The notes under the pieces were generated by a model, which made no database searches, was not told the origin of the DNA, and worked only from the letters and a program-made list of their open reading frames with translations. 64,000 nucleotides of DNA from Methylomarinovum caldicuralii (lineage in GTDB: Bacteria; Pseudomonadota; Gammaproteobacteria; Methylococcales; Methylothermaceae). The stretch is taken from positions 1,566,990 through 1,630,989 of the forward strand of contig NZ_AP024714.1 in NCBI RefSeq assembly GCF_033126985.1, given 5' to 3'. Positions 1 through 64,000 of this stretch are shown here, in pieces. Every line of letters begins with the position of its first letter. The first letter of the stretch is position 1. Made by a program: the position numbers and the translations under genes.

Positions 1-819
1 CGCGCCTTCCCCGTCACCGCCATCCTGCCGCCGATGTGGCGCCACGATCCCACCGCTCTGGCGCGGCTGCCCCTCAACGCTGCCGACGGCCGTCTGGTCC
101 GCTTGGGAGACGTAGCCCGCATCCGCCAGGTGGAGGGACGCTACAACCTGATCCATCGCAGCGCCCAGCGCCTGCAGGTGGTGACCGCCAATCCGGCAGG
201 CGATCTGGATGCCTTTTTCACCGAGCTGCGGCGGCGGGTGCTGACGGAAATCGACTTCCCCCCCGGCTACGCCACGGAATTCACCGGCGCGGCGGTCCAG
301 CAGCACCAGGCCCGTCAGGCGCTCCTGGTCCACGCCCTGGCCGCCGGCGTCGGCGTGCTGCTGCTGATCCAGGTGGCGCTGGGTTCCTGGCGCCATACCC
401 TTCTGACTCTTGCCAATCTGCCTTTCGCCCTGGTGGGCGGAGTGCTGGCGGCCTGGCTGAGCGGCGGTATCATCTCGGTCGGCTCGATGGTGGGTTTCGT
501 GACCCTGTTCGGCATCACCGTGCGCAACGCCATCATGCTCATCGCCCATTACCGCCGCCTGGTGACGGTGGAAAAGCGCCCCTGGAACGCCGCCACCGCC
601 CTCGACGGTGCCACCGACCGTCTGCCGGCGGTGCTGATGACCGCCCTGGTCACCGCCCTGGCGATGCTGCCGGTGGCCTGGGGCAGCGACAACCCGGGGC
701 GGGAGATCATGGGCCCGATGGCGGCCATCATCATCGGCGGCCTGCTCTCCTCCACCGCCCTGACCCTGCTGCTGCTGCCGCCGCTGCTGCTGCGTTACGG
801 GCGTTTCAACGCCTGCTGA
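1..819 (+). CDS. RND-family heavy-metal efflux pump, C-terminal part (gene begins before the window)
   Basis: The reading frame is open from base 1 to a TGA at 817-819, so this is the last 272 residues of a longer protein. It shows the C-terminal layout of an RND inner-membrane transporter: a periplasmic stretch, then a helix-rich part with the loop GITVRNAIMLIAHYRR and the ending PGREIMGPMAAIIIGG. The GREI...P.A..I.GGL..ST...LL.LP pattern is typical of the HME (CzcA/CusA) branch, which exports metal ions with MFP and outer-membrane partners. Those partners would lie upstream. It converges on and overlaps the next gene by 25 bases. Substrate cannot be read from this fragment. Confidence 0.85.
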   Translation, partial: RAFPVTAILPPMWRHDPTALARLPLNAADGRLVRLGDVARIRQVEGRYNLIHRSAQRLQVVTANPAGDLDAFFTELRRRVLTEIDFPPGYATEFTGAAVQQHQARQALLVHALAAGVGVLLLIQVALGSWRHTLLTLANLPFALVGGVLAAWLSGGIISVGSMVGFVTLFGITVRNAIMLIAHYRRLVTVEKRPWNAATALDGATDRLPAVLMTALVTALAMLPVAWGSDNPGREIMGPMAAIIIGGLLSSTALTLLLLPPLLLRYGRFNAC

Positions 820-1412
820 ACCAGTCGCGCCTCCCGCCCTGACAGCGGCAGCTTGATAGCGGCCTGTTGCGCCTGCGGCGACATCTTTTTCCAGGTCTTG
901 CCGACGATGTCGATGAGCTTGTCGTCGCTGTAGTCCTGCGCGAAGGGGAGAAAGTAATATTGCAGGAACACCAGACAAGCGGCGTCCTCCACCATCTGCA
1001 CCTGGGGGTCGCGCTTGAGGCCGCGTTTCATCAGGATGCGTTTCACCTGCCCGATGGCGGATTCACCGGAGCCGGCCCGGCGCAGCAACCGGGCGGCCGT
1101 TTCTCCATGCAGCCGGTACAGGAAGGTACGCCATGCCAGATAACCCCGCCGTCCCGACGGATAACGGTCGCGGGGGATCAGCCAGCGGCACACGTGCTGG
1201 GCGCGGGCGGCGAGAAAGGCGGTTTCCGGGGCGTCGGGATAGAGCCGCACCAGCCAGTCGGTCATGCGGATGCCGTACAGCCAGGTGCGGGGATAGGGTT
1301 TCCCGCGCCAGGTTTCCCATACGGGATCGCTGGCATTGGCCTGGTCGATCAGACCGACGGCGGTCACGAAACGGTGCGGGTCCATCATCCCCTCGACGGT
1401 TTGGATTGACAA
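795..1412 (-). CDS. DUF4202 family protein
   Basis: This 205-residue protein matches my memory of the DUF4202 family: an IDQANASDP start region, the YGIRMTDWL segment, ARAQHVCRWLIPRDRYP and a C-terminal DYSDDKLIDIVGKTWKKMSP block. The family contains conserved His and Asp residues (AQHVCRW, EDAACLVFLQYYF) that recall HD-type folds, but its biochemical role is not established. The start could be this ATG or one at the MMDPHRF residues 8-9 codons later. It is divergent from the epimerase gene and convergent with the RND gene. Confidence 0.75.
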   Translation of the reverse strand: MSIQTVEGMMDPHRFVTAVGLIDQANASDPVWETWRGKPYPRTWLYGIRMTDWLVRLYPDAPETAFLAARAQHVCRWLIPRDRYPSGRRGYLAWRTFLYRLHGETAARLLRRAGSGESAIGQVKRILMKRGLKRDPQVQMVEDAACLVFLQYYFLPFAQDYSDDKLIDIVGKTWKKMSPQAQQAAIKLPLSGREARLVQQALKRP

Positions 1413-1468
1413 CCTTCCCGATCCGGCCTACAACCTCAACCGGACAGCCACGATTCGGGAGGTACATC

Positions 1469-2371
1469 ATGCACATTTTCATCACCGGCGCCACCGGTTT
1501 CATCGGCCGGAACCTGTGCCGCTCGCTGCTGGAGCAGTCCCATACCCTGACGGTGCTGAGCCGCCGGCCGGACAACCGGGTGCGGGAGATCTGCGGCGAT
1601 GTCGCCGTGATCCACAGTCTGGAGGAACTGACCCCGGCCCACCGCTTCGACGCCATCATCAATCTGGCCGGCGAACCCATCATCGGCCCGCGCTGGAGCG
1701 AGGCGCGCAAACGGCGACTGTGGGACAGCCGCGTCACCCTGACCGAACGGCTGGCGGACTGGATCGCCCGCTCCGAAACCAAACCGCAGGCACTGCTTTC
1801 CGGTTCGGCAGTAGGATATTACGGTGACCAGGGGGACCGGGTCCTCGACGAAGACACGCCGCCGGTGGAAAGTGGATTCGGCCAGCGGCTTTGCGCCGCC
1901 TGGGAGGCGGCCGCCCGCAAAGCCGAGGATGCCGGGGTGCGGGTATGTTTGCTGCGGACCGGCCCGGTACTGGGCCACGGCGGCCTGTTGGCGCGGATGC
2001 TGCCGGCCTTCAAACTGGGGCTCGGGGGCCGCCTGGGTGACGGCAGGCAGTGGCTCGCCTGGATTCACATCGACGACCACGTCCGTGCCAGCGAATTTCT
2101 GCTGGCCCACCCCACCCTTTCGGGCCCCTTCAACGTCACCGCCCCCCATCCGGTCACCAATGCCGAATTCACCGCCACCCTGGCGCGGTTGCTGAAGCGC
2201 CCGGCCTTCTTCCACGTGCCGGCCTCCGTGCTCAGACTGCTGATGGGCGAAATGGCGGAAATCCTCCTCGGCAGTCAGCGGGCCGTTCCCAAACGCCTGC
2301 AGGAGGCCGGCTTTCAATTTCGTTTCCAGACCCTGGAGCCGGCACTGCGCGCCATCCTCCAGACGGGATGA
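1469..2371 (+). CDS. NAD(P)-dependent epimerase/SDR of the TIGR01777 (SDR39U1/YfcH) family
   Basis: The 300-residue protein opens with MHIFITGATGFIGRNL, the GxxGxxG dinucleotide-binding motif of atypical extended SDRs. It continues with INLAGEPI, the SGSAVGYYG segment and the WIHIDDH motif, all characteristic of TIGR01777 proteins. The usual length is about 300 residues, so it is complete. The substrate is unknown. The ATG was chosen because GGGAGGT sits 5 bases upstream and the GATGFIG motif must be near the N terminus. Its stop overlaps the start of the next gene (ATGA), indicating co-transcription. Confidence 0.88.
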   Translation: MHIFITGATGFIGRNLCRSLLEQSHTLTVLSRRPDNRVREICGDVAVIHSLEELTPAHRFDAIINLAGEPIIGPRWSEARKRRLWDSRVTLTERLADWIARSETKPQALLSGSAVGYYGDQGDRVLDEDTPPVESGFGQRLCAAWEAAARKAEDAGVRVCLLRTGPVLGHGGLLARMLPAFKLGLGGRLGDGRQWLAWIHIDDHVRASEFLLAHPTLSGPFNVTAPHPVTNAEFTATLARLLKRPAFFHVPASVLRLLMGEMAEILLGSQRAVPKRLQEAGFQFRFQTLEPALRAILQTG

Positions 2372-2868
2372 TTCGCTACGACCTGGTGACGGTCTGGCGC
2401 CTGCCGGCATCGCCGGCGCGGGTCTGGAACGTGCTGGCACAGGCGCAAAGCTGGCCCCGGTGGTGGCCGGAGGTGGAAAAGGTCGAAATCCTCACCCCGG
2501 AAAACCCCGTCGGCGTGGGGGCCCGTCACCGCCATCACTGGCGCACCCGTTTGGGCTACCGGCTGTGCTTTGAGCTGGAAGTGCTCCGCCTCGAGCCTTT
2601 GAGGCGGGTGGACACCCGCGTGAGCGGCGATCTGGTCGGCCGGGGGCGCTGCCTCCTGCGGGGTGCCGGCAACATGACCGTGGTGCGCGTCGATTGGCAC
2701 GTCCACACCACCAAAGCCTGGATGAACCGCATTTCAGCGCTGGCGAAACCGGCGTTTGTGTGGAATCACTCCCGGCTCATGGCCTCCGGGGAGGCGGCCT
2801 TGGCGGCGCTGCTGTCTTCGGCAGCGAACAGCTCGTCCGCCAGCGGCACCTCCTGCCACTCGAGATAA
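2368..2868 (+). CDS. SRPBCC (START-like) family protein
   Basis: A 166-residue protein beginning MIRYDLVTVWRLPASPARVWNVLAQAQSWPRWWPEV. The pattern of a polyketide-cyclase/START-like fold is clear: an N-terminal strand, 'PAxVWxVL', then WPxWWP. Such proteins bind hydrophobic ligands or act as cyclases or aromatases; the ligand here is unknown. Translational coupling to the epimerase gene (4-base overlap) suggests a shared function. The last ~100 bases overlap the convergent gspK gene, and the Ser-rich tail read there looks non-conserved, so the true C terminus is uncertain. Confidence 0.7.
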   Translation: MIRYDLVTVWRLPASPARVWNVLAQAQSWPRWWPEVEKVEILTPENPVGVGARHRHHWRTRLGYRLCFELEVLRLEPLRRVDTRVSGDLVGRGRCLLRGAGNMTVVRVDWHVHTTKAWMNRISALAKPAFVWNHSRLMASGEAALAALLSSAANSSSASGTSCHSR

Positions 2869-3677
2869 TCCAGCCTTTCCGGCCCGATTCGTACCGCCAC
2901 TTGGAGGGCGTAGCCTTCGCCGACCCGAAGCTGCATCGACACCACCTGGCTTTGGCCGCGGTGGATGGGAATGCCCGGAATCACCGGAAACGGCGGATTC
3001 TTGCCCTCGCGGCGGCCCCGGAGAAACACCTCCACCGCCTCGGGATCGATTCCCGGCAGGGCCCTGAGCAGCGCCGGTGGCGCCGAAAACGGGTCGATGC
3101 CGTTTCGATGGCTGTGGATCGTCACCCAGGGCAGCAGGGCGCGGGTAAGATCCGGGGTCATGCCCAACACCATGCCCACCTCCTCCACGGCCCGGAAGGG
3201 ACGGTTGGCCGGCCCGTAGTCCAGGCCTGCCGCCGCATAGTCGTCGGCCTCGGCCCCGTGGGGGTGGGTATCGTCATCGCCGTCACGCCAGTCGAGAATG
3301 GCGTCGGCCAGCTCCACCGCCTGCTGTTCGTCGGCGCCGGCCAGTTTCAAGGCCGTCTGCAGCAACAGAGCCGGAGCCTGGTTGAGATCCACCTTGCCGC
3401 TTTCGTCCGCCAGCCGCAGCCTGACCGGCACCCCGTCCCAGCGCCAGTCATAGACGTTGCCTTCGGCCCGCCAGCGCAGTTGGGGGTCGGGCAGCTTCAG
3501 ACGGTAGGCGGCGTAGTGGATCGCCGCCTCGGCCACCGCCCGCCAGTGGGGCACCTGGACGTGGTAACCGGCCAGCCGTGCCTCGCGCCGCACCCCCAGG
3601 CCGAAACTGGCCGCCAGTAGGCTCAAAAGCGCCACCACCCACAGGACCACGACCAACGCGACGCCGTGCTGTCTCAT
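2766..3677 (-). CDS. gspK: Type II secretion minor pseudopilin GspK
   Basis: The protein (303 residues) starts with MRQHGVALVVVLWVVALL, a short basic leader followed by a hydrophobic helix as in prepilin-like proteins. The leader lacks the usual E5, as is known for GspK. Downstream are the GspK hallmarks DESGKVDLNQAPALLL and AILDWRDGDDD (the Asp-rich segment is metal-binding in GspK structures). It would cap the pseudopilus tip with GspI and GspJ. The start was set at this ATG, which overlaps the gspJ stop by 4 bases; upstream in-frame starts would add a meaningless basic extension. Last gene of gspEFHIJK. Confidence 0.9.
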   Translation of the reverse strand: MRQHGVALVVVLWVVALLSLLAASFGLGVRREARLAGYHVQVPHWRAVAEAAIHYAAYRLKLPDPQLRWRAEGNVYDWRWDGVPVRLRLADESGKVDLNQAPALLLQTALKLAGADEQQAVELADAILDWRDGDDDTHPHGAEADDYAAAGLDYGPANRPFRAVEEVGMVLGMTPDLTRALLPWVTIHSHRNGIDPFSAPPALLRALPGIDPEAVEVFLRGRREGKNPPFPVIPGIPIHRGQSQVVSMQLRVGEGYALQVAVRIGPERLDYLEWQEVPLADELFAAEDSSAAKAASPEAMSRE

Positions 3678-4285
3678 CGGATGGGCACCCCGCCGAATTC
3701 GAACGGATTGCCTGTAACGACCCCCGCGCCGCTTTGTCCGTGACGCAAACGCACGACCCACGGCGGCCAGGCCGGACCCGCCGCCTTCACGGCCACTTCC
3801 ACCAATTGGGGCAGGCGGTTCTCGTCCCAGGTGTCGAACCAGTCCTCCCCGTCGAAATAGCGGAACCGGACGTGTTCCACCCCTTCCAACAGCACCAGCC
3901 GGCGCATTTCCACCTCGGCTTCGGATACCTCACCGTCGAGCGGCAACACCTCGACCACAAGCTGCTCGCCCCTGCGGTAGAGTTCGAAACGCTGCGGCCC
4001 TTTGAGGTCGATTACCAGGGGAGGAAAGGCGATGAAACGCAACCGCGTCGCCTCCCCCTGCAGCGGCGGCTCGTCGCGGTTGTCGGGCCAGACCAGGGCA
4101 GCGGCAAGCCGGCGGCGCAGGAACCTTCCCAAACTCAGGCGGTCATCCAGGGCCGCCGCCTGGGGCTCGGCCGCCTCCCAGCTGCGGGCGCCGACGGTCA
4201 GCACGCCGAACACCAGCGTGAGCATCAGCCCGAACAGGGCCAGGGCGATCAGCACTTCCACCAGGGTGAAGCCGCGCGCGTTCAC
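3674..4285 (-). CDS. gspJ: Type II secretion minor pseudopilin GspJ
   Basis: The chain begins NARGFTLVEVLIALALFGLML, a classic prepilin peptidase site (G|FTLVE, E at +5) followed by a transmembrane helix. The GTG start at 4283-4285 is preferred: it overlaps the gspI stop (GTGA) and gives a normal short leader. An upstream in-frame ATG would add 29 non-conserved residues. About 203 residues, normal for GspJ. It assembles with GspI and GspK at the pseudopilus tip in the inner membrane and periplasm. Confidence 0.88.
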   Translation of the reverse strand: MNARGFTLVEVLIALALFGLMLTLVFGVLTVGARSWEAAEPQAAALDDRLSLGRFLRRRLAAALVWPDNRDEPPLQGEATRLRFIAFPPLVIDLKGPQRFELYRRGEQLVVEVLPLDGEVSEAEVEMRRLVLLEGVEHVRFRYFDGEDWFDTWDENRLPQLVEVAVKAAGPAWPPWVVRLRHGQSGAGVVTGNPFEFGGVPIR

Positions 4286-4686
4286 AATGCCGGCGCCAGA
4301 CGCAGGGTGGTCAGACGATAACGGCGCCCGCGGCCGCCTTCCCGCCAGCCGACCACGACCGTCACCTGCCACAGGCGCTGGTTGCCGATCTCTTCGACAT
4401 TCTCCCCCACCTGCGGATCAAGCTGGTTCAGAGACACTGGGGTCAGAGCGACCTGCCAGTGCAGCCCCTGCCATTCCCCTTCGCGCTCGCCTTCCTCCAG
4501 GGGCCATTCGCTGCCGACCCGCGCCAGCTGCGATTCGGCCAGGGCCGCGGCGCGGGTGACGGTTTCGGCACGGCCCAAAAGCCGCGCCCCGCCGCCGAAA
4601 GCCTGCAGCAACACCGCCGCCGACAGGGCCATGAGGGTGAAGGCCACCATGATTTCCAGCAGGGTGAAACCGCGTTGGCGCTTCAC
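4282..4686 (-). CDS. gspI: Type II secretion minor pseudopilin GspI
   Basis: The 134-residue product starts MKRQRGFTLLEIMVAFTLMAL, with the prepilin cleavage motif G|FTLLE and one N-terminal helix. Size and position between gspH and gspJ identify it as GspI. It overlaps both neighbours by 4 bases, so translation is coupled. It is the likely nucleator of the pseudopilus tip complex. Confidence 0.88.
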   Translation of the reverse strand: MKRQRGFTLLEIMVAFTLMALSAAVLLQAFGGGARLLGRAETVTRAAALAESQLARVGSEWPLEEGEREGEWQGLHWQVALTPVSLNQLDPQVGENVEEIGNQRLWQVTVVVGWREGGRGRRYRLTTLRLAPAL

Positions 4687-5135
4687 GGCGACATCTCCGC
4701 GATTGCAACCCGGCCGGTGAGCCAGTTGACGTCCACCCGGCGGCGGCGTTCCTTCCAGGCGAGGATCACCCGCCCGCCGGTGGCGGAACCGTCGGGGAAG
4801 AAACGGATCCGCCCGCGTCCCGAATCCTCCCGCTCCCCGGCGACGGTTTCCAGGGTCAGGTCGATGAAATCCGGCAACGGTTTGAAGGGCCTGCGGTCGA
4901 TGCGGTAGCGGTGGGCATCCACGTCGAGCACGAACACGGCCTCACGCGCCTGGGACAGGGCGATGCCGCGGGCACCGCGCAGGCCGTCGGCCACCTCGCG
5001 CACCGCGGCGCGGAAGCGCAGGCCGTCGTAGCTGCGGGCGAAATGGGGGGCGACGAAGGCGAATCCCAACCCCAGAATCGCCAGCACCACGGTCAGTTCC
5101 AGCAAAGAAAAACCGGAATCAGAACGCCAGTTCAT
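4683..5135 (-). CDS. gspH: Type II secretion minor pseudopilin GspH
   Basis: The 150-residue protein has MNWRSDSGFSLLELTVVLAIL, a prepilin motif (G|FSLLE) plus helix. The remaining domain ends in strands rich in basic and aromatic residues, as in GspH/FimT. Overlap of 17 bases with gspF and 4 with gspI places it in the operon. The major pseudopilin GspG normally lies between gspF and gspH but is missing here; the protein is judged GspH from its length and its G-R-I-R-F-F-P-D-G-S segment, which is typical of GspH/FimT rather than GspG. Confidence 0.8.
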   Translation of the reverse strand: MNWRSDSGFSLLELTVVLAILGLGFAFVAPHFARSYDGLRFRAAVREVADGLRGARGIALSQAREAVFVLDVDAHRYRIDRRPFKPLPDFIDLTLETVAGEREDSGRGRIRFFPDGSATGGRVILAWKERRRRVDVNWLTGRVAIAEMSP

Positions 5136-6333
5136 TGACGCTCACCACCGCCATGAGGATGGAGACGATGATGGCAGCGATCACCACCCCGAGACCGACG
5201 ATGAGCGCCGGCTCCAGCAGGGTCAGCAGGCGCTGGATGGCGGTGCGCACCTCGTCCTCGTAGATGTCCGCCATGCGGGTCAGCATCTGCGGCAACTGGC
5301 CGGTTTCCTCCCCCATGCGGATCATCTGCAGCGCCATCACCGGAAAATGGCCGGTTTCCTCCAGGGCTGTGGAAATGTCGCCGCCGGCGCGGAGCTTTTC
5401 CGCCGCCTCGCCGACCGCCTCGCGCAGCACCCGGTTTGAAAGGGTTTCGCGCACGATCTCCAGCGCCGGCAACAGCGCCACGCCGGAGGTCAGCAGCGTC
5501 GCCAGGGTCTGGCTGAAGCGCGCCACCTCCACCCGGATCAGCAACGGCCCCAGCAGCGGCAGGTTCAGCAGCCAGCGGTGGAAACGGTAACGGTGACCGG
5601 GATCGGCCAGCCAGTACTGGAAACCGCGAATCGCCAGCAGCACGGCGATCAAGGCCAGCCAGCCGTAGCGGCGCACCCCGTCCGCCGCCGCCATCACGAT
5701 CTGGGTGGGCAGGGGGAGTTCCTTGCCGGCGCTAGCGAACATCTCCTCGAACTGGGGCACCACGAAGGTGAGCAGCACCAGCAGGGAGGCGGCCGCCATC
5801 ACCACCAGAATCGCCGGATAGATCAATGCGGAAATCACGCTGGCGCGCAGTTCCTGGCTGCGCTGCAGGTAATCGGCCAGCCGCTGCAAGACCTGATCCA
5901 GGGTGCCGCCGGCCTCGCCGGCGCGCACCATGTTGACGTAGAGGCGCGAGAACGCCTTGCCTTCCGCCTCCAGGGCCGCCGACAGCTGCGCCCCGCCCTT
6001 CACCTTCTCCAGAATCCGGGCGCTGATCTGGTGCAGCGCCGAGTCCTCCGGAAACAGCTCCAGCAGCACCTTGAGGGAGCGGTCCAGGGGTAGGCCTGCC
6101 CCGAGCAGGGTCGCCAGTTCACGGGTGAAGGCCAGCACCTCCTTCTGGCGCAGGCGCCGCCCGCCGTGGCGCCACAGCCCCAGCCACGAGGCCTTCTCCG
6201 CCGGCACCACCTTGAGCGGCAGCAGATCCTCCTCCTGGAGCTGGCGCATCAGCGCCGCCTCGTCGGGGGCGCTGCGCAGGGTTTCCAGGGTTTCCCCGCG
6301 GCGGCTGACCGCCTTGACCAGATAATCAGGCAT
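5119..6333 (-). CDS. gspF: Type II secretion inner-membrane platform protein GspF
   Basis: At 404 residues this has the expected GspF/PilC length. Two repeated T2SSF domains are visible: ELATLLGAGLPLDRSLKVLLEL near residue 70 and VARFSQTLATLLTSGVALLPAL near residue 270. Each is followed by hydrophobic helices, with a final helix near the C terminus. The N terminus (MPDYLVKAVSRRGE) matches the usual small N-terminal domain. It couples the GspE ATPase to pseudopilus assembly. It starts 2 bases after the gspE stop. Confidence 0.93.
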   Translation of the reverse strand: MPDYLVKAVSRRGETLETLRSAPDEAALMRQLQEEDLLPLKVVPAEKASWLGLWRHGGRRLRQKEVLAFTRELATLLGAGLPLDRSLKVLLELFPEDSALHQISARILEKVKGGAQLSAALEAEGKAFSRLYVNMVRAGEAGGTLDQVLQRLADYLQRSQELRASVISALIYPAILVVMAAASLLVLLTFVVPQFEEMFASAGKELPLPTQIVMAAADGVRRYGWLALIAVLLAIRGFQYWLADPGHRYRFHRWLLNLPLLGPLLIRVEVARFSQTLATLLTSGVALLPALEIVRETLSNRVLREAVGEAAEKLRAGGDISTALEETGHFPVMALQMIRMGEETGQLPQMLTRMADIYEDEVRTAIQRLLTLLEPALIVGLGVVIAAIIVSILMAVVSVNELAF

Positions 6334-6335
6334 GG

Positions 6336-8039
6336 TCAGTCACAGGTCACCCGCAGGATTTCCTCCAGGGTGGTCTGCCCCGCCAAAGCCTTGAGCAGAC
6401 CGTCCTGATACATGGTGCGCATCCCCTCGGACAGAGCGGTCTGCTCGATCTCGCGGGCCTGGGCGTGCTGGAGGATCTGACGGCGGATGGTATCGGAGAC
6501 TTCGAGAAATTCGTGGATCGCCAGCCGGCCGCGGTAGCCGATGCCGTTGCAATGGTCGCAACCTGCCGCCTGATACAGCACCGGCTTCTGACCCGGCCGC
6601 AACAGCTTCGCCAGACCGGTCTCCTCCACCGCCTCCGGCAACAGTTCCTTGGGCTGTTTGCAGTGATCGCACAGGCGCCGCACCAGACGCTGGGCCAGAA
6701 TGCCGTTGACGGTGGAGGAGATCAGATAGTCCTCCAGCCCCATGTCGAGCAATCGGGTCACGCCGCCGGCGGCGTCGTTGGTGTGCAGGGTCGAGAGCAC
6801 CAGGTGGCCGGTGAGCGCCGACTGCACCGCGATGCGGGCGGTTTCCAGATCGCGCATTTCCCCGATCATGATCACGTCCGGGTCCTGGCGCACGATGGCG
6901 CGCAGGGCGCCGGCGAAATCCAGGCCGATGTCGGGCTTGACCTGGATCTGATTGACGCCGGTGAGCTGGTACTCCACCGGGTCCTCCACAGTGATGATCT
7001 TGCGCTCGGCGGTGTTGAGCTTGTCGAGGGCGGTGTAGAGGGTGGTGCTCTTGCCGCTGCCGGTGGGCCCGGTGATCAGCAGAATGCCGTGGGGCAGGTT
7101 CAGGACCTTGAGAAAGCGCGCCAGGGTGTCGTCGGCAAACCCCAGGGTGGCGAAATCCAGGGTCACCTGTTCCTTGTCGAGCAGGCGGATCACCACGCTT
7201 TCGCCGTACAGGGTCGGCACCGTGGAGACGCGCAGGTCCAGCTCCCGCCCCTGCACCTGGACCTTGATGCGCCCGTCCTGGGGCAGACGGCGCTCGGCGA
7301 TGTTGAGGTTGGCCATCAGCTTGACCCGCGAGATCACCGCCGCCGCCGAACGCACCGGGGGGGCATCGATGGGACGGAGGATGCCGTCGATGCGCAGGCG
7401 CACCTGGAGCTGGTCCTCGAAGGGTTCGATGTGGATGTCGGAGGCACGCAGTTCCACCGCCTGCTGCAAGATCTGGTTGACGCTGCGGATCACCGGCGCC
7501 TCGGAGGCCATGTCGCGCAGGTGCTCGACATCGGCATCGTCGAGGCTCTCGGTCAGGTCCGGCGCCGCCGCTTCCTGCTCGTACTGACGCCGCAGGGCGT
7601 TGTCGATGTCGGAGGCCAGCCCGACCCTGAAGCTCAGCGGCCGGTCGCAGGCCAGTTGCAGCGCCTGGCGCAGATAGCCATCGAGGGGATCGGCGACCGC
7701 GACCTCGTAACCGGCCTCGGTGGCCGCCAGCCCCACCGCCCGCCAGGTCTTGAGAAAGCGCAAGGATACCGTTTCCGGCAGCACCGGGGCGTCGGGATAG
7801 GCGTTCGCATCGGCCAGCGGTAGGCCGGTCACCTGGGCCAGGGCCTCGGCCACGTCACGCTCGGCCACCAGCCCCAGCTTGACCAGCAGCAGCGGCAGGC
7901 TGTCGTCGCCCTCTTCCAGCAGGCGTCTGGCGCGGTTGAGATCGGCCGGGCGCAGCCTGCCGGTTTCCAGCAGACGGGCGGCGAAGGTCTCGTAATCGGG
8001 CGGGGAAAGGTAGGTTTCGAGGGCAACGGCCATGACCAA
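6336..8039 (-). CDS. gspE: Type II secretion ATPase GspE
   Basis: The 567-residue protein has an N-terminal MshEN-like domain, then the secretion-NTPase core: Walker A GPTGSGKSTTLYTAL, the Asp box, Walker B region PDVIMIGEMRD and a His box. A tetracysteine zinc motif of GspE/PilB proteins (CDHC...CDHC) lies near residues 465-510. It powers pseudopilus polymerisation at the cytoplasmic face. ATG codons exist at positions 1 and 3; either is possible. First gene of the gspE-F-H-I-J-K run. The outer-membrane secretin and GspC/G/L/M are not in this window. Confidence 0.94.
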   Translation of the reverse strand: MVMAVALETYLSPPDYETFAARLLETGRLRPADLNRARRLLEEGDDSLPLLLVKLGLVAERDVAEALAQVTGLPLADANAYPDAPVLPETVSLRFLKTWRAVGLAATEAGYEVAVADPLDGYLRQALQLACDRPLSFRVGLASDIDNALRRQYEQEAAAPDLTESLDDADVEHLRDMASEAPVIRSVNQILQQAVELRASDIHIEPFEDQLQVRLRIDGILRPIDAPPVRSAAAVISRVKLMANLNIAERRLPQDGRIKVQVQGRELDLRVSTVPTLYGESVVIRLLDKEQVTLDFATLGFADDTLARFLKVLNLPHGILLITGPTGSGKSTTLYTALDKLNTAERKIITVEDPVEYQLTGVNQIQVKPDIGLDFAGALRAIVRQDPDVIMIGEMRDLETARIAVQSALTGHLVLSTLHTNDAAGGVTRLLDMGLEDYLISSTVNGILAQRLVRRLCDHCKQPKELLPEAVEETGLAKLLRPGQKPVLYQAAGCDHCNGIGYRGRLAIHEFLEVSDTIRRQILQHAQAREIEQTALSEGMRTMYQDGLLKALAGQTTLEEILRVTCD

Positions 8040-8088
8040 GGCTCCGAAGTTTTTGCGTTTGGATCGTGCGTCCGGCCCCGGGTTCCCG

Positions 8089-8301
8089 TCAGCGCCCGGA
8101 ACGGAAGATGTCGGAATACTTGCGTTGTTCGGAGGCCGACAGCCCGGTTCCCGGCAGGCCGGTGGTCACCCGCACCCCGTGACGACCGAAGGTGAGCCAG
8201 AAGCCGCGCCGCCCGAGCGACAGGGAAACCCCGCCCTTGCTCAGGTTCAGATACACCCAGCCGGGAACGATGGGAATGCGGCGGTAGAATCTTATCCGCA
8301 T
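8089..8301 (-). CDS. DUF4236 family small protein
   Basis: A 70-residue basic protein with the pattern RIRFYRRIPIVPGWVYLNLSKGGVSLSLGRRG and a later G-x-R-V-T-T-G-L-P-G-T-G-L-S motif, which defines the DUF4236 domain as I know it. Function unknown; the domain often sits at the N terminus of membrane or phage-associated proteins. It starts 4 bases after the ilvE stop on the same strand, so it may be translated from the ilvE message. Confidence 0.75.
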   Translation of the reverse strand: MRIRFYRRIPIVPGWVYLNLSKGGVSLSLGRRGFWLTFGRHGVRVTTGLPGTGLSASEQRKYSDIFRSGR

Positions 8302-8305
8302 CGGC

Positions 8306-9235
8306 TCATTCCGGCGTCACCGGCGTCAGCCACTCGGGATGGTCGGTGCGGCGGCCGTGGACGTAATCGAAATACAGGCTCTGGAGCCGCTCGGTGACCG
8401 GCCCGCGGCGGCCGCTGCCGATGGTGCGGCCGTCCAGCTCCCGGATCGGGGTGATCTCGGCGGCGGTGCCGGTGAAAAAGGCCTCGTCGGCGACGTACAC
8501 CTCGTCGCGGGTGATGCGCTTTTCGATCACCTCGATACCAAGCTCGCGGGCGATGGTCATCACCGTGTCGCGGGTGATGCCTTCGAGCACCGAAGTGAGA
8601 TCCGGGGTGTAGAGCTTGCCGCCGCGGACGATGAACAGGTTCTCGCCGCTGCCTTCGGCCGCATAGCCTTCGTGATCCAGCAGCAGGGCCTCGTCGTAGC
8701 CGCAGTCGAGGGCTTCCTGCAGGGCCAGCATGGAATTGACGTAATTGCCGTTGGCCTTGGCCTTGCACATCAGGCTGTTGACGTGATTGCGGGTGAAGGA
8801 GGAGGTCCGCACCCGGATGCCCTGCTCCAGCGCCTCCGAACCCAGATAGGCGCCCCATTCCCAGGCCGCCACCATGACGTGGACCTTGAGATTGTCGGCC
8901 CTAAGCCCCATCCCCTCGGCGCCATAGAAACACATGGGGCGGATGTAGGCGCTGTCGAGGCGGTTGCGGAACACGGCCTCGCACTGGATGCGGCCCAGGG
9001 TGTCCTTGTCGTAAGGAATCCGCATCCCCATGATGTGGGCGGAGCGGAACAGGCGGTCGGTGTGTTCCTGGAGGCGGAAGATGGCGGTCCCCTGCTGGCC
9101 GTAGTAGGCTCTCAAGCCCTCGAACACCCCGCCGCCGTAATGGAGGGTGTGGGTCAGCACGTGCACCTTGGCCTCGCGCCAAGGCAGCCATTGTCCATCG
9201 AGCCAGATTTCCCCGTCGCGGTCGTGTGTCGGCAT
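8306..9235 (-). CDS. ilvE: Branched-chain amino acid aminotransferase IlvE
   Basis: A 309-residue fold-type IV PLP enzyme. The catalytic lysine lies in LMCKAKANGNYVNSMLA, and the GSGENLF, YTPDLTSVLEGITRD and EAFFTGTAAEITPI motifs match IlvE. It transaminates the 2-oxo acids of valine, leucine and isoleucine with glutamate. It follows glnE by 2 bases, so the two nitrogen-metabolism genes share a transcript; the glutamate link may be relevant. Confidence 0.95.
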   Translation of the reverse strand: MPTHDRDGEIWLDGQWLPWREAKVHVLTHTLHYGGGVFEGLRAYYGQQGTAIFRLQEHTDRLFRSAHIMGMRIPYDKDTLGRIQCEAVFRNRLDSAYIRPMCFYGAEGMGLRADNLKVHVMVAAWEWGAYLGSEALEQGIRVRTSSFTRNHVNSLMCKAKANGNYVNSMLALQEALDCGYDEALLLDHEGYAAEGSGENLFIVRGGKLYTPDLTSVLEGITRDTVMTIARELGIEVIEKRITRDEVYVADEAFFTGTAAEITPIRELDGRTIGSGRRGPVTERLQSLYFDYVHGRRTDHPEWLTPVTPE

Positions 9236-9237
9236 CC

Positions 9238-12120
9238 TTATGCTTCTCCTGTCGCCGTTTCTTCTATGAGTCGCCGCCAGAGCGCCTCGACGCGGGCGCG
9301 GCGGTCGCGGAATTCGCTCTGTGGCACCAGCGCCGGCTGTTCCTGCAGCGCCAGGCGGTGGGCCCGGCTGCGGTAGTCGAGGTAGGTTTGCTGCAGGAAG
9401 GCGGCATCGTCCCCTTCCAGCCAGCCGATGGCCGCCAGGGCGTCCAGCAGGCGCAGATTGTCGCTCCAGCGGAAGGCCTCCGGCTGCCGACGGGCGTGGG
9501 CCAAACAGCCGAATTGTACTATAAACTCGATGTCCACCATACCGCCGACGCCCTGCTTGAGATCAAAGCGCTCGGCATCGCTGCGGTCGAGGTGTTCGCG
9601 CATTTTCAGGCGCATGTCGATCACCTCGCGGCGCAACGTGGTCGGATCGCGCTCGCGGCAGAGAATCTCCCGGCGCACGGCGGCAAACTCCTGGGCCAAT
9701 TCCGCGTCTCCGGCCACCGGACGGGCCCGCACCAACGCCTGATGCTCCCAGGTCCAGGCTGCCTCCCGCTGATAGCGGGCGAACGCCGCCAGGGAAGTGA
9801 CCAGCAGGCCGGCGTTGCCGCTGGGGCGCAGACGCATGTCGATCTCGTACAGCACCCCGTGATACACCGGCGTGGTCAGGATATGAATGATGCGGCGCCC
9901 CAGGCGGATGAAGAACTCGCTCACCGCCACCGGCCGAGGTCCCCCCGTCTCGGCGTTGGCGTCGCCCTGGTACAGGAACACCAGATCCAGGTCGGAACCG
10001 TATCCCAACTCGATGCCGCCCAGTTTACCGTAGCCGATGATGGCGAAATCCTTCGGGGCATCAGCGGTGGCGCCCGGGGGCGGGCCGTGTTTGGCGCTCA
10101 CGTGGCGCCAGGCCAGTTCCAGGGTTTTGGCCAGAATCACCTCGGCGATCTCGGTGAGATAGTCGCTGACCACGTTGGTGGGGATCGCCCCGCTCAGATC
10201 GGCGGCCGCCACCCGCAGTACCTGGGCATGCTTGAAATAACGCAGCTGATTGAGCACGGCTTCCTCGTCCTCGGGATCGGGGACGGCCAGCTGCGCCTCC
10301 AGCTCCGCCTGCAGCTGGGCGCGCTTTAAGGGGGCATAGAGCTGGCGCGGGTCGAGCAGTTCGTCGAGCAAGGCCGGATGACGCGACAGCAACCGCGCGA
10401 TCCAGGGACTCGCGCCCACCAGACGGATCAGATGCGCCCGCGCCTGGGGGTTTTCCGCCAGCAGGGAGAGATAGGCGCTGCGGCCGGCGATGGCCTCGAT
10501 CAGATCGAGCATTCTAAGCAACGTGGTATCGGGCTGGTCGCTGCGGCCCGCCGCCTCGATCAGGGCGGGCATGAGGCGGTCCAGAATCTGTTCCGCCTCC
10601 GCCCCCAGGGACTGAAGCGCACGCGATTGGCGCAGCGCTTCAAGACGCCTGAGGACAGCCCCAGCGTCCCGGTATCCCAGTTGGGTCAGGATTTCCCCTA
10701 GCGCCTCTGTTTCGGCCACCAGCTGCCAGACCCGTTCACCGGCGCCGCCGGCCTGCGGCTGCGGTTCGGCGAACACCTGATCGAAGCACTGCTGCACCCG
10801 CCCCCGCACGGCCTCAAGGTGCCGGCGCAGGCCGGCGGCATCGTCGAAACCCAGTCCCAAGGCCAGACGCTGCCATTCCACTTCCGTTTCCGGCAGTTTC
10901 TGGGTCTGCTGGTCGCGCCACTGCTGCAGGCGGTTTTCCACCCGGCGCAGGAATCGGTAGGACCCGATCAGGTCGTCGCTGTCCTCACGGGGCAACAGCC
11001 CCATCTGCCCCAGCCGGGCCAGGGTCGGCAGCAGGCGGCGTTCCTGCAGCTGGGGGCGGCGGCCGCCGTGAATCAGCTGAAACACCTGGGCGATGAATTC
11101 GATCTCGCGGATGCCGCCGGGTCCGAGCTTGACGTCGTCGAGGCGGTCGCGGCGCTGAAGTTCGGCGGTGATCTTGCGCTTGAGCGCGCGCAGGGCCTCC
11201 AGGGCGCGGTAATCGAGATAACGGCGATAGACGAACGGTTTGAGCAGCGCCATCAACCGCGCGCCGGCATCCATATCGCCGGCCACCGGACGCGCCTTGA
11301 TCATGGCGTAGCGCTCCCAGTCACGCGCCTGCCCCTGATAGTAGAGATCCATGGCATCGAAGCTCCACACCAGGGGACCGGTATCGCCGAAGGGACGCAG
11401 GCGGGTGTCCACCCGGAACACAAAACCGTCCTCGGTCTGGGCGTTGAGCGCCTTGACCAGATCGCGGCACAGGCGCAGGTAGAATTCCTGATAGCTGGTG
11501 CTGCGCCGGTCTTCCAGCACGCCGTCGTACTCGTAGGCGAAGATCAGGTCGATGTCGGAGGAAAAATTCAGTTCCCAGCCCCCCAGTTTGCCCATCCCCA
11601 GCACCACCGGCAGTTGGGGTTGGCCGTCGGGACGGCGGGGGGTGTCGTAACGCTGGCAGGCCCGGGCGAACAGCCAGTCCAGGGCCGCCTGGATGCAGCT
11701 TTCCGCCAGCAGGGAGAGATCGCAGAGCACGTCCTCGATGGCGTCCCAGCCGCAGATGTCGCGCCAGGCGATGCGGACCATCTCGCGGTTGCGGAAACGG
11801 CGCAGGATACGGTGGAGGTCCTGAGGAGTTTCAGCCGCGCCCAGCAGGCGCTCCAGCTCACTGCGGTAGACGCCGCGGCGTTCGGCCCGGAAAAGATCGC
11901 CGCTGGCCACCAGATCGGCCAAAAGCAGCGGATGACGGATGCACTGATGGGCGACGAACTCGCTGCAGGCCCAGACCCGGGGCAGGCTGGCCAGCCAGTC
12001 GCCGGTGGCCAGCGTCACCGCCTCCCGCTCACAGGCTTCGATGAACTGCTGCCAACGCGGCTGAACCGATTCGGCAAGCTCCGGGGGCAAAGCGCTGAAA
12101 TCCGGCGGGGGCAAGGTCAT
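9238..12120 (-). CDS. glnE: Bifunctional glutamine synthetase adenylyltransferase/deadenylase GlnE
   Basis: The 960-residue protein has two nucleotidyltransferase halves. The first contains GKLGGWELNFSSDIDLIF and the second GKLGGIELGYGSDLDLVF, both with the G-S-x-D-x-D-type catalytic motif. A PII-responsive helical domain follows each. The N-terminal half deadenylylates GlnA and the C-terminal half adenylylates it, under control of GlnB. Length fits the E. coli type. The start is the ATG at 12120, with an AGGAGG-like site just upstream. It is the first gene of a glnE-ilvE-DUF4236 operon. Confidence 0.95.
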   Translation of the reverse strand: MTLPPPDFSALPPELAESVQPRWQQFIEACEREAVTLATGDWLASLPRVWACSEFVAHQCIRHPLLLADLVASGDLFRAERRGVYRSELERLLGAAETPQDLHRILRRFRNREMVRIAWRDICGWDAIEDVLCDLSLLAESCIQAALDWLFARACQRYDTPRRPDGQPQLPVVLGMGKLGGWELNFSSDIDLIFAYEYDGVLEDRRSTSYQEFYLRLCRDLVKALNAQTEDGFVFRVDTRLRPFGDTGPLVWSFDAMDLYYQGQARDWERYAMIKARPVAGDMDAGARLMALLKPFVYRRYLDYRALEALRALKRKITAELQRRDRLDDVKLGPGGIREIEFIAQVFQLIHGGRRPQLQERRLLPTLARLGQMGLLPREDSDDLIGSYRFLRRVENRLQQWRDQQTQKLPETEVEWQRLALGLGFDDAAGLRRHLEAVRGRVQQCFDQVFAEPQPQAGGAGERVWQLVAETEALGEILTQLGYRDAGAVLRRLEALRQSRALQSLGAEAEQILDRLMPALIEAAGRSDQPDTTLLRMLDLIEAIAGRSAYLSLLAENPQARAHLIRLVGASPWIARLLSRHPALLDELLDPRQLYAPLKRAQLQAELEAQLAVPDPEDEEAVLNQLRYFKHAQVLRVAAADLSGAIPTNVVSDYLTEIAEVILAKTLELAWRHVSAKHGPPPGATADAPKDFAIIGYGKLGGIELGYGSDLDLVFLYQGDANAETGGPRPVAVSEFFIRLGRRIIHILTTPVYHGVLYEIDMRLRPSGNAGLLVTSLAAFARYQREAAWTWEHQALVRARPVAGDAELAQEFAAVRREILCRERDPTTLRREVIDMRLKMREHLDRSDAERFDLKQGVGGMVDIEFIVQFGCLAHARRQPEAFRWSDNLRLLDALAAIGWLEGDDAAFLQQTYLDYRSRAHRLALQEQPALVPQSEFRDRRARVEALWRRLIEETATGEA

Positions 12121-12226
12121 GGAAATGGAACCTCCTTCACGTTTCCTTGGATTTACCTGGCCGGCAGGCCTGAAGTCCGCTATTACTTAGCTGGATCATC
12201 CTAATGACCCAGGAGGGAAAAGCACG

Positions 12227-12469
12227 ATGCGCCAGCGTTTCGAACGTTTCCGCCGTATCCGCCTCGGCGGCAAACACCGCTTCGACGATCTGGAGATCGG
12301 CAGCAAATTCGCCACCCACCAGTATCTGTGGGAGAAACTGGACGGTGAATCCGCCCTGATCCTCGACGTCATCGAACAGGGAAGCTGCGACATGCTCGGG
12401 CGCCGCCGCAGCTTCTTCCCCTGGACCGAGGTGGAGGGCGTCCACGCGCAGGAAACAGGCGGCCTTTAA
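12227..12469 (+). CDS. Conserved-looking small hypothetical protein, 80 aa
   Basis: The gene has a strong ribosome site (AGGAGGG, 10 bases before ATG) and a compact 80-residue product rich in Arg, Phe and acidic residues (MRQRFERFRRIRLGGKHRFDDLE). I do not recognise a domain. There is no signal peptide or membrane segment. It is divergent from glnE and convergent with the DksA-like gene, so it stands alone. The shadow ORF on the other strand is poorer. Confidence 0.55.
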   Translation: MRQRFERFRRIRLGGKHRFDDLEIGSKFATHQYLWEKLDGESALILDVIEQGSCDMLGRRRSFFPWTEVEGVHAQETGGL

Positions 12470-12481
12470 GGCCGCCCGTCC

Positions 12482-12883
12482 TCACAGGCTGGGGGAAGAC
12501 ACCCCGGCATGGGTCTTCTCGTAGATCTCCTGGCACTGGATGCAACGCCGCGCCGTGGGATTGGCCCGCAGCCGGTCCAGGCCAATGGGCTGGTCACAGT
12601 CCTCGCAAATGCCGTAGGTGCCTTTGTAGAGCCGGATCAGGGCCTCGTCGATCTCCCGCAGCTCCTTGATGTGCAGGTCAATGGCAGCCAGGTTCAAATC
12701 CACCAGGAGATCAGCGAGGGAAGCCTCTTCCGGATCGTGCACCCGGCCGGCAAGCTCGATGAATTGCTCGTTGTCGCTACGCAGCAGCTCCTGCCGGATC
12801 TCTTCGCGCAATTCCCGATAGCGCTGCTTCAACAAGCGCTCGAATTCCTTAAGTTGCGCGTCCGTCAATACCGGTCCTGTCAT
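12482..12883 (-). CDS. TraR/DksA-type C4 zinc-finger protein
   Basis: About 133 residues with an N-terminal helical hairpin (LKEFERLLKQRYRELREEIRQEL and a second acidic helix) and a C-terminal C4 finger CEDC...CIQC, the layout of DksA/TraR secondary-channel binders of RNA polymerase. DksA proper is about 150 residues with conserved Asp at the coiled-coil tip; here the tip reads DPEEAS, with acidic residues, so activity is plausible. ATG at 12883 is chosen over the TTG three codons upstream because its spacing to the GGAG is better. It lies 5 bases downstream of the coiled-coil gene and is the last gene of a three-gene operon. Confidence 0.82.
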   Translation of the reverse strand: MTGPVLTDAQLKEFERLLKQRYRELREEIRQELLRSDNEQFIELAGRVHDPEEASLADLLVDLNLAAIDLHIKELREIDEALIRLYKGTYGICEDCDQPIGLDRLRANPTARRCIQCQEIYEKTHAGVSSPSL

Positions 12884-12888
12884 GATGA

Positions 12889-13431
12889 TCAAGTCTCCTT
12901 GTCCGTTTCCGTGTGTAACATCAACCGCAACGCCCGTCTGGGAAGCAGCGGTTCCGTGCCTTCGGCAGCGGTCGCCTGAAGGGTGTCCTCATAGACCGTG
13001 GTGAGGAATTTGACAAATTCCTGCTCCCGTTGCAAACGCTGCTGCAAATCTTCCGCCTCCCACATCCGATCCAGCAACCGCTTGGCATGGTGGTGCAGCG
13101 TGAGCACGATCACCTCCGGCGCCTGGGAAAAGGCATGACGCAGCTGCACCTGCAGCTGATCGATCGCCGCCAGATAACGCTCGTAGTCCCGCAGCTCCTG
13201 TTTCTGCTTCTTTTCCAGCAGGGTCAATTCCAGCTCGAACTGACGCCGCATGCGTTCCAGTTCCTGCTCCAGATGGAGCTGGCGCTTGCGCCGCTCGGCC
13301 TCCAGATCCAGCTCCACTTCGAGCTGGCGGCGACGCCATGCCAGCAGATCCGCTTCCCGTTCGCGGCGCCAGCGCCGCCTTTCCCCGCGAATCCCCCGCA
13401 GCATCTGCCGCAGGCGTTGGCCCCAGGTCAT
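12889..13431 (-). CDS. Coiled-coil protein of unknown function
   Basis: A 180-residue protein dominated by charged heptads: an Arg/Glu/Leu/Gln-rich block spans roughly residues 15-100, then a mixed C-terminal region. No signal peptide or membrane helix. The start at MTWGQRLRQML is chosen because its ATGA overlaps the stop of the Arg-rich gene upstream; an earlier in-frame ATG would overlap that gene by 31 bases. I do not recognise a family. The tight spacing with the Arg-rich protein and the DksA-like protein suggests one transcript. Confidence 0.65.
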   Translation of the reverse strand: MTWGQRLRQMLRGIRGERRRWRREREADLLAWRRRQLEVELDLEAERRKRQLHLEQELERMRRQFELELTLLEKKQKQELRDYERYLAAIDQLQVQLRHAFSQAPEVIVLTLHHHAKRLLDRMWEAEDLQQRLQREQEFVKFLTTVYEDTLQATAAEGTEPLLPRRALRLMLHTETDKET

Positions 13432-13748
13432 CCCGACGGTTTCAAAATCAGCGCGCATTCGCGACCCCAGCGTTCGTCCACCAAGGGCAACAAGGTCAGG
13501 TACAGTTCAGTCAGGGCCCGATAATCCCGCTGCGCCAGCCGCCGGCGGATCCAGCGACGACCCTCACGGCGCAGCGGGGACGGCAAAGCCTTGCGGGACC
13601 GGTGCCACAGGGCCCGGATCTGCTGGCGCCACAGACGCCAGAAAGCACCTTCCCCGCGCCGGCGCAGCCGCGCCCGGCGGCGCCGGTAACGCTGCAGTAC
13701 ACGCCAGCGGCGGCGCTGCAGGCGCACCAATGCCCGGTTTCGAATCAT
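13428..13748 (-). CDS. Arginine/tryptophan-rich small protein
   Basis: This 106-residue protein is extremely basic. Its first 75 residues are largely Arg with Trp and Leu (for example RRRWRVLQRYRRRRARLRRRG), then a short mixed C terminus (DYRALTELYLTLLPLVDE) resembles a helical pair. It is too regular and too well placed to be a shadow: it starts just beside a clear promoter region and overlaps the next gene by 4 bases. No family recognised. Nucleic-acid or membrane contact are both guesses. Confidence 0.55.
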   Translation of the reverse strand: MIRNRALVRLQRRRWRVLQRYRRRRARLRRRGEGAFWRLWRQQIRALWHRSRKALPSPLRREGRRWIRRRLAQRDYRALTELYLTLLPLVDERWGRECALILKPSG

Positions 13749-13751
13749 GCC

Positions 13752-13777
13752 TTTCCTGTCAGGAAATAATTTATAAT
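13752..13777. promoter_or_regulatory. Divergent promoter region with a perfect 7-bp inverted repeat
   Basis: TTTCCTGTCAGGAAA at 13752-13766 is a perfect inverted repeat with one central base. It directly precedes a consensus -10 box TATAAT at 13772-13777 reading towards the lipoprotein gene. The region separates that gene from the divergent Arg-rich/coiled-coil/DksA-like operon, so one operator could govern both. No good -35 was seen, which would fit activator-dependent or repressor-controlled promoters. Confidence 0.45.
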
Positions 13778-13817
13778 GGGGTTATTCATTATCCAGACGC
13801 TTGGAGAACGAAAACCC

Positions 13818-14234
13818 ATGAAATCCGTGATCGCCGTCATCATCGTTCTCGGTGTGATTTTCGTCCTGCCGGTGGCCTGTTCCGGCCGCGGCAAGATCCA
13901 TGCATCCTCCCTGCGCAGCGCCTATGACTCCGTCCGCAAGGTGAAAAACTATATTCAGGACGATTCCAAAAAACTGGAATTCCAAATCGCCATCGGCACC
14001 CTCCAGCAGCTCAAGACGGAGGAAGGCGGCACCAAACTGTTCCTGAAAACCATCGACGGCAAGACCGCCGACGAGATCATCGCCTTGGCCAAGGAGGAAG
14101 TCAACGCCCGCATTCTCAAGGGCGACAAGCGCTTCGCCAAATACCAGTCCTGGGACCAGATGGTCGCCACGCTGACCAAGAACACCCCGCGGGTGATCGG
14201 CCGCGAGCGGCCCGAGCACGCATTCGAGGAATAA
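13818..14234 (+). CDS. Predicted lipoprotein, unknown function
   Basis: About 138 residues starting MKSVIAVIIVLGVIFVLPVACSGRGK: a short basic n-region, a hydrophobic stretch and a lipobox-like LPVAC, so probably a lipoprotein or a membrane-anchored periplasmic protein. The rest is soluble and rich in Lys/Glu/Ile (EFQIAIGTLQQLKTEEGG, then DGKTADEIIALAKEE). I do not recognise the family with confidence. Start chosen at this ATG, preceded by GGAG; an upstream GTG would spoil the signal. Confidence 0.6.
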   Translation: MKSVIAVIIVLGVIFVLPVACSGRGKIHASSLRSAYDSVRKVKNYIQDDSKKLEFQIAIGTLQQLKTEEGGTKLFLKTIDGKTADEIIALAKEEVNARILKGDKRFAKYQSWDQMVATLTKNTPRVIGRERPEHAFEE

Positions 14235-14237
14235 TTC

Positions 14238-15194
14238 TCAAAACGTCCGCACCGCCGTGGACTTGAAATTGACCCACACGGGCTGACCCGGCGTCAGCCC
14301 CATCTCCCGGCACGAGGCCAAGGTCACCACGGCCTCGAAGCGCTCTCCCGCCACCACCGTCACCCGCACCTCGCCGCCTGTCTCCGCCAGCGCCACCACC
14401 CGCCCCCGGAAGCGGTTGCGCATGCTCGATTGCAGCGGCCGCAGGGACAAAACGATGTCGCGGGGATCGATGGCCACGTGGGTCGCCGTGACCGGCTCCG
14501 GCAGCCACAGGGCCAGCCCTTTTGTGAGGAAACGGTTTCCCTCGCAACGGCCGCGGAACACGTTGGCGGCAGGCGCCGGCACCAAACGCCCCTGGGACAG
14601 GGCGATCACCTGCCGGGCCAGGATCCGGCAGCGCTCGGCCGCATGATCGCTGAACACCGCCGCCCGCCCCTGTACCGCCCAGGCCGGAAGCCACCCCTCC
14701 AGCCAGCGCTGGGTGGCTGCGTCCAGATGGCTGAAGGGCTCGTCGAGCAGCAGCACCTCCGGTTCCAGCACCAGACAACGCGCCAGGGCAACCTGCTGGC
14801 GCTGGCCACCGGAAAGCATGGCTGCCGGCCGATCCGGATCGGCGCGGAAACCCACCGTCTCCAAGGCGGCCAGCGCCCGCCGGCGGCGGTCGCCGCCGCG
14901 CCGAAACCGCAAGCCCAGCATGACGTTGTCCAGCGCCGACCCCCGCAGCAGATAGGGGTGCTGCATCACCCAGCCGATGCGGCGCCGGTCGGCGCAGGTC
15001 AACGGTTTGCCCTGAAACAGCACCCGCCCCCGCCGCGGTGCCTCGATGCCAGCCAGCAGCCGCAACAGGGTGCTCTTGCCGGCGCCGTTCTCCCCCACCA
15101 AGGCGGTCACGCCCGGGACGATCTCCAGCCGCTCAATCGCCAGCACCGTGCGTCCATCATAACCGTGGCGGACCGCCTCCAGCCGGTACACCAT
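14238..15194 (-). CDS. Tungstate/molybdate-type ABC transporter ATP-binding protein
   Basis: A 318-residue ABC ATPase: Walker A GENGAGKSTLL, signature LSGGQRQQVALA, Walker B EVLLLDEP and the switch histidine near FSDHAAE. After residue ~230 it has a C-terminal TOBE/Mop-like domain (SSMRNRFRGRVVALAETGGEVRVTV), which binds oxyanions in ModC/TupC/WtpC-type proteins. It lies 1 base after the permease gene. The DHA in place of the usual T-H-D after the Walker B region is a small oddity. Substrate is inferred as tungstate or molybdate. Confidence 0.82.
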   Translation of the reverse strand: MVYRLEAVRHGYDGRTVLAIERLEIVPGVTALVGENGAGKSTLLRLLAGIEAPRRGRVLFQGKPLTCADRRRIGWVMQHPYLLRGSALDNVMLGLRFRRGGDRRRRALAALETVGFRADPDRPAAMLSGGQRQQVALARCLVLEPEVLLLDEPFSHLDAATQRWLEGWLPAWAVQGRAAVFSDHAAERCRILARQVIALSQGRLVPAPAANVFRGRCEGNRFLTKGLALWLPEPVTATHVAIDPRDIVLSLRPLQSSMRNRFRGRVVALAETGGEVRVTVVAGERFEAVVTLASCREMGLTPGQPVWVNFKSTAVRTF

Positions 15195-15195
15195 G

Positions 15196-15885
15196 TCAGT
15201 CTCCTTCCTGCAACCAGGCCAGCAGGGCGTTGACGGCGAAGGCGACCGCCAGCAGGATCATGCCCAGCGCCAGGGCCAGCTCGAACTCGCCCTTGCCGGT
15301 TTCCAGGGCGATGGCGGTGGTCATGGTACGGGTGAAACCGGCGATGTTGCCCCCCAGCATCATCGCCACCCCCACCTCGGCGATGGCGCGGCCGAAGGCG
15401 GTCACCAGGGCAGCGGCGATGCCGGTACGCAATTCGGAGGCCAGATACCAGAGCTTGTGCAACCCTCCCGCCCCCAGCGCTTCCAGGGTGGGCAGCAGGC
15501 GAGGGTCGGCGCTCAGCACCGCGGTGCTGATCCAGTGGAGCAGCAGCGGCAGGATCAGCACCGCCTCACCGATGACGACCGCCACCGGGGTGTAGAGCAG
15601 GCCCCAGTCCCCCAGCGGTCCCCGCCGGCTCAGCAGGGCGTAGAGCAGCAGCCCTACCACCACGGTGGGCAGCGCCGTCAGGGAAGCGAGCAGCTGGCGC
15701 AGCCAGCGCCGCCCGGGAAACGCCCGCATGCCGATCAACACCCCCGCGGGCACGGCGATCAGGGCGGCCGCCGCCACCGCCGTCAGGGAAATCTTCAGGG
15801 AAGTGGAGACGATGCGCCACAGCTGCGGATCGCCGCTGAGCACCAGCTTCCAGGCGGCACGCAGGGAGGCTTCAAAAAAATCCAT
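15196..15885 (-). CDS. Tungstate/molybdate-type ABC transporter permease
   Basis: A 229-residue integral membrane protein with about five or six helices and the EAA-type loop [46 protein letters not shown], which closely resembles TupB of tungstate transporters. The start is at MDFFEASLR; upstream in-frame residues overlap the proS promoter region and look non-coding. The substrate-binding protein (TupA), usually just upstream, is not here; proS is divergent instead. Confidence 0.82.
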
Positions 15886-15928
15886 TCGCGTTACAATAAC
15901 AGTTTCGTTCAATCCAGGGAAGACAACC

Positions 15929-17638
15929 ATGCGCACCAGTCAGTTTCCGCTTCACACCCTTCGCGAAACCCCGGCCGACGCCGAGATCGTCAGCCATCAG
16001 CTGATGCTGCGCGCCGGGCTCATCCGCAAACTGGCCGCCGGCCTCTACACCTGGCTGCCGCTGGGCCTCAAGGTGCTGCGCAAGGTGGAGCAGGTAGTGC
16101 GCGAGGAGATGGACCGCGCCGGCGCCCTGGAGCTGTTGATGCCGGCCCTGCAGCCGGCGGAGCTGTGGCGCGAGTCGGGACGCTGGGACCAGTTCGGCCC
16201 GGAGCTGATCCGCCTCAAGGACCGCCACGAACGCGAGTTCTGCCTCGGCCCCACCCACGAGGAGGTCATCACCGACCTGGTGCGCACCGAAATCAAGAGC
16301 TACAAGCAGGTGCCGCTCAACTTCTATCAGATCCAGACCAAGTTCCGCGACGAGATCCGTCCCCGCTTCGGGGTCATGCGCGCCCGCGAGTTCATCATGA
16401 AGGACGCCTACTCCTTCCATCGGGACATGGACTCACTGCAACAGACCTACGAAGCCATGTACCGGGCCTACAGCGCCATCTTCTCCCGCCTGGGGCTGGA
16501 CTTCCGCGCCGTGCTGGCCGATCCCGGCGCCATCGGCGGACATCTGTCCCACGAGTTTCACGTCCTGGCCGACTCCGGCGAGGACGCCATCGCCTTCTCC
16601 ACCGAGAGCGACTATGCCGCCAATGTGGAGCTGGCCGAGGCGGTCGCCCCCCCCGAACCCCGCCCCGAGCCGGGCCAGCCCCTGGCGCTGGTGGATACCC
16701 CCAATCAGCACAGCATCGAGGAAGTCAGCCGCTTCCTCAAGGTGCCGCCACAGCAGATCCTCAAGACCCTGGTGGTCAGGGGCGAGGAAGGCCATCTGGT
16801 GGCCCTGCTGCTGCGCGGCGACCATGAGCTCAACCCCCACAAGGCGGAGAAGCTGCCGCAGGTGTCAGCCCCGTTGGAGTTTGCCAGCGAAGCGGAAATC
16901 CATGCGGTCGTCGGCTGCGGTCCCGGCTCCCTCGGTCCCATTGGATTGGATCTGCCCATGGTCTGCGATCGCAGTGCCGCTGTGCTGGCCGACTTCGTCT
17001 GCGGCGCCAATCAGGACGGCAGGCACTACACCGGGGTCAACTGGGAACGGGACGTACCGCTGCCGGAAGTGGCCGACATCCGCTACGTCCGGGAAGGCGA
17101 TCCCAGCCCCGATGGCAAGGGGACCCTGGTGATCCGCCGCGGCATCGAAGTGGGCCACATCTTCCAGCTCGGCACCAAGTATTCCGAGGTCCTGGGCGCC
17201 ACCATCCTCGACGAGAACGGCCGCGAGGAATACCTCATCATGGGCTGCTACGGCATCGGCATCAGCCGGGTGGTGGCCGCCGCCATCGAACAGCACCACG
17301 ACGAACGTGGCATCGCCTGGCCGCAGGAGCTGGCCCCGTTCCAGGTGGCGCTGGTGCCGGTCAACATGCCCAAGTCCCAGCGCCTGCGCGACGAGGCTGA
17401 AAAGCTCTATGAGAAACTGAAGCAGGCCGGCCTCGACGTCCTGTTCGACGACCGCCCCGCCCGCCCCGGGGTCATGTTCGCCGACATGGAGCTGATCGGC
17501 ATCCCCCACCGGGTGGTGCTCTCCGACCGCCTGCTCGACGCCGGCGAGGTGGAATACAAAGGCCGCAAGGATGCCGAGGCGCGCACGGTGGCGCGGGAGG
17601 AGATCGTGGCAATGCTGCGGGAAATGTTGGCGCGATGA
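15929..17638 (+). CDS. proS: Prolyl-tRNA synthetase, bacterial type
   Basis: The 569-residue enzyme charges tRNA-Pro. It has the bacterial (type with INS editing domain) architecture. Class II motifs lie in residues ~20-200 ([45 protein letters not shown]), an editing insertion at ~230-380, then motif 3 ([17 protein letters not shown]) and the anticodon-binding domain at the C terminus. Length equals the E. coli enzyme. A TACAAT at 15892-15897 could be its -10. The stop overlaps the hsdM start (ATGA), an unusual coupling of a housekeeping gene to a restriction-modification locus. Confidence 0.96.
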
Positions 17639-19776
17639 GCAAAATCGCCAACCTTCACAGCCGTATCGTCAGTTTCATCTGGGGCATCGCTGACGACGTG
17701 CTACGCGATGTCTATGTGCGCGGCAAGTATCGGGACGTGATCCTGCCCATGACGGTGATCCGGCGGCTCGATGCCCTGCTGGAGCCTACCAAACCGGCTG
17801 TGCTGGCCATGAAGCAACAGCTTGACGAGGCCGGCATCGCCAACCAGCACGCGGCGCTCTGTCAGGCGTCGGGACAGGCCTTCTACAACACCTCGCCCTT
17901 CACCCTGCGCGATCTCAAGGCCCGCGCCAAGGCGCAGCAACTGCGGGCCGATTTCGAGGCCTATCTGGATGGTTTCTCGCCCAACGTGCAGGAGATCCTG
18001 GACAAGTTCAAGTTCCGCAACCAGATCGACACCCTGGTGGAGGCCGACATCCTCGGCCACCTGATCGAAAAGTTCCTCGACCCCACCATCAATCTCAGCC
18101 CCAACCCGGTGCTAAACCCCGACGGCACGGAGCGCCTGCCGGCCCTGGACAACCACGCCATGGGCACCATCTTCGAGGAGCTGATCCGCCGCTTCAACGA
18201 GGAGAACAACGAGGAGGCTGGCGAGCACTTCACCCCCCGCGATGTGGTCACCCTGATGGCCGACCTCATCTTCCTGCCCATCGCCGAGAAGATCGAATCC
18301 GGCACCTATCTGGTCTATGACGGCGCCTGCGGGACGGGCGGGATGCTCACCGTGGCCGAGGAGCGCCTGCAGCAACTGGCCGACCAGCACGGCAAGCGGG
18401 TTTCCATTCACCTGTTCGGGCAGGAGATCAACGCCGAAACCTTCGCCATCACCAAGGCCGACCTGCTGCTCAAGGGCGAGGGCATGGAGGCGGACAACAT
18501 GAAGCACGGCTCCACCCTCTCCGCCGACGCCTTCCCCGAGAAAACCTTCGACTTCATGCTCTCCAATCCGCCCTACGGCAAGAGCTGGAAGACCGACCTG
18601 GAACGCCTCGGCGGCAAGGATGGCATCACCGATCCGCGCTTCGTGGTCGAACACGCCGGCGACCCCGAATACAAGATGATCACCCGCTCCTCGGACGGCC
18701 AGCTCATGTTCCTGGTCAACAAGCTGGCCAAGATGAAGCATGACACCCCGCTGGGCAGCCGCATCGCCGAGGTGCACAACGGCTCGGCCCTGTTCACCGG
18801 CGATGCCGGCTCCGGCGAGAGCAACATCCGCCGCTGGATCATCGAAAACGACTGGTTGGAAGCCATCGTCGCCCTGCCGGAAAACCTCTTCTACAACACC
18901 GGCATCGCCACCTACATCTGGCTGCTCACCAACCGCAAGGCGCCCGAACGCCGGGGCAAGGTCCAGCTCATCGACGCCACCCAATGGTTCGAACCCCTGC
19001 GCAAGAACTTAGGAAAAAAGAACTGCCGCCTGGGCGAGGAGCACATCCGGCACATCTGCGATCTGATCGTCAACCCGCGCGAGACCGAACAGAGCAAGCT
19101 CTTCCCCAATGAACACTTCGGGTACTGGAAGATTATTGTTGAGCGACCCCTGCGCTTGCGGGTGGACCTTGTCGGAAACCGCCTGGTGGCGCTGAACGAG
19201 GCTTGCGAGCAGGCCAGGGAACCCGACCTGCCGCGCCTTGCCCTGAAACTGGCCGAACACTTCGGTGCCGAGCCGCTGATGGATTACAACACCTTCATCG
19301 CCCGCGCCAAGTCCGAGGCCAAGGCCCCGGGCCTGCGCTGGACCGCCAAAAAGGAAAAACTGCTGCGCGAACACCTGACCGAAACCGACGAGAACGCCGA
19401 GCCGGTCATCAAAAAGGCGCACAAGCCCGGCAAGGCCGAGCCCGACCCGCTGCACGGCCGGTTCGAAGCGGAAATCGACGGCAAAACCGCCATCGTTCAA
19501 TACGAGCCCGACACCAGCCTGCGCGACAGCGAGCAGGTGCCCCTGCTGGAAGCAGGCGGCATCGAAGCCTTTTTCCGCCGCGAGGTGCTGCCCTATGTAC
19601 CCGACGCCTGGATCGACGAGAGCAAAACCCAGATCGGCTACGAAATCAGCTTCACCCGCGAGTTCTACAAACCCGCGCCCATGCGGTCGCTGGAGGAGAT
19701 CGTCGCCGACATCCGCGCCTTGGAGCGGGAAACTGAAGGATTGTTGGATGACATTCTGGTGGAGGTGGCGCAATGA
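17635..19776 (+). CDS. hsdM: Type I restriction-modification N6-adenine methyltransferase subunit HsdM
   Basis: 713 residues with an N-terminal HsdM helical domain, the SAM-binding motif [11 protein letters not shown] and catalytic motif SNPPYGKSW, and a C-terminal extension. As HsdM it would methylate adenine with HsdS giving specificity. It overlaps hsdS by 4 bases. The gene looks intact. Because hsdS and hsdR are broken (see those entries), it should lack sequence specificity unless another HsdS acts in trans. Confidence 0.93.
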
Positions 19777-19909
19777 AGCTCAGGCCTTATCCGGAGTACA
19801 AGGATTCGGGGGTGTCGTGGCTTGAGGAAATACCTGCCACATGGCGGCTGCAACGACTTCGGAACGCGGTTGAACTGAAGGTGAGTAATGTAGACAAGCA
19901 TATTAAGGA
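19773..19909 (+). pseudogene. hsdS: HsdS specificity subunit, N-terminal remnant cut by an IS4-type element
   Basis: Starting at the ATG that overlaps the hsdM stop, the reading frame gives [21 protein letters not shown], the typical beginning of HsdS proteins (Y-K-D-S-G-x-x-W-L-G/E-x-I-P), and continues for about 45 codons. The frame runs into the left inverted repeat of the insertion element at 19910 and stops at 19941. The rest of hsdS, including both target-recognition domains, is absent from the window. Confidence 0.85.
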
Positions 19910-21365
19910 CACCCTATTACCCACATCTTCCCCCTTCTCATAGGAATCAATGTCTTATCCGTTTTCTCTGAGGGAACTTGATCTCGGCCGCCCGGATGGC
20001 GGTCACGGCCTCCACGTAGGCGCTCAGTTTGGTCATGCCCTGCCACAGGGCTTTGGGGCCGGGTGGGGGATCGTTCTTGCGCCCCAGCCAGCCGCCAAAG
20101 CCGGCCACAATGCGGACGATGGCGCCCAAATCCGGCGGCGTCGCGGGCGGCGGGGTGCGATGGTGGATGGCCCAGGCGGTCTGCCATTCTTCGACAGAGA
20201 ACACCACTTCACAGCACCACTCGGGATGTTCCCGCCCGAGCGTCATCAGCATCAGGATGCGCCAGGCGACGATCAGATACAGCACCAGGGCCCGTTCCAG
20301 GCGTTCCCGGGTGCGAAGTTGCAGGGCTTCGATGCGGCAGCCGCTTTTGAGGATGCGGAAGTAGACCTCGATCCACCACCGTTTGCGGTACCATTCGATG
20401 CGCGCTCTGGCCTGTTCCAGGGTGGTGATTTCTTCGTTGGTGATCAGGCACCATTCGACCGCTTCCTGGCCTTCGGGGGGCGCCTCTTCCCGGGCCAGGA
20501 TGACGGTGACTTGGGGACCCGGGCCGCTGCGGGTCTTCAGTTCGACCCGGGCGAGCCGGATTGTTTGTGTGACCTGCCGGGCCGGGCGGTTGCCGCCGGC
20601 CGGCAGGTCAAAGGCGATCGTCCCCAACACCGGCTGGGCTTCGACCGCGGCCCGCAGTTTGCCATCGAGAGGGTCGTTGAGCTTGCGGTCGTGCTGCACC
20701 CGGATCAGGTAATCGGCGGCAAAGCCCAGCTGTTCGGCCCGGTCGATCAGGGCCCGAAGGTCACCTTCGCGGTCGGCGACATACACCAGCCGGGTCTCGG
20801 GCGCCAGGGCGGCCATCTCGGCCACCCGCTCATAACCTTCCACCCAACGCAGGCTTTCGGCCAGGTCCGGTTCCCCCTTGGGCAAACGCGCCCAGTGCCA
20901 GCAGTCGGTCACCCCCAGGGCCACGCCCGCCTCACTGATCACCAGCGTCGGATGCAGGTACAACCCCTGACGCTGCTCGTAATTCAGCCGTCCCAACCCC
21001 GCCATCGACGGCCGCCCGGAATAATCCAGCTCGGTGGTGTCCTGCAGGCACAGCACCCGCGACTGCTGCCGGATCCGTTCCAGGGTCGGCACACTGTGGG
21101 CCCGCAACACCTCCCGAAAATCCAGCCTGGCATTGTCCAGCAGCCGGTAGGCCGCCTTGGTCTCCGCCCAGCCACCCCCGCAAACGTTGGGAATGCTCGC
21201 CATCGGATCGCTTGCCATCGCTTCTATCACCCGGCACAGCCGCCGGTTCAGGCGGGCATCGCCCAGCGCCAGGGAAAAAATTCTTGTTCAGCCCAGCTCA
21301 TGTCAACGCCTATCCAAAGAAATCAATATCTTACTGCAGGGGCGAGAGATGTGGGTAATAGGGTG
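19910..21365 (-). mobile_element. IS4-family (IS50/Tn5-type) insertion sequence, copy 1, 1456 bp
   Basis: The element has perfect-looking terminal inverted repeats, CACCCTATTACCCACATCT at 19910-19928 and its complement at 21347-21365. It encodes one transposase on the minus strand. Copies 2 (28047-29502) and 3 (35320-36775) have the same length and almost the same sequence. The 9-base flanks (TATTAAGGA and ACTTATTAC) do not match, so the expected target duplication is missing. The left end sits in hsdS and the right end abuts a zinc-operon fragment; a deletion or recombination between copies followed insertion. Confidence 0.93.
19947..21301 (-). CDS. IS4/Tn5-type transposase, apparently requiring a -1 frameshift at T6
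   Basis: The main frame (19947-21230, 427 residues) resembles Tn5 transposase: YRKRWWIEVYFRILKSGCRIEALQL carries the YREK-like signature with the catalytic Glu, and VADREGDLRALI the second acidic residue. The homologous N terminus lies in two frames. ATG at 21301 encodes MSWAEQEFF, and after a run of six T (complement of 21275-21280) the -1 frame gives SLALGDARLNRRLCR, matching Tn5's W-A-K-S-V-F-S-S-A-A-L-G-D-P-R. All three copies have the same T6, so this is not a random error. Confidence 0.85.
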
Positions 21366-21367
21366 AC

Positions 21368-21454
21368 TTATTACCCGGCAAAATCGCCGCGTTCATCTAC
21401 AGCTCGCACCACGAATACCGTTCCATAAAAACACCGGCCCTGGGCAGAACATGA
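21368..21454 (+). pseudogene. C-terminal 28-residue tail of an unidentified protein
   Basis: Between the insertion sequence and the ZIP gene the frame LLPGKIAAFIYSSHHEYRSI... runs to a TGA at 21452-21454, which overlaps the ZIP ATG (ATGA). The overlap implies it was the preceding gene of the same operon, decapitated by the IS at its left. I do not recognise the product. No Zur operator is visible here. Confidence 0.4.
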
Positions 21455-21875
21455 CCATTGTCTTAACGACCGTAACCGGCACAATTGCCGCCTGTCTCGC
21501 CGTCAGTTTATGCTCGCTGTCGAGTGCGATTGCGCTCTGGCTAAAACCTGAGACATTAAAATGGCTGGTACCCAATCTGGTGGCCTTGGCTGTTGGTGTA
21601 CTGCTGGGCGATGCCTTCATTCATCTGATTCCCGATGCCATTCAGCGCCATGGGGCAGTCAGCGAGGTCTGTCTGACCGTGCTAATCGGTATGTTTGTTT
21701 TTTTCATGTTGGAAAAAGGCGTGCGCTGGCGTCACGACCACAACGTCGACACCCGCCCAACCACCGATCACATTTTGCCTTTGGCCAAAATGAATCTGAT
21801 CGGCGATGCCATGCATAACTTTGTCGACGGCATTCTGATCGCGGGTAGCTTTCTGGCCGATCCGGTCATGGGACT
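21451..21875 (+). pseudogene. ZIP-family zinc transporter, C-terminally truncated by the IS66/intron chimera
   Basis: The 142-codon remnant begins with a hydrophobic N terminus and holds ZIP hallmarks: GDAFIHLIPDA in the second helix, a His-containing loop (RWRHDHN) and the metal-binding helix NLIGDAMHNFVDGILIAG with the HNxxDG motif. A full ZIP protein would have about four more helices. The frame enters the mobile element at 21876 and stops at 21963. It lies in a zinc-homeostasis cluster. Metal uptake across the inner membrane would be its role; as broken it is very unlikely to work. Confidence 0.8.
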
Positions 21876-21886
21876 GTACCCGTTCA

Positions 21887-23873
21887 TTGCGCCAGGCCAA
21901 GCCTGGAGAAGGAGGAAGTTATGTAGAAGGAAAGACATCGCTGAAACCTTCAGAGCGACCTGACAGGTGCAAGTCCTGTCCGGCCAAGGCTGGCCACCAG
22001 CCGGAACCGAGTGTTGCGTGGTCGAGGAGCGATCCCGACTGCGAAGCGTACACAGGGGGCCTGTAGGCCGCGTGATGGAGCCTCGAAAGTACGGAATGCG
22101 GAGCCGACGTTGTTGAACGGACGGAAGGCAACAGGGGTGGTGCTGTACTGGCCTGGCATCATCCCTCCGCCGGGGTCGAAGAGCGGGGCATGCAGGGCAA
22201 GGGTCGCCCAGGAACCTGGGAGGGCTCGATCACTCCTTGCGGGAAGAGCGGTGCGGGCGCCGTGTGAGAAAAGGCCCAGGCCCATCGGAGCGGTGTCCGG
22301 CCGATGGGAGCGAACGGGACACGAAGCAGGGTACCGGCGCGCGAAGGCGACGAAGCGCGCTGGGAAGGTGATCGAGCAATCGGAGCCTGCCGATAGTACC
22401 TGGGAAGTCGGGGAACCTGCCCCAAGGGACCCGATGGAGGGAAGCGGCAGGTCGGACGATGGGGCTTTCGGAGGGGCAGATGGCCGGGACATCGAGCCAG
22501 GAAAACATCTCAACACGACAACGGAAGCTAGTGGAACTGGCCCGGATCGAACCGAAGCTGGAACTGACCACGATTGCCCACCACATCGACGTGGTGTGGC
22601 TGGAAGAAGCCTGGCGGCGCACCCGCAAGGACGGGGCCGCCGGGGTGGACGGCGTGACTGCATCCCAATACGCAGCCGCCTTAGAGGAGAACCTGACGCG
22701 CCTGCTGGAACGGTTCAAGACCGGCCGGTATCGGGCGCCTGCGGTACGGCGCGTCCACCTGCCCAAGCCGGGAACGGGAAAGACCCGCCCGATCGGCATT
22801 CCCACGCTGGAAGACAAGGTGCTGCAACGGGCGGTGCTGATGGCGCTGGAACCCATCTTCGAGCAGGACTTTCTCGACTGCGCCTACGGGTTCCGGCCCG
22901 GACGCAGTGCCCACCAGGCCCTGGAGAGGCTATGGGGCGGGCTGATGGCCATGGGCGGTGGCTGGGTCATCGACCTGGACATCCAAAACTTCTTCGACGA
23001 CGTGGACCGGGACCGGCTGCGGAACTTTCTGGGGCAGAGGGTGCGCGACGGCGTGATCTGCCGCGTGATCGGTAAATGGCTGAATGCCGGCGTCATGGAG
23101 AGCGGACAGCTTCACTACCCCGAACAAGGGACACCGCAAGGTGGGGTGATCTCCCCGCTGCTGGCCAACCTCTACCTGCATCACGTGCTCGACCTGTGGT
23201 TCGAGCAGACGGTCAAACCGCGACTGCAAGGCAGCGCCTTCGAAGTCCGGTTCGCCGACGATGCGGTCCTGGTGTTCGAACGGGAAGAAGACGCCCGGCG
23301 GGTATTGGCCGTTCCGGGCAAGCGCCTGGCCAAATACGGCCTGCGCCTGCACCCGGACAAAACCCGCCTGCTCGACTTCAGAAAACCCGGACGGAAAGGC
23401 CAGAGCTTCCAATACCTGGGATTCACCCACTACTGGGGACGCTCAGGGAAAGGGCGTTGGGTCGTCAAACGCAAGACCGCCCAAGCCCGGCTCAGCCGCT
23501 CCCTGCAGGCGATCAACCACGGGTGCCGGATGCACCGCCACTGGCCGGTTGCAGACCAACAAGCGGCCCTGAGCCGCAAACTCAAGGGGCATTATGCCTA
23601 CTATGGGATCGTCGGCAACAGCCAATCGCTGGCCCGCTTCCTGTACGAGGTCAGACGGCGCTGGTACAAATGGTTGTCCCGCCGCAACCGGGAACGGATG
23701 AACCGGGACCATTTTGGGCGGCTGTACAAACGATACCCACTCCCCCCACCGCGCGTGGTTCACGGAATTTCCCGTTGCGTAGCGACGCCATAGTCCGAGG
23801 AGCCGGATGCCTTAATCGGGCACGTCCGGATCTGTGGGAACCGCGGGTGAGCAATCGCCCGCGGTCACCCGGC
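21887..23873 (+). ncRNA. Group II intron, copy 1 (about 1.99 kb, with internal reverse transcriptase)
   Basis: The 5' boundary is set by the restored IS repeat and starts TTGCGCCAGGCCAAGCCTGG, a variant of GTGCG followed by a stem. The predicted EBS1 TGAACGG at 22114-22120 is complementary over 7 bases to IBS1 CCGTTCA at 21880-21886, just upstream of the junction. Domain V is recognisable at about 23800-23833 (AGCCGGATGC, loop, GCACGTCCGGATCT). A domain VI stem follows with GAACCGCGGG and CCCGCGGTC arms. The last few bases of the 3' end are uncertain. About 570 bases of non-coding ribozyme precede the ORF. Confidence 0.85.
22459..23793 (+). CDS. ltrA: Group II intron reverse transcriptase/maturase, copy 1
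   Basis: 444 residues with the RT blocks of intron-encoded proteins: DGAAGVDGVT, the RPIGIPTLEDKVLQRA block, YGFRPGRSAHQAL, DIQNFFDDVD, QGTPQGGVISPLLANLYLH and the catalytic FADD (residues 265-268) in place of the commoner YADD. A maturase X domain follows (residues ~350-430, LKGHYAYYGIVGN...RRRWYKWLSRR). No HNH endonuclease domain is seen, so retargeting would rely on other priming. The start could be this ATG or one 7 codons later. Copy 2 is identical in protein. Confidence 0.92.
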   Translation: MGLSEGQMAGTSSQENISTRQRKLVELARIEPKLELTTIAHHIDVVWLEEAWRRTRKDGAAGVDGVTASQYAAALEENLTRLLERFKTGRYRAPAVRRVHLPKPGTGKTRPIGIPTLEDKVLQRAVLMALEPIFEQDFLDCAYGFRPGRSAHQALERLWGGLMAMGGGWVIDLDIQNFFDDVDRDRLRNFLGQRVRDGVICRVIGKWLNAGVMESGQLHYPEQGTPQGGVISPLLANLYLHHVLDLWFEQTVKPRLQGSAFEVRFADDAVLVFEREEDARRVLAVPGKRLAKYGLRLHPDKTRLLDFRKPGRKGQSFQYLGFTHYWGRSGKGRWVVKRKTAQARLSRSLQAINHGCRMHRHWPVADQQAALSRKLKGHYAYYGIVGNSQSLARFLYEVRRRWYKWLSRRNRERMNRDHFGRLYKRYPLPPPRVVHGISRCVATP

Positions 23874-23884
23874 CGGTCTTGCCA
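23874..23884 (+). repeat. Right-hand part of the interrupted IS66 left terminal repeat, copy 1
   Basis: CGGTCTTGCCA at 23874-23884 is the inner half of the terminal repeat whose outer half (GTACCCGTTCA) is at 21876-21886. Both halves together match the complement of the right end at 25362-25383 with two mismatches at positions 3 and 4. Confidence 0.85.
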
Positions 23885-23914
23885 AGTGCCTGAAGATTCA
23901 GGAGAATGCGGGCC

Positions 23915-25375
23915 ATGGAAAGACTTGATCTGGACCTGAGCCGCCCACCTCCCTTGCCCGGGACGGTGGAGGAATGCCACCGGGTGATCGAAGCGCTTTG
24001 GCGGGCGCTGGGAGAATTTCAGCAGATCCAGGCGCGAGTGGAAGAACTGGAGGAACAGTTGGCCTTGGGGTCCGACAATTCCTCCCAACCACCTTCCCAG
24101 GACAGCCCGAAGAAGCGCGCCGAGCGCAAGGGCAAGCGACCGACGGGACGCAAGAAAGGGGCGCAGGTGGGACATCCCAGGCACGAGCGGGCTCTGGTTC
24201 CGGCAGAAGCAGTGGACGAGGTCCGGCATTACTTTCCCCATGGCCGCTGTGAGTGCGGTGGGTCGGTGGCGGTGCGGGGATTCCGTCCCCATCAGGTGTT
24301 CGACCTGCCCGAGATTCGTTACCGGGTGGTCGAACACCGGGTGTATGAAGGCCGCTGTGGGTGTTGTGGTCAGAAGCACCAGGGGCGGCTACCGGATGAG
24401 GTGCCCCGCGGCCAGATGGGACCTGGGCTGGTGGCGTGGATTGGCTTGATGACGGGGCGCTATCACCTGTCGCTGCGGGAAGTCGAAGCGCTGCTGGAAG
24501 AACAATGGGGTCTGAGATTCAGCCTGGGGGCGATCAGCCAGAGCCAGATCCCGCTGCAGGCGTGGCTGGGTCCGGTCTACAACCAGATTGGCGAAGCGGT
24601 CAGAAAAGCGCTGATCGCCCATGCCGACGAGACCCGCCCCTACCGGGGCCGCAGCATCTATTGGCTGTGGGCGCTGACGACCGATCAGATGGCGTATTTC
24701 CTGACCCATTATTCCCGCGGCAAGGGTGCGGCCGGTGAGCTGTTGGGGGATTTCCAGGGAATCCTGGTGACCGACCGCCACGGGGCCTACAACGACCATC
24801 CCCAGGACTCACACCAATACTGCTGGGCGCATCTCATCCGCAACCTGGAACGGATCGCCGGGCGCAAGGGACAGGCCGGCGAAGATGGCGAACGCCTGCT
24901 CCGGGCCGCCCGCCTGACGGTTCACTGCGGCAAGCTCTGGCAACAGAGCCATTACCCATCCGACCGCTACCGAAGGCGATTGGAACGCCTCAAAGCCCTC
25001 TTCCGGCGCGAACTGGAACAGGCCGCCCAAAGACATGGCGACAACAAAACCGGTCGCAGCTGCCGCAAGTTGTTGGACGATTTTCCCAGGTTCTGGACCT
25101 TCCCGGACCATCCCGGGGTACCGATGACCAACAACACGGCAGAGCGTGCCCTACGCCCCTATGTCATCTGGCGCAAGACCAGTTTCTTCAGCCAGTCGCA
25201 TCGCGGTGACTGCTTCCGACCCATGATCCTGTCGCTGGTCGAAACCTGCAAGCGCCTCAAGATCGGCGTCTATCAGACCCTGCGGACCATCTGCGCCCAG
25301 GGCATGGCAGAGGGCGAGGTCACCTTCCGCCTGCCCCTGCCGGAACCTCAACCACTTCCAGTGGCAAGACCGTGA
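23915..25375 (+). CDS. IS66-family transposase (TnpC type), copy 1
   Basis: 486 residues with the family's layout: an N-terminal coiled region ([28 protein letters not shown]), a zinc-finger-like cysteine block (CECGGS... CGCCGQ), then the DDE core ([17 protein letters not shown], and [21 protein letters not shown] with the catalytic Glu) and a short C-terminal domain. The IS66 accessory genes TnpA/TnpB are absent, as in ISBst12-like members. ATG at 23915 is preferred over 23906, where the AGGAG is only 1 base away. The stop lies within the right terminal repeat. Confidence 0.93.
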   Translation: MERLDLDLSRPPPLPGTVEECHRVIEALWRALGEFQQIQARVEELEEQLALGSDNSSQPPSQDSPKKRAERKGKRPTGRKKGAQVGHPRHERALVPAEAVDEVRHYFPHGRCECGGSVAVRGFRPHQVFDLPEIRYRVVEHRVYEGRCGCCGQKHQGRLPDEVPRGQMGPGLVAWIGLMTGRYHLSLREVEALLEEQWGLRFSLGAISQSQIPLQAWLGPVYNQIGEAVRKALIAHADETRPYRGRSIYWLWALTTDQMAYFLTHYSRGKGAAGELLGDFQGILVTDRHGAYNDHPQDSHQYCWAHLIRNLERIAGRKGQAGEDGERLLRAARLTVHCGKLWQQSHYPSDRYRRRLERLKALFRRELEQAAQRHGDNKTGRSCRKLLDDFPRFWTFPDHPGVPMTNNTAERALRPYVIWRKTSFFSQSHRGDCFRPMILSLVETCKRLKIGVYQTLRTICAQGMAEGEVTFRLPLPEPQPLPVARP

Positions 25376-25383
25376 ACGGTAAC

Positions 25384-25860
25384 CCGGTCGATCCGCTGCA
25401 ATTCGACTTCAACAAGCTATGGCCGGCAACCGCACAAATACCCGGTTATCGAGACTGGCTGGCCGATGTCGAGTTACTGGTCACGGCGTTCTGCGAACTG
25501 TTCGAACGCCGTGAAGCCGGTTTACGCCTAAGGACACTGGATAAAGCCATGTGCCCGCGCTTCCACGTCGACCGGGTGCCGGCGCGGATGATTTGCAGTT
25601 ACGGCGGCATCGGTACCGAATGGCTACCGGAATATGCATTCGAGCGCGCCAAATTGGGCATGGGCGGTTGCGGCTTTCCGGATGCCGAATCCGGCCTGAT
25701 TGCCGATCCCACCGCAATCCGGCAAATGCCCGCTTACGCGGTGGGACTGATGAAAGGCGAAAACTGGGAAGGCAACGAAGGTCATGGCTTAGTGCATCGC
25801 TCGCCGCAGCCAACCGCCGTGCAGCCACGCAGATTGTTGTTGACTCTGGATATGCTGTAG
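25384..25860 (+). pseudogene. DUF1826 family protein, N-terminally truncated
   Basis: The frame is open from the chimera's right end to a TAG at 25858-25860 and encodes about 158 residues (DPLQFDFNKLWPATAQIPGY..., RLRTLDKAMCPRFHVDRVPARMICSYGG..., GLMKGENW..., LVHRSPQP). The middle and end match my memory of DUF1826 proteins, which occur in Zur-regulated clusters with folE2 and COG0523 GTPases. The N-terminal 40 or so residues and the start codon were lost. The C-x-R-F-H-V-D and H-R-S-P motifs could bind metal; function is unknown. Confidence 0.8.
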
Positions 25861-25870
25861 GGAGACGGAT

Positions 25871-27547
25871 TTGCTGATCAAGTTAACGGGTGGGCGGATT
25901 TACGATCCCGCGCAAAACCTACACGGCGAACAGCGTGACCTGTTCATTCAAGATGGACTGATGGCAAATGATCCCGGTCCGGATGCGCACTTCGACGCGG
26001 TTTATGATCTGGCGGGCAAAATTGTCATGGCCGGGGCCATCGACATTCACAGCCACATCGCCGGCGGTAACGTCAACACTGCCCGGCTGTTGCTACCGGA
26101 ACAGCATCGCAACCACATGGCCCGGCGGCTTAACCATCCCTTCAGCACCGCCAAATGGTCTACCACCGACACCGGCTACCGCTACGCCCGCATGGGCTAC
26201 ACCACCGTGGTCGAACCGGCGATGCTGCCGGTCGACGCGTTGGACGTGCATCTGCAAATGGCCGACATTCCAATTCTGGACACCGCCGCGCTGGCGATAC
26301 TGGGCAACGACGATTTATTGCTGCGGTTGATGCGGTCCAAGGCCAGCCAGAACCAGATCAACGATTACGTGGCCTGGACCTTGAACGCCACCCGCGCGAT
26401 GGGCCTGAAGATCATCAACGCCGGCGGCGCCAACGCCTTTAAAAGTAACGTCCGCCAATTCGGCCTGGACGACATCGTGCCGGATTACGGCGTCAGCTCG
26501 CGGCAAATTCTGCAAACCCTGCAAACTGCCGCCTGCCAGATCGGCGTACCGCATCCGCTGCACGTCCATTGCAACAACCTCGGCATTCCCGGCAACGTCG
26601 ACACCATCGTTGCCACCATGGACGCCGCGCAAGGCTTGCCGATGCACCTTGCCCACGTGCAGTTCTACGCCTACGGCAGCGAAGGCGCGAAAGGCTTTTC
26701 GTCGGCGGCGGCCAAACTGCTGGAAGCCTTCAATCGCCACCCCAACATCACCATGGACGTCGGCCAAGTGCTGTTCGGCCAAACGGTGACGATCTCCGGC
26801 GATGTAATTGCCCAATACAGCCGCCACGCCGACGCCAGCCCGAGCAAATACGTGATGTGGGACGCCGAAACAGAAGGCTCCGGCGGCGTGGTGCCGTACC
26901 GTTACCGCGAAGCCAGCTTCGTCAACACCCTGCAATGGGCGATCGGTTTGGAACTGTTTTTACTGGCCGAGGCGCCGGAACGGCTGTTTTTTACCACCGA
27001 CCACCCCAATGGCGCACCATTTACCGCCTACCCGGAACTGTTGCGCTTACTGATGGACGCCGACTACCGGCAGCAGTGCATGGCACGTCTGAATCAGGAA
27101 GCCTTGGCACTGACCCTGCTGCCGAATTTGAAGCGCGAACTGAGCTTGAGCGAAGTTGCCACCATGACCCGCTCCGCCGCTGCCAAATTGCTGGGCCTCA
27201 ACGATCGCGGTCATCTCGCCCCTGGCGCCATCGCCGACATTGTGGTTTACGATCCGCACACGCGATCCGACCAAGCCGCTGGTTCTCGTCCCGATTACCA
27301 AGCCATGTTCGCTAACGCCGCACTGCTGTTCAAAAACGGCCGCCTGGTGGTGCAGGACGGTGTGGTGATCGAGCGGCCGACCGGTCTGGCGCAAACCGTC
27401 AGCCCGATCTACGACACCGGCATCACCCGCACCGTCAAACAGCATTTCGACCGTTTTTACAGTTTGAAACTCAGTCAATACGGGGTCAACGATGCCGATT
27501 TCGATTATCTCGGGCAGCCGCGTTTCCGCAATATTGCCTTGTCTTAG
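25871..27547 (+). CDS. fhcA: Formyltransferase/hydrolase complex subunit A (FhcA/FmdA-like), zinc-cluster paralogue
   Basis: 558 residues of an FmdA/FwdA-type amidohydrolase, which hydrolyses N-formylmethanofuran (or its analogue) in the FhcABCD complex of methylotrophs. The binuclear metal site looks complete: H60/H62 in IDIHSHIAGG, K180 in MGLKIINAGG (the carboxylated lysine), the His residues in PHPLHVHCNN and LAHVQF, and D377 in TTDHPNG. Start TTG at 25871 follows GGAG by 6 bases and gives MLIKLTGG. The usual fhcB/D/C partners are not here; neighbours are zinc-limitation genes, so it is probably a second copy. It appears intact. It could instead be a related amidohydrolase. Confidence 0.85.
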   Translation: MLIKLTGGRIYDPAQNLHGEQRDLFIQDGLMANDPGPDAHFDAVYDLAGKIVMAGAIDIHSHIAGGNVNTARLLLPEQHRNHMARRLNHPFSTAKWSTTDTGYRYARMGYTTVVEPAMLPVDALDVHLQMADIPILDTAALAILGNDDLLLRLMRSKASQNQINDYVAWTLNATRAMGLKIINAGGANAFKSNVRQFGLDDIVPDYGVSSRQILQTLQTAACQIGVPHPLHVHCNNLGIPGNVDTIVATMDAAQGLPMHLAHVQFYAYGSEGAKGFSSAAAKLLEAFNRHPNITMDVGQVLFGQTVTISGDVIAQYSRHADASPSKYVMWDAETEGSGGVVPYRYREASFVNTLQWAIGLELFLLAEAPERLFFTTDHPNGAPFTAYPELLRLLMDADYRQQCMARLNQEALALTLLPNLKRELSLSEVATMTRSAAAKLLGLNDRGHLAPGAIADIVVYDPHTRSDQAAGSRPDYQAMFANAALLFKNGRLVVQDGVVIERPTGLAQTVSPIYDTGITRTVKQHFDRFYSLKLSQYGVNDADFDYLGQPRFRNIALS

Positions 27548-27554
27548 CCAACCT

Positions 27555-28046
27555 ATGCCATCAAATCGCTCAACACTCGAAACCGATCTGGAAACCTTGC
27601 GCCACGACTGCGCCCACCTGTTGGCGCAAGCCGTCAAGGAGTTATATCCGGCCGTCCAAGTCGCCATCGGTCCGGCCTTCGAACACGGCTTTTATTACGA
27701 TTTTGCGTTTCCAGAGCCGTTGACCGCCGACGAATTGCCGGCCATCGAGCAGCGCATGCGCGAGATCGTTTTCCGCCGCGAACCCATTCGGCGGGAAGAA
27801 TGGCCCCGTGCCGAAGCCGATGCGTTTTTCGCCGCAACAGGCGAACGCTTTAAACAAGAGTTGCTGGTCGCCATTCCGGAACACGAGACCATCAGCGTCT
27901 ACCGGCAGGGCGAATTTACCGACCTGTGCCGTGGCCCGCACGGCGCGGATACCGGGCAAATTGGACTTGCCTTTAAATTACTGAAGCTGGCGGGCGCTTA
28001 TTGGCGCGGCGATCATCGCCAGCCCATGCTGCAACGCATCTACGGC
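27555..28046 (+). pseudogene. thrS2: Threonyl-tRNA synthetase paralogue (ThrRS2), truncated after 164 codons
   Basis: The start (7 bases after the fhcA stop) leads directly into the second additional domain of ThrRS: HDCAHLLAQAVKELYP, QVAIGPAFEHGFYYDF and the YRQGEFTDLCRGPH motif. The TGS domain normally at the N terminus is missing, as in zinc-limitation ThrRS paralogues. The gene is cut at the IS4-type copy 2, just where the class II catalytic core should begin (LQRIYG). Domain loss makes it inactive as a synthetase. Confidence 0.85.
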
Positions 28047-29502
28047 CACCCTATTACCCGTATCTTCCCCCTTCTCATAGGAATCAATGTCTTATCCGTT
28101 TTCTCTGAGGGAACTTGATCTCGGCCGCCCGGATGGCGGTCACGGCCTCCACGTAGGCGCTCAGTTTGGTCATGCCCTGCCACAGGGCTTTGGGACCGGG
28201 CGGGGGATCGTTCTTGCGCCCCAGCCAGCCGCCAAAGCCGGCCACGATGCGGACGATGGTGCCCAAATCCGGCGGCGTCGCGGGCGGCGGGGTGCGATGG
28301 TGGATGGCCCAGGCGGTCTGCCATTCTTCGACAGAGAACACCACTTCACAGCACCACTCGGGATGTTCCCGCCCGAGCGTCATCAGCATCAGGATGCGCC
28401 AGGCGACGATCAGATACAGCACCAGGGCCCGTTCCAGGCGTTCCCGGGTGCGAAGTTGCAGGGCTTCGATGCGGCAGCCGCTTTTGAGGATGCGGAAGTA
28501 GACCTCGATCCACCAGCGTTTGCGGTACCATTCGATGCGCGCTCTGGCCTGTTCCAGGGTGGTGATCTTTTCGTTGGTGATCAGGCACCATTCGACCGCT
28601 TCCTGGCCTTCGGGGGGCGCCTCTTCCCGGGCCAGGATGACGGTGACTTGGGGACCCGGGCCGCTGCGGGTCTTCAGTTCGACCCGGGCGAGCCGGATTG
28701 TTTGTGTGACCTGCCGGGCCGGGCGGTTGCCGCCGGCCGGCAGGTCAAAGGCGATCGTCCCCAACACCGGCTGGGCTTCGACCGCGGCCCGCAGTTTGCC
28801 ATCGAGAGGGTCGTTGAGCTTACGGTCGTGCTGCACCCGGATCAGGTAATCGGCGGCAAAGCCCAGCTGTTCGGCCCGGTCGATCAGGGCCCGAAGGTCA
28901 CCTTCGCGGTCGGCGACATACACCAGCCGGGTCTCGGGCGCCAGGGCGGCCATCTCGGCCACCCGCTCATAACCTTCCACCCAACGCAGGCTTTCGGCCA
29001 GGTCCGGCTCCCCCTTGGGCAAACGCGCCCAGTGCCAGCAGTCGGTCACCCCCAGGGCCACGCCCGCCTCACTGATCACCAGTGTCGGATGCAGGTACAA
29101 CCCCTGACGCTGCTCGTAATTCAGCCTTCCCAACCCCGCCATCGACGGCCGCCCGGAATAATCCAGCTCGGTGGTGTCCTGCAGGCACAGCACCCGCGAC
29201 TGCTGCCGGATCCGTTCCAGGGTCGGCACACTGTGGGCCCGCAACACCTCCCGAAAATCCAGCCTGGCATTGTCCAGCAGCCGGTAGGCCGCCTTGGTCT
29301 CCGCCCAGCCACCCCCGCAAACGTTGGGAACGCTCGCCATCGGATCGTTTGCCATCGCTTCTATCACCCGGCACAGCCGCCGGTTCAGGCGGGCATCGCC
29401 CAGCGCCAGGGAAAAAATTCTTGTTCAGCCCAGCTCATGTCAACGCCTATCCAAAGAAATCAATATCTTACTACAGGGGCGAGAGATGTGGGTAATAGGG
29501 TG
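28047..29502 (-). mobile_element. IS4-family (IS50/Tn5-type) insertion sequence, copy 2, 1456 bp
   Basis: Same element as at 19910-21365 and in the same orientation. The left repeat differs slightly (CACCCTATTACCCGTATCT), the right matches. Flanks ATCTACGGC and CTCTATACC are not a duplication. The left side cuts thrS2, the right side cuts the start of queD2. Encodes the transposase below. Confidence 0.92.
28084..29438 (-). CDS. IS4/Tn5-type transposase, copy 2, with the same T6 frameshift
   Basis: The 427-residue main frame (28084-29367) differs from copy 1 by a few residues. The 9-residue leader starting at the ATG at 29438 and the frame change at the T6 run (complement of 29412-29417) are the same as in copy 1. 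YRKRWWIEVYFRILKSGC holds the signature. Confidence 0.83.
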
Positions 29503-29875
29503 CTCTATACCCTGAAAATCCAGGCCCAATTTTGCGCCGCCCATGCCTTGCGCGATTACCCCGGCGATTGCCGCCGCCTGCATGGGCATAACTGGAAAGT
29601 CGAAACCGAGGTAGAAGCCAAAGTGCTGAATGACATCGGTATTGCCATCGATTTCAAAGCCATCAAGGCGGCCACCCGGACTTTGGCCGATAGCCTGGAT
29701 AACCGGTTTTTGAACGACATCGAACCCTTCGACCGCATCAACCCCAGCGCCGAAAACCTGGCGGCCTGGTTTTACCGGCAATTCGAAAATCTTGAATGGC
29801 AGCGGCGTCAGTGTCAGCGCCGTCACGATCTGGGAAACCGACACCGCCTGCGTCCGCTACAAGGAGATCGCTGCA
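29503..29875 (+). pseudogene. queD2: QueD2 (6-carboxytetrahydropterin synthase paralogue), start lost, frameshifted and end split off
   Basis: Reading from the IS right end: LYTLKIQAQFCAAHALRDYPGDCRRLHGHNWKV, with the zinc-binding His residues of FCAAHAL and LHGHNW and the catalytic Cys of GDC. The frame continues to about 29790 (YRQFENL) and the C-terminal sequence GVSVSAVTIWETDTACVRYKEIAA is in another frame, so a 1-base loss or 2-base gain lies near 29775-29795. The ATG is missing at the IS. The original TGA follows the element, at 33394-33396, overlapping the folE2 start. Confidence 0.82.
29866..29875 (+). repeat. 10-bp direct repeat flanking chimera copy 2 (left; partner at 33384-33393)
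   Basis: GATCGCTGCA occurs immediately left of the element's first base and immediately right of its last base. It reads as a target-site duplication; IS66 members are usually reported with 8-bp duplications, so 10 is a little long. It restores the original queD2-folE2 junction. Confidence 0.75.
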
Positions 29876-29886
29876 GTACCCGTTCA

Positions 29887-31873
29887 TTGCGCCAGGCCAA
29901 GCCTGGAGAAGGAGGAAGTTATGTAGAAGGAAAGACATCGCTGAAACCTTCAGAGCGACCTGACAGGTGCAAGTCCTGTCCGGCCAAGGCTGGCCACCAG
30001 CCGGAACCGAGTGTTGCGTGGTCGAGGAGCGATCCCGACTGCGAAGCGTACACAGGGGGCCTGTAGGCCGCGTGATGGAGCCTCGAAAGTACGGAATGCG
30101 GAGCCGACGTTGTTGAACGGACGGAAGGCAACAGGGGTGGTGCTGTACTGGCCTGGCATCATCCCTCCGCCGGGGTCGAAGAGCGGGGCATGCAGGGCAA
30201 GGGTCGCCCAGGAACCTGGGAGGGCTCGATCACTCCTTGCGGGAAGAGCGGTGCGGGCGCCGTGTGAGAAAAGGCCCAGGCCCATCGGAGCGGTGTCCGG
30301 CCGATGGGAGCGAACGGGACACGAAGCAGGGTACCGGCGCGCGAAGGCGACGAAGCGCGCTGGGAAGGTGATCGAGCAATCGGAGCCTGCCGATAGTACC
30401 TGGGAAGTCGGGGAACCTGCCCCAAGGGACCCGATGGAGGGAAGCGGCAGGTCGGACGATGGGGCTTTCGGAGGGGCAGATGGCCGGGACATCGAGCCAG
30501 GAAAACATCTCAACACGACAACGGAAGCTAGTGGAACTGGCCCGGATCGAACCGAAGCTGGAACTGACCACGATTGCCCACCACATCGACGTGGTGTGGC
30601 TGGAAGAAGCCTGGCGGCGCACCCGCAAGGACGGGGCCGCCGGGGTGGACGGCGTGACTGCATCCCAATACGCAGCCGCCTTAGAGGAGAACCTGACGCG
30701 CCTGCTGGAACGGTTCAAGACCGGCCGGTATCGGGCGCCTGCGGTACGGCGCGTCCACCTGCCCAAGCCGGGAACGGGAAAGACCCGCCCGATCGGCATT
30801 CCCACGCTGGAAGACAAGGTGCTGCAACGGGCGGTGCTGATGGCGCTGGAACCCATCTTCGAGCAGGACTTTCTCGACTGCGCCTACGGGTTCCGGCCCG
30901 GACGCAGTGCCCACCAGGCCCTGGAGAGGCTATGGGGCGGGCTGATGGCCATGGGCGGTGGCTGGGTCATCGACCTGGACATCCAAAACTTCTTCGACGA
31001 CGTGGACCGGGACCGGCTGCGGAACTTTCTGGGGCAGAGGGTGCGCGACGGCGTGATCTGCCGCGTGATCGGTAAATGGCTGAATGCCGGCGTCATGGAG
31101 AGCGGACAGCTTCACTACCCCGAACAAGGGACACCGCAAGGTGGGGTGATCTCCCCGCTGCTGGCCAACCTCTACCTGCATCACGTGCTCGACCTGTGGT
31201 TCGAGCAGACGGTCAAACCGCGACTGCAAGGCAGCGCCTTCGAAGTCCGGTTCGCCGACGATGCGGTCCTGGTGTTCGAACGGGAAGAAGACGCCCGGCG
31301 GGTATTGGCCGTTCCGGGCAAGCGCCTGGCCAAATACGGCCTGCGCCTGCACCCGGACAAAACCCGCCTGCTCGACTTCAGAAAACCCGGACGGAAAGGC
31401 CAGAGCTTCCAATACCTGGGATTCACCCACTACTGGGGACGCTCAGGGAAAGGGCGTTGGGTCGTCAAACGCAAGACCGCCCAAGCCCGGCTCAGCCGCT
31501 CCCTGCAGGCGATCAACCACGGGTGCCGGATGCACCGCCACTGGCCGGTTGCAGACCAACAAGCGGCCCTGAGCCGCAAACTCAAGGGGCATTATGCCTA
31601 CTATGGGATCGTCGGCAACAGCCAATCGCTGGCCCGCTTCCTGTACGAGGTCAGACGGCGCTGGTACAAATGGTTGTCCCGCCGCAACCGGGAACGGATG
31701 AACCGGGACCATTTTGGGCGGCTGTACAAACGATACCCACTCCCCCCACCGCGCGTGGTTCACGGAATTTCCCGTTGCGTAGCGACGCCATAGTCCGAGG
31801 AGCCGGATGCCTTAATCGGGCACGTCCGGATCTGTGGGAACCGCGGGTGAGCAATCGCCCGCGGTCACCCGGC
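29887..31873 (+). ncRNA. Group II intron, copy 2
   Basis: Identical to the intron at 21887-23873 as far as I compared. EBS1 TGAACGG at 30114-30120 pairs with CCGTTCA at 29880-29886; domain V lies at about 31800-31833. Confidence 0.85.
30459..31793 (+). CDS. ltrA: Group II intron reverse transcriptase/maturase, copy 2
   Basis: Identical in protein sequence to the copy at 22459-23793: RT blocks, FADD catalytic motif, maturase X domain, no endonuclease domain. The absence of any coding difference suggests very recent duplication. Confidence 0.92.
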   Translation: MGLSEGQMAGTSSQENISTRQRKLVELARIEPKLELTTIAHHIDVVWLEEAWRRTRKDGAAGVDGVTASQYAAALEENLTRLLERFKTGRYRAPAVRRVHLPKPGTGKTRPIGIPTLEDKVLQRAVLMALEPIFEQDFLDCAYGFRPGRSAHQALERLWGGLMAMGGGWVIDLDIQNFFDDVDRDRLRNFLGQRVRDGVICRVIGKWLNAGVMESGQLHYPEQGTPQGGVISPLLANLYLHHVLDLWFEQTVKPRLQGSAFEVRFADDAVLVFEREEDARRVLAVPGKRLAKYGLRLHPDKTRLLDFRKPGRKGQSFQYLGFTHYWGRSGKGRWVVKRKTAQARLSRSLQAINHGCRMHRHWPVADQQAALSRKLKGHYAYYGIVGNSQSLARFLYEVRRRWYKWLSRRNRERMNRDHFGRLYKRYPLPPPRVVHGISRCVATP

Positions 31874-31914
31874 CGGTCTTGCCAAGTGCCTGAAGATTCA
31901 GGAGAATGCGGGCC

Positions 31915-33375
31915 ATGGAAAGACTTGATCTGGACCTGAGCCGCCCACCTCCCTTGCCCGGGACGGTGGAGGAATGCCACCGGGTGATCGAAGCGCTTTG
32001 GCGGGCGCTGGGAGAATTTCAGCAGATCCAGGCGCGAGTGGAAGAACTGGAGGAACAGTTGGCCTTGGGGTCCGACAATTCCTCCCAACCACCTTCCCAG
32101 GACAGCCCGAAGAAGCGCGCCGAGCGCAAGGGCAAGCGACCGACGGGACGCAAGAAAGGGGCGCAGGTGGGACATCCCAGGCACGAGCGGGCTCTGGTTC
32201 CGGCAGAAGCAGTGGACGAGGTCCGGCATTACTTTCCCCATGGCCGCTGTGAGTGCGGTGGGTCGGTGGCGGTGCGGGGATTCCGTCCCCATCAGGTGTT
32301 CGACCTGCCCGAGATTCGTTACCGGGTGGTCGAACACCGGGTGTATGAAGGCCGCTGTGGGTGTTGTGGTCAGAAGCACCAGGGGCGGCTACCGGATGAG
32401 GTGCCCCGCGGCCAGATGGGACCTGGGCTGGTGGCGTGGATTGGCTTGATGACGGGGCGCTATCACCTGTCGCTGCGGGAAGTCGAAGCGCTGCTGGAAG
32501 AACAATGGGGTCTGAGATTCAGCCTGGGGGCGATCAGCCAGAGCCAGATCCCGCTGCAGGCGTGGCTGGGTCCGGTCTACAACCAGATTGGCGAAGCGGT
32601 CAGAAAAGCGCTGATCGCCCATGCCGACGAGACCCGCCCCTACCGGGGCCGCAGCATCTATTGGCTGTGGGCGCTGACGACCGATCAGATGGCGTATTTC
32701 CTGACCCATTATTCCCGCGGCAAGGGTGCGGCCGGTGAGCTGTTGGGGGATTTCCAGGGAATCCTGGTGACCGACCGCCACGGGGCCTACAACGACCATC
32801 CCCAGGACTCACACCAATACTGCTGGGCGCATCTCATCCGCAACCTGGAACGGATCGCCGGGCGCAAGGGACAGGCCGGCGAAGATGGCGAACGCCTGCT
32901 CCGGGCCGCCCGCCTGACGGTTCACTGCGGCAAGCTCTGGCAACAGAGCCATTACCCATCCGACCGCTACCGAAGGCGATTGGAACGCCTCAAAGCCCTC
33001 TTCCGGCGCGAACTGGAACAGGCCGCCCAAAGACATGGCGACAACAAAACCGGTCGCAGCTGCCGCAAGTTGTTGGACGATTTTCCCAGGTTCTGGACCT
33101 TCCCGGACCATCCCGGGGTACCGATGACCAACAACACGGCAGAGCGTGCCCTACGCCCCTATGTCATCTGGCGCAAGACCAGTTTCTTCAGCCAGTCGCA
33201 TCGCGGTGACTGCTTCCGACCCATGATCCTGTCGCTGGTCGAAACCTGCAAGCGCCTCAAGATCGGCGTCTATCAGACCCTGCGGACCATCTGCGCCCAG
33301 GGCATGGCAGAGGGCGAGGTCACCTTCCGCCTGCCCCTGCCGGAACCTCAACCACTTCCAGTGGCAAGCCCGTGA
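31915..33375 (+). CDS. IS66-family transposase (TnpC type), copy 2
   Basis: Identical to copy 1 except one residue near the C terminus (VASP here, VARP in copy 1), caused by the A/C difference at base 33369, which also lies in the right terminal repeat. DDE motifs and zinc-finger region as in copy 1. Confidence 0.93.
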
Positions 33376-33383
33376 ACGGTAAC

Positions 33384-33393
33384 GATCGCTGCA
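33384..33393 (+). repeat. 10-bp direct repeat flanking chimera copy 2 (right)
   Basis: GATCGCTGCA, partner of 29866-29875. Its final A is the first base of the folE2 ATG. Confidence 0.75.
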
Positions 33394-34178
33394 TGAACAA
33401 TTGTGTTATCGAAGACATCCAAGGTCGCGCCGACAGTCGCCGCATCGCCATCGACAAAGTCGGCATCAAGGACATCCTGCATCCGGTGCGGGTACAGGAT
33501 AAATGCGGCGGCGAGCAACATACCGTGGCCCGCTTCGACATGACCGTGAATCTGCCGCACGACTTCAAGGGCACTCACATGTCGCGTTTCGTCGAGATTT
33601 TGAATAGCCACGACCGCGAAATCAGCATCGCCTCGTTCCCGATCATGTTGCAAGAAATGCTGCAGCGGTTGGAAGCCGAATCCGGCTACATCGACATGCG
33701 CTTTCCGTATTTTGTCGAAAAAGCCGCGCCGGTCAGCGGCGTGCGCAGTCTGCTGGATTATCAGGTCAGCTTCATCGGCGAAATCGACGCCCAAGGCTGC
33801 CGCACCAAAGTCAAAATCGTGGTGCCGGTGACCAGCCTGTGCCCGTGTTCCAAGGAAATCTCCGAGCGCGGCGCTCACAACCAGCGCTCGCACGTGACCG
33901 TGACAATTGCGACCAGGGAATTCATCTGGCTGGAAGAATTGATTGCGCTGGTCGAGTCCGAGGCTTCGTCGCCCATCTATGGCTTGCTGAAGCGTCCCGA
34001 CGAAAAATACGTGACCGAATACGCTTACGACCACCCCAAATTCGTCGAAGACATGGTTCGCGACGTGGCCGCCCGACTGGAAGCTGAACCTCGCATCACG
34101 GCTTACATCGTGGAATCCGAGAACTTCGAGTCGATTCACAATCATTCGGCGTATGCCTTGATCGAGCGGGTGAAATGA
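33393..34178 (+). CDS. folE2: GTP cyclohydrolase FolE2 (GCYH-IB)
   Basis: 261 residues with [31 protein letters not shown] at the start, as in FolE2, and the metal-site Cys in [24 protein letters not shown]. The enzyme makes 7,8-dihydroneopterin triphosphate from GTP for folate and queuosine synthesis and can use metals other than zinc, which explains its place in zinc-limitation operons. The ATG overlaps the former queD2 stop (ATGA); an upstream in-frame GTG belongs to the IS end. The insertion separates it from any upstream promoter, so expression depends on readthrough from the element. Confidence 0.95.
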
Positions 34179-34591
34179 ATCTGTTCAAACATGCGGAAAC
34201 CCTGGCCGTTGGTGACAGCCTGTCCTGGGAAGCCGTCTTGGCTGAGCTACCCTTCAACGCCGACGGCCTGTTACCGGCCATTGCCCAGCAAGTCGACAGC
34301 GGAGAAGTATTGATGCTGGCTTGGATGAACCGCGCCGCCATCCTGGAAACCCTGAGTAGCGGCCGGGTGTGCTATTGGTCGCGTTCGCGGCAACGCTTAT
34401 GGCGCAAAGGCGAGACGTCCGGGCATTATCAAACGCTGAAAGAACTGCGCATCGATTGCGACGGCGACACCTTGTTGCTGCTGGTCGATCAGCAAGGGCC
34501 AGCCTGTCACACCGGGCGCCGCAGCTGTTTCTATCATACGGTGCAGGGTGATCGCGTGGTTATGAACAGCGCACCGCAGAACACCGCTTAA
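34175..34591 (+). CDS. hisI2: Phosphoribosyl-AMP cyclohydrolase paralogue (HisI2)
   Basis: 138 residues with the PRA-CH core: [34 protein letters not shown], then [29 protein letters not shown]. The metal-binding Asp triplet and the Cys pairs are present. It differs from the bifunctional HisIE by lacking the E domain and by an N-terminal extension. Overlap of 4 bases with folE2 shows translational coupling. HisI2 is a known backup for zinc-dependent HisI under zinc limitation. Confidence 0.9.
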
Positions 34592-34617
34592 TTCACTTCT
34601 TTGGAGAAATCTCGTTC

Positions 34618-35319
34618 ATGAATACCGCCCCAAAACTCAACTACCCGGTGCCAGTCACCATCCTGACCGGCTTTCTAGGCGCTGGTAAAACCACGTTACT
34701 GAACCGCATTCTCACCGAACATCACGGTCGGCGCATTGCGGTGATCGAAAACGAATTCGGCGAAACCGGTATCGACAACGAGTTGCTGGTGCAAGCCGAC
34801 GAGCAAATCGTCACCATGAACAACGGTTGTATCTGTTGCACGGTACGCGGCGATCTGGTACGCATCCTGGGCGAATTGTCCGAGCGCCGAGAAAACGGCG
34901 ACGTGCATTTCGAGCGGGTGATCATCGAAACCACCGGTCTGGCCGATCCGGCGCCGGTGGCGCAAACCTTTTTCATCGAGCAGGACATCGCCGAAAACTA
35001 CAAACTGGATGCCATTGTCACCGTGGTTGATGCGGTGCATGCCCATCAACAACTGCAAGAACACCACGAAGCGCAAGAACAAGTCGGCTTCGCTGATCGG
35101 ATTTTGTTGTCAAAAACCGATTTGCAGGAAGCCGAAGTGGTCGCCGATCTGGAAACCCGCTTGCGAGCGATGAACCCAAGAGCGCCGATCAAACGCGTAC
35201 ATTTCGGCGCCACCGAGTTGCACGACATCCTGGACATCGACGGCTTCAATCTGGACGACATCCTGAAAATCGAACCGGACTTTCTAGAAGATGTCAGCCA
35301 CGAACACGAGGACGACATC
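34618..35319 (+). pseudogene. COG0523 (CobW/YciC/ZagA-type) metallochaperone GTPase, C-terminally truncated
   Basis: The 234 codons before the IS contain the complete G domain: Walker A GFLGAGKTTLL, the diagnostic metal-binding GCICCT motif, ETTGLADPAPV and the guanine motif SKTD. The last residues (EDVSHEHEDDI) are the start of a His-rich metal loop typical of the family. The C-terminal CobW_C domain is cut off by IS4-type copy 3, and the frame ends within the IS. It has its own ribosome site (TGGAG) 26 bases after hisI2. GTPase activity might persist but metal transfer probably not. Confidence 0.88.
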
Positions 35320-36775
35320 CACCCTATTACCCACATCTCTCGCCCCTGCAGTAAGATATTGATTTCTTTGGATAGGCGTTGACATGAGCTGGGCTGAACA
35401 AGAATTTTTTCCCTGGCGCTGGGCGATGCCCGCCTGAACCGGCGGCTGTGCCGGGTGATAGAAGCGATGGCAAACGATCCGATGGCGAGCGTTCCCAACG
35501 TTTGCGGGGGTGGCTGGGCGGAGACCAAGGCGGCCTACCGGCTGCTGGACAATGCCAGGCTGGATTTTCGGGAGGTGTTGCGGGCCCACAGTGTGCCGAC
35601 CCTGGAACGGATCCGGCAGCAGTCGCGGGTGCTGTGCCTGCAGGACACCACCGAGCTGGATTATTCCGGGTGGCCGTCGATGGCGGGGTTGGGAAGGCTG
35701 AATTACGAGCAGCGTCAGGGGTTGTACCTGCATCCGACACTGGTGATCAGTGAGGCGGGCGTGGCCCTGGGGGTGACCGACTGCTGGCACTGGGCGCGTT
35801 TGCCCAAGGGGGAGCCGGACCTGGCCGAAAGCCTGCGTTGGGTGGAAGGTTATGAGCGGGTGGCCGAGATGGCCGCCCTGGCGCCCGAGACCCGGCTGGT
35901 GTATGTCGCCGACCGCGAAGGTGACCTTCGGGCCCTGATCGACCGGGCCGAACAGCTGGGCTTTGCCGCCGATTACCTGATCCGGGTGCAGCACGACCGT
36001 AAGCTCAATGACCCCCTCGATGGCAAACTGCGGGCCGCGGTCGAAGCCCAGCCGGTGTTGGGGACGATCGCCTTTGACCTGCCGGCCGGCGGCAACCGCC
36101 CGGCCCGGCAGGTCACACAAACAATCCGGCTCGCCCGGGTCGAACTGAAGACCCGAAGCGGCCCGGGTCCCCAAGTCACCGTCATCCTGGCCCGGGAAGA
36201 GGCGCCCCCCGAAGGCCAGGAAGCGGTCGAATGGTGCCTGATCACCAACGAAGAAATCACCACCCTGGAACAGGCCAGAGCGCGCATCGAATGGTACCGC
36301 AAACGGTGGTGGATCGAGGTCTACTTCCGCATCCTCAAAAGCGGCTGCCGCATCGAAGCCCTGCAACTTCGCACCCGGGAACGCCTGGAACGGGCCCTGG
36401 TGCTGTATCTGATCGTCGCCTGGCGCATCCTGATGCTGATGACGCTCGGGCGGGAACATCCCGAGTGGTGCTGTGAAGTGGTGTTCTCTGTCGAAGAATG
36501 GCAGACCGCCTGGGCCATCCACCATCGCACCCCGCCGCCCGCGACGCCGCCGGATTTGGGCACCATCGTCCGCATCGTGGCCGGCTTTGGCGGCTGGCTG
36601 GGGCGCAAGAACGATCCCCCGCCCGGTCCCAAAGCCCTGTGGCAGGGCATGACCAAACTGAGCGCCTACGTGGAGGCCGTGACCGCCATCCGGGCGGCCG
36701 AGATCAAGTTCCCTCAGAGAAAACGGATAAGACATTGATTCCTATGAGAAGGGGGAAGATGTGGGTAATAGGGTG
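35320..36775 (+). mobile_element. IS4-family (IS50/Tn5-type) insertion sequence, copy 3, 1456 bp, inverted relative to copies 1 and 2
   Basis: Terminal repeats CACCCTATTACCCACATCT at both ends, as in copy 1. Flanks GACGACATC and GTCTTAGGG do not match. It truncates the COG0523 gene on the left and an IS3-type transposase on the right, consistent with a deletion up to that point. Its inverted orientation would let recombination with copies 1 or 2 flip the intervening DNA. Confidence 0.93.
35384..36738 (+). CDS. IS4/Tn5-type transposase, copy 3, with the same T6 frameshift
   Basis: Leader ATG at 35384 (MSWAEQEFF), T6 at 35405-35410, then the main frame 35455-36738 of 427 residues. Differs from copy 2 by about two residues, including a Trp in YSGWPSM where the others have Arg. 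Motifs as in copy 1. Confidence 0.84.
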
Positions 36776-37368
36776 GTCTTAGGGCCCCACACAGCCCAGG
36801 TGCCGACCGGGGTCCACGCATCCATGACGGCACCATCATCCCGGACGCTCCCAACCGGATGTGGGGCACCGACGCCACCCAGGTGGCAACCCGCCGGGAG
36901 GGCACGGCCACCGTGTTCGTGGCCGTGGATCACTTCGTCGGCGATGTGGTCGGCATCCATGCCGCCCGACCCGGGACGCGCTTCGAGGCCCTGGAGCCCA
37001 TTCACCAGGGAATCCGGGACCATTATGGCCCCCTGTCCCAGGGCATCGCCACCGGCCTGGTGCTGCGGCACGACCATGGTCCGCAGTACGTGAGCCACAC
37101 CTTCCAGCAGGAACTCCGATTCCTGGGCATCGAATCCAGCCCCAGCTTCATCAGGGCCCCGGAAGGCAACGGGGTGGCCGAGCGCTTCATCCGCACCTTA
37201 AAGGAGCAGCTGCTGTGGGTGCGGACCTTCGACACCGTCGAGGAGCTCCGGCAGGCGCTGCTGGCGTTCAAGGAGCAGTTCAACAGACATTGGCTGCTGC
37301 AACGGCATGGCTATGCCACCCCGGCCCAGGTGCGCGCCGCGTACCAACCAGTCGCGGAGGCAGCATGA
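36776..37368 (+). pseudogene. IS3-type integrase-core transposase, N-terminally truncated
   Basis: The open frame encodes the rve catalytic domain: MWGTDATQVATRRE carries the first Asp, LVLRHDHGPQYVSHTF the second and APEGNGVAERFIRTLKEQ the catalytic Glu (DDE pattern). This places it among IS3/IS481-like transposases. The helix-turn-helix part and the element's left end are gone, replaced by IS4-type copy 3. The right terminus is probably near 37400, just before hsdR similarity begins. Confidence 0.78.
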
Positions 37369-37371
37369 ATT

Positions 37372-37920
37372 TTGTGCAAAACAGTGGCCAGATATTCGGG
37401 GGCTTTACACTCAATCTTCCTCAATTTCCTGATTCCCAAGCTGCCTGCTCCAAAGGAAGAAGACCTTTCCAAGGGCATCCTGGAGACTATCGATATGGAC
37501 AGCTACCGGGTCGAGGTGCAGTCCAGCCTGCGTATCGGGCTTGTGGATGAGGAGGGTGAACTGGAGCCTGTGCCCACGGGCGGTGGCGGCTTCAAGCCGG
37601 AACCCGAACTGGATCAGCTCAGTAACATCATCAAGTCGTTCAACGATCAGTTCGGCAACATCGACTGGAAAGACGCTGACAAGATCCGCAAGGTGATCGC
37701 CGAGGAGATCCCGGCCAAGGTGGCAGCCGATCCGGCCTATCAGAATGCCATAAAGCATTCAGACAGACAGAACGCGCGCATCGAGCATGACAAGGCATTG
37801 CAGCGGGTCATCCTGGAGCTACTGGCAGACCACACGGAATTGTTCAAACAGTTCAGCGACAACCCGTCATTCAAGAAGTGGTTGAGTGATACGATCTTCA
37901 TCGCAACATATATGCCATAA
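37372..37920 (+). pseudogene. hsdR: HsdR (type I restriction endonuclease) C-terminal remnant
   Basis: From about 37411 to the TAA at 37918-37920 the frame reads IFLNFLIPKLPAPKEEDLSKG..., GILETIDMDSYRVEVQSSL..., NIIKSFNDQFGNIDW and ends FKKWLSDTIFIATYMP. This is the C-terminal helical region of HsdR as I know it. The nuclease and SF2 motor domains are missing. It is the right-hand counterpart of hsdM-hsdS at 17635-19909, so a single R-M locus was split by the 17.5-kb island. Confidence 0.8.
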
Positions 37921-37925
37921 TCCAT

Positions 37926-38255
37926 ATGCTTTCTGAAAACGATCAGGCTTTCCTCAGCCGGCGAAGGCGCCTGGTGGCTTCCTGGCCTATCGTGGCCACT
38001 GGGCTGCTGGCAGGACTGGGCGCTTTCGGGGTCTGGATCTGGTTCCGGGTCCCCTTCCTGGCCAACCCCCTATTTGTCGCCGAAACCCTGCGTCAGGGCA
38101 CGCTGACCCGAAGCCAACTGGAAACAGCAACCCTTCTGCTTCCGGTATTGTTTTGGTTGGTGATTGCCTTGATCGCCTTGGTTATCGGCCTCGGTTTTCT
38201 CTTCACCGCCATTGAAAAGCGTTATCTCACCTTCCTCAAAGATCATGACCATTGA
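37926..38255 (+). CDS. Small two-helix membrane protein
   Basis: 109 residues with two hydrophobic segments, about 20-42 (ASWPIVATGLLAGLGAFGVWIW) and 70-95 (LLLPVLFWLVIALIALVIGLGFLF), and a charged C-terminal tail. Family not recognised. The stop overlaps the start of the ABC ATPase gene by 11 bases, so it is likely the first gene of the GldA/F/G-like operon. Confidence 0.62.
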   Translation: MLSENDQAFLSRRRRLVASWPIVATGLLAGLGAFGVWIWFRVPFLANPLFVAETLRQGTLTRSQLETATLLLPVLFWLVIALIALVIGLGFLFTAIEKRYLTFLKDHDH

Positions 38256-39237
38256 AATTGACCGTCTCCAAAAGCGCTTCGGGGATTTCGTGGCGGTGGA
38301 GGACCTGTCCTTCACCGTCAAGCCCGGCGAGGTGCTGGGGTTCCTCGGCCCCAACGGAGCCGGCAAGACCACCACCATGCGGATGATCACCGGCTTCCTG
38401 CATCCGGACCGGGGCACGGTGCGGGTGTTCGGCCACGACATCCGCAAAGCGCCGCTTCAGGCCAAGGCAAACTTAAGCTATCTGCCGGAGGGGGCGCCGG
38501 CCTACGGGGAAATGACGCCCCTCGCCTTCCTGAACTTCATCGCCGCGGTCCGCGGCTTGAAGGGCATGGACAAGCGCCGCCGCCTCGACGAGGTGGTGCA
38601 GCGGCTGGCGCTGGAAAAAGTGCTACACCAGCCCATCGATACCCTGTCCAAGGGTTTCAAGCGCCGGGTAGGGCTGGCCCAGGCCATCCTGCACCGGCCG
38701 CCGGCGCTGATCCTGGACGAGCCCACCGACGGGCTCGATCCCAACCAAAAACACGAGGTCCGTCAGCTGATTCAGGAACTGTCCGGCCACGCCCTCATCA
38801 TCGTCTCCACCCACATCCTCGAGGAAGTCAGCGCCGTCTGCACCCGCGCCCTGATCATCGCCCGCGGCCGCATCCTGGCCGACGGAACCCCGGCGGATCT
38901 GGAACGGCGCTCCCGCTACCACGGCGCCGTGTGTGTGAAGCTATGCGGCGGCCTGCCGCCCGATCTGGCCCTGCTGCCGGGACTGGCCGGCGTGGAGCAC
39001 GACCCCCGCATCCCCGGGCGCTGCTGGCTGATTCCCGAGGCAGGTGTCGATCTCTATCCCAGGGTGCGCAACTTCATCGCCGAACGCCGCCTGGAGGTAG
39101 AGGAACTGACGGTGGAACGGGGACGGCTGGATGAAGTCTTCCAGCGGCTGACCGGTTTCGAACCGCTCTCAAGCCGGGGGCGACCGGCTGCTGCCGAAGC
39201 GCAGGTCGAATCGATCGGGGAGCAGGAGAACGCTTGA
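38245..39237 (+). CDS. ABC transporter ATP-binding protein (GldA/NosF-like)
   Basis: 330 residues, starting MTIEIDRLQKRFGDFVAV. Walker A GPNGAGKTTTM, the signature LSKGFKRRVGLAQAIL, Walker B PALILDEPTDGLDPNQ and the switch His in ISTHILEE (here IVSTHILEEV) are all present; the C-terminal third is typical of ABC-2/GldA-type exporters. It pairs with the permease at 39916 and the GldG-like protein at 40646; a toxin-antitoxin module is inserted between ATPase and permease. Confidence 0.88.
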   Translation: MTIEIDRLQKRFGDFVAVEDLSFTVKPGEVLGFLGPNGAGKTTTMRMITGFLHPDRGTVRVFGHDIRKAPLQAKANLSYLPEGAPAYGEMTPLAFLNFIAAVRGLKGMDKRRRLDEVVQRLALEKVLHQPIDTLSKGFKRRVGLAQAILHRPPALILDEPTDGLDPNQKHEVRQLIQELSGHALIIVSTHILEEVSAVCTRALIIARGRILADGTPADLERRSRYHGAVCVKLCGGLPPDLALLPGLAGVEHDPRIPGRCWLIPEAGVDLYPRVRNFIAERRLEVEELTVERGRLDEVFQRLTGFEPLSSRGRPAAAEAQVESIGEQENA

Positions 39238-39243
39238 CTCCCG

Positions 39244-39639
39244 CTATGCCAGCAATCGAAACCCGGCATGCCGGGCTGCCTTGCGGTCAAAGGTATAAAT
39301 CGTCTCGCAACCGGCCCTCAGGGCGCCATGGACGATCAGGCAATCCGCGTAATCGCCGCACCCGTTCTCATAAGCCTGCAGGGCAGCCAGAGCAAGCGGC
39401 CGATCCTCGATATGAAATTCCACCGTCGTCAGGATGGCGGCCAGCGCTTGTTGGATCAGCTCACGCCGGTAACCGTAAGCCCGGCGCAAAACCCAGACCA
39501 GTTCCGCCAATGTCAATAGCGCGATGAATCCGGGACATTCAGCGCTCAGCCCATCGATCAGGCGGTTGGCCAATACCGACTGCTCGGGGTCATCCTGCAC
39601 CAGATAACGGACCAGAACATTGGTATCGATGCAGATCAT
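39244..39639 (-). CDS. vapC: PIN-domain toxin, VapC type
   Basis: 131 residues: MICIDTNVLVRYLVQDD (first catalytic Asp), LTLAELVWVL (Glu), GDYADCLIVHGA (Asp) and the C-terminal TFDRKAARH (Asp): the four acidic residues of PIN RNases. It would cleave a specific RNA when its antitoxin is lost. Its ATG overlaps the antitoxin stop by 4 bases. It lies on the opposite strand to the surrounding ABC operon, ending 6 bases from the ATPase gene. Confidence 0.88.
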   Translation of the reverse strand: MICIDTNVLVRYLVQDDPEQSVLANRLIDGLSAECPGFIALLTLAELVWVLRRAYGYRRELIQQALAAILTTVEFHIEDRPLALAALQAYENGCGDYADCLIVHGALRAGCETIYTFDRKAARHAGFRLLA

Positions 39640-39866
39640 GCCCTCCCCCGCCCCTGTTCGACTGCCTGTTCCATCTCCTCCAGGGAAACCGGGCGCTCTG
39701 GCGCCGGCAGCATCCCTTTGAGAGAACGGGCTGAACGCAAGGGGACCAGAATCACCTCGCCATCGCGCAGGATGAATTCAATTTTGTCACCCGGGGCCAT
39801 TTTCAAGGCATCCCGGATGCTTTTGGGGATGGTGACCTGGCCCTTGCTGGTAAGGATCGACTGCAT
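39636..39866 (-). CDS. vapB: AbrB/MazE-type antitoxin, VapB
   Basis: 76 residues: MQSILTSKGQVTIPKSIRDAL is the swapped-hairpin AbrB DNA-binding domain, followed by a toxin-neutralising tail (RPVSLEEMEQAVEQGRGRA). The start at MQSILTSKG was chosen because the AbrB fold begins there; upstream in-frame residues are non-coding. First gene of vapBC. Confidence 0.87.
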   Translation of the reverse strand: MQSILTSKGQVTIPKSIRDALKMAPGDKIEFILRDGEVILVPLRSARSLKGMLPAPERPVSLEEMEQAVEQGRGRA

Positions 39867-39915
39867 TATTCCTACCTGATAAGATATTTCAGTCATCGCT
39901 ATTATAAGTAAGATA

Positions 39916-40641
39916 ATGACCTGGATCATCTGCCGCCGTGAACTGGCCAGCTATTTCGCCACCCCGCTGGCTTACGTGTTCCTGGTGATGTTCCTGATCC
40001 TCAGCGGGGTGTTCACTTTCTATCTGGGGGGATTCTACGAGCGGGGGCAGGCGGATCTGCAGCCGTTCTTCGACTATCACCCTTGGCTGTACCTGTTCCT
40101 GATTCCGGCGGTGTCCATGCGCCTGTGGGCCGAGGAGCGCAAGAGCGGCACCATCGAGCTGCTGCTGACCCTGCCGGTGCGGCTGCGGGATGCGGTGCTC
40201 GGCAAGTTCTTCGCCGCGTGGGGCTTCACCGCCCTGGCCCTGGGGTTGACCTTCCCGCTGTGGCTGACGGCCAATTGGTTGGGCGATCCAGATAACGGTA
40301 TAATACTGGCCGCCTACCTGGGCAGCTGGCTGATGGCCGGCGCCTATCTGGCCATCGGCGAGTGCCTGTCGGTGGCCACGGTCAATCAGGTGATCGCCTT
40401 CATTCTCACCGGGGTGGTGTGTTTCACCTTCACCGCCGCCGGTTCCCCGGTGGTGCTCGACGCCTTCTACCGCTGGGCTCCCGGCTGGCTGGTGGACGGC
40501 ATCGCTTCCCTGAGTTTCCTGACCCACTTCCACGCCATCAGCCGCGGCGTCCTCGATCTCAAGGACATCCTGTTTTTCACCGTGATGATCGCCGCCTGGC
40601 TAACCGCCTGTGCCGTGGTCATCGAACAAAAGAAGGCCTGA
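39916..40641 (+). CDS. ABC-2 type permease (GldF-like)
   Basis: 241 residues with about six hydrophobic helices. MTWIICRRELASYFATPLAYVFLVMFLILSG at the start and the EERKSGTIELLLTLPVR loop are typical ABC-2/GldF features. Works with the ATPase (38245) and the GldG-like protein. The vapBC insertion puts 678 bases between ATPase and permease, so a separate promoter is needed; 39869-39915 is AT-rich and could hold one. Confidence 0.88.
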   Translation: MTWIICRRELASYFATPLAYVFLVMFLILSGVFTFYLGGFYERGQADLQPFFDYHPWLYLFLIPAVSMRLWAEERKSGTIELLLTLPVRLRDAVLGKFFAAWGFTALALGLTFPLWLTANWLGDPDNGIILAAYLGSWLMAGAYLAIGECLSVATVNQVIAFILTGVVCFTFTAAGSPVVLDAFYRWAPGWLVDGIASLSFLTHFHAISRGVLDLKDILFFTVMIAAWLTACAVVIEQKKA

Positions 40642-40645
40642 CACC

Positions 40646-42481
40646 ATGCGCCGACCGTTCGCGCTGCTGCTGATCGCCCTGGTGACGCTGACGATCCTCG
40701 CCGCGCTGGCCCGGCTGCCGGACTGGCGCCTGGATCTGACCGAAGACAAGCTCTACACTCTGTCGCCCGGCACCCGCCACATCATCCAGCATCTGAAGGG
40801 CCCGGTGACTTTCGAATTCTACTTCTCCGACCGCGCCAGCCGCGACATGCCGCTGCTGCGCGATTACGCCCGCCGGGTGCGGGCCCTGCTGGAGGAGTAC
40901 CGGCGCCTCGGCGACGGCCGCATCACCCTGAAGGTCATCGACCCGCAGCCTTTCTCGGAGGAAGAAGACCAGGCGGTGGCCCGTGGGCTGCGCGGCGCGG
41001 CGCTGGCCCCCGGCAGCCCGCCGGTGTATTTCGGCCTGGCGGCGGTACGCGGCGACAAGACCGCAGTCATCCCCTTCTTCAACCGCGAGCGGGAGAACTG
41101 GCTCGAGTACGACGTCAGCGAGCTTTTGGTCGAACTCGACCGCGACCACCGCCCGCGCCTGGCCATCTACGCCGAGCCGGACCTTTTGGTGCGCGGTGGC
41201 ATCAACCCCTTCAACCGCCAGCCCCAGCCACCGTGGGTGGCGCTGGAGTCCCTCAGCCGCTTCTACGACGTCACCTGGCTGCCCAGGGACTTCGAACAGA
41301 TTCCCGCCGGCACCGAGCTGCTGCTTCTGATCCATCCCAAGGGTTTCCCTCCCAAAACCTTGTATGCCGTCGATCAGTACGTGGTCAAGGGCGGCCGGGC
41401 ATTGATCTTCGTCGATCCTTACGCGGAACTGGACGGCCCGCCGGCCTTCGTGCAGCCGGGGCGGGTCAAGTCCTCGGACCTCAACCCCCTGTTCCGGGCC
41501 TGGGGTTTCGAGCATACGTCGAAGGGCTTCGTCGGCGATGACCGCTACGCCTCCCGGGTCACCGTGGGGGGAGGCAAACCGGCGCGCCACCTGGGGCTGC
41601 TGACCCTGGACAAGGCGGCGATGGCCGACACCCCCCTCCTCGCCCATCTGGACAAACTGGTGTTGTCCTCCGCCGGGGCCCTGCGTAAACTGCCGGATGC
41701 GAAAATCGCCTTCACCCCCCTGCTCCACTCCAGCCCCGAGTCGATGCTGATTCCCGCCGCCGCCCTGGACTATCTGTTCGATCCCAACATGCTGATGGAG
41801 GCCTTCAAGCCCGGCGGCAAGCCGTTCGTGCTGGCGGCCCAGATCGACGGCAGGCTGAAAAGCGCCTTCCAGGAGGCACCAGAAGGCGTTTCCGGGCAAC
41901 CGGTCAAGAGCGGCACCACCCCGGCGCATCTGATCGTGGTGGGCGACACCGATTTGCTTGCCAACCGCCTGTGGGCCCGGATCGAAACCGGCCCCGACGG
42001 CAACCGTACCGTCGTTCCCTTCGCCGACAACGGCAGCTTTCTCATCAACGCCAGCGACCACCTGACCGGCAATCCGGATCTCATCGGCATCCGCGGCCGC
42101 GGCCGCTACGAGCGTCCCTTCGAGGTGGTGGAACGGTTGCGCGCCAAGGCCCAGCGCCAGTTCCAGGCCAAAGTGGAGGAACTGCAGCAGAAACTGCAGC
42201 AGACCGAGGCCAAGCTGGCGCAAATGAAAACGGACGAAGGCAAGAATGCGCCGCTGGATGCGGCCAGACAACAGGCCATCGCCCAGTTCCAGCAGGAACG
42301 GCTTAAAATTCGCAAGGAACTTAGGCGCCTGCAGCACCAGTACAATCAGGAAATCGAATCTCTGGGCACCCGGTTGAAGCTGATCAACATCCTGGGGGTG
42401 CCGCTGGCACTGACTGTCCTGGTGCTGCTCTGGGGCGCCTGGAAGCGCTGGCGGGCCAAACAGGCCCGGGCGGCGGATTGA
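40646..42481 (+). CDS. GldG-family ABC system protein
   Basis: 611 residues: an N-terminal helix (FALLLIALVTLTILAALA), the characteristic DLTEDKLYTLSPGT segment and FEFYFSDRA, a large periplasmic domain (ABC_transp_aux), a Gln-rich coiled coil at ~510-580 (KVEELQQKLQQTEAKLAQM) and a final helix (INILGVPLALTVLVLLWG). The domain order matches the GldG family of auxiliary exporters. Start is 5 bases after the permease stop. The exported substrate is unknown. Confidence 0.85.
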   Translation: MRRPFALLLIALVTLTILAALARLPDWRLDLTEDKLYTLSPGTRHIIQHLKGPVTFEFYFSDRASRDMPLLRDYARRVRALLEEYRRLGDGRITLKVIDPQPFSEEEDQAVARGLRGAALAPGSPPVYFGLAAVRGDKTAVIPFFNRERENWLEYDVSELLVELDRDHRPRLAIYAEPDLLVRGGINPFNRQPQPPWVALESLSRFYDVTWLPRDFEQIPAGTELLLLIHPKGFPPKTLYAVDQYVVKGGRALIFVDPYAELDGPPAFVQPGRVKSSDLNPLFRAWGFEHTSKGFVGDDRYASRVTVGGGKPARHLGLLTLDKAAMADTPLLAHLDKLVLSSAGALRKLPDAKIAFTPLLHSSPESMLIPAAALDYLFDPNMLMEAFKPGGKPFVLAAQIDGRLKSAFQEAPEGVSGQPVKSGTTPAHLIVVGDTDLLANRLWARIETGPDGNRTVVPFADNGSFLINASDHLTGNPDLIGIRGRGRYERPFEVVERLRAKAQRQFQAKVEELQQKLQQTEAKLAQMKTDEGKNAPLDAARQQAIAQFQQERLKIRKELRRLQHQYNQEIESLGTRLKLINILGVPLALTVLVLLWGAWKRWRAKQARAAD

Positions 42482-42496
42482 CGAGGCGGCCCCCGC

Positions 42497-42889
42497 TCAG
42501 TACAGGCTGACCAGGGCCCGCAGCACGTCCACCCGGCTGATCAGACCGATCAGTTTGCCGTCTTCCACCACCGGAAAATGCCGCAGCAGCGACTTCTGGA
42601 AGCGCTCGGCCACCTCTATGATGCTGTCGTCGGGGCTGACGGTGACCAGATTCCTGTTCATGTATTCGCCCACCTTGCCGCCCATCTGCTCGTGATAGGC
42701 GGCGTCCAGCACCACGTGCAGGCAGTCCATTTCTGAAAACGAACCGACCAGCTTGCCGTTTTCCAGTACCGGGGCGCCGGTGATCTTGTGCTTGAGCAGC
42801 TGGCGGATGGCGTCGAAGACGCCGGTTTCCGGAGTGAAGGTCACCAGATTGGTGGCCATGTAGTCGCGGACGGCGATATTCCTCAACAT
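42497..42889 (-). CDS. Two-CBS-domain protein
   Basis: 130 residues consisting of tandem CBS motifs (IAVRDYMATNLVTFTPETGVFDAI and VGEYMNRNLVTVSPDDSIIEVA). CBS pairs bind adenosyl nucleotides and regulate partners. It follows nqrM by 15 bases on the same strand and could sense energy state for the Na+-NQR operon, but that is inference. Confidence 0.85.
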   Translation of the reverse strand: MLRNIAVRDYMATNLVTFTPETGVFDAIRQLLKHKITGAPVLENGKLVGSFSEMDCLHVVLDAAYHEQMGGKVGEYMNRNLVTVSPDDSIIEVAERFQKSLLRHFPVVEDGKLIGLISRVDVLRALVSLY

Positions 42890-42904
42890 GACAGCTCCCC
42901 CCGA

Positions 42905-43105
42905 TCAGGCCTGCAGACTGTCTTTCTTGGCATCCCCGGGCAGACCGGTATCGCAGCCCTTCTTGCCCCGAGCGCACAGGCACTCTCCACCACCGACGCC
43001 GCCGCAGCTGCCCTTGATGGCCGGACGACCAAACATTACTCCGATGGCCATGATGCCGACGATGACGGCGATGACGGCGAATGTGACGAGAAACAGGGTC
43101 ATCAT
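42905..43105 (-). CDS. nqrM: Na+-NQR maturation protein NqrM (DUF539)
   Basis: 66 residues: one N-terminal membrane helix (FLVTFAVIAVIVGIMAIGVMF) and a Cys-containing tail with GSCGGVGGGECLC, close to the canonical K-G-S-C-G-G-x-G signature with further Cys. NqrM is needed for inserting the iron centre between NqrD and NqrE. Overlap of 4 bases with apbE. The tail is longer and Cys-richer than usual (CARGKKGC). Confidence 0.85.
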   Translation of the reverse strand: MMTLFLVTFAVIAVIVGIMAIGVMFGRPAIKGSCGGVGGGECLCARGKKGCDTGLPGDAKKDSLQA

Positions 43106-44139
43106 GATGCACCTCCTTTGATGAATTGGCGAAAGGCCGAGGTGGGCCGTTCCACGAAACCGTCGTCCTCTTTGACGATGAACAGCACGGCCATGTTCTC
43201 GGCTTCGGCCTTGGCGAAGCCTGCCTCCGGCCCCAGCACCATGAAGGCAGTGGCCAGGGCGTCGGCTTCCATCGTAGTATGACGCAACACCGTCACCGAT
43301 ACCAGACGGTGAGCGATGGGATAGCCAGTGCGCGGATCGATGGTATGGGAGAAACGCCTGCCGCCGACCTCGAAATAGTTGCGGTAGTCGCCGGAGGTGG
43401 CCAGGGCGATGTCGGTCAAGCTGAGGACTTTTTCGATCTCGCGCACCTTTGGCACCGGCTTTTCGATGGCGATGCGCCAGGGACCGCCCCGGGGGCTCTG
43501 ACCCTTTAGCCGAACCTCACCGCCGATTTCGACCATGTAATCGGAAATTCCCTGGCTTTCCAGATAGCCGGCCGCCTGATCGACTGCAAAACCCTTGGCG
43601 ATACCGGAGAGATCCACATAAAGATCCGGGATGCGCTTGCGCAGCGCCGGCGGATCGAGACGGACCTCCAGCTTGTCATGACCGATCCTGGCCTTGGCGG
43701 CCGCAACGGCCTGCGCTGACGGCGGCTCCTGGCGGCGCGGGTCGGGGCCAAAGCCCCACAGATTCACCAACGGTCCCACGGTGATGTCGAAGGCCCCGTC
43801 GCTCCAGCGGCTGACCCGCAGCGCCTCGGCCACCACCTGGGCCAGCGCCGGCGGCACGGGCTGCCAGTCGGTGCTGGCGCTGCGATTGAAACGGGACAGG
43901 GGCGAGTCCTGCCGGTAAGTGGACATGGTGGCATCCACTTCGGTCAATACCCGGTCCAGCCCCCGGCGCAACGCCCCGGCATCGACCCCATCCGGCAGAC
44001 GGGTGGCCTTGATGGAAAAGGTGGTCCCCATCACCAGGCCGCGGTGCGCGAACCGGACCTGGGGCGGCGCCGGCTGGCAGGCGGTCAGCAGAAACAAAAC
44101 GAGGAGCCCGAAGGCTCCCCGCAAACGATGCCCGACCAT
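43102..44139 (-). CDS. apbE: FAD:protein FMN transferase ApbE
   Basis: 345 residues with a lipoprotein signal (LLVLFLLTAC). Motifs: MGTTFSI, DGAFDITVGPLVNLWGFGP, DLSGIAKGFAVD, VEIGGEVRL and ATSGDYRNYFEVGGRRFSHTIDPRTGYP, as in ApbE. It attaches FMN to Thr residues of NqrB and NqrC. Here it sits within the nqr operon, so its substrate is next to it. Confidence 0.94.
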   Translation of the reverse strand: MVGHRLRGAFGLLVLFLLTACQPAPPQVRFAHRGLVMGTTFSIKATRLPDGVDAGALRRGLDRVLTEVDATMSTYRQDSPLSRFNRSASTDWQPVPPALAQVVAEALRVSRWSDGAFDITVGPLVNLWGFGPDPRRQEPPSAQAVAAAKARIGHDKLEVRLDPPALRKRIPDLYVDLSGIAKGFAVDQAAGYLESQGISDYMVEIGGEVRLKGQSPRGGPWRIAIEKPVPKVREIEKVLSLTDIALATSGDYRNYFEVGGRRFSHTIDPRTGYPIAHRLVSVTVLRHTTMEADALATAFMVLGPEAGFAKAEAENMAVLFIVKEDDGFVERPTSAFRQFIKGGAS

Positions 44140-44146
44140 GCTCGGA

Positions 44147-45364
44147 TCAGCCTCCGAAGTCGTCCAGAAGGATGTTTTCCCGTTCGACCCCGAGATCGGT
44201 CAGCATCTTGATCACCGCGGCGTTCATCACCGGCGGACCGCAGAGATAGTACTCGCAGTCTTCCGGGGCCGGATGATCCTTGAGATAGTTTTCATACAGC
44301 ACTTCGTGGATGAAGCCGGTGTAGCCGGTCCAGTTGTCTTCCGGCTTCGGTTCCGACAGCGCCAGGAACCACTTGAAGTTGTCGTGCTCTTCCTGGAGCT
44401 TGTTGAAGTGGTCGATGTAGAAGGCCTCGCGCAGGCTGCGGGCACCGTACCAGAAGGTCATCTTGCGCTTGGACTTGAGGCGGATGAGCTGGTCGAAGAT
44501 GTGCGAACGCATCGGCGCCATCCCGGCCCCGCCACCGACGAAGACCATCTCGTTGTCGGTGTCGCGGGCGAAGAACTCGCCGAACGGCCCGGAGATGGTG
44601 ACCTTGTCACCCGGCTTGAGGCTGAAGATGTAGGACGACATCTTGCCCGGCGGCACGTCCAGCCCCGGCGGCGGGGTGGCGATGCGCACGTTGAGCATGA
44701 CGATGTCGTTTTCCAGCGGGAAGTTGGCCATGGAGTAGGCCCGCACCACCGGCTCGTCCACCTTGGACTCCAGCTTCCACAGATCGTACTTGTCCCAGTC
44801 CTCGCGGTATTCCTCGTCGATGTCGAACTCGGAAAACTTGACGTGGTACGGCGGGCATTCGATCTGGATGTAACCGCCGGCGCGGAAATCGATGGTCTCC
44901 CCTTCCGGCAGATCGAGGACCAGTTCCTTGATGAAGGAAGCCACGTTCCTGTTGGAACGCACGGTGCACTCCCACTTCTTGACCCCGAAGACCTCCTTCG
45001 GCACCTCGATCTTCATGGGCTGCTTGACAGTCACCTGGCACGACAGGCGCTCGCCTTCACGGGCCTCGCGCTTGGTAATGTGGCTGGCCTCGGTGGGGAG
45101 CAGATCACCGCCCCCCTCCAGCACCTTGACCCGGCACTGGCCGCAGGTGCCGCCGCCGCCGCAGGCCGACGGCACAAACAAGCCGGCATTGGCTAGGGCC
45201 ATCAGCAGCTTGCTGCCCACGGGAGCCTTGACCGTCTTCTCGTCGTTGATGACGATCTCCACATCCCCCTGGGGCACCAGATGCTTCTTGGCTTCGAGAA
45301 TCACCATCACCAGCGCCAGCACGATGACGGTGAAGAAGAATACGCCTAAGATGATCTCCAACAT
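44147..45364 (-). CDS. nqrF: Na+-translocating NADH:quinone reductase subunit F
   Basis: 405 residues: one N-terminal helix, a [2Fe-2S] ferredoxin domain ([10 protein letters not shown] with a later GERLSCQV Cys) and a FAD/NADH-binding reductase domain (RAYSMANFP for [14 protein letters not shown] and [13 protein letters not shown] for NADH). It is the electron entry site for NADH. Last structural gene of nqrABCDEF. Confidence 0.96.
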
Positions 45365-45381
45365 GTTGTCTTTTCCCTAAT

Positions 45382-45989
<608 letters not shown>

Positions 45990-45993
<4 letters not shown>

Positions 45994-46688
45994 GCCACCT
46001 CCCCGTCTGCCGGCAGGATCTTGAATTCAGGCGCTTCCACCTGCTGCGGCTTCCAGCTCCGCACCGCCCAGATGAGCAGGCCGATGATGAAGAAGGCGCT
46101 CGGCGGCAGCAGCAGCAGACCGTTGGGCTCGTACCAGCCGCCGTTCTTCACCAGCGGCAGGATCTCCTTTCCCAGCAGACTGCCGGAGCCGAACAGCTCG
46201 CGGATGGTGGCGACGGTGATCAGGATCAGGCTGTAACCCAGACCGTTGCCGAGGCCGTCGAAAAAGCTCGCCAGCGGCGGGTTCTGCATCGCATAGGCCT
46301 CGGCCCGGCCCATGACGATGCAGTTGGTGATGATCAGACCGACGAACACCGACAGCTGCTTGCTGATGTCGTAGGCCACCGCCTTGAGGATCTGGTCCAC
46401 CACGATCACCAGCGAGGCGATGATGGTCATCTGCACGATGATGCGGATACTCGCCGGAATGTGGTTGCGGATCAGCGAGATCGCGGTGTTGGAGCAGGCC
46501 ACCACCGAGGTGAGGGCGATGCTCATGATAAGCGCGGTCGATAGCTGGGAGGTGACCGCCAGGGCGGAACAGATCCCCAGCACCTGCATGATGATGGGGT
46601 TGTTGTCCACCAGCGGCTCCACCAGGACCGGCTTCACCTTCTCGAAATCGAATTCTTCCTCTTCCACTGCCTGAATTTCGTCACTCAT
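45990..46688 (-). CDS. nqrD: Na+-NQR subunit D
   Basis: 232 residues with an N-terminal acidic extension ([17 protein letters not shown]) before the usual helices; [23 protein letters not shown] and [16 protein letters not shown] are typical. ATG at 46688 (MSDEIQ) is used. Overlaps nqrE by 4 bases. The acidic extension is longer than in Vibrio NqrD. Confidence 0.93.
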
Positions 46689-46699
46689 GGCTGTTCTCC

Positions 46700-47563
46700 T
46701 CAAAGCTTGCCGCAGAATTTGTCCAGGAACGGCTTGTAGCCGTCCTCCCCGAGCCAGAAGCGGATCAGGTTGCTGACCCCGTTGCTGGTCAGTGTCGCGC
46801 CGGCCAGGGCGTCCACCATGTATTCGGCACCGGGCTGGTCAGGACTGACGTTGCCCTTCACCAGGCGCAGCACCGGCTGGCCGCTTTCATCGTAAACCTT
46901 CTTGCCTTTCCACAGGGCGCGCCAGGCGGGGTTGACCACTTCGCCACCGAGACCCGGCGTTTCCCCCTGATCGTAGAAGTTGATGCCGATGACGGTGTTG
47001 CAGTCCGGCTCCAGGGCCAGGAAGCCGTACATGGTGGACCAAAGCCCGTAACCCCAGACCGGCAGCACGATTGCCTTCAGCTCACCGTTTTCGTCCTTGA
47101 GCAGATAGACCGTGGCGTATTTGGGCTTGCGCTTGACCTGGGCGATGTCCCGTTCCTTGGGAACCGGCGCGCTCAGCTTCGGGTCCCGGGCGGCCTTGCG
47201 CATGTCGTAGGTGTTGGGATCGATATCCTCGACGAAATCGCCGCGCTTGAGATCCACCACCTTGATTTCGAACTGTTTGAAGGCCGCATCGACATCCATA
47301 CCCGGCTCGTAGAGGCCGACGACTTCGAGGATGTTGCGCTTCATGTCGGCGGCCTTGTTGGCTTCCTGCAGCGGTTTGAGGGCCACGGCGGCGAAGGAGA
47401 CCACCACGGCGCAAATCAGACACAGCCAGAAAGCGACCGCCAGGGTTTTTTCGAAACTGTCGTTGGGCAGGGACAGGAGCCGCTGGTAATAGGCCTCGGC
47501 CTTCGCCCGCCAGACCTGCCATTTTTCCGCCAGTTGGCTGGTAGCTTGAGTGTTCTCAGACAT
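46700..47563 (-). CDS. nqrC: Na+-NQR subunit C
   Basis: 287 residues with one helix near residues 40-62 ([22 protein letters not shown]) and a periplasmic domain whose C terminus has [20 protein letters not shown], the motif where ApbE attaches FMN to a Thr. Overlap with nqrB is 8 bases. Confidence 0.95.
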
Positions 47564-48760
47564 AACGTTTGGCCCTTCTTCTAATGTTGGCTTGAACCAC
47601 GAAGTAGTCGATCAGCGGTGCGAAGATGTTGGCGAACAGGATCGCCAGCATGGTCCCTTCGGGGAAGGCCGGATTGACCACGCGGATCAACACCGTCATC
47701 ACGCCGATGAGGATCCCGAAGATCCAGCGGCCGGTATCGGTCATCGCCGCGCTGACCGGGTCGGTGGCCATGAACACCAGGCCGAACATCAGGCCGCCCA
47801 GGGTCAGATGCCAGTACCACGGCAGGCCGAACATGGGATTGGTGTCGCTGCCGACCAGGTTGAACAGCAATGCGGTGGCGATGACGCCGATCAGCACCCC
47901 GGCCATGATGCGGTAACTGGCGACGCCGGTGTAGAGCAGGAACGCTGCCCCCAGCAGAATCGCGATCACCGAGGTTTCCCCCATGGAACCGGGCATGAAG
48001 CCGAAGAAGGTCTGTCCCCAGGAATAACCGGCTTCCTGGATCGCCGGCAAGCCCCCGGCGGCGCCGAGAGCCAACGGCGTGGCGGCGCTGTAGCCGTCCA
48101 CCGCGACCCACACCGTGTCCCCGCTCATGAAGGCCGGATAGGCGAAAAAGAGGAAGGCGCGGCCGGTGAGGGCCGGGTTGAGAAAGTTCTTGCCGGTGCC
48201 GCCGAACACTTCCTTGCCCAGCACCACCCCGAAGGTGATCCCGAGCGCCACCATCCACAGCGGGATCGACGGCGGCAGCGACAGGGAAAACAGAATCGAG
48301 GTGACGAAGAAGCCCTCGTTGATGTCGTGCTTGCGCACCACCGCGAACAGCACCTCCCACAGCCCACCGACCACGAAGGTCACGATATAGACCGGGAAGA
48401 AGTACAACGCCCCGTGCAGGAAACACGACAGCGGATTGGACGGGTTGTAGCCGAAGATGTCCATGATCGGCCCGCGCCAGTTGGCGATGGTCTCCAGCCC
48501 CATGGCCTGCATCGCCTGGTTGGCCTGATAGCCGGTGTTGTAGCAGGCGATGAAGATGGCCGGGAATGTCGCCAGCCAGACGTACACCATGACCCGCTTG
48601 AGGTCGATGGCGTCGCGCACGTGGACCGGGTCGGGCGTGGTGTCCGCCGGCGAATACAGGAAGGTATCCACCATCTCGTACAGTGGATACAGCTTCTCGT
48701 ATTTGCCCCCCTTGGCGAACAGCGGATGGATTTTGTCCAGGAATTCGCGTGTCTTTGACA

Positions 48761-48761
<1 letters not shown>
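47556..48761 (-). CDS. nqrB: Na+-NQR subunit B
   Basis: 401 residues from ATG 48761 ([29 protein letters not shown]), with many helices, a covalent-FMN motif [10 protein letters not shown] and the conserved end [14 protein letters not shown] extension upstream is inside nqrA and not used. Translation overlaps nqrA (TGATG). Houses quinone and Na+ sites. Confidence 0.96.
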
Positions 48762-50220
<1,459 letters not shown>

Positions 50221-50245
50221 TGAAGCCCCGCCACCCCGGCAGGGC

Positions 50246-50278
50246 AAAAAAAAAGAGCGGGGCACGTGGCACCCGCTC
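50246..50278 (-). terminator. Rho-independent terminator for the ftsH-ferredoxin transcript
   Basis: On the minus strand a 7-bp stem GAGCGGG/CCCGCTC with a 10-base loop is followed by nine T (A at 50246-50254 on the plus strand). It ends transcription coming from the minus-strand gene at 50435 and insulates it from the nqr promoter. Confidence 0.78.
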
Positions 50279-50434
50279 AAACCCTTCCCAGAGGATAAAT
50301 GGCTGAAAGGTCCTGTTTCACGACAGGAAAGGAGGCTTTGAGAAACAGTCTAGCCGTTCCCAGGCGGGGCGTTTTGATCCAGGTCAAACCCGCGGCCCGA
50401 AGCCTCCCGAACCCAGGAAACGCAGCGTTTCCTG

Positions 50435-50809
50435 CTACGCACCGCTGTCGGGGCGGACGAAGCAGTAGTCCTCCACCACCCGCCCCCCGATCAGGTGCTC
50501 CTGGATGATGCGTTCCAGCACCTCCGGGGTGCAGCTGTGATACCAGACCCCGTCGGGATAGACCACCGCGACGGGACCGGCCAGGCAGACCCGCAGACAG
50601 TTGGCCTTGGTGCGCTGGATGCCGCCGCGGCCGGCCAGTCCCAGCTCGGCAAGACGGCGCTTGAGGTAGTCCCACGATTCCAGCCCGGCTTCCCGGCTGC
50701 AGCACTTAGGGGTGCTCTGGTCGCAGCAGAGAAAGAGGTGGCGGCGGGTCCGCGCCAGCCCGAGTCCGTCCACGACCGCCGCCAGCCGCTGTTGCAGTGC
50801 CTTATCCAC
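50435..50809 (-). CDS. Thioredoxin-like [2Fe-2S] ferredoxin
   Basis: 124 residues: [20 protein letters not shown] (Cys cluster), then [44 protein letters not shown]. The C-x(~8)-C...C-x3-C pattern and the P-D-G-x-W-Y segment are typical of small [2Fe-2S] thioredoxin-fold ferredoxins. The gene starts 9 bases after ftsH and probably shares its message. Confidence 0.85.
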
Positions 50810-50818
50810 CTTGCCTCC

Positions 50819-52762
50819 TCACCCGCCGGCGCGGGAATGTTCCTCGATGATCTTTTTGACCTCCTCGCCGCCGAGGACCTCCTTCTCCCGCAACCGCTCG
50901 GCCAGGGCATCGAGCGCCGCACGCCGTTCCTCCAGAATCGTGCGCGCCCGCCGGTGGGCCTCGTCGATGAATTCCTTGACTTCGGCATCGATGAGACGGG
51001 CGGTTTCCTCACTGTAGTTGCGCACTTCCTGGACGTTGCCCTCCAGGAAGGCCAGCTGCTGGCGCTGGCCCCAGGTGGCCGGCCCCAGTTTGCGGCTCAT
51101 GCCCAGATAGCAGATCATGTTGCGGGCGATTTCGGTGGCCTTCTCCAGATCGTTCTGGGCCCCGCTGGAGGCATTGCCGTAGATGATTTCCTCGGCGCTG
51201 CGGCCGCCCAGGAGGATGGCGAGCTGGTCCTTCAGCTCCTCTTCGGTGGCCAGGAACTTCTCCTCCACCGGCAGCTGCAGGGTGTAGCCCAAGGCGCCGA
51301 TGCCGCGGGGAATGATCGACACCTTGTGGATCGGCTGGCCGGTGGGGACGATCTCGGCGACGATGGCGTGCCCCGATTCGTGGAACGCCACCCGCGCCTT
51401 CTCCTCGGGCGAGAGGGCCCGGGTCTTGCGTTCCAGCCCGGCCACGACCCGGTCGATGGCGGCCTCGAAGTCCTCCATGGCAATGCAGTCGTGACCCCGG
51501 CGCACGGCGATGATCGCCGCCTCGTTGCAGACGTTCTCCAGCTCGGCGCCGACGAAGCCCGGCGTGCGCAGGGCGATGACGTGCAGGTCCACGTCCGGGC
51601 ACAGTTTCTTGTTGCGGGTATGGATCCTGAGGATCGCCTCGCGGCCGGCCAGATCCGGCTTGTCCACCACGATCTGGCGGTCGAAACGCCCCGGGCGCAG
51701 CAGGGCCTTGTCGAGGATTTCCGGACGGTTGGTGGCCGCCATCACCACCACCCCGGCGGCGGGGTCGAAACCGTCCATCTCCGCCAGCAGCTGGTTGAGG
51801 GTCTGCTCGCGCTCCTCGTGGCTGATGGGCGAGGCACCGCGCGCCCGGCCGATGGCATCAATCTCGTCGATGAAGATGATGCAGGGGGCTTTCTGGCGCG
51901 CCTGTTCGAACAGGTCGCGGACCCGGGCGGCGCCGACCCCGACGAACATTTCCACGAACTCGGACCCCGTAATACTGAAGAACGGCACCCCGGCCTCCCC
52001 GGCCACGGCGCGCGCCAGCAGAGTCTTGCCGGTTCCCGGGGGCCCCACCAGCAGCACCCCCTTGGGTGGACGGCCGCCGAGGCGCTGGATCTTCTTGGGA
52101 TCCTTGAGGAATTCGACCACTTCCTTCAGCTCCTGCTTGGCCTCCTCGCAGCCGGCCACGTCGTCGAACCTGACCTTGACGTCGGACTCGGCATAGATCC
52201 TGGCCCGCCGCCCGAGGCTGAGGAAATTGCGCCCGCCGGCCATGCGCTGGGCCATCCAGCTCCACAGCAAAAACAGCAGCAGCAGCGGCAGGAACCAGCT
52301 GAAGAAGAAATAGGCGATCCAGTTGGTGGTCTCGGGGCGGACCACGAATTCGACCCCGTGCTTCTGCAGCAGCTCCGTCAGGTTGGCGTCCCACAGGGGC
52401 ACGGTGAAGAAAGGCCGGGGTCTGCCCTCGGGTTCCTCAGGCTTGAGCAGACCGGTGATCTTCTTGTCGCTGACCACCACCTTGTCCACCCGGCCCGCCT
52501 CCACGTACTGGAGAAACTGGCTGTAGGGGATCTCCACCTCGCGCATCTGCTGGAAGTTCTGCATCAGCGACAGCAGCAGAACGGCGAGGATGAGGTAGGC
52601 GATCCAGTTGTAGCGTGGATCCTGCCAGAACGGGCCTTTTCCCGGCTTGTTGATCTCGATTTCAGGTTTCTTGCGCATCGGTCCGATCCCTTGCAACGAT
52701 TCCAGAATGGCTTTCAGATTATCAAGAAAACGGTTCGATCGGGGGACTTTGTCGTCACCCAT
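50819..52762 (-). CDS. ftsH: ATP-dependent zinc metalloprotease FtsH
   Basis: 647 residues: helix near 50-70 ([18 protein letters not shown]), a periplasmic domain, a second helix at ~150, then the AAA module ([18 protein letters not shown], Walker [41 protein letters not shown]) and the protease site HESGH. It degrades membrane and soluble proteins. Before the first helix there is a basic ~48-residue extension ([23 protein letters not shown]), which E. coli FtsH lacks; a start at MRKKPEIEI would give a normal N terminus. It may be a second FtsH. Confidence 0.93.
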
Positions 52763-52917
52763 GGCCGCCTCCGTTTCGTGGTGTCATCTGTACGGATTTG
52801 GGGACGAGGGCGGCGGTTTCAAAGTCGCCGCGGTGTATTTTTGACGTCCGAAATGCTAGATTTATGCGGTTTTTGCCTTTCAGGCAATCACGAAGAAAAA
52901 ATTCTGAAGGTCGAACC

Positions 52918-53157
52918 ATGACGAGCCTGTTCACGAACGCGCTGGAACTGTTGGGCTTGGGGATGGGAATCGTGTTCCTGTTCCTGACCCTGCTGGTGAT
53001 TCTGGTCAGCGCCATGTCCTGGATCATCCAGCGCTTCTTCGCCGAAGCGGCGCCCACAGCGCCAGCCCGTCCGCAGCCGGCGCCCCCTGCCGAGGAGGAC
53101 GAGCTGATCGCCGCCATCAGCGCCGCCGTGCACCGCTATCGTCACCGTTGCCGCTGA
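52918..53157 (+). CDS. oadG: Oxaloacetate decarboxylase gamma subunit, small
   Basis: 79 residues: one N-terminal helix ([24 protein letters not shown]) and a Pro/Ala linker then a short His/Arg end (HRYRHRCR), the layout of OadG, which anchors OadA to OadB. ATG chosen at MTSLFTN, 7-10 bases after GAAGG. A TTGACG at 52841-52846 could belong to its promoter. Divergent from ftsH, with 155 bases between. Confidence 0.85.
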
Positions 53158-53183
53158 ATTCATCCACAAGGAGCCTTCCGACC

Positions 53184-54956
53184 ATGAGCAATTCCCTGGG
53201 GATCACCGAAGTCGTCCTGCGCGATGCCCACCAGTCCCTGCTGGCCACCCGTCTCCGCCTGGAGGACATGCTGCCCATCTGTCCCAAGCTGGACCAGGTC
53301 GGCTTCTGGTCGCTGGAAGTGTGGGGCGGGGCCACCTTCGATGCCTGCATCCGCTACCTGGGGGAAGATCCCTGGGAACGGCTGCGCGCCTTCCGCAAGG
53401 CGCTGCCCAACACCCGCCTGCAGATGCTGCTGCGGGGTCAGAACCTGCTCGGCTACCGCCACTACGCCGACGACGTGGTCGATGCCTTCGTCGAACGGGC
53501 CGCCGCCAATGGCATGGACGTGTTCCGCATCTTCGACGCCCTCAATGACCTGCGCAACATCGAGCACGCGGTCAAGGCGGTGATCGCCTGCGGCAAGCAC
53601 GCCCAGGGAACCCTGTCCTACACCACCAGCCCGGTCCATACCATCGACACCTGGGTGGATCTGGGCCGCCGCATCGAGGACATGGGCGCCCACTCGGTCT
53701 GCATCAAGGACATGGCGGGCCTCCTCACCCCCCACGTGGCCACCGAGCTGGTGACCCGCCTGAAACAGCACCTGGAGATCCCGGTCCACCTCCACAGCCA
53801 CGCCACCACCGGCCTCAGCGTCGCCACCTTGTACGCGGCCGCCGAAGCGGGCATCGACAACGTCGATACCGCGGTTTCCTCCATGAGCATGACCTACAGC
53901 CACAGCCCCACCGAAACCCTGATCGCCATGTTCCAGGGCCACGCGCGCGACACCGGCCTGGATCTGGAGCTGGTGGAGGAAATCGGCCTGTACTTCCGCG
54001 AGGTGCGGAAGAAATACGCCCGCTTCGAGGGCAACCTCAAGGGCGTGGACAGCCGCATCGTGGTGGCCCAGGTTCCCGGCGGCATGCTCACCAACATGGA
54101 AAACCAGCTCAAGGAGCAGAACGCCGCAGGCAAACTCGACGAAGTCCTGGAAGAAATCCCCCGGGTGCGCAAGGATCTGGGCTACATCCCCCTGGTCACC
54201 CCCTCCTCCCAGATCGTCGGCACCCAGGCGGTGATCAATGTTCTTTCCGGCGCGCGTTACAAGACCATCACCAAGGAGGTCCAGGCGCTGCTGCGGGGCG
54301 AATACGGTGCCCCCCCGGCGCCGGTGGACCCAGAACTGCAGCAGCGGGTGCTGCAGGGGGAAAAGCCCATCACCTGCCGGCCCGCGGACCTCTTGCCGCC
54401 GGAGATGGAAAAACTCACCGGGGAGCTGCGCAAACTGTCCCGGGAACACGGCGTCAAGCTGGCGGAGAACGAGATCGAGGACGTTTTGATCTATGCCCTG
54501 TTCCCCCAGGTGGGCTGGAAGTTCCTTCAGGAAAGGGGCAACCCGGCCGCCTTCGAACCCCCGCCCGAGGCCGAAACCGAAACGGAAAAAGCCCCGGCCC
54601 CGGCAGCAGCTGCCGGAGACGGTCCGGCCAGCTATACGGTGACGGTCAACCAGAAAGTCTATCACGTGGAAGTGGCCCCCAGCGGCCAGGTCACCTCGGT
54701 CCGGCCCGGTACGCCGCAAACCGCGCCGGCGAGCGGCGGAGAGAGCCACCCCGTCACCGCGCCCATGGCCGGCACCATCCTCAAGGTCAACGTCACCCCC
54801 GGAGACGTGGTCAAGGAGGGTGACGTGGTGGTGGTCATGGAAGCCATGAAAATGGAAACCGAGGTGCGCGCCAAGCAGGGCGGCACGGTCCAGGGGGTCA
54901 TGGTCAAGGAGGGGGACGCCGTGGCGGTGGACGACGTATTGCTGACCCTGAGCTGA
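53184..54956 (+). CDS. oadA: Oxaloacetate decarboxylase alpha subunit with biotin domain
   Basis: 590 residues. The HMGL-like carboxyltransferase domain ([41 protein letters not shown]) spans ~1-450, then a Pro/Ala/Glu linker, and the biotinyl domain EAMKMETEV with the biotin lysine at residue 556. It decarboxylates oxaloacetate and passes CO2 via biotin to OadB. Start at ATG 53184 (MSNSLGITE). Could also be an alpha subunit of a related Na+ decarboxylase, but oadG and oadB flank it. Confidence 0.95.
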
Positions 54957-54963
54957 GGCCGGT

Positions 54964-56091
54964 ATGGGAAATCTGCAACTGCTGTGGCAAAGTACCGGCC
55001 TGGCTAACTTCAGCGGCGGCCAGGCGCTGATGATCGGCGTCGGCCTGCTGCTGCTGTATCTGGCCATCCGCAAGGGCTTCGAACCGCTGCTGCTGGTGCC
55101 CATCGGTTTCGGCGCCATCCTCAGCAACATTCCGGTCGCCGGCATCTCCGACGAAGGCGGCATCCTCCATTACCTCTATTACGGCATCAAGACCGGCGTC
55201 TTCCCGCTGTTGATCTTCATGGGCGTGGGAGCGCTGACCGACTTCGGGCCCATGCTCGCCAATCCCCGCACCCTGTTTCTGGGGGCGGCGGCCCAGTTCG
55301 GTATCTTCGGCACCCTGCTCGGCGCCATCGCCCTCAACTGGATACCGGGGCTGGAATTCAGCCTCCGGGATGCGGCGGCCATCGCCATCATCGGCGGCGC
55401 CGACGGCCCCACCTCGATCTACGTGGCCTCGCGCCTGGCGCCGGAGCTGCTCGGCGCCATCGCCGTGGCCTCCTATTCCTATATGGCCCTGGTGCCGCTG
55501 ATCCAGCCGCCGATCATGCGCGCCCTGACCTCCGAGCGGGAACGCCGCATCGAAATGCTGCAGCTGCGCCCCGTCAGCCGGCGGGAGAAGATCGTGTTTC
55601 CCCTCATGCTCATCGTCCTCACCGCCCTGCTGCTGCCTTCCGCAGCGCCCCTGATCGGCATGTTCGCCTTCGGCAATCTGATGCGCGAGAGCGGCGTGGT
55701 GGAGCGGCTGGCCAGGACCGCCCAGAACGAACTGATCAACATCGTCACCATCTTCCTGGGACTGTCGGTGGGTTCCAAGCTCAAGGCCGACAGCTTTCTC
55801 ACCTTGGAAACCCTGGGGATTCTGCTCCTGGGGGCCATCGCCTTCGCCATGGGCACCGCCTCAGGCGTGCTTATGGCCAAGCTGATGAACCGGATCGGCA
55901 GGGTTCCCATCAATCCCCTCATCGGCGCCGCCGGGGTATCGGCGGTGCCCATGGCGGCCCGGGTCGCCAACAAGGTGGGGCTGGAAAGCAATCCCCACAA
56001 CTTCCTGCTGATGCACGCCATGGGGCCGAACGTGGCCGGGGTGATCGGCTCGGCGGTGGCGGCCGGGGTCCTACTGTCGCTGGTGCCATGA
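54964..56091 (+). CDS. oadB: Oxaloacetate decarboxylase beta subunit, Na+ pump
   Basis: 375 residues with about nine helices, [67 protein letters not shown] and the Asn/Ser-rich end [26 protein letters not shown], all typical of OadB. It decarboxylates carboxybiotin and expels Na+. The stop overlaps the start of the CrcB-like gene (ATGA). Confidence 0.95.
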
Positions 56092-56801
56092 CCGCCCTGC
56101 AGGCCGTTGCCATCATGATGGGCGGGGCGGCCGGCGCCCTGCTGCGGTTTCTGGCGTCCTCGGGAATCTATCAGTGGCTGGGACGGGATTTCCCCTACGG
56201 CACCCTGGCGGTCAACGTCATCGGTTCCTTCCTGATCGGCCTGCTCAGCGAAGGGCTGCTGGCCGAGCCGGTGGGGCGGCTGGCCGTCCTCTACCGTCCC
56301 GCCCTGCTGGTGGGCTTTCTCGGCGCCTTCACCACCTTTTCCACCTTCTCCCTGGAAACCCTCAATCTGATCGCACAGGGGCAGTTCTGGCGCGCCCTGG
56401 CCAATGTGTTCGCCAGCGTACTGCTGTGCTTGAGCGCTGTCGCCCTGGGCGTGGTGCTGGGCCGCAGCCTGTTGCTGTTGCCCGCCCATCTGGCACCGGG
56501 CCACTGGCTGCCCTATGGACAGTTGCTGCTCAACATCATCGGCGCCTTTTTGATCGGCTTCGTGTTTCACCTGGCCAGCGCCCACAGCCAGCTCAGCATG
56601 GAGGGACGCGCCCTGGTGCTGATCTCATTGCTGGGCGTCTTCGTGCTGGCCTCGGGACTGTATCTGGTGTTCCACCTGCTGGAACGGGGCCATGACCTGA
56701 ACCATTCATGGAATCTGCCCCTGGCGGTTTTTCTGTTCAATACCCTGCTCTGCATCCTGGCTGCCTGGCTGGGACTCATCATAGGGAGGGCTTCCACATG
56801 A
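56088..56801 (+). CDS. crcB: Tandem-fused CrcB/Fluc-type fluoride channel
   Basis: 237 residues, about twice a CrcB. The first half (1-125) is canonical: [19 protein letters not shown] (pore Asn) and [16 protein letters not shown] (the phenylalanine and Na+-site signature), with four helices. The second half begins [19 protein letters not shown], matching helix 2, then [23 protein letters not shown] at helix 3 (signature lost) and a last helix. It has no equivalent of helix 1, leaving seven helices. With one helix missing, the second half is predicted to be inverted relative to the first, copying the antiparallel Fluc dimer. Overlaps oadB and DUF190. Confidence 0.82.
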
Positions 56802-57103
56802 GCCAGAATCATCAATTGGTCCGCATCTATACCCTGGAGGGCGAAGCCCCCGTCGACGACGTGCTGCGTTTCCTCCACGACGAGGAACGGGTCAGCGGCG
56901 TCACCCTGATCCGCGCCGTTGCCGGTTATGGCGATTCCGGCAAGCTGCATACGACGGCCCTGTTGTCCCTGTCGCTGCAACTGCCGCTGATCATCGAGTT
57001 TTTCGACACCTCAGAGCGGGTTGCGGCCGTCATCCCCCGCCTGCGGGAACGTTTTGAGCTGCGTCACATCGTCCACTGGCCGGTGACGGTGGATGCGCCT
57101 TGA
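56798..57103 (+). CDS. DUF190 family protein
   Basis: 101 residues starting [18 protein letters not shown], with GVTLIRAVAGYGDSGKLHTT, matching the DUF190 family of small PII-like fold proteins that are commonly next to crcB. Probably regulates the fluoride exporter, but this is not proven. ATG at 56798 overlaps the crcB stop. Confidence 0.85.
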   Translation: MSQNHQLVRIYTLEGEAPVDDVLRFLHDEERVSGVTLIRAVAGYGDSGKLHTTALLSLSLQLPLIIEFFDTSERVAAVIPRLRERFELRHIVHWPVTVDAP

Positions 57104-57164
57104 GTTCGCAGGGCGCCGCCCCCATAATCGCTTGTGACGAAGCAGCCACATTCCGGGAGGAACG

Positions 57165-57629
57165 ATGAACGGCAAATGGCTCATCACCGCGGCACTGCTG
57201 GGCGGTTTCGGATTGAACCTCCAGGCGGAGGAGATCTCCCTCGAACAGGTGCCCGAAGCGGTCCGGCAGGCATTTCAGAAAGCTCATCCGAATGCGCGCG
57301 ACGTGGAAGTGGAATACGAAGCTGACGAATACGATGAACCGCTGTACGAGTTCGAGTTCCGCCGTAACAGCCACAAGGAAGAGGCGCTCTATCACACCGA
57401 CGGCAGTTTTTTCGGGTATGAACGCAAGCTGTCACCCGGCCTGCTGCCGCCCGCCGTCAAGGCGCAGGTAAGGCAGCGTTTCCCGGACGGGAAAATCGAA
57501 GAGGCGGAGGTGGTCGTCAACGCCCAGGGCGAGCCGCTCGCCTATGAAGTGGAAGTCGAAACCCCTGCGGGGGAATGGGAGCTGTACTTCAACGCCGACG
57601 GCTCTTTCATCAACCAGCGCCGGGGCTGA
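57165..57629 (+). CDS. Secreted PepSY-like protein
   Basis: 154 residues with a signal peptide (MNGKWLITAALLGGFGLNLQAEE). The remainder is two acidic repeats with ALYHTDGSFFGYERKLSP and ELYFNADGSFINQRRG, as in PepSY-like/DUF2874 domains. Probably periplasmic. Function unknown. The first of a pair with the zinc-ribbon membrane protein 3 bases later. Confidence 0.75.
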   Translation: MNGKWLITAALLGGFGLNLQAEEISLEQVPEAVRQAFQKAHPNARDVEVEYEADEYDEPLYEFEFRRNSHKEEALYHTDGSFFGYERKLSPGLLPPAVKAQVRQRFPDGKIEEAEVVVNAQGEPLAYEVEVETPAGEWELYFNADGSFINQRRG

Positions 57630-57632
57630 GCG

Positions 57633-58211
57633 ATGCAGGCCTGGCGGAAGCCGCTACAATCCCTGGTCGCAATCCTCTTCACCTGGCTGATCGGTGTCGT
57701 GGTCGCCAGCAGCGACCTGTTCGCCGAAACCCCGCTGCTGCGGGGACTGTCGCTGGCGGATCTGGCCCTGTTTCTCACCCAGCTGGTCATCCTGGTGCTG
57801 CTCTTCGTGCTGGCGCGCCAGATTCAGGCCGCCCTGCCGGAAAACGGCCGCATCGCCTCGTTTCTGCGCGCGATCCTGCCGCCCCTGGCCACTCTGGTGA
57901 TTTTGCTGCTGGCACAGAACCTCATCCTCGATATCGTGGCGCCGTATCTGGCACTGTGGGGGGAACACCTGCTGGTGCTGCTGTTCTGGCTCCTGGTCAT
58001 CGCCACCGCCGCCTGGCTGGTGTGGACCAGTTATTGCCACGCCCCGGAACTGATCGCCGGCGTTCTCGCCTTCGGCGGCAAACTGGGCCAGTTGCCCAAA
58101 AAGCTCAATACCTGTCCGGCCTGCGGCGCCCATCGCCGCGATGATGGCCCATACTGCAGCTACTGCGGGACCAGACTGGAAACCGGCGATTCCCCAGCGG
58201 AGAAAAGCTAA
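57633..58211 (+). CDS. Multi-helix membrane protein with C-terminal zinc ribbon
   Basis: 192 residues with four hydrophobic stretches and a final zinc ribbon, CPACGAHRRDDGPYCSYCG. The helices suggest an inner-membrane protein whose ribbon faces the cytoplasm. No known function. 3 bases after the PepSY-like gene, so probably co-transcribed. Confidence 0.7.
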   Translation: MQAWRKPLQSLVAILFTWLIGVVVASSDLFAETPLLRGLSLADLALFLTQLVILVLLFVLARQIQAALPENGRIASFLRAILPPLATLVILLLAQNLILDIVAPYLALWGEHLLVLLFWLLVIATAAWLVWTSYCHAPELIAGVLAFGGKLGQLPKKLNTCPACGAHRRDDGPYCSYCGTRLETGDSPAEKS

Positions 58212-58287
58212 CCCGTTTCGACAAGCCCCGACGGCAACGTTAAAATCGGGGTACACAATTTACAAACCGACCGTACAGGAGGTCATC

Positions 58288-58527
58288 ATGTTCCTAAAAA
58301 GAAAACAAGACGGGCATCTGGTCGAAGTCCTCAGCCTCAACGACCTTGTCAACCCGCTGCACAAGGAGATCATCGGTCGCCTTCACTACGGCGAGGAACC
58401 GGGCGATCCGGAAAAGTTCACCAAGGCCGACCTTTGCTTCCCCTCCGGGGAGGAATTGCCGCGCTGCTGGACCGATGTCCATTACCGCGACGAGGAATTG
58501 CTCAAGCGCCTGAAGATCACCCCCTGA
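58288..58527 (+). CDS. Small hypothetical protein, 79 aa
   Basis: Begins MFLKRKQDGHLVEVLSLNDLVNPLHKEIIGRLHYGEEPGDP and ends KRLKITP, with a strong AGGAGG site 6 bases upstream. Charged, no membrane segment, and has W-T-D-V-H-Y. I do not recognise a family with confidence. Followed 19 bases later by a terminator, so its transcript ends here. Confidence 0.65.
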   Translation: MFLKRKQDGHLVEVLSLNDLVNPLHKEIIGRLHYGEEPGDPEKFTKADLCFPSGEELPRCWTDVHYRDEELLKRLKITP

Positions 58528-58545
58528 GCCTGCAGGCCGTCCGAT

Positions 58546-58577
58546 GAAAAAACCCGCTGAGTTTAGCGGGTTTTTTC
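58546..58577. terminator. Bidirectional rho-independent terminator
   Basis: AAAAAACCCGCT, a short loop, AGCGGGTTTTTT: a 6-bp GC stem with A and T tracts on both sides, between the convergent genes at 58288 and 58598. It can stop both strands. Confidence 0.85.
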
Positions 58578-58597
58578 ATTTCAGACCGATACCAGGC

Positions 58598-58957
58598 TCA
58601 GTATTCGACGTTCTTGTCGCATTCGGCCAGGGCCCGGATGAAATCCCCCATCTCCTTGATTTCGGCGTTGGGAATCATGTTGTCTGGATCGACCCCGCGG
58701 GCCAGGGCGCAGCCCTTGCAAACCCAGACCGGAATCTGCTGCTCGATCACCGTCGCCAGAACCTCCTTCAGCGGTTTAATGTTGACTCCCTGAATGCAGT
58801 CGGCCGCTCCGGGGCGGGCCAGAGCCGTCGCCTCATCCCACAGGAAGATGATAGGCTCGTGTCCCTGCTCCTTGGCGGTCTTGGCGGCGATATAAGGCAG
58901 CGTCGCCAGGGTTGGATTGTTAGTGCCGTGTTTGGCGGAAATCAGAATCTTGGCCAT
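58598..58957 (-). CDS. DsrE-family sulfur-transfer-like protein
   Basis: 119 residues: MAKILISAKHGTNNPTLATLPYIAAKTAKEQGHEPIIFLWDEAT, then VWVCKGCALARGV with two Cys (C-x2-C). DsrE-like proteins carry persulfide on Cys. It is 70 bases downstream of the persulfide-dioxygenase-like gene on the same strand, forming a sulfur-handling set. Confidence 0.82.
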   Translation of the reverse strand: MAKILISAKHGTNNPTLATLPYIAAKTAKEQGHEPIIFLWDEATALARPGAADCIQGVNIKPLKEVLATVIEQQIPVWVCKGCALARGVDPDNMIPNAEIKEMGDFIRALAECDKNVEY

Positions 58958-59027
58958 TTTCCCCTCCGGTTACAGTTGGACAGCTTCAAATCTCTATTTG
59001 GCGGCGAATCACAAAAAACAAGCCGCT

Positions 59028-59921
59028 TTAGAAATCCAGATCGACGTTGTTGCTGCCCAGGACATTGAGCGGCAGCTTCAGGTAACGCTTGCCGCCCGCC
59101 TCCGGCGGCGGCATGTGTCCGGCGCGGATGTTGACCTGCAGCGACGGCAGGATGTACTGCGGCGCCGGCAGCACCCGGTCGATGCCGTCGCGGATCTTGA
59201 CGAACTGGTCCTCGCTGGTACCGTCGTGCACCAGGGGATTGCGTTCGCGTTCCTCCTTCACCGTGGTGACGTAGCGCGGCCCCGGCGCATTGGGGCGGTA
59301 GTCGTGGCACATGTAGAGCTTGGTGTCCTCCGGCAGCGCCAGGATCTTATCGCGGATGGAACGGTACAGTTGCCGCGAACTGCCGTTGGGGAAATCGCAA
59401 CGGGCGGTGCCGTAGTCGGGCATGAACACGGTATCCCCCACGAAGGCGCATTCCTCGTTGACCACGTAGGTGATACAGGCGGGCGTGTGTCCCGGCGTGT
59501 GCATCACCCGCACCGGCACGTTGCCGATCTGGAAAGTGTCTCCGTCGGCGAACAGCCGGTCGAACTCGCGCCCGTCCCCGGAAACGTCGTCAACGTTATA
59601 CAATCCCTTGAAGAACTGCTGCACCTCCTTGACGTGCTCGCCGATGGCGATCTTCCCGCCCAGTTTGCTTTTCAGGTAGGCGGCCGCGCTCAGATGGTCG
59701 GCGTGGGCGTGGGTTTCCAGGATCCATTGCACCGTCAGGCCGTTGTCCTCGACGTAGGCAACGATCTTATCGGCGCTTTCGGTGCGAATTCGCCCGGCGT
59801 TGTAGGCGAAATCCAGGCAGGCGTCAATGATTGCACACTGCCGGGTTTCCGGGCAGCTTACCACGTAGCTGAAGGTATCGGACTGATCGTGGAAAAACGG
59901 TTGAACGGTCGGTGAAGTCAT
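59028..59921 (-). CDS. MBL-fold persulfide dioxygenase-like hydrolase (Blh/ETHE1 type)
   Basis: 297 residues with the MBL motif THAHADH, HTPGHT, VGDTVFMPDYG and HDY (metal ligands), and the diagnostic ending ILPSLQVNIRAGHMPPPEAGGKRYLKLPLN. This matches Blh of the BigR systems of Xylella and Agrobacterium, which oxidises glutathione persulfide from sulfide. Lies between tauE-like (upstream) and DsrE genes. Start at 59921. Confidence 0.88.
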   Translation of the reverse strand: MTSPTVQPFFHDQSDTFSYVVSCPETRQCAIIDACLDFAYNAGRIRTESADKIVAYVEDNGLTVQWILETHAHADHLSAAAYLKSKLGGKIAIGEHVKEVQQFFKGLYNVDDVSGDGREFDRLFADGDTFQIGNVPVRVMHTPGHTPACITYVVNEECAFVGDTVFMPDYGTARCDFPNGSSRQLYRSIRDKILALPEDTKLYMCHDYRPNAPGPRYVTTVKEERERNPLVHDGTSEDQFVKIRDGIDRVLPAPQYILPSLQVNIRAGHMPPPEAGGKRYLKLPLNVLGSNNVDLDF

Positions 59922-59948
59922 GGCGAATCTCCTTTGATCGATGAAATT

Positions 59949-60770
59949 TCAGGAAAACAGCGGTGCGGCGAGAACCTGCAAATGCGCCCACAGATCCAGC
60001 AGGGACGGCAGAATCTTCAAACGTTCCCGGTAGAGGATGTAACAGGCCATGGCGATGACGAACCAGGCGAACCCCTTGCGCAGATGACGGGCATGGATGC
60101 GGTGGGCCAGCCAGCTGCCGAGAAAGGAACCGGCCACGGCGGAACCGGCCACCACGGAGGCCAACTTGTAATCCACGCTGACGTGGGTCAGATACCCCAG
60201 GAAACCGGCGGCGGATTTCATCGCGATCACCAGCAGCGAGGTGCCGATGGCCAGGTGCATGGGCAATCCCCCCAGCAGGGTCAGGGCCGGCACCACCAAA
60301 AAGCCGCCGCCTGCGCCCACCAGACCGGTCACCGCCCCCACCACCAGGCCGTGCACAATCACCTCCCCCAGCGGGATGCAGTCGAGGCAGTCGCCGGGAT
60401 TGCGCGGCTGTTCGGCTTTGTGGCCGTTGCGCAGCATCGCCCAGGCGGTGGCGAACATGATGAGGGCGAAGAAGAGCAACAGGAGGGGCGAGGGAATGAA
60501 ACGCGCCATCCAGCCGCCCAGATAGGCGCCGGCCATCCCCGCCAGCCCGAACACCAGCCCCACCCGCCAGCTGACCGAACCGCGGCGGGCGTGCTGGAGC
60601 ATGGCGACGAAGCTGGTCACCCCCACCACCAGCAGCGAGGTGGCGATGGCCTCTTTGGCCTCCACGTGCAGGGCATAGACCAGGATGGGAACGGTCAGGA
60701 TCGATCCGCCGCCCCCCAGCAGCCCGAGGGTGATCCCGATCAGCAGCGAGAGCAGAATGGCAAGTGTCAT
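59949..60770 (-). CDS. tauE: TauE/SafE-type sulfite or sulfonate exporter
   Basis: 273 residues with about eight helices; LSLLIGITLGLLGGGGSILTVPILVY and GAVTGLVGAGGGFLVVPALTLLGGLPMHLAIGTS are the two TauE/SafE repeats. Start at MTLAILLSL rather than 7 codons earlier. With the Blh-type dioxygenase it probably exports sulfite produced from persulfide. First gene of the tauE-blh-dsrE transcript. Confidence 0.86.
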   Translation of the reverse strand: MTLAILLSLLIGITLGLLGGGGSILTVPILVYALHVEAKEAIATSLLVVGVTSFVAMLQHARRGSVSWRVGLVFGLAGMAGAYLGGWMARFIPSPLLLLFFALIMFATAWAMLRNGHKAEQPRNPGDCLDCIPLGEVIVHGLVVGAVTGLVGAGGGFLVVPALTLLGGLPMHLAIGTSLLVIAMKSAAGFLGYLTHVSVDYKLASVVAGSAVAGSFLGSWLAHRIHARHLRKGFAWFVIAMACYILYRERLKILPSLLDLWAHLQVLAAPLFS

Positions 60771-60808
60771 GCTGTTTTCCCCGGTTGGCATTACTTGAGT
60801 TGCCCGGG

Positions 60809-60855
60809 ATTGTAGCGTAATCCGCTCTCTTATTAAAAAAACATATATTCATATA
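60809..60855 (-). promoter_or_regulatory. Promoter and AT-rich palindrome upstream of the tauE-blh operon
   Basis: On the minus strand a -10 TACAAT at 60814-60809 is preceded, 17 bases further, by a weak -35. Further upstream the sequence TATATTCATATA at 60844-60855 is an inverted repeat with a 2-base spacer in an AT-rich block unlike the GC-rich surroundings. The content of this 137-base gap is otherwise unremarkable. A BigR/ArsR-type sulfide repressor would bind such a site, but no bigR gene is seen here. Confidence 0.4.
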
Positions 60856-60907
60856 ACACATATTTGGCTATGCAAACCGGCTATATGGCATGGCGGATTT
60901 CCACGGT

Positions 60908-61666
60908 CTAGCGCAACCCCACCTGCCGCAGCAGCCGCTCCGCGTAACGGATCGGGATCGCGTAACTGATCCCGCTGGGCTTGCTGAGCAAATTTTCCTT
61001 GCTCTCCTTGACGAACACCTTGTTGATGATGCCGACCACCGCACCGGTTTCCGGGTCGTACAGGGGGCTGCCGCTGTTGCCGGGATAGGCGGTGGCGTCG
61101 AGCTGGAACACGCGGTAGGGCTGGTTGAGGCGGCGCAGCAGTTTGGGGTCGAGGAAACCGGCACGGGGGGCGGGAATGGCGATGGGGGTGATGCTGGAGA
61201 CGATACCCCGGTGGGTCACCGGATACAGGCCCAGCACCATGCCGATGGGATAGCCGGTAAAGGCGTACAGCGCCCCTTCCCTCACCCGGTCGGAATCCCC
61301 CAGAGAGAGCGTTGGGAGTGGCTTGCCGCCGACTCGCAGCAGGGCGACGTCATGTGTCCTGTCCACCGCCACCACTTCGGCCCGGCGCAGACGGTCGCGG
61401 CCTTCGGTCTTGAAGAAGATCGCCAGAATCTCGCCCTTGTCAGCCGCCAGCTTCTCCGGAAGCACGTGGGCGTTGGTGAGCAGGTGCAGGCCGTCGGCGA
61501 CGGCGAACCCCGTCCCCCGGAACACCGCCGCCGGCGCCCGGGTGCGCTGATAGGTACCGACGGCGACGACCGCAGGCTTGACGCGGACGATGGTCTCCGG
61601 CAGTCCGGCAAGGGCGGCGGCGGCCAGCAGCCAGCCGCACAGCAAGACACCCAGTCGCCCCATCAT
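60908..61666 (-). CDS. Trypsin-like secreted serine protease (S1-type)
   Basis: 252 residues with a signal peptide (GVLLCGWLLAAAALAG) and the catalytic triad: His in LLTNAHVLP, Asp in RTHDVALLRV, Ser in YPGNSGSPLYD. No PDZ domain follows, unlike DegP. Probably a periplasmic protease or a non-catalytic homologue with unknown target. The ATG at 61666 overlaps the stop of the HDOD gene. Confidence 0.84.
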   Translation of the reverse strand: MMGRLGVLLCGWLLAAAALAGLPETIVRVKPAVVAVGTYQRTRAPAAVFRGTGFAVADGLHLLTNAHVLPEKLAADKGEILAIFFKTEGRDRLRRAEVVAVDRTHDVALLRVGGKPLPTLSLGDSDRVREGALYAFTGYPIGMVLGLYPVTHRGIVSSITPIAIPAPRAGFLDPKLLRRLNQPYRVFQLDATAYPGNSGSPLYDPETGAVVGIINKVFVKESKENLLSKPSGISYAIPIRYAERLLRQVGLR

Positions 61667-62517
61667 ACCGACAGCAGCACGGCGGCGACCTCGGTGAATT
61701 CGCTGGTCACTTCGGTCATCACCCCCAGTATCTGGCCCTCTGCCAAAGGCACCAGCTCCCTGACGCCGGCGGGAACCTCCGCCAGAATGTCCTCGATGGC
61801 ATCGCCGTGGACCAGCACGTCCGTGAGGCGGTTGGCGAGGCAGAGAATCCCGGTTGCCATCCCGAAATCGCCCGCCTGCTCCGGATTGAGCTGCCAGGCG
61901 ATGGCGGTCTGCAGCCAGGGCGGCAGTTTCCAGCGGCGGGCGATCTCGCCGCCGACGTCGGCATAGGTGAAGCCGAGCAGATCCTTCTCCAGCAGCGGGA
62001 TCAGCTCCCGCCGCCCCTGACTGGCGAGCAGCACTTCCCTGGATGGGTCCGGCAATTTGACGTACAGGACCAAACTGCCGATCCCGTGCAGCAGGCCGGC
62101 GACGAACAGACGCTCCGGGTGCAGCACCCCGGCGGCCCGGGCCAGCAGGCGGGCGACCACGCCGCAATAGGTGCTCTGCACCCAGAATTCGTCCATGTCG
62201 ATCAGATGGGCGGGAATGCCCCGGAAGACGCTGACCGCGGTGGTCGCCAGCGCCAGATGATAGATAGGCTCCAGTCCCACCAGGGTCACCGCCCGGCTGA
62301 TAGTGTCGATACGGCCGCCGAAACCGTACAGCGGGCTATTGGCCAGCTTCAGCAACCGGGCGGTCAGAGCCGGATCACTGGCGATGATCTCGGCCAGGGT
62401 GTCGGCGGTGGAGGCCGGATCGTCGATGGCGGCCCGAAGCCGGACCACCACGTCCGGCAGGGAGGGCAATTCCCGGTCATCTTCCAGCAGTTGTGCGGGA
62501 GAGAGGGGTTGTGTCAT
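61663..62517 (-). CDS. HDOD-domain protein
   Basis: 284 residues, the first ~210 being an HDOD domain: LPSLPDVVVRLRAAIDDP, ASDPALTARLLKLANSPLYGF and AGLLHGIGSLVLYV. The HD metal site is absent, as expected for HDOD. These regulate signalling, often with c-di-GMP or stress. Start at MTQPLSPAQ; the longer upstream frame lies in the transglycosylase gene. Confidence 0.86.
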   Translation of the reverse strand: MTQPLSPAQLLEDDRELPSLPDVVVRLRAAIDDPASTADTLAEIIASDPALTARLLKLANSPLYGFGGRIDTISRAVTLVGLEPIYHLALATTAVSVFRGIPAHLIDMDEFWVQSTYCGVVARLLARAAGVLHPERLFVAGLLHGIGSLVLYVKLPDPSREVLLASQGRRELIPLLEKDLLGFTYADVGGEIARRWKLPPWLQTAIAWQLNPEQAGDFGMATGILCLANRLTDVLVHGDAIEDILAEVPAGVRELVPLAEGQILGVMTEVTSEFTEVAAVLLSV

Positions 62518-62518
62518 G

Positions 62519-63088
62519 TCAGGACCCATAAAATTGCATGACCCGCGCCACGTAGCGGCGGGTTTCCCGGTAGGGCGGGATGCGGTTGCCGTATTTCTCC
62601 ACCGCCGCCTCCCCGGCATTGTAGGCCGCCACCGCCAGTCTGACATCCTTGAAGCGGCGCAGCAAATCCCGCAGGTAACGGGCCCCTGCCTCGAGATTGG
62701 CCTTGGGATCGCGGGGGTCGTCGATGCCATAGCGACGGGCGGTCCGGGGCAGCAGCTGCATCAGCCCGACCGCCCCCTTGGGGGAAACCGCCTTGGGGTC
62801 GTAGGCCGATTCCGCCCGGATCACCGCGTGCAGCAGGCGGGGATCGAGGGCGTATTTTTTGGCCACCTGTTCAATGAGGGGGGCGAAACGGCTGCGCCGC
62901 CGCGGCAGCATCCCGCCGCCGGATGCCGGACGGGGCCTGGGGGTGCGGATGATGAGACGGTAGCCGGGGTGCTTGCGCTCGTCGGCGTAATACACCCGGC
63001 CGTTGGCATCGACGTATTTATAGACGTCCGCCCCCGCCACCGGAACCCAGCCCGTCAGCCACAGCAACCATCCCAGTCGTCGCCACAT
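62519..63088 (-). CDS. Lytic transglycosylase (SLT/MltE-like)
   Basis: 189 residues with a signal peptide (RRLGWLLWLTGWVPVAGA), a short DUF4124-type segment (YKYVDANGRVYYADE) and an SLT catalytic domain: AVIRAESAYDPKAVSPKGAVGLMQLLP has the catalytic Glu; AYNAGEAAVEKYG is the C-terminal motif. It cleaves peptidoglycan. Start at ATG 63088; earlier in-frame codons are in purT. Confidence 0.88.
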   Translation of the reverse strand: MWRRLGWLLWLTGWVPVAGADVYKYVDANGRVYYADERKHPGYRLIIRTPRPRPASGGGMLPRRRSRFAPLIEQVAKKYALDPRLLHAVIRAESAYDPKAVSPKGAVGLMQLLPRTARRYGIDDPRDPKANLEAGARYLRDLLRRFKDVRLAVAAYNAGEAAVEKYGNRIPPYRETRRYVARVMQFYGS

Positions 63089-63125
63089 CGAACGCTTGCA
63101 CCCTGTTGTTCGTCCCTGTTTCAGT

Positions 63126-64000
63126 TTAGCCCAATTCCGGGCGCACCCCGGCGGCGCAGCGCCGGGCCCCCTGCCGGGCCGCTTCGATGGTTTCCGCCGT
63201 CGCCAGCGCCACCCCCATGCGCCGGCGCGGATAGGCGAGCGGTTTGCCGAACAGGCGCAGGCTGGATTCCGGCACCGCCAAGGCGTTTTCGATTCCTTCG
63301 TACACCAGCCCCGCCCCTTCCACGCTGCCATAGATCACGGCGCTGGCCCCGGGCCGTCGCAGCGTGGTGTCCACCGGCAGGCCCAGAAAGGCGCGCACGT
63401 GCAGCTCGAACTCGCTTTGCACCTGGCTCGCCATGGTCACCATACCGGTATCGTGGGGTCTGGGGCTGACCTCGCTGAACCAGACCTGATCGCCTTTGAC
63501 GAACAGCTCCACCCCGAACAGCCCCAGCCCGCCCAGGGCCTCGACCACCCTGGCGGCGATGGCCTGGGCGGCTTCCAACGCCTTGGGGGTCATGGGCTGG
63601 GGCTGCCAGCTTTCCACGTAATCGCCCTGTTCCTGACGGTGGCCGATGGGCTGGCAGAAATGGATCTGCGACCGGCCGCTTTCATCCAGCGCCCGCACCG
63701 TCAGCAGGGTGATCTCGAAGTCAAAATCTATCTTTTCCTCGACGATCACCCGCCCCCGGTCCACCCGCCCGCCGCTTCGGGCCTTGTCCCAGGCGGCGGA
63801 TATCTGATCCGGGGCGGTCAGGTGCGACTGGCCCTTGCCGGAGGAGGACATGGTGGGCTTGACGAAACAGGGCAGCCCCACTCCCTTCACCGCCGCCTCC
63901 AGTTCCTCCAGGGAGGCGGCGAAGGCGTAACGGGAGGTGGGAAGCCCCAGCTCCTCGGCGGCCAGGCGGCGGATGCCTTCCCGGTCCATGGTCAGTTGCA
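63126..64000 (-). CDS. purT: Formate-dependent GAR transformylase PurT (N terminus outside the window)
   Basis: The frame is open to the window end; 291 residues are seen, starting within the ATP-grasp region. [37 protein letters not shown] (ATP loop), [60 protein letters not shown] and [17 protein letters not shown] match PurT. The ~100 N-terminal residues are missing. It uses formate and ATP to make FGAR in purine synthesis; formate supply fits a C1 metabolism. Confidence 0.94.

Follow-up and report, generated by a model that had tools for sequence, protein, structure and literature searches.

How does a single chain, made of one complete Fluc subunit and three helices of a second, provide a path for fluoride? 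The question is raised by a crcB gene in the window (the whole 64,000-nucleotide stretch of Methylomarinovum caldicuralii DNA analysed here), and it reaches beyond that gene. Fluc is one of the leading examples of how dual-topology dimers may give way to inverted-repeat proteins (Stockbridge et al.). Here a bacterial order appears to have dealt with the same parity problem through loss of a helix, a conserved natural experiment in the origin of inverted repeats. Every stage survives in living members: a single gene; a fusion with the FEX-like residue pattern, Phe82' being kept; a fusion without Phe82'; a fusion whose second half has eroded; a second half of one helix; and a single gene once more. 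What becomes of an inverted copy after fusion can thus be tested within one family by a simple growth assay.

Pore positions are numbered as in Fluc-Bpe, in a register taken from the alignment; a prime denotes the carboxyl-terminal half (C-half).

The gene and its family

Two genes of the locus matter here:

56088..56801, + strand: fused crcB, an open reading frame of 237 codons with an ATG start, above the cut-offs of PF02537 and TIGR00494
56798..57103, + strand: DUF190 (COG1993) gene, 64 bits against PF02641 (cut-off 23.4), overlapping the crcB stop by four bases

The crcB frame likewise overlaps, by four bases, the stop of its upstream neighbour oadB (54964-56091, PF03977). The whole protein scores 115.1 bits against Pfam CRCB (PF02537; cut-off 32.9), in two stretches, and 113 bits against TIGR00494 (cut-off 80.45). 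When the two halves are scored separately in the genome, the amino-terminal half (N-half) clears the cut-off at 97.6 bits, whereas the C-half stays under it at 25.1 bits (E 3.9e-5). A profile built from 87 single CrcBs recognises the C-half more clearly, with 48 bits (i-E 6.5e-15, 116 C-half stretches being searched). At i-E <= 1e-3 this profile matches all 77 C-halves of the window's subfamily (I) and 23 of 38 in the other (II). The subfamily labels come from the quick N-half tree described below, thinned rows being assigned to their nearest relative; 77 proteins including the window's are in I, 38 in II, and one is basal.

The window protein thus belongs firmly to the CrcB/Fluc family by virtue of its N-half, which has all of the pore residues T39, N43, F82, S83, F85, E88 and R22. 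The C-half retains just N43' and S83' among these; profile homology identifies it as a genuine second copy of CrcB, one in which helix 1 is incomplete. These scores bear out the fused CrcB proposed by the sequence-only reading, and the motif pairs by which that reading aligned the halves do lie at constant offsets, 106 and 104 residues. (A DUF805 match, E 0.04, fell under the cut-off, and CrcB homology was preferred.)

The host genome consists of a single 2.69-Mb contig (99.58% complete), and CrcB matches in it are confined to the two halves of 56088-56801, the sole CrcB locus found. The nearest named relative of the protein is from a Methylothermaceae metagenome-assembled genome (71% identity over the best segment). 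A search of the host genome found no fluoride riboswitch. Its one CLC gene, looked at as a possible second fluoride exporter, reads RSGVP, which would be the usual serine filter rather than that of CLC-F. The genome's one CLC protein (L143, 1255-2598) reads GLGGP, presumably standing where the gating glutamate motif would be expected. A DUF190 relative lies beside crcB, single or fused, in 26 of the 80 loci L033-L112, whose titles name several phyla; DUF190 is a possible partner of fluoride export.

Elsewhere in the window, an identical block of 3493 bases occurs twice, exactly 8000 bases apart (21876-25368 and 29876-33368). Each copy contains a group II intron match (RF02005), one of 35 such matches genome-wide, most with equal score; the host genome has apparently undergone a large intron expansion.

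Seven helices

An AlphaFold2 model was built from 47 aligned rows, an alignment that is shallow for the C-half. With mean pLDDT 88.8 and pTM 0.66, it shows seven membrane helices (4+3), residues 65-96 forming one broken helix. (A single-sequence structure model, mean pLDDT 57, was discarded.) The features, all on the + strand, are as follows:

56088..56477, + strand: N-half, residues 1-130, a complete Fluc protomer; the model aligns with Fluc-Bpe 5nkq_C at Z 16.4 and 1.8 Å over 125 residues
56094..56180, + strand: helix 1 (3-31) in the model, with conserved Arg20 (Arg22 of Fluc-Bpe), arginine in 115 of 116 proteins and a gap in one
56196..56255, + strand: helix 2 (37-56) in the model, with Thr39 and Asn43, both invariant (116/116)
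56280..56375, + strand: broken helix 3 (65-81, 89-96) in the model, break at 82-88, with Phe84, Phe87 and Glu90 (Phe82, Phe85 and Glu88 of Fluc-Bpe)
56385..56489, + strand: long helix 4 (100-134), continuous with the end of helix 1', by the model, the single-CrcB profile and the junction spacing of relatives
56514..56585, + strand: helix 2' (143-166) in the model, with Asn149 (Asn43') and Gln145 replacing Thr39'
56598..56684, + strand: unbroken helix 3' (171-199), by the model and residue counts, with Ala188 (82'), Ser189 (Ser83'), Leu191 (85') and Tyr192
56712..56795, + strand: helix 4' (209-236) in the model, with Asn218 (position 108'; 76/77 in subfamily I) and Trp227 (68/77)

The break typical of Fluc helix 3 is present in the modelled N-half (82-88) and absent from helix 3' (171-199). 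Structure modelling thus returned the 4+3 arrangement first read from the sequence, with seven and not eight membrane helices. Since an odd number of helices follows the first four, the C-half should lie upside down; inversion by loss of a helix rather than gain, as the earlier reading had it, follows from the helix count.

The loss of helix 1' that it also claimed holds in that the C-half has three helices. It was not a clean loss: at the junction, 34 of the 77 subfamily I proteins retain loop 1 and the last part of helix 1. The evidence is a spacing, G-x3-W-x-G-x3-P-Y, which occurred in none of 200 shuffles; it was chosen after inspection by eye, a first junction expression having matched 6/77, and the window protein itself is without it. 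The same spacing marks the N-half in 67 of the 77 and the end of helix 1 in 15 of 87 single CrcBs. Moreover, in the alignment with the single-CrcB profile, helix 1 falls on the second half of helix 4. Together, profile and spacing suggest that helix 1' was not cleanly excised but that helix 4 runs straight into its end; and because the spacing of the N-half recurs at the junction, the C-half probably arose by duplication of the gene itself.

Structure comparison with FEX reached the first domain. Foldseek superposed the whole-chain model on a FEX structure at an rmsd of 19.8 Å over 320 columns. VIA aligned only residues 1-131 with FEX 9op1_C (Z 8.6, 4.6 Å, 127 residues), the model's alignment being shallow for the C-half. 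For the C-half region VIA also gave unrelated helical proteins; with Z no higher than 8.4, these lay in the range of common bundles and were set aside.

Pore residues in the two halves

The residue rules are published. Each Fluc pore takes Phe85 from the subunit that supplies Asn43, and Phe82 from its partner (PMC4969038, PMC5417652). In Ec2, where these phenylalanines are F83 and F80, F80M is the only tested change that is tolerated; F80A, F80L, F80I and F83L are inactive (PMC5636608). At T39, serine alone was tolerated among five tested changes (PMC8315801). Concatemers with both pores hit are inactive, and Ec2 channels conduct at about 5 pS with one pore and 10 pS with two (PMC4969038).

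Among the 116 fused proteins, the N-half could hardly be more constant: T39, N43, G77, T80, T81, F82, S83 and F85 are each present in all 116, R22 and N104 in 115 (R22 with one gap), and position 88 is Glu in 104 and Asp in 12. The C-half tells a different story. T39' survives in one protein, N43' in 77, F82' in 12 and F85' in five (98 have Leu); G77' is kept in 103, and S83' in 96, with Thr in another 11. The two subfamilies diverge here. Subfamily I (n=77) keeps N43' in 77, Asn at 108' in 76, L85' in 75, S83' in 74, G77' in 73 and Tyr at 86' in 73. Subfamily II (n=38) has no N43', and its position 82' is Ala in 14, Gly in 11 and Ser in six.

Over the 104 fused rows of the tree, position 82' changes 25 times (eight times if scored as Phe or not), second only to 39' (31 changes) among the eight C-half positions counted; T39, N43, F82, S83 and F85 of the N-half change not once. 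Members that keep F82' are scattered across the tree, which suggests, as far as so poorly resolved a tree can, that the original fusion still possessed a complete N-pore like that of FEX.

Conservation along the C-half of subfamily I correlates with that of single CrcBs (rho 0.34, p 1.6e-3; 0.02 in subfamily II). Registers slid by -4 and -1 score about the same (0.33 and 0.35); the test is weak and was not relied upon.

The sequence-only reading inferred one functional pore within the chain, and for this protein the residue counts do not support it. The N-pore of the window protein lacks Phe82' (Ala188), as do all but 12 of the 116; its C-pore lacks Thr39', Phe85' (Leu191) and Glu88', and helix 1' is not whole there. 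Both pores inside the chain are thus incomplete, in the window protein as in 104 of the 116, and by published mutagenesis neither should conduct. This is an extrapolation, because the nearest laboratory likeness, a domain with both phenylalanines changed, proved biochemically intractable for Last et al. (PMC4969038). Other coordination schemes than the two-phenylalanine one may exist: PMC5636608 points to a Mycobacterium tuberculosis pair as replacing a phenylalanine.

Distribution, descent and loss

The search for homologues of the same length, on which the earlier reading had staked its claim, returned 116 distinct fused CrcBs of 213-240 residues. Exactly 235 residues is the length of 68, and the 213-residue row is cut by the end of the fetched stretch. 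They derive from 127 open frames of 200-262 residues; four frames were excluded for masked letters (L038, L046, L185, L191), as were four shorter pieces (L189, L151, L249, L175).

A CrcB match was present in 286 of 311 genomes of the window's order, and CrcB was read in part of these, hence no total of genomes with a fusion is given. The fused form is found in most of the methane-eating bacteria examined in the order (Methylococcales, by named relatives). All fused proteins come from this order or, by name, from Methylococcales or unspecified gammaproteobacteria: among the best 80 of 181 relatives, 14 are fused, and their titles name Methylococcales members or, in two cases, 'Gammaproteobacteria bacterium'. 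In two families of the order, f4 (17/17 with a match) and f187 (2/2), CrcB is single, at 123-124 residues. Across 369 genomes of the class, the C-half profile matched 194 at 1e-10 and gave two matches only in the window's own genome, a test blind to eroded C-halves such as that of G136. Eight open frames of at least 200 residues from outside the order, among the matches listed, were all ordinary CrcBs of 124-126 residues; a further fused case beyond the order did not emerge from the 369 genomes.

The N-half tree is a quick one: 169 rows, 130 columns, midpoint root, 81 of 165 inner branches open, and 104 fused rows after thinning at 93%. It places 103 of the 104 in one 127-row branch (support 84), together with 19 singles of the order, three loss cases and two other singles. 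One fused row (L186 of family f184, a long row) falls outside, among other gammaproteobacterial singles; one outside single (L028, also long) falls inside. The fused label changes six times on the tree, of which the starred branches force only one, against 51.9 in shuffles. The fusion thus probably arose once, early in the history of the order.

G406, a one-contig genome, encodes a CrcB of 133 residues without a C-half, followed by a frame that reads like DUF190 by eye. In G549, a draft of 60 contigs, CrcB ends after helix 4 (118 residues as trimmed); no C-half was recognised in the three downstream frames, although a profile match ran to position 145 across a stop. G391 (L257; three contigs) has a 4+1 CrcB of 160 residues, with one helix replacing three and a serS-like frame following (both by eye); the helix number after the N-half stays odd. 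All three lie within subfamily II and have one CrcB match per genome. Subfamily II thus has an eroded C-half, with two losses and one reduction, and in these three cases the N-half evidently works on its own.

Other arrangements of crcB were seen along the way. Three genomes of the window's genus (G661, G665 and G663, at L181, L184 and L269) carry two nearby fused paralogues on opposite strands; at L181 and L184, one of the two keeps Phe82'. In Luteimonas sp. 9C (L085, 4989-5797) two crcB genes overlap in tandem, the first with Val replacing Phe82.

Selection and charge

Substitution rates indicate purifying selection on the C-half among close relatives: over the 84 of 172 close pairs that passed the dS filter, the median dN of each half over gene-wide dS is 0.083 for the N-half and 0.100 for the C-half. 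The deeper pair nearest the window protein, that protein and L033, has dN of 0.114 and 0.447 (dS 0.86 and 1.36) for N-half and C-half, respectively; in the window protein's own lineage the C-half changes faster than the N-half.

The balance of lysine and arginine (R22 excluded) over the seven-helix chain averages -0.55 (SD 1.72), and 107 of 116 proteins lie within two of zero; the window protein has four against four, a balance of 0. The N-half alone stands at +1.07, much as do the 87 singles (+1.06), and the C-half at -1.62. Because the charges balance over the chain, nothing shows that fusion fixed one orientation. This fits two-way insertion, for which such balance is necessary, and, equally, an internally antiparallel chain.

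Where fluoride may pass

These observations suggest a general model. The crcB gene was duplicated and fused, probably once, early in the order. The first half is a complete conventional Fluc subunit. The second, by the helix count, is an inverted partial copy (helices 2-4), probably attached in such a way that helix 4 doubles as the last part of helix 1'. Residue conservation makes it most likely that fluoride passes through pores built by the N-halves of two oppositely inserted chains, as in an ordinary Fluc. The C-half may have started as a FEX-like partner; in the window's subfamily it probably still packs like a Fluc subunit, yet by the published residue rules it could not complete a pore. 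Its conserved positions suggest that it packs in the manner of Fluc against something, most simply its own N-half, which is adjacent at high effective concentration.

Conventional pores between the N-halves of two chains, each with its C-half as a tethered inverted partner, are slightly favoured, and the choice is tentative. They are favoured because Phe82 of the N-half is invariant, the N-half is complete, the internal pores are incomplete, the C-half has been lost, and the charges are balanced. That the model matches FEX over the N-domain only adds weak support. For the window itself it counts against them that all three losses lie in subfamily II.

The chain may instead form an intramolecular antiparallel pseudo-dimer, in which the N-pore of one chain conducts and the two-phenylalanine rule is relaxed to Leu, Ala or Val at 82'. 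This is the main rival and only somewhat less likely. The odd number of helices would give the necessary inversion; the two halves lie close together in one chain, with a compatible charge balance; and 12 scattered members, by keeping Phe82', retain a complete N-pore of the FEX type. Subfamily I also conserves, under purifying selection among close relatives, C-half positions that belong to the Fluc pore and sodium site, which a mere appendage would not need. Position 82' speaks against it. This is the second most changeable of the positions counted, whereas Phe82 of the N-half, which only the dead pore would need, never changes; and in Ec2 the alanine and leucine substitutions are inactive (PMC5636608). 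Nor is the model FEX-like beyond the N-domain, and helix 3' is unbroken. The specific claim that a single chain, folded as an antiparallel pseudo-dimer, lets fluoride through a pore which has only one coordinating phenylalanine, with Leu, Ala or Val instead of the other, is unlikely. If true, nature would have a Fluc that departs from the two-phenylalanine rule, and bacteria an inverted-repeat channel reached via helix loss and not gain.

Less probable still, the C-half would be an accessory or regulatory domain: for example, an inverted decoy by which the N-half of a non-conducting monomer stays capped until it meets a second chain, or else a partner of DUF190. Such a role would accommodate positions that look like an interface and are conserved while both pores are one phenylalanine short, as well as the purifying selection and the DUF190 genes adjoining crcB in 26 of 80 loci. 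However, DUF190 also adjoins single CrcBs, so that the DUF190 version leaves the fusion unexplained. An assembly or annotation artefact, or a decaying gene, is refuted: frameshifts, stops or contig ends do interrupt some draft copies, but the window's gene is a single open frame in a one-contig genome, the frame is open in 116 distinct sequences, and dN over dS is low in both halves.

Comparison with known systems

A bacterial fused CrcB of 4+3 helices appears to be new, within a CrcB/Fluc family that is itself known; no account of one was found in the open-licence literature, among the matches listed. The N-half resembles Fluc-Bpe (5nkq) and Fluc-Ec2 (5a43) in sequence, fold, known pore residues and broken helix 3. 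However, known bacterial Flucs are single four-helix chains, working as homodimers or gene pairs, and the window protein adds an inverted three-helix copy.

FEX proteins (yeast Fex1p; Candida albicans 9op1) share part of the plan: two Fluc domains per chain, one with lost pore residues, and inversion by an odd number of added helices. The live FEX pore takes F85 from the domain giving T39 and N43, and F82 from the other; the dead pore has lost its phenylalanines and keeps the Asn43 equivalent (PMC5417652). FEX was a good lead for the sequence-only reading, but the window protein is firmly not a FEX, because it lacks both the linker helix and the FEX pore pattern, with Ala188 at 82' and Leu191 at 85'. 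FEX has nine helices (4+1+4), a linker and one complete pore; the window protein has seven (4+3), no linker helix and, as in 104 of 116 of its kind, no complete intramolecular pore. Unlike in FEX, the complete domain comes first, and the N-half Phe82, which would line only the dead pore, is invariant, whereas the dead-pore phenylalanines of FEX are lost.

Engineered concatemers likewise place two antiparallel Fluc domains in one chain, as in Laf-TM (PMC3755343) and Ec2 WT/WT (PMC4969038). Unlike the window protein, they use two whole domains and a foreign glycophorin helix as inversion linker.

The two-domain DUF606 proteins (Lolkema 2008, as recounted in PMC3962082) belong to another family but reached antiparallel halves likewise by duplication, divergence and fusion, a route for which, by that account, an odd number of spans is required. 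In the window protein the odd number comes from dropping a helix from an even-numbered unit.
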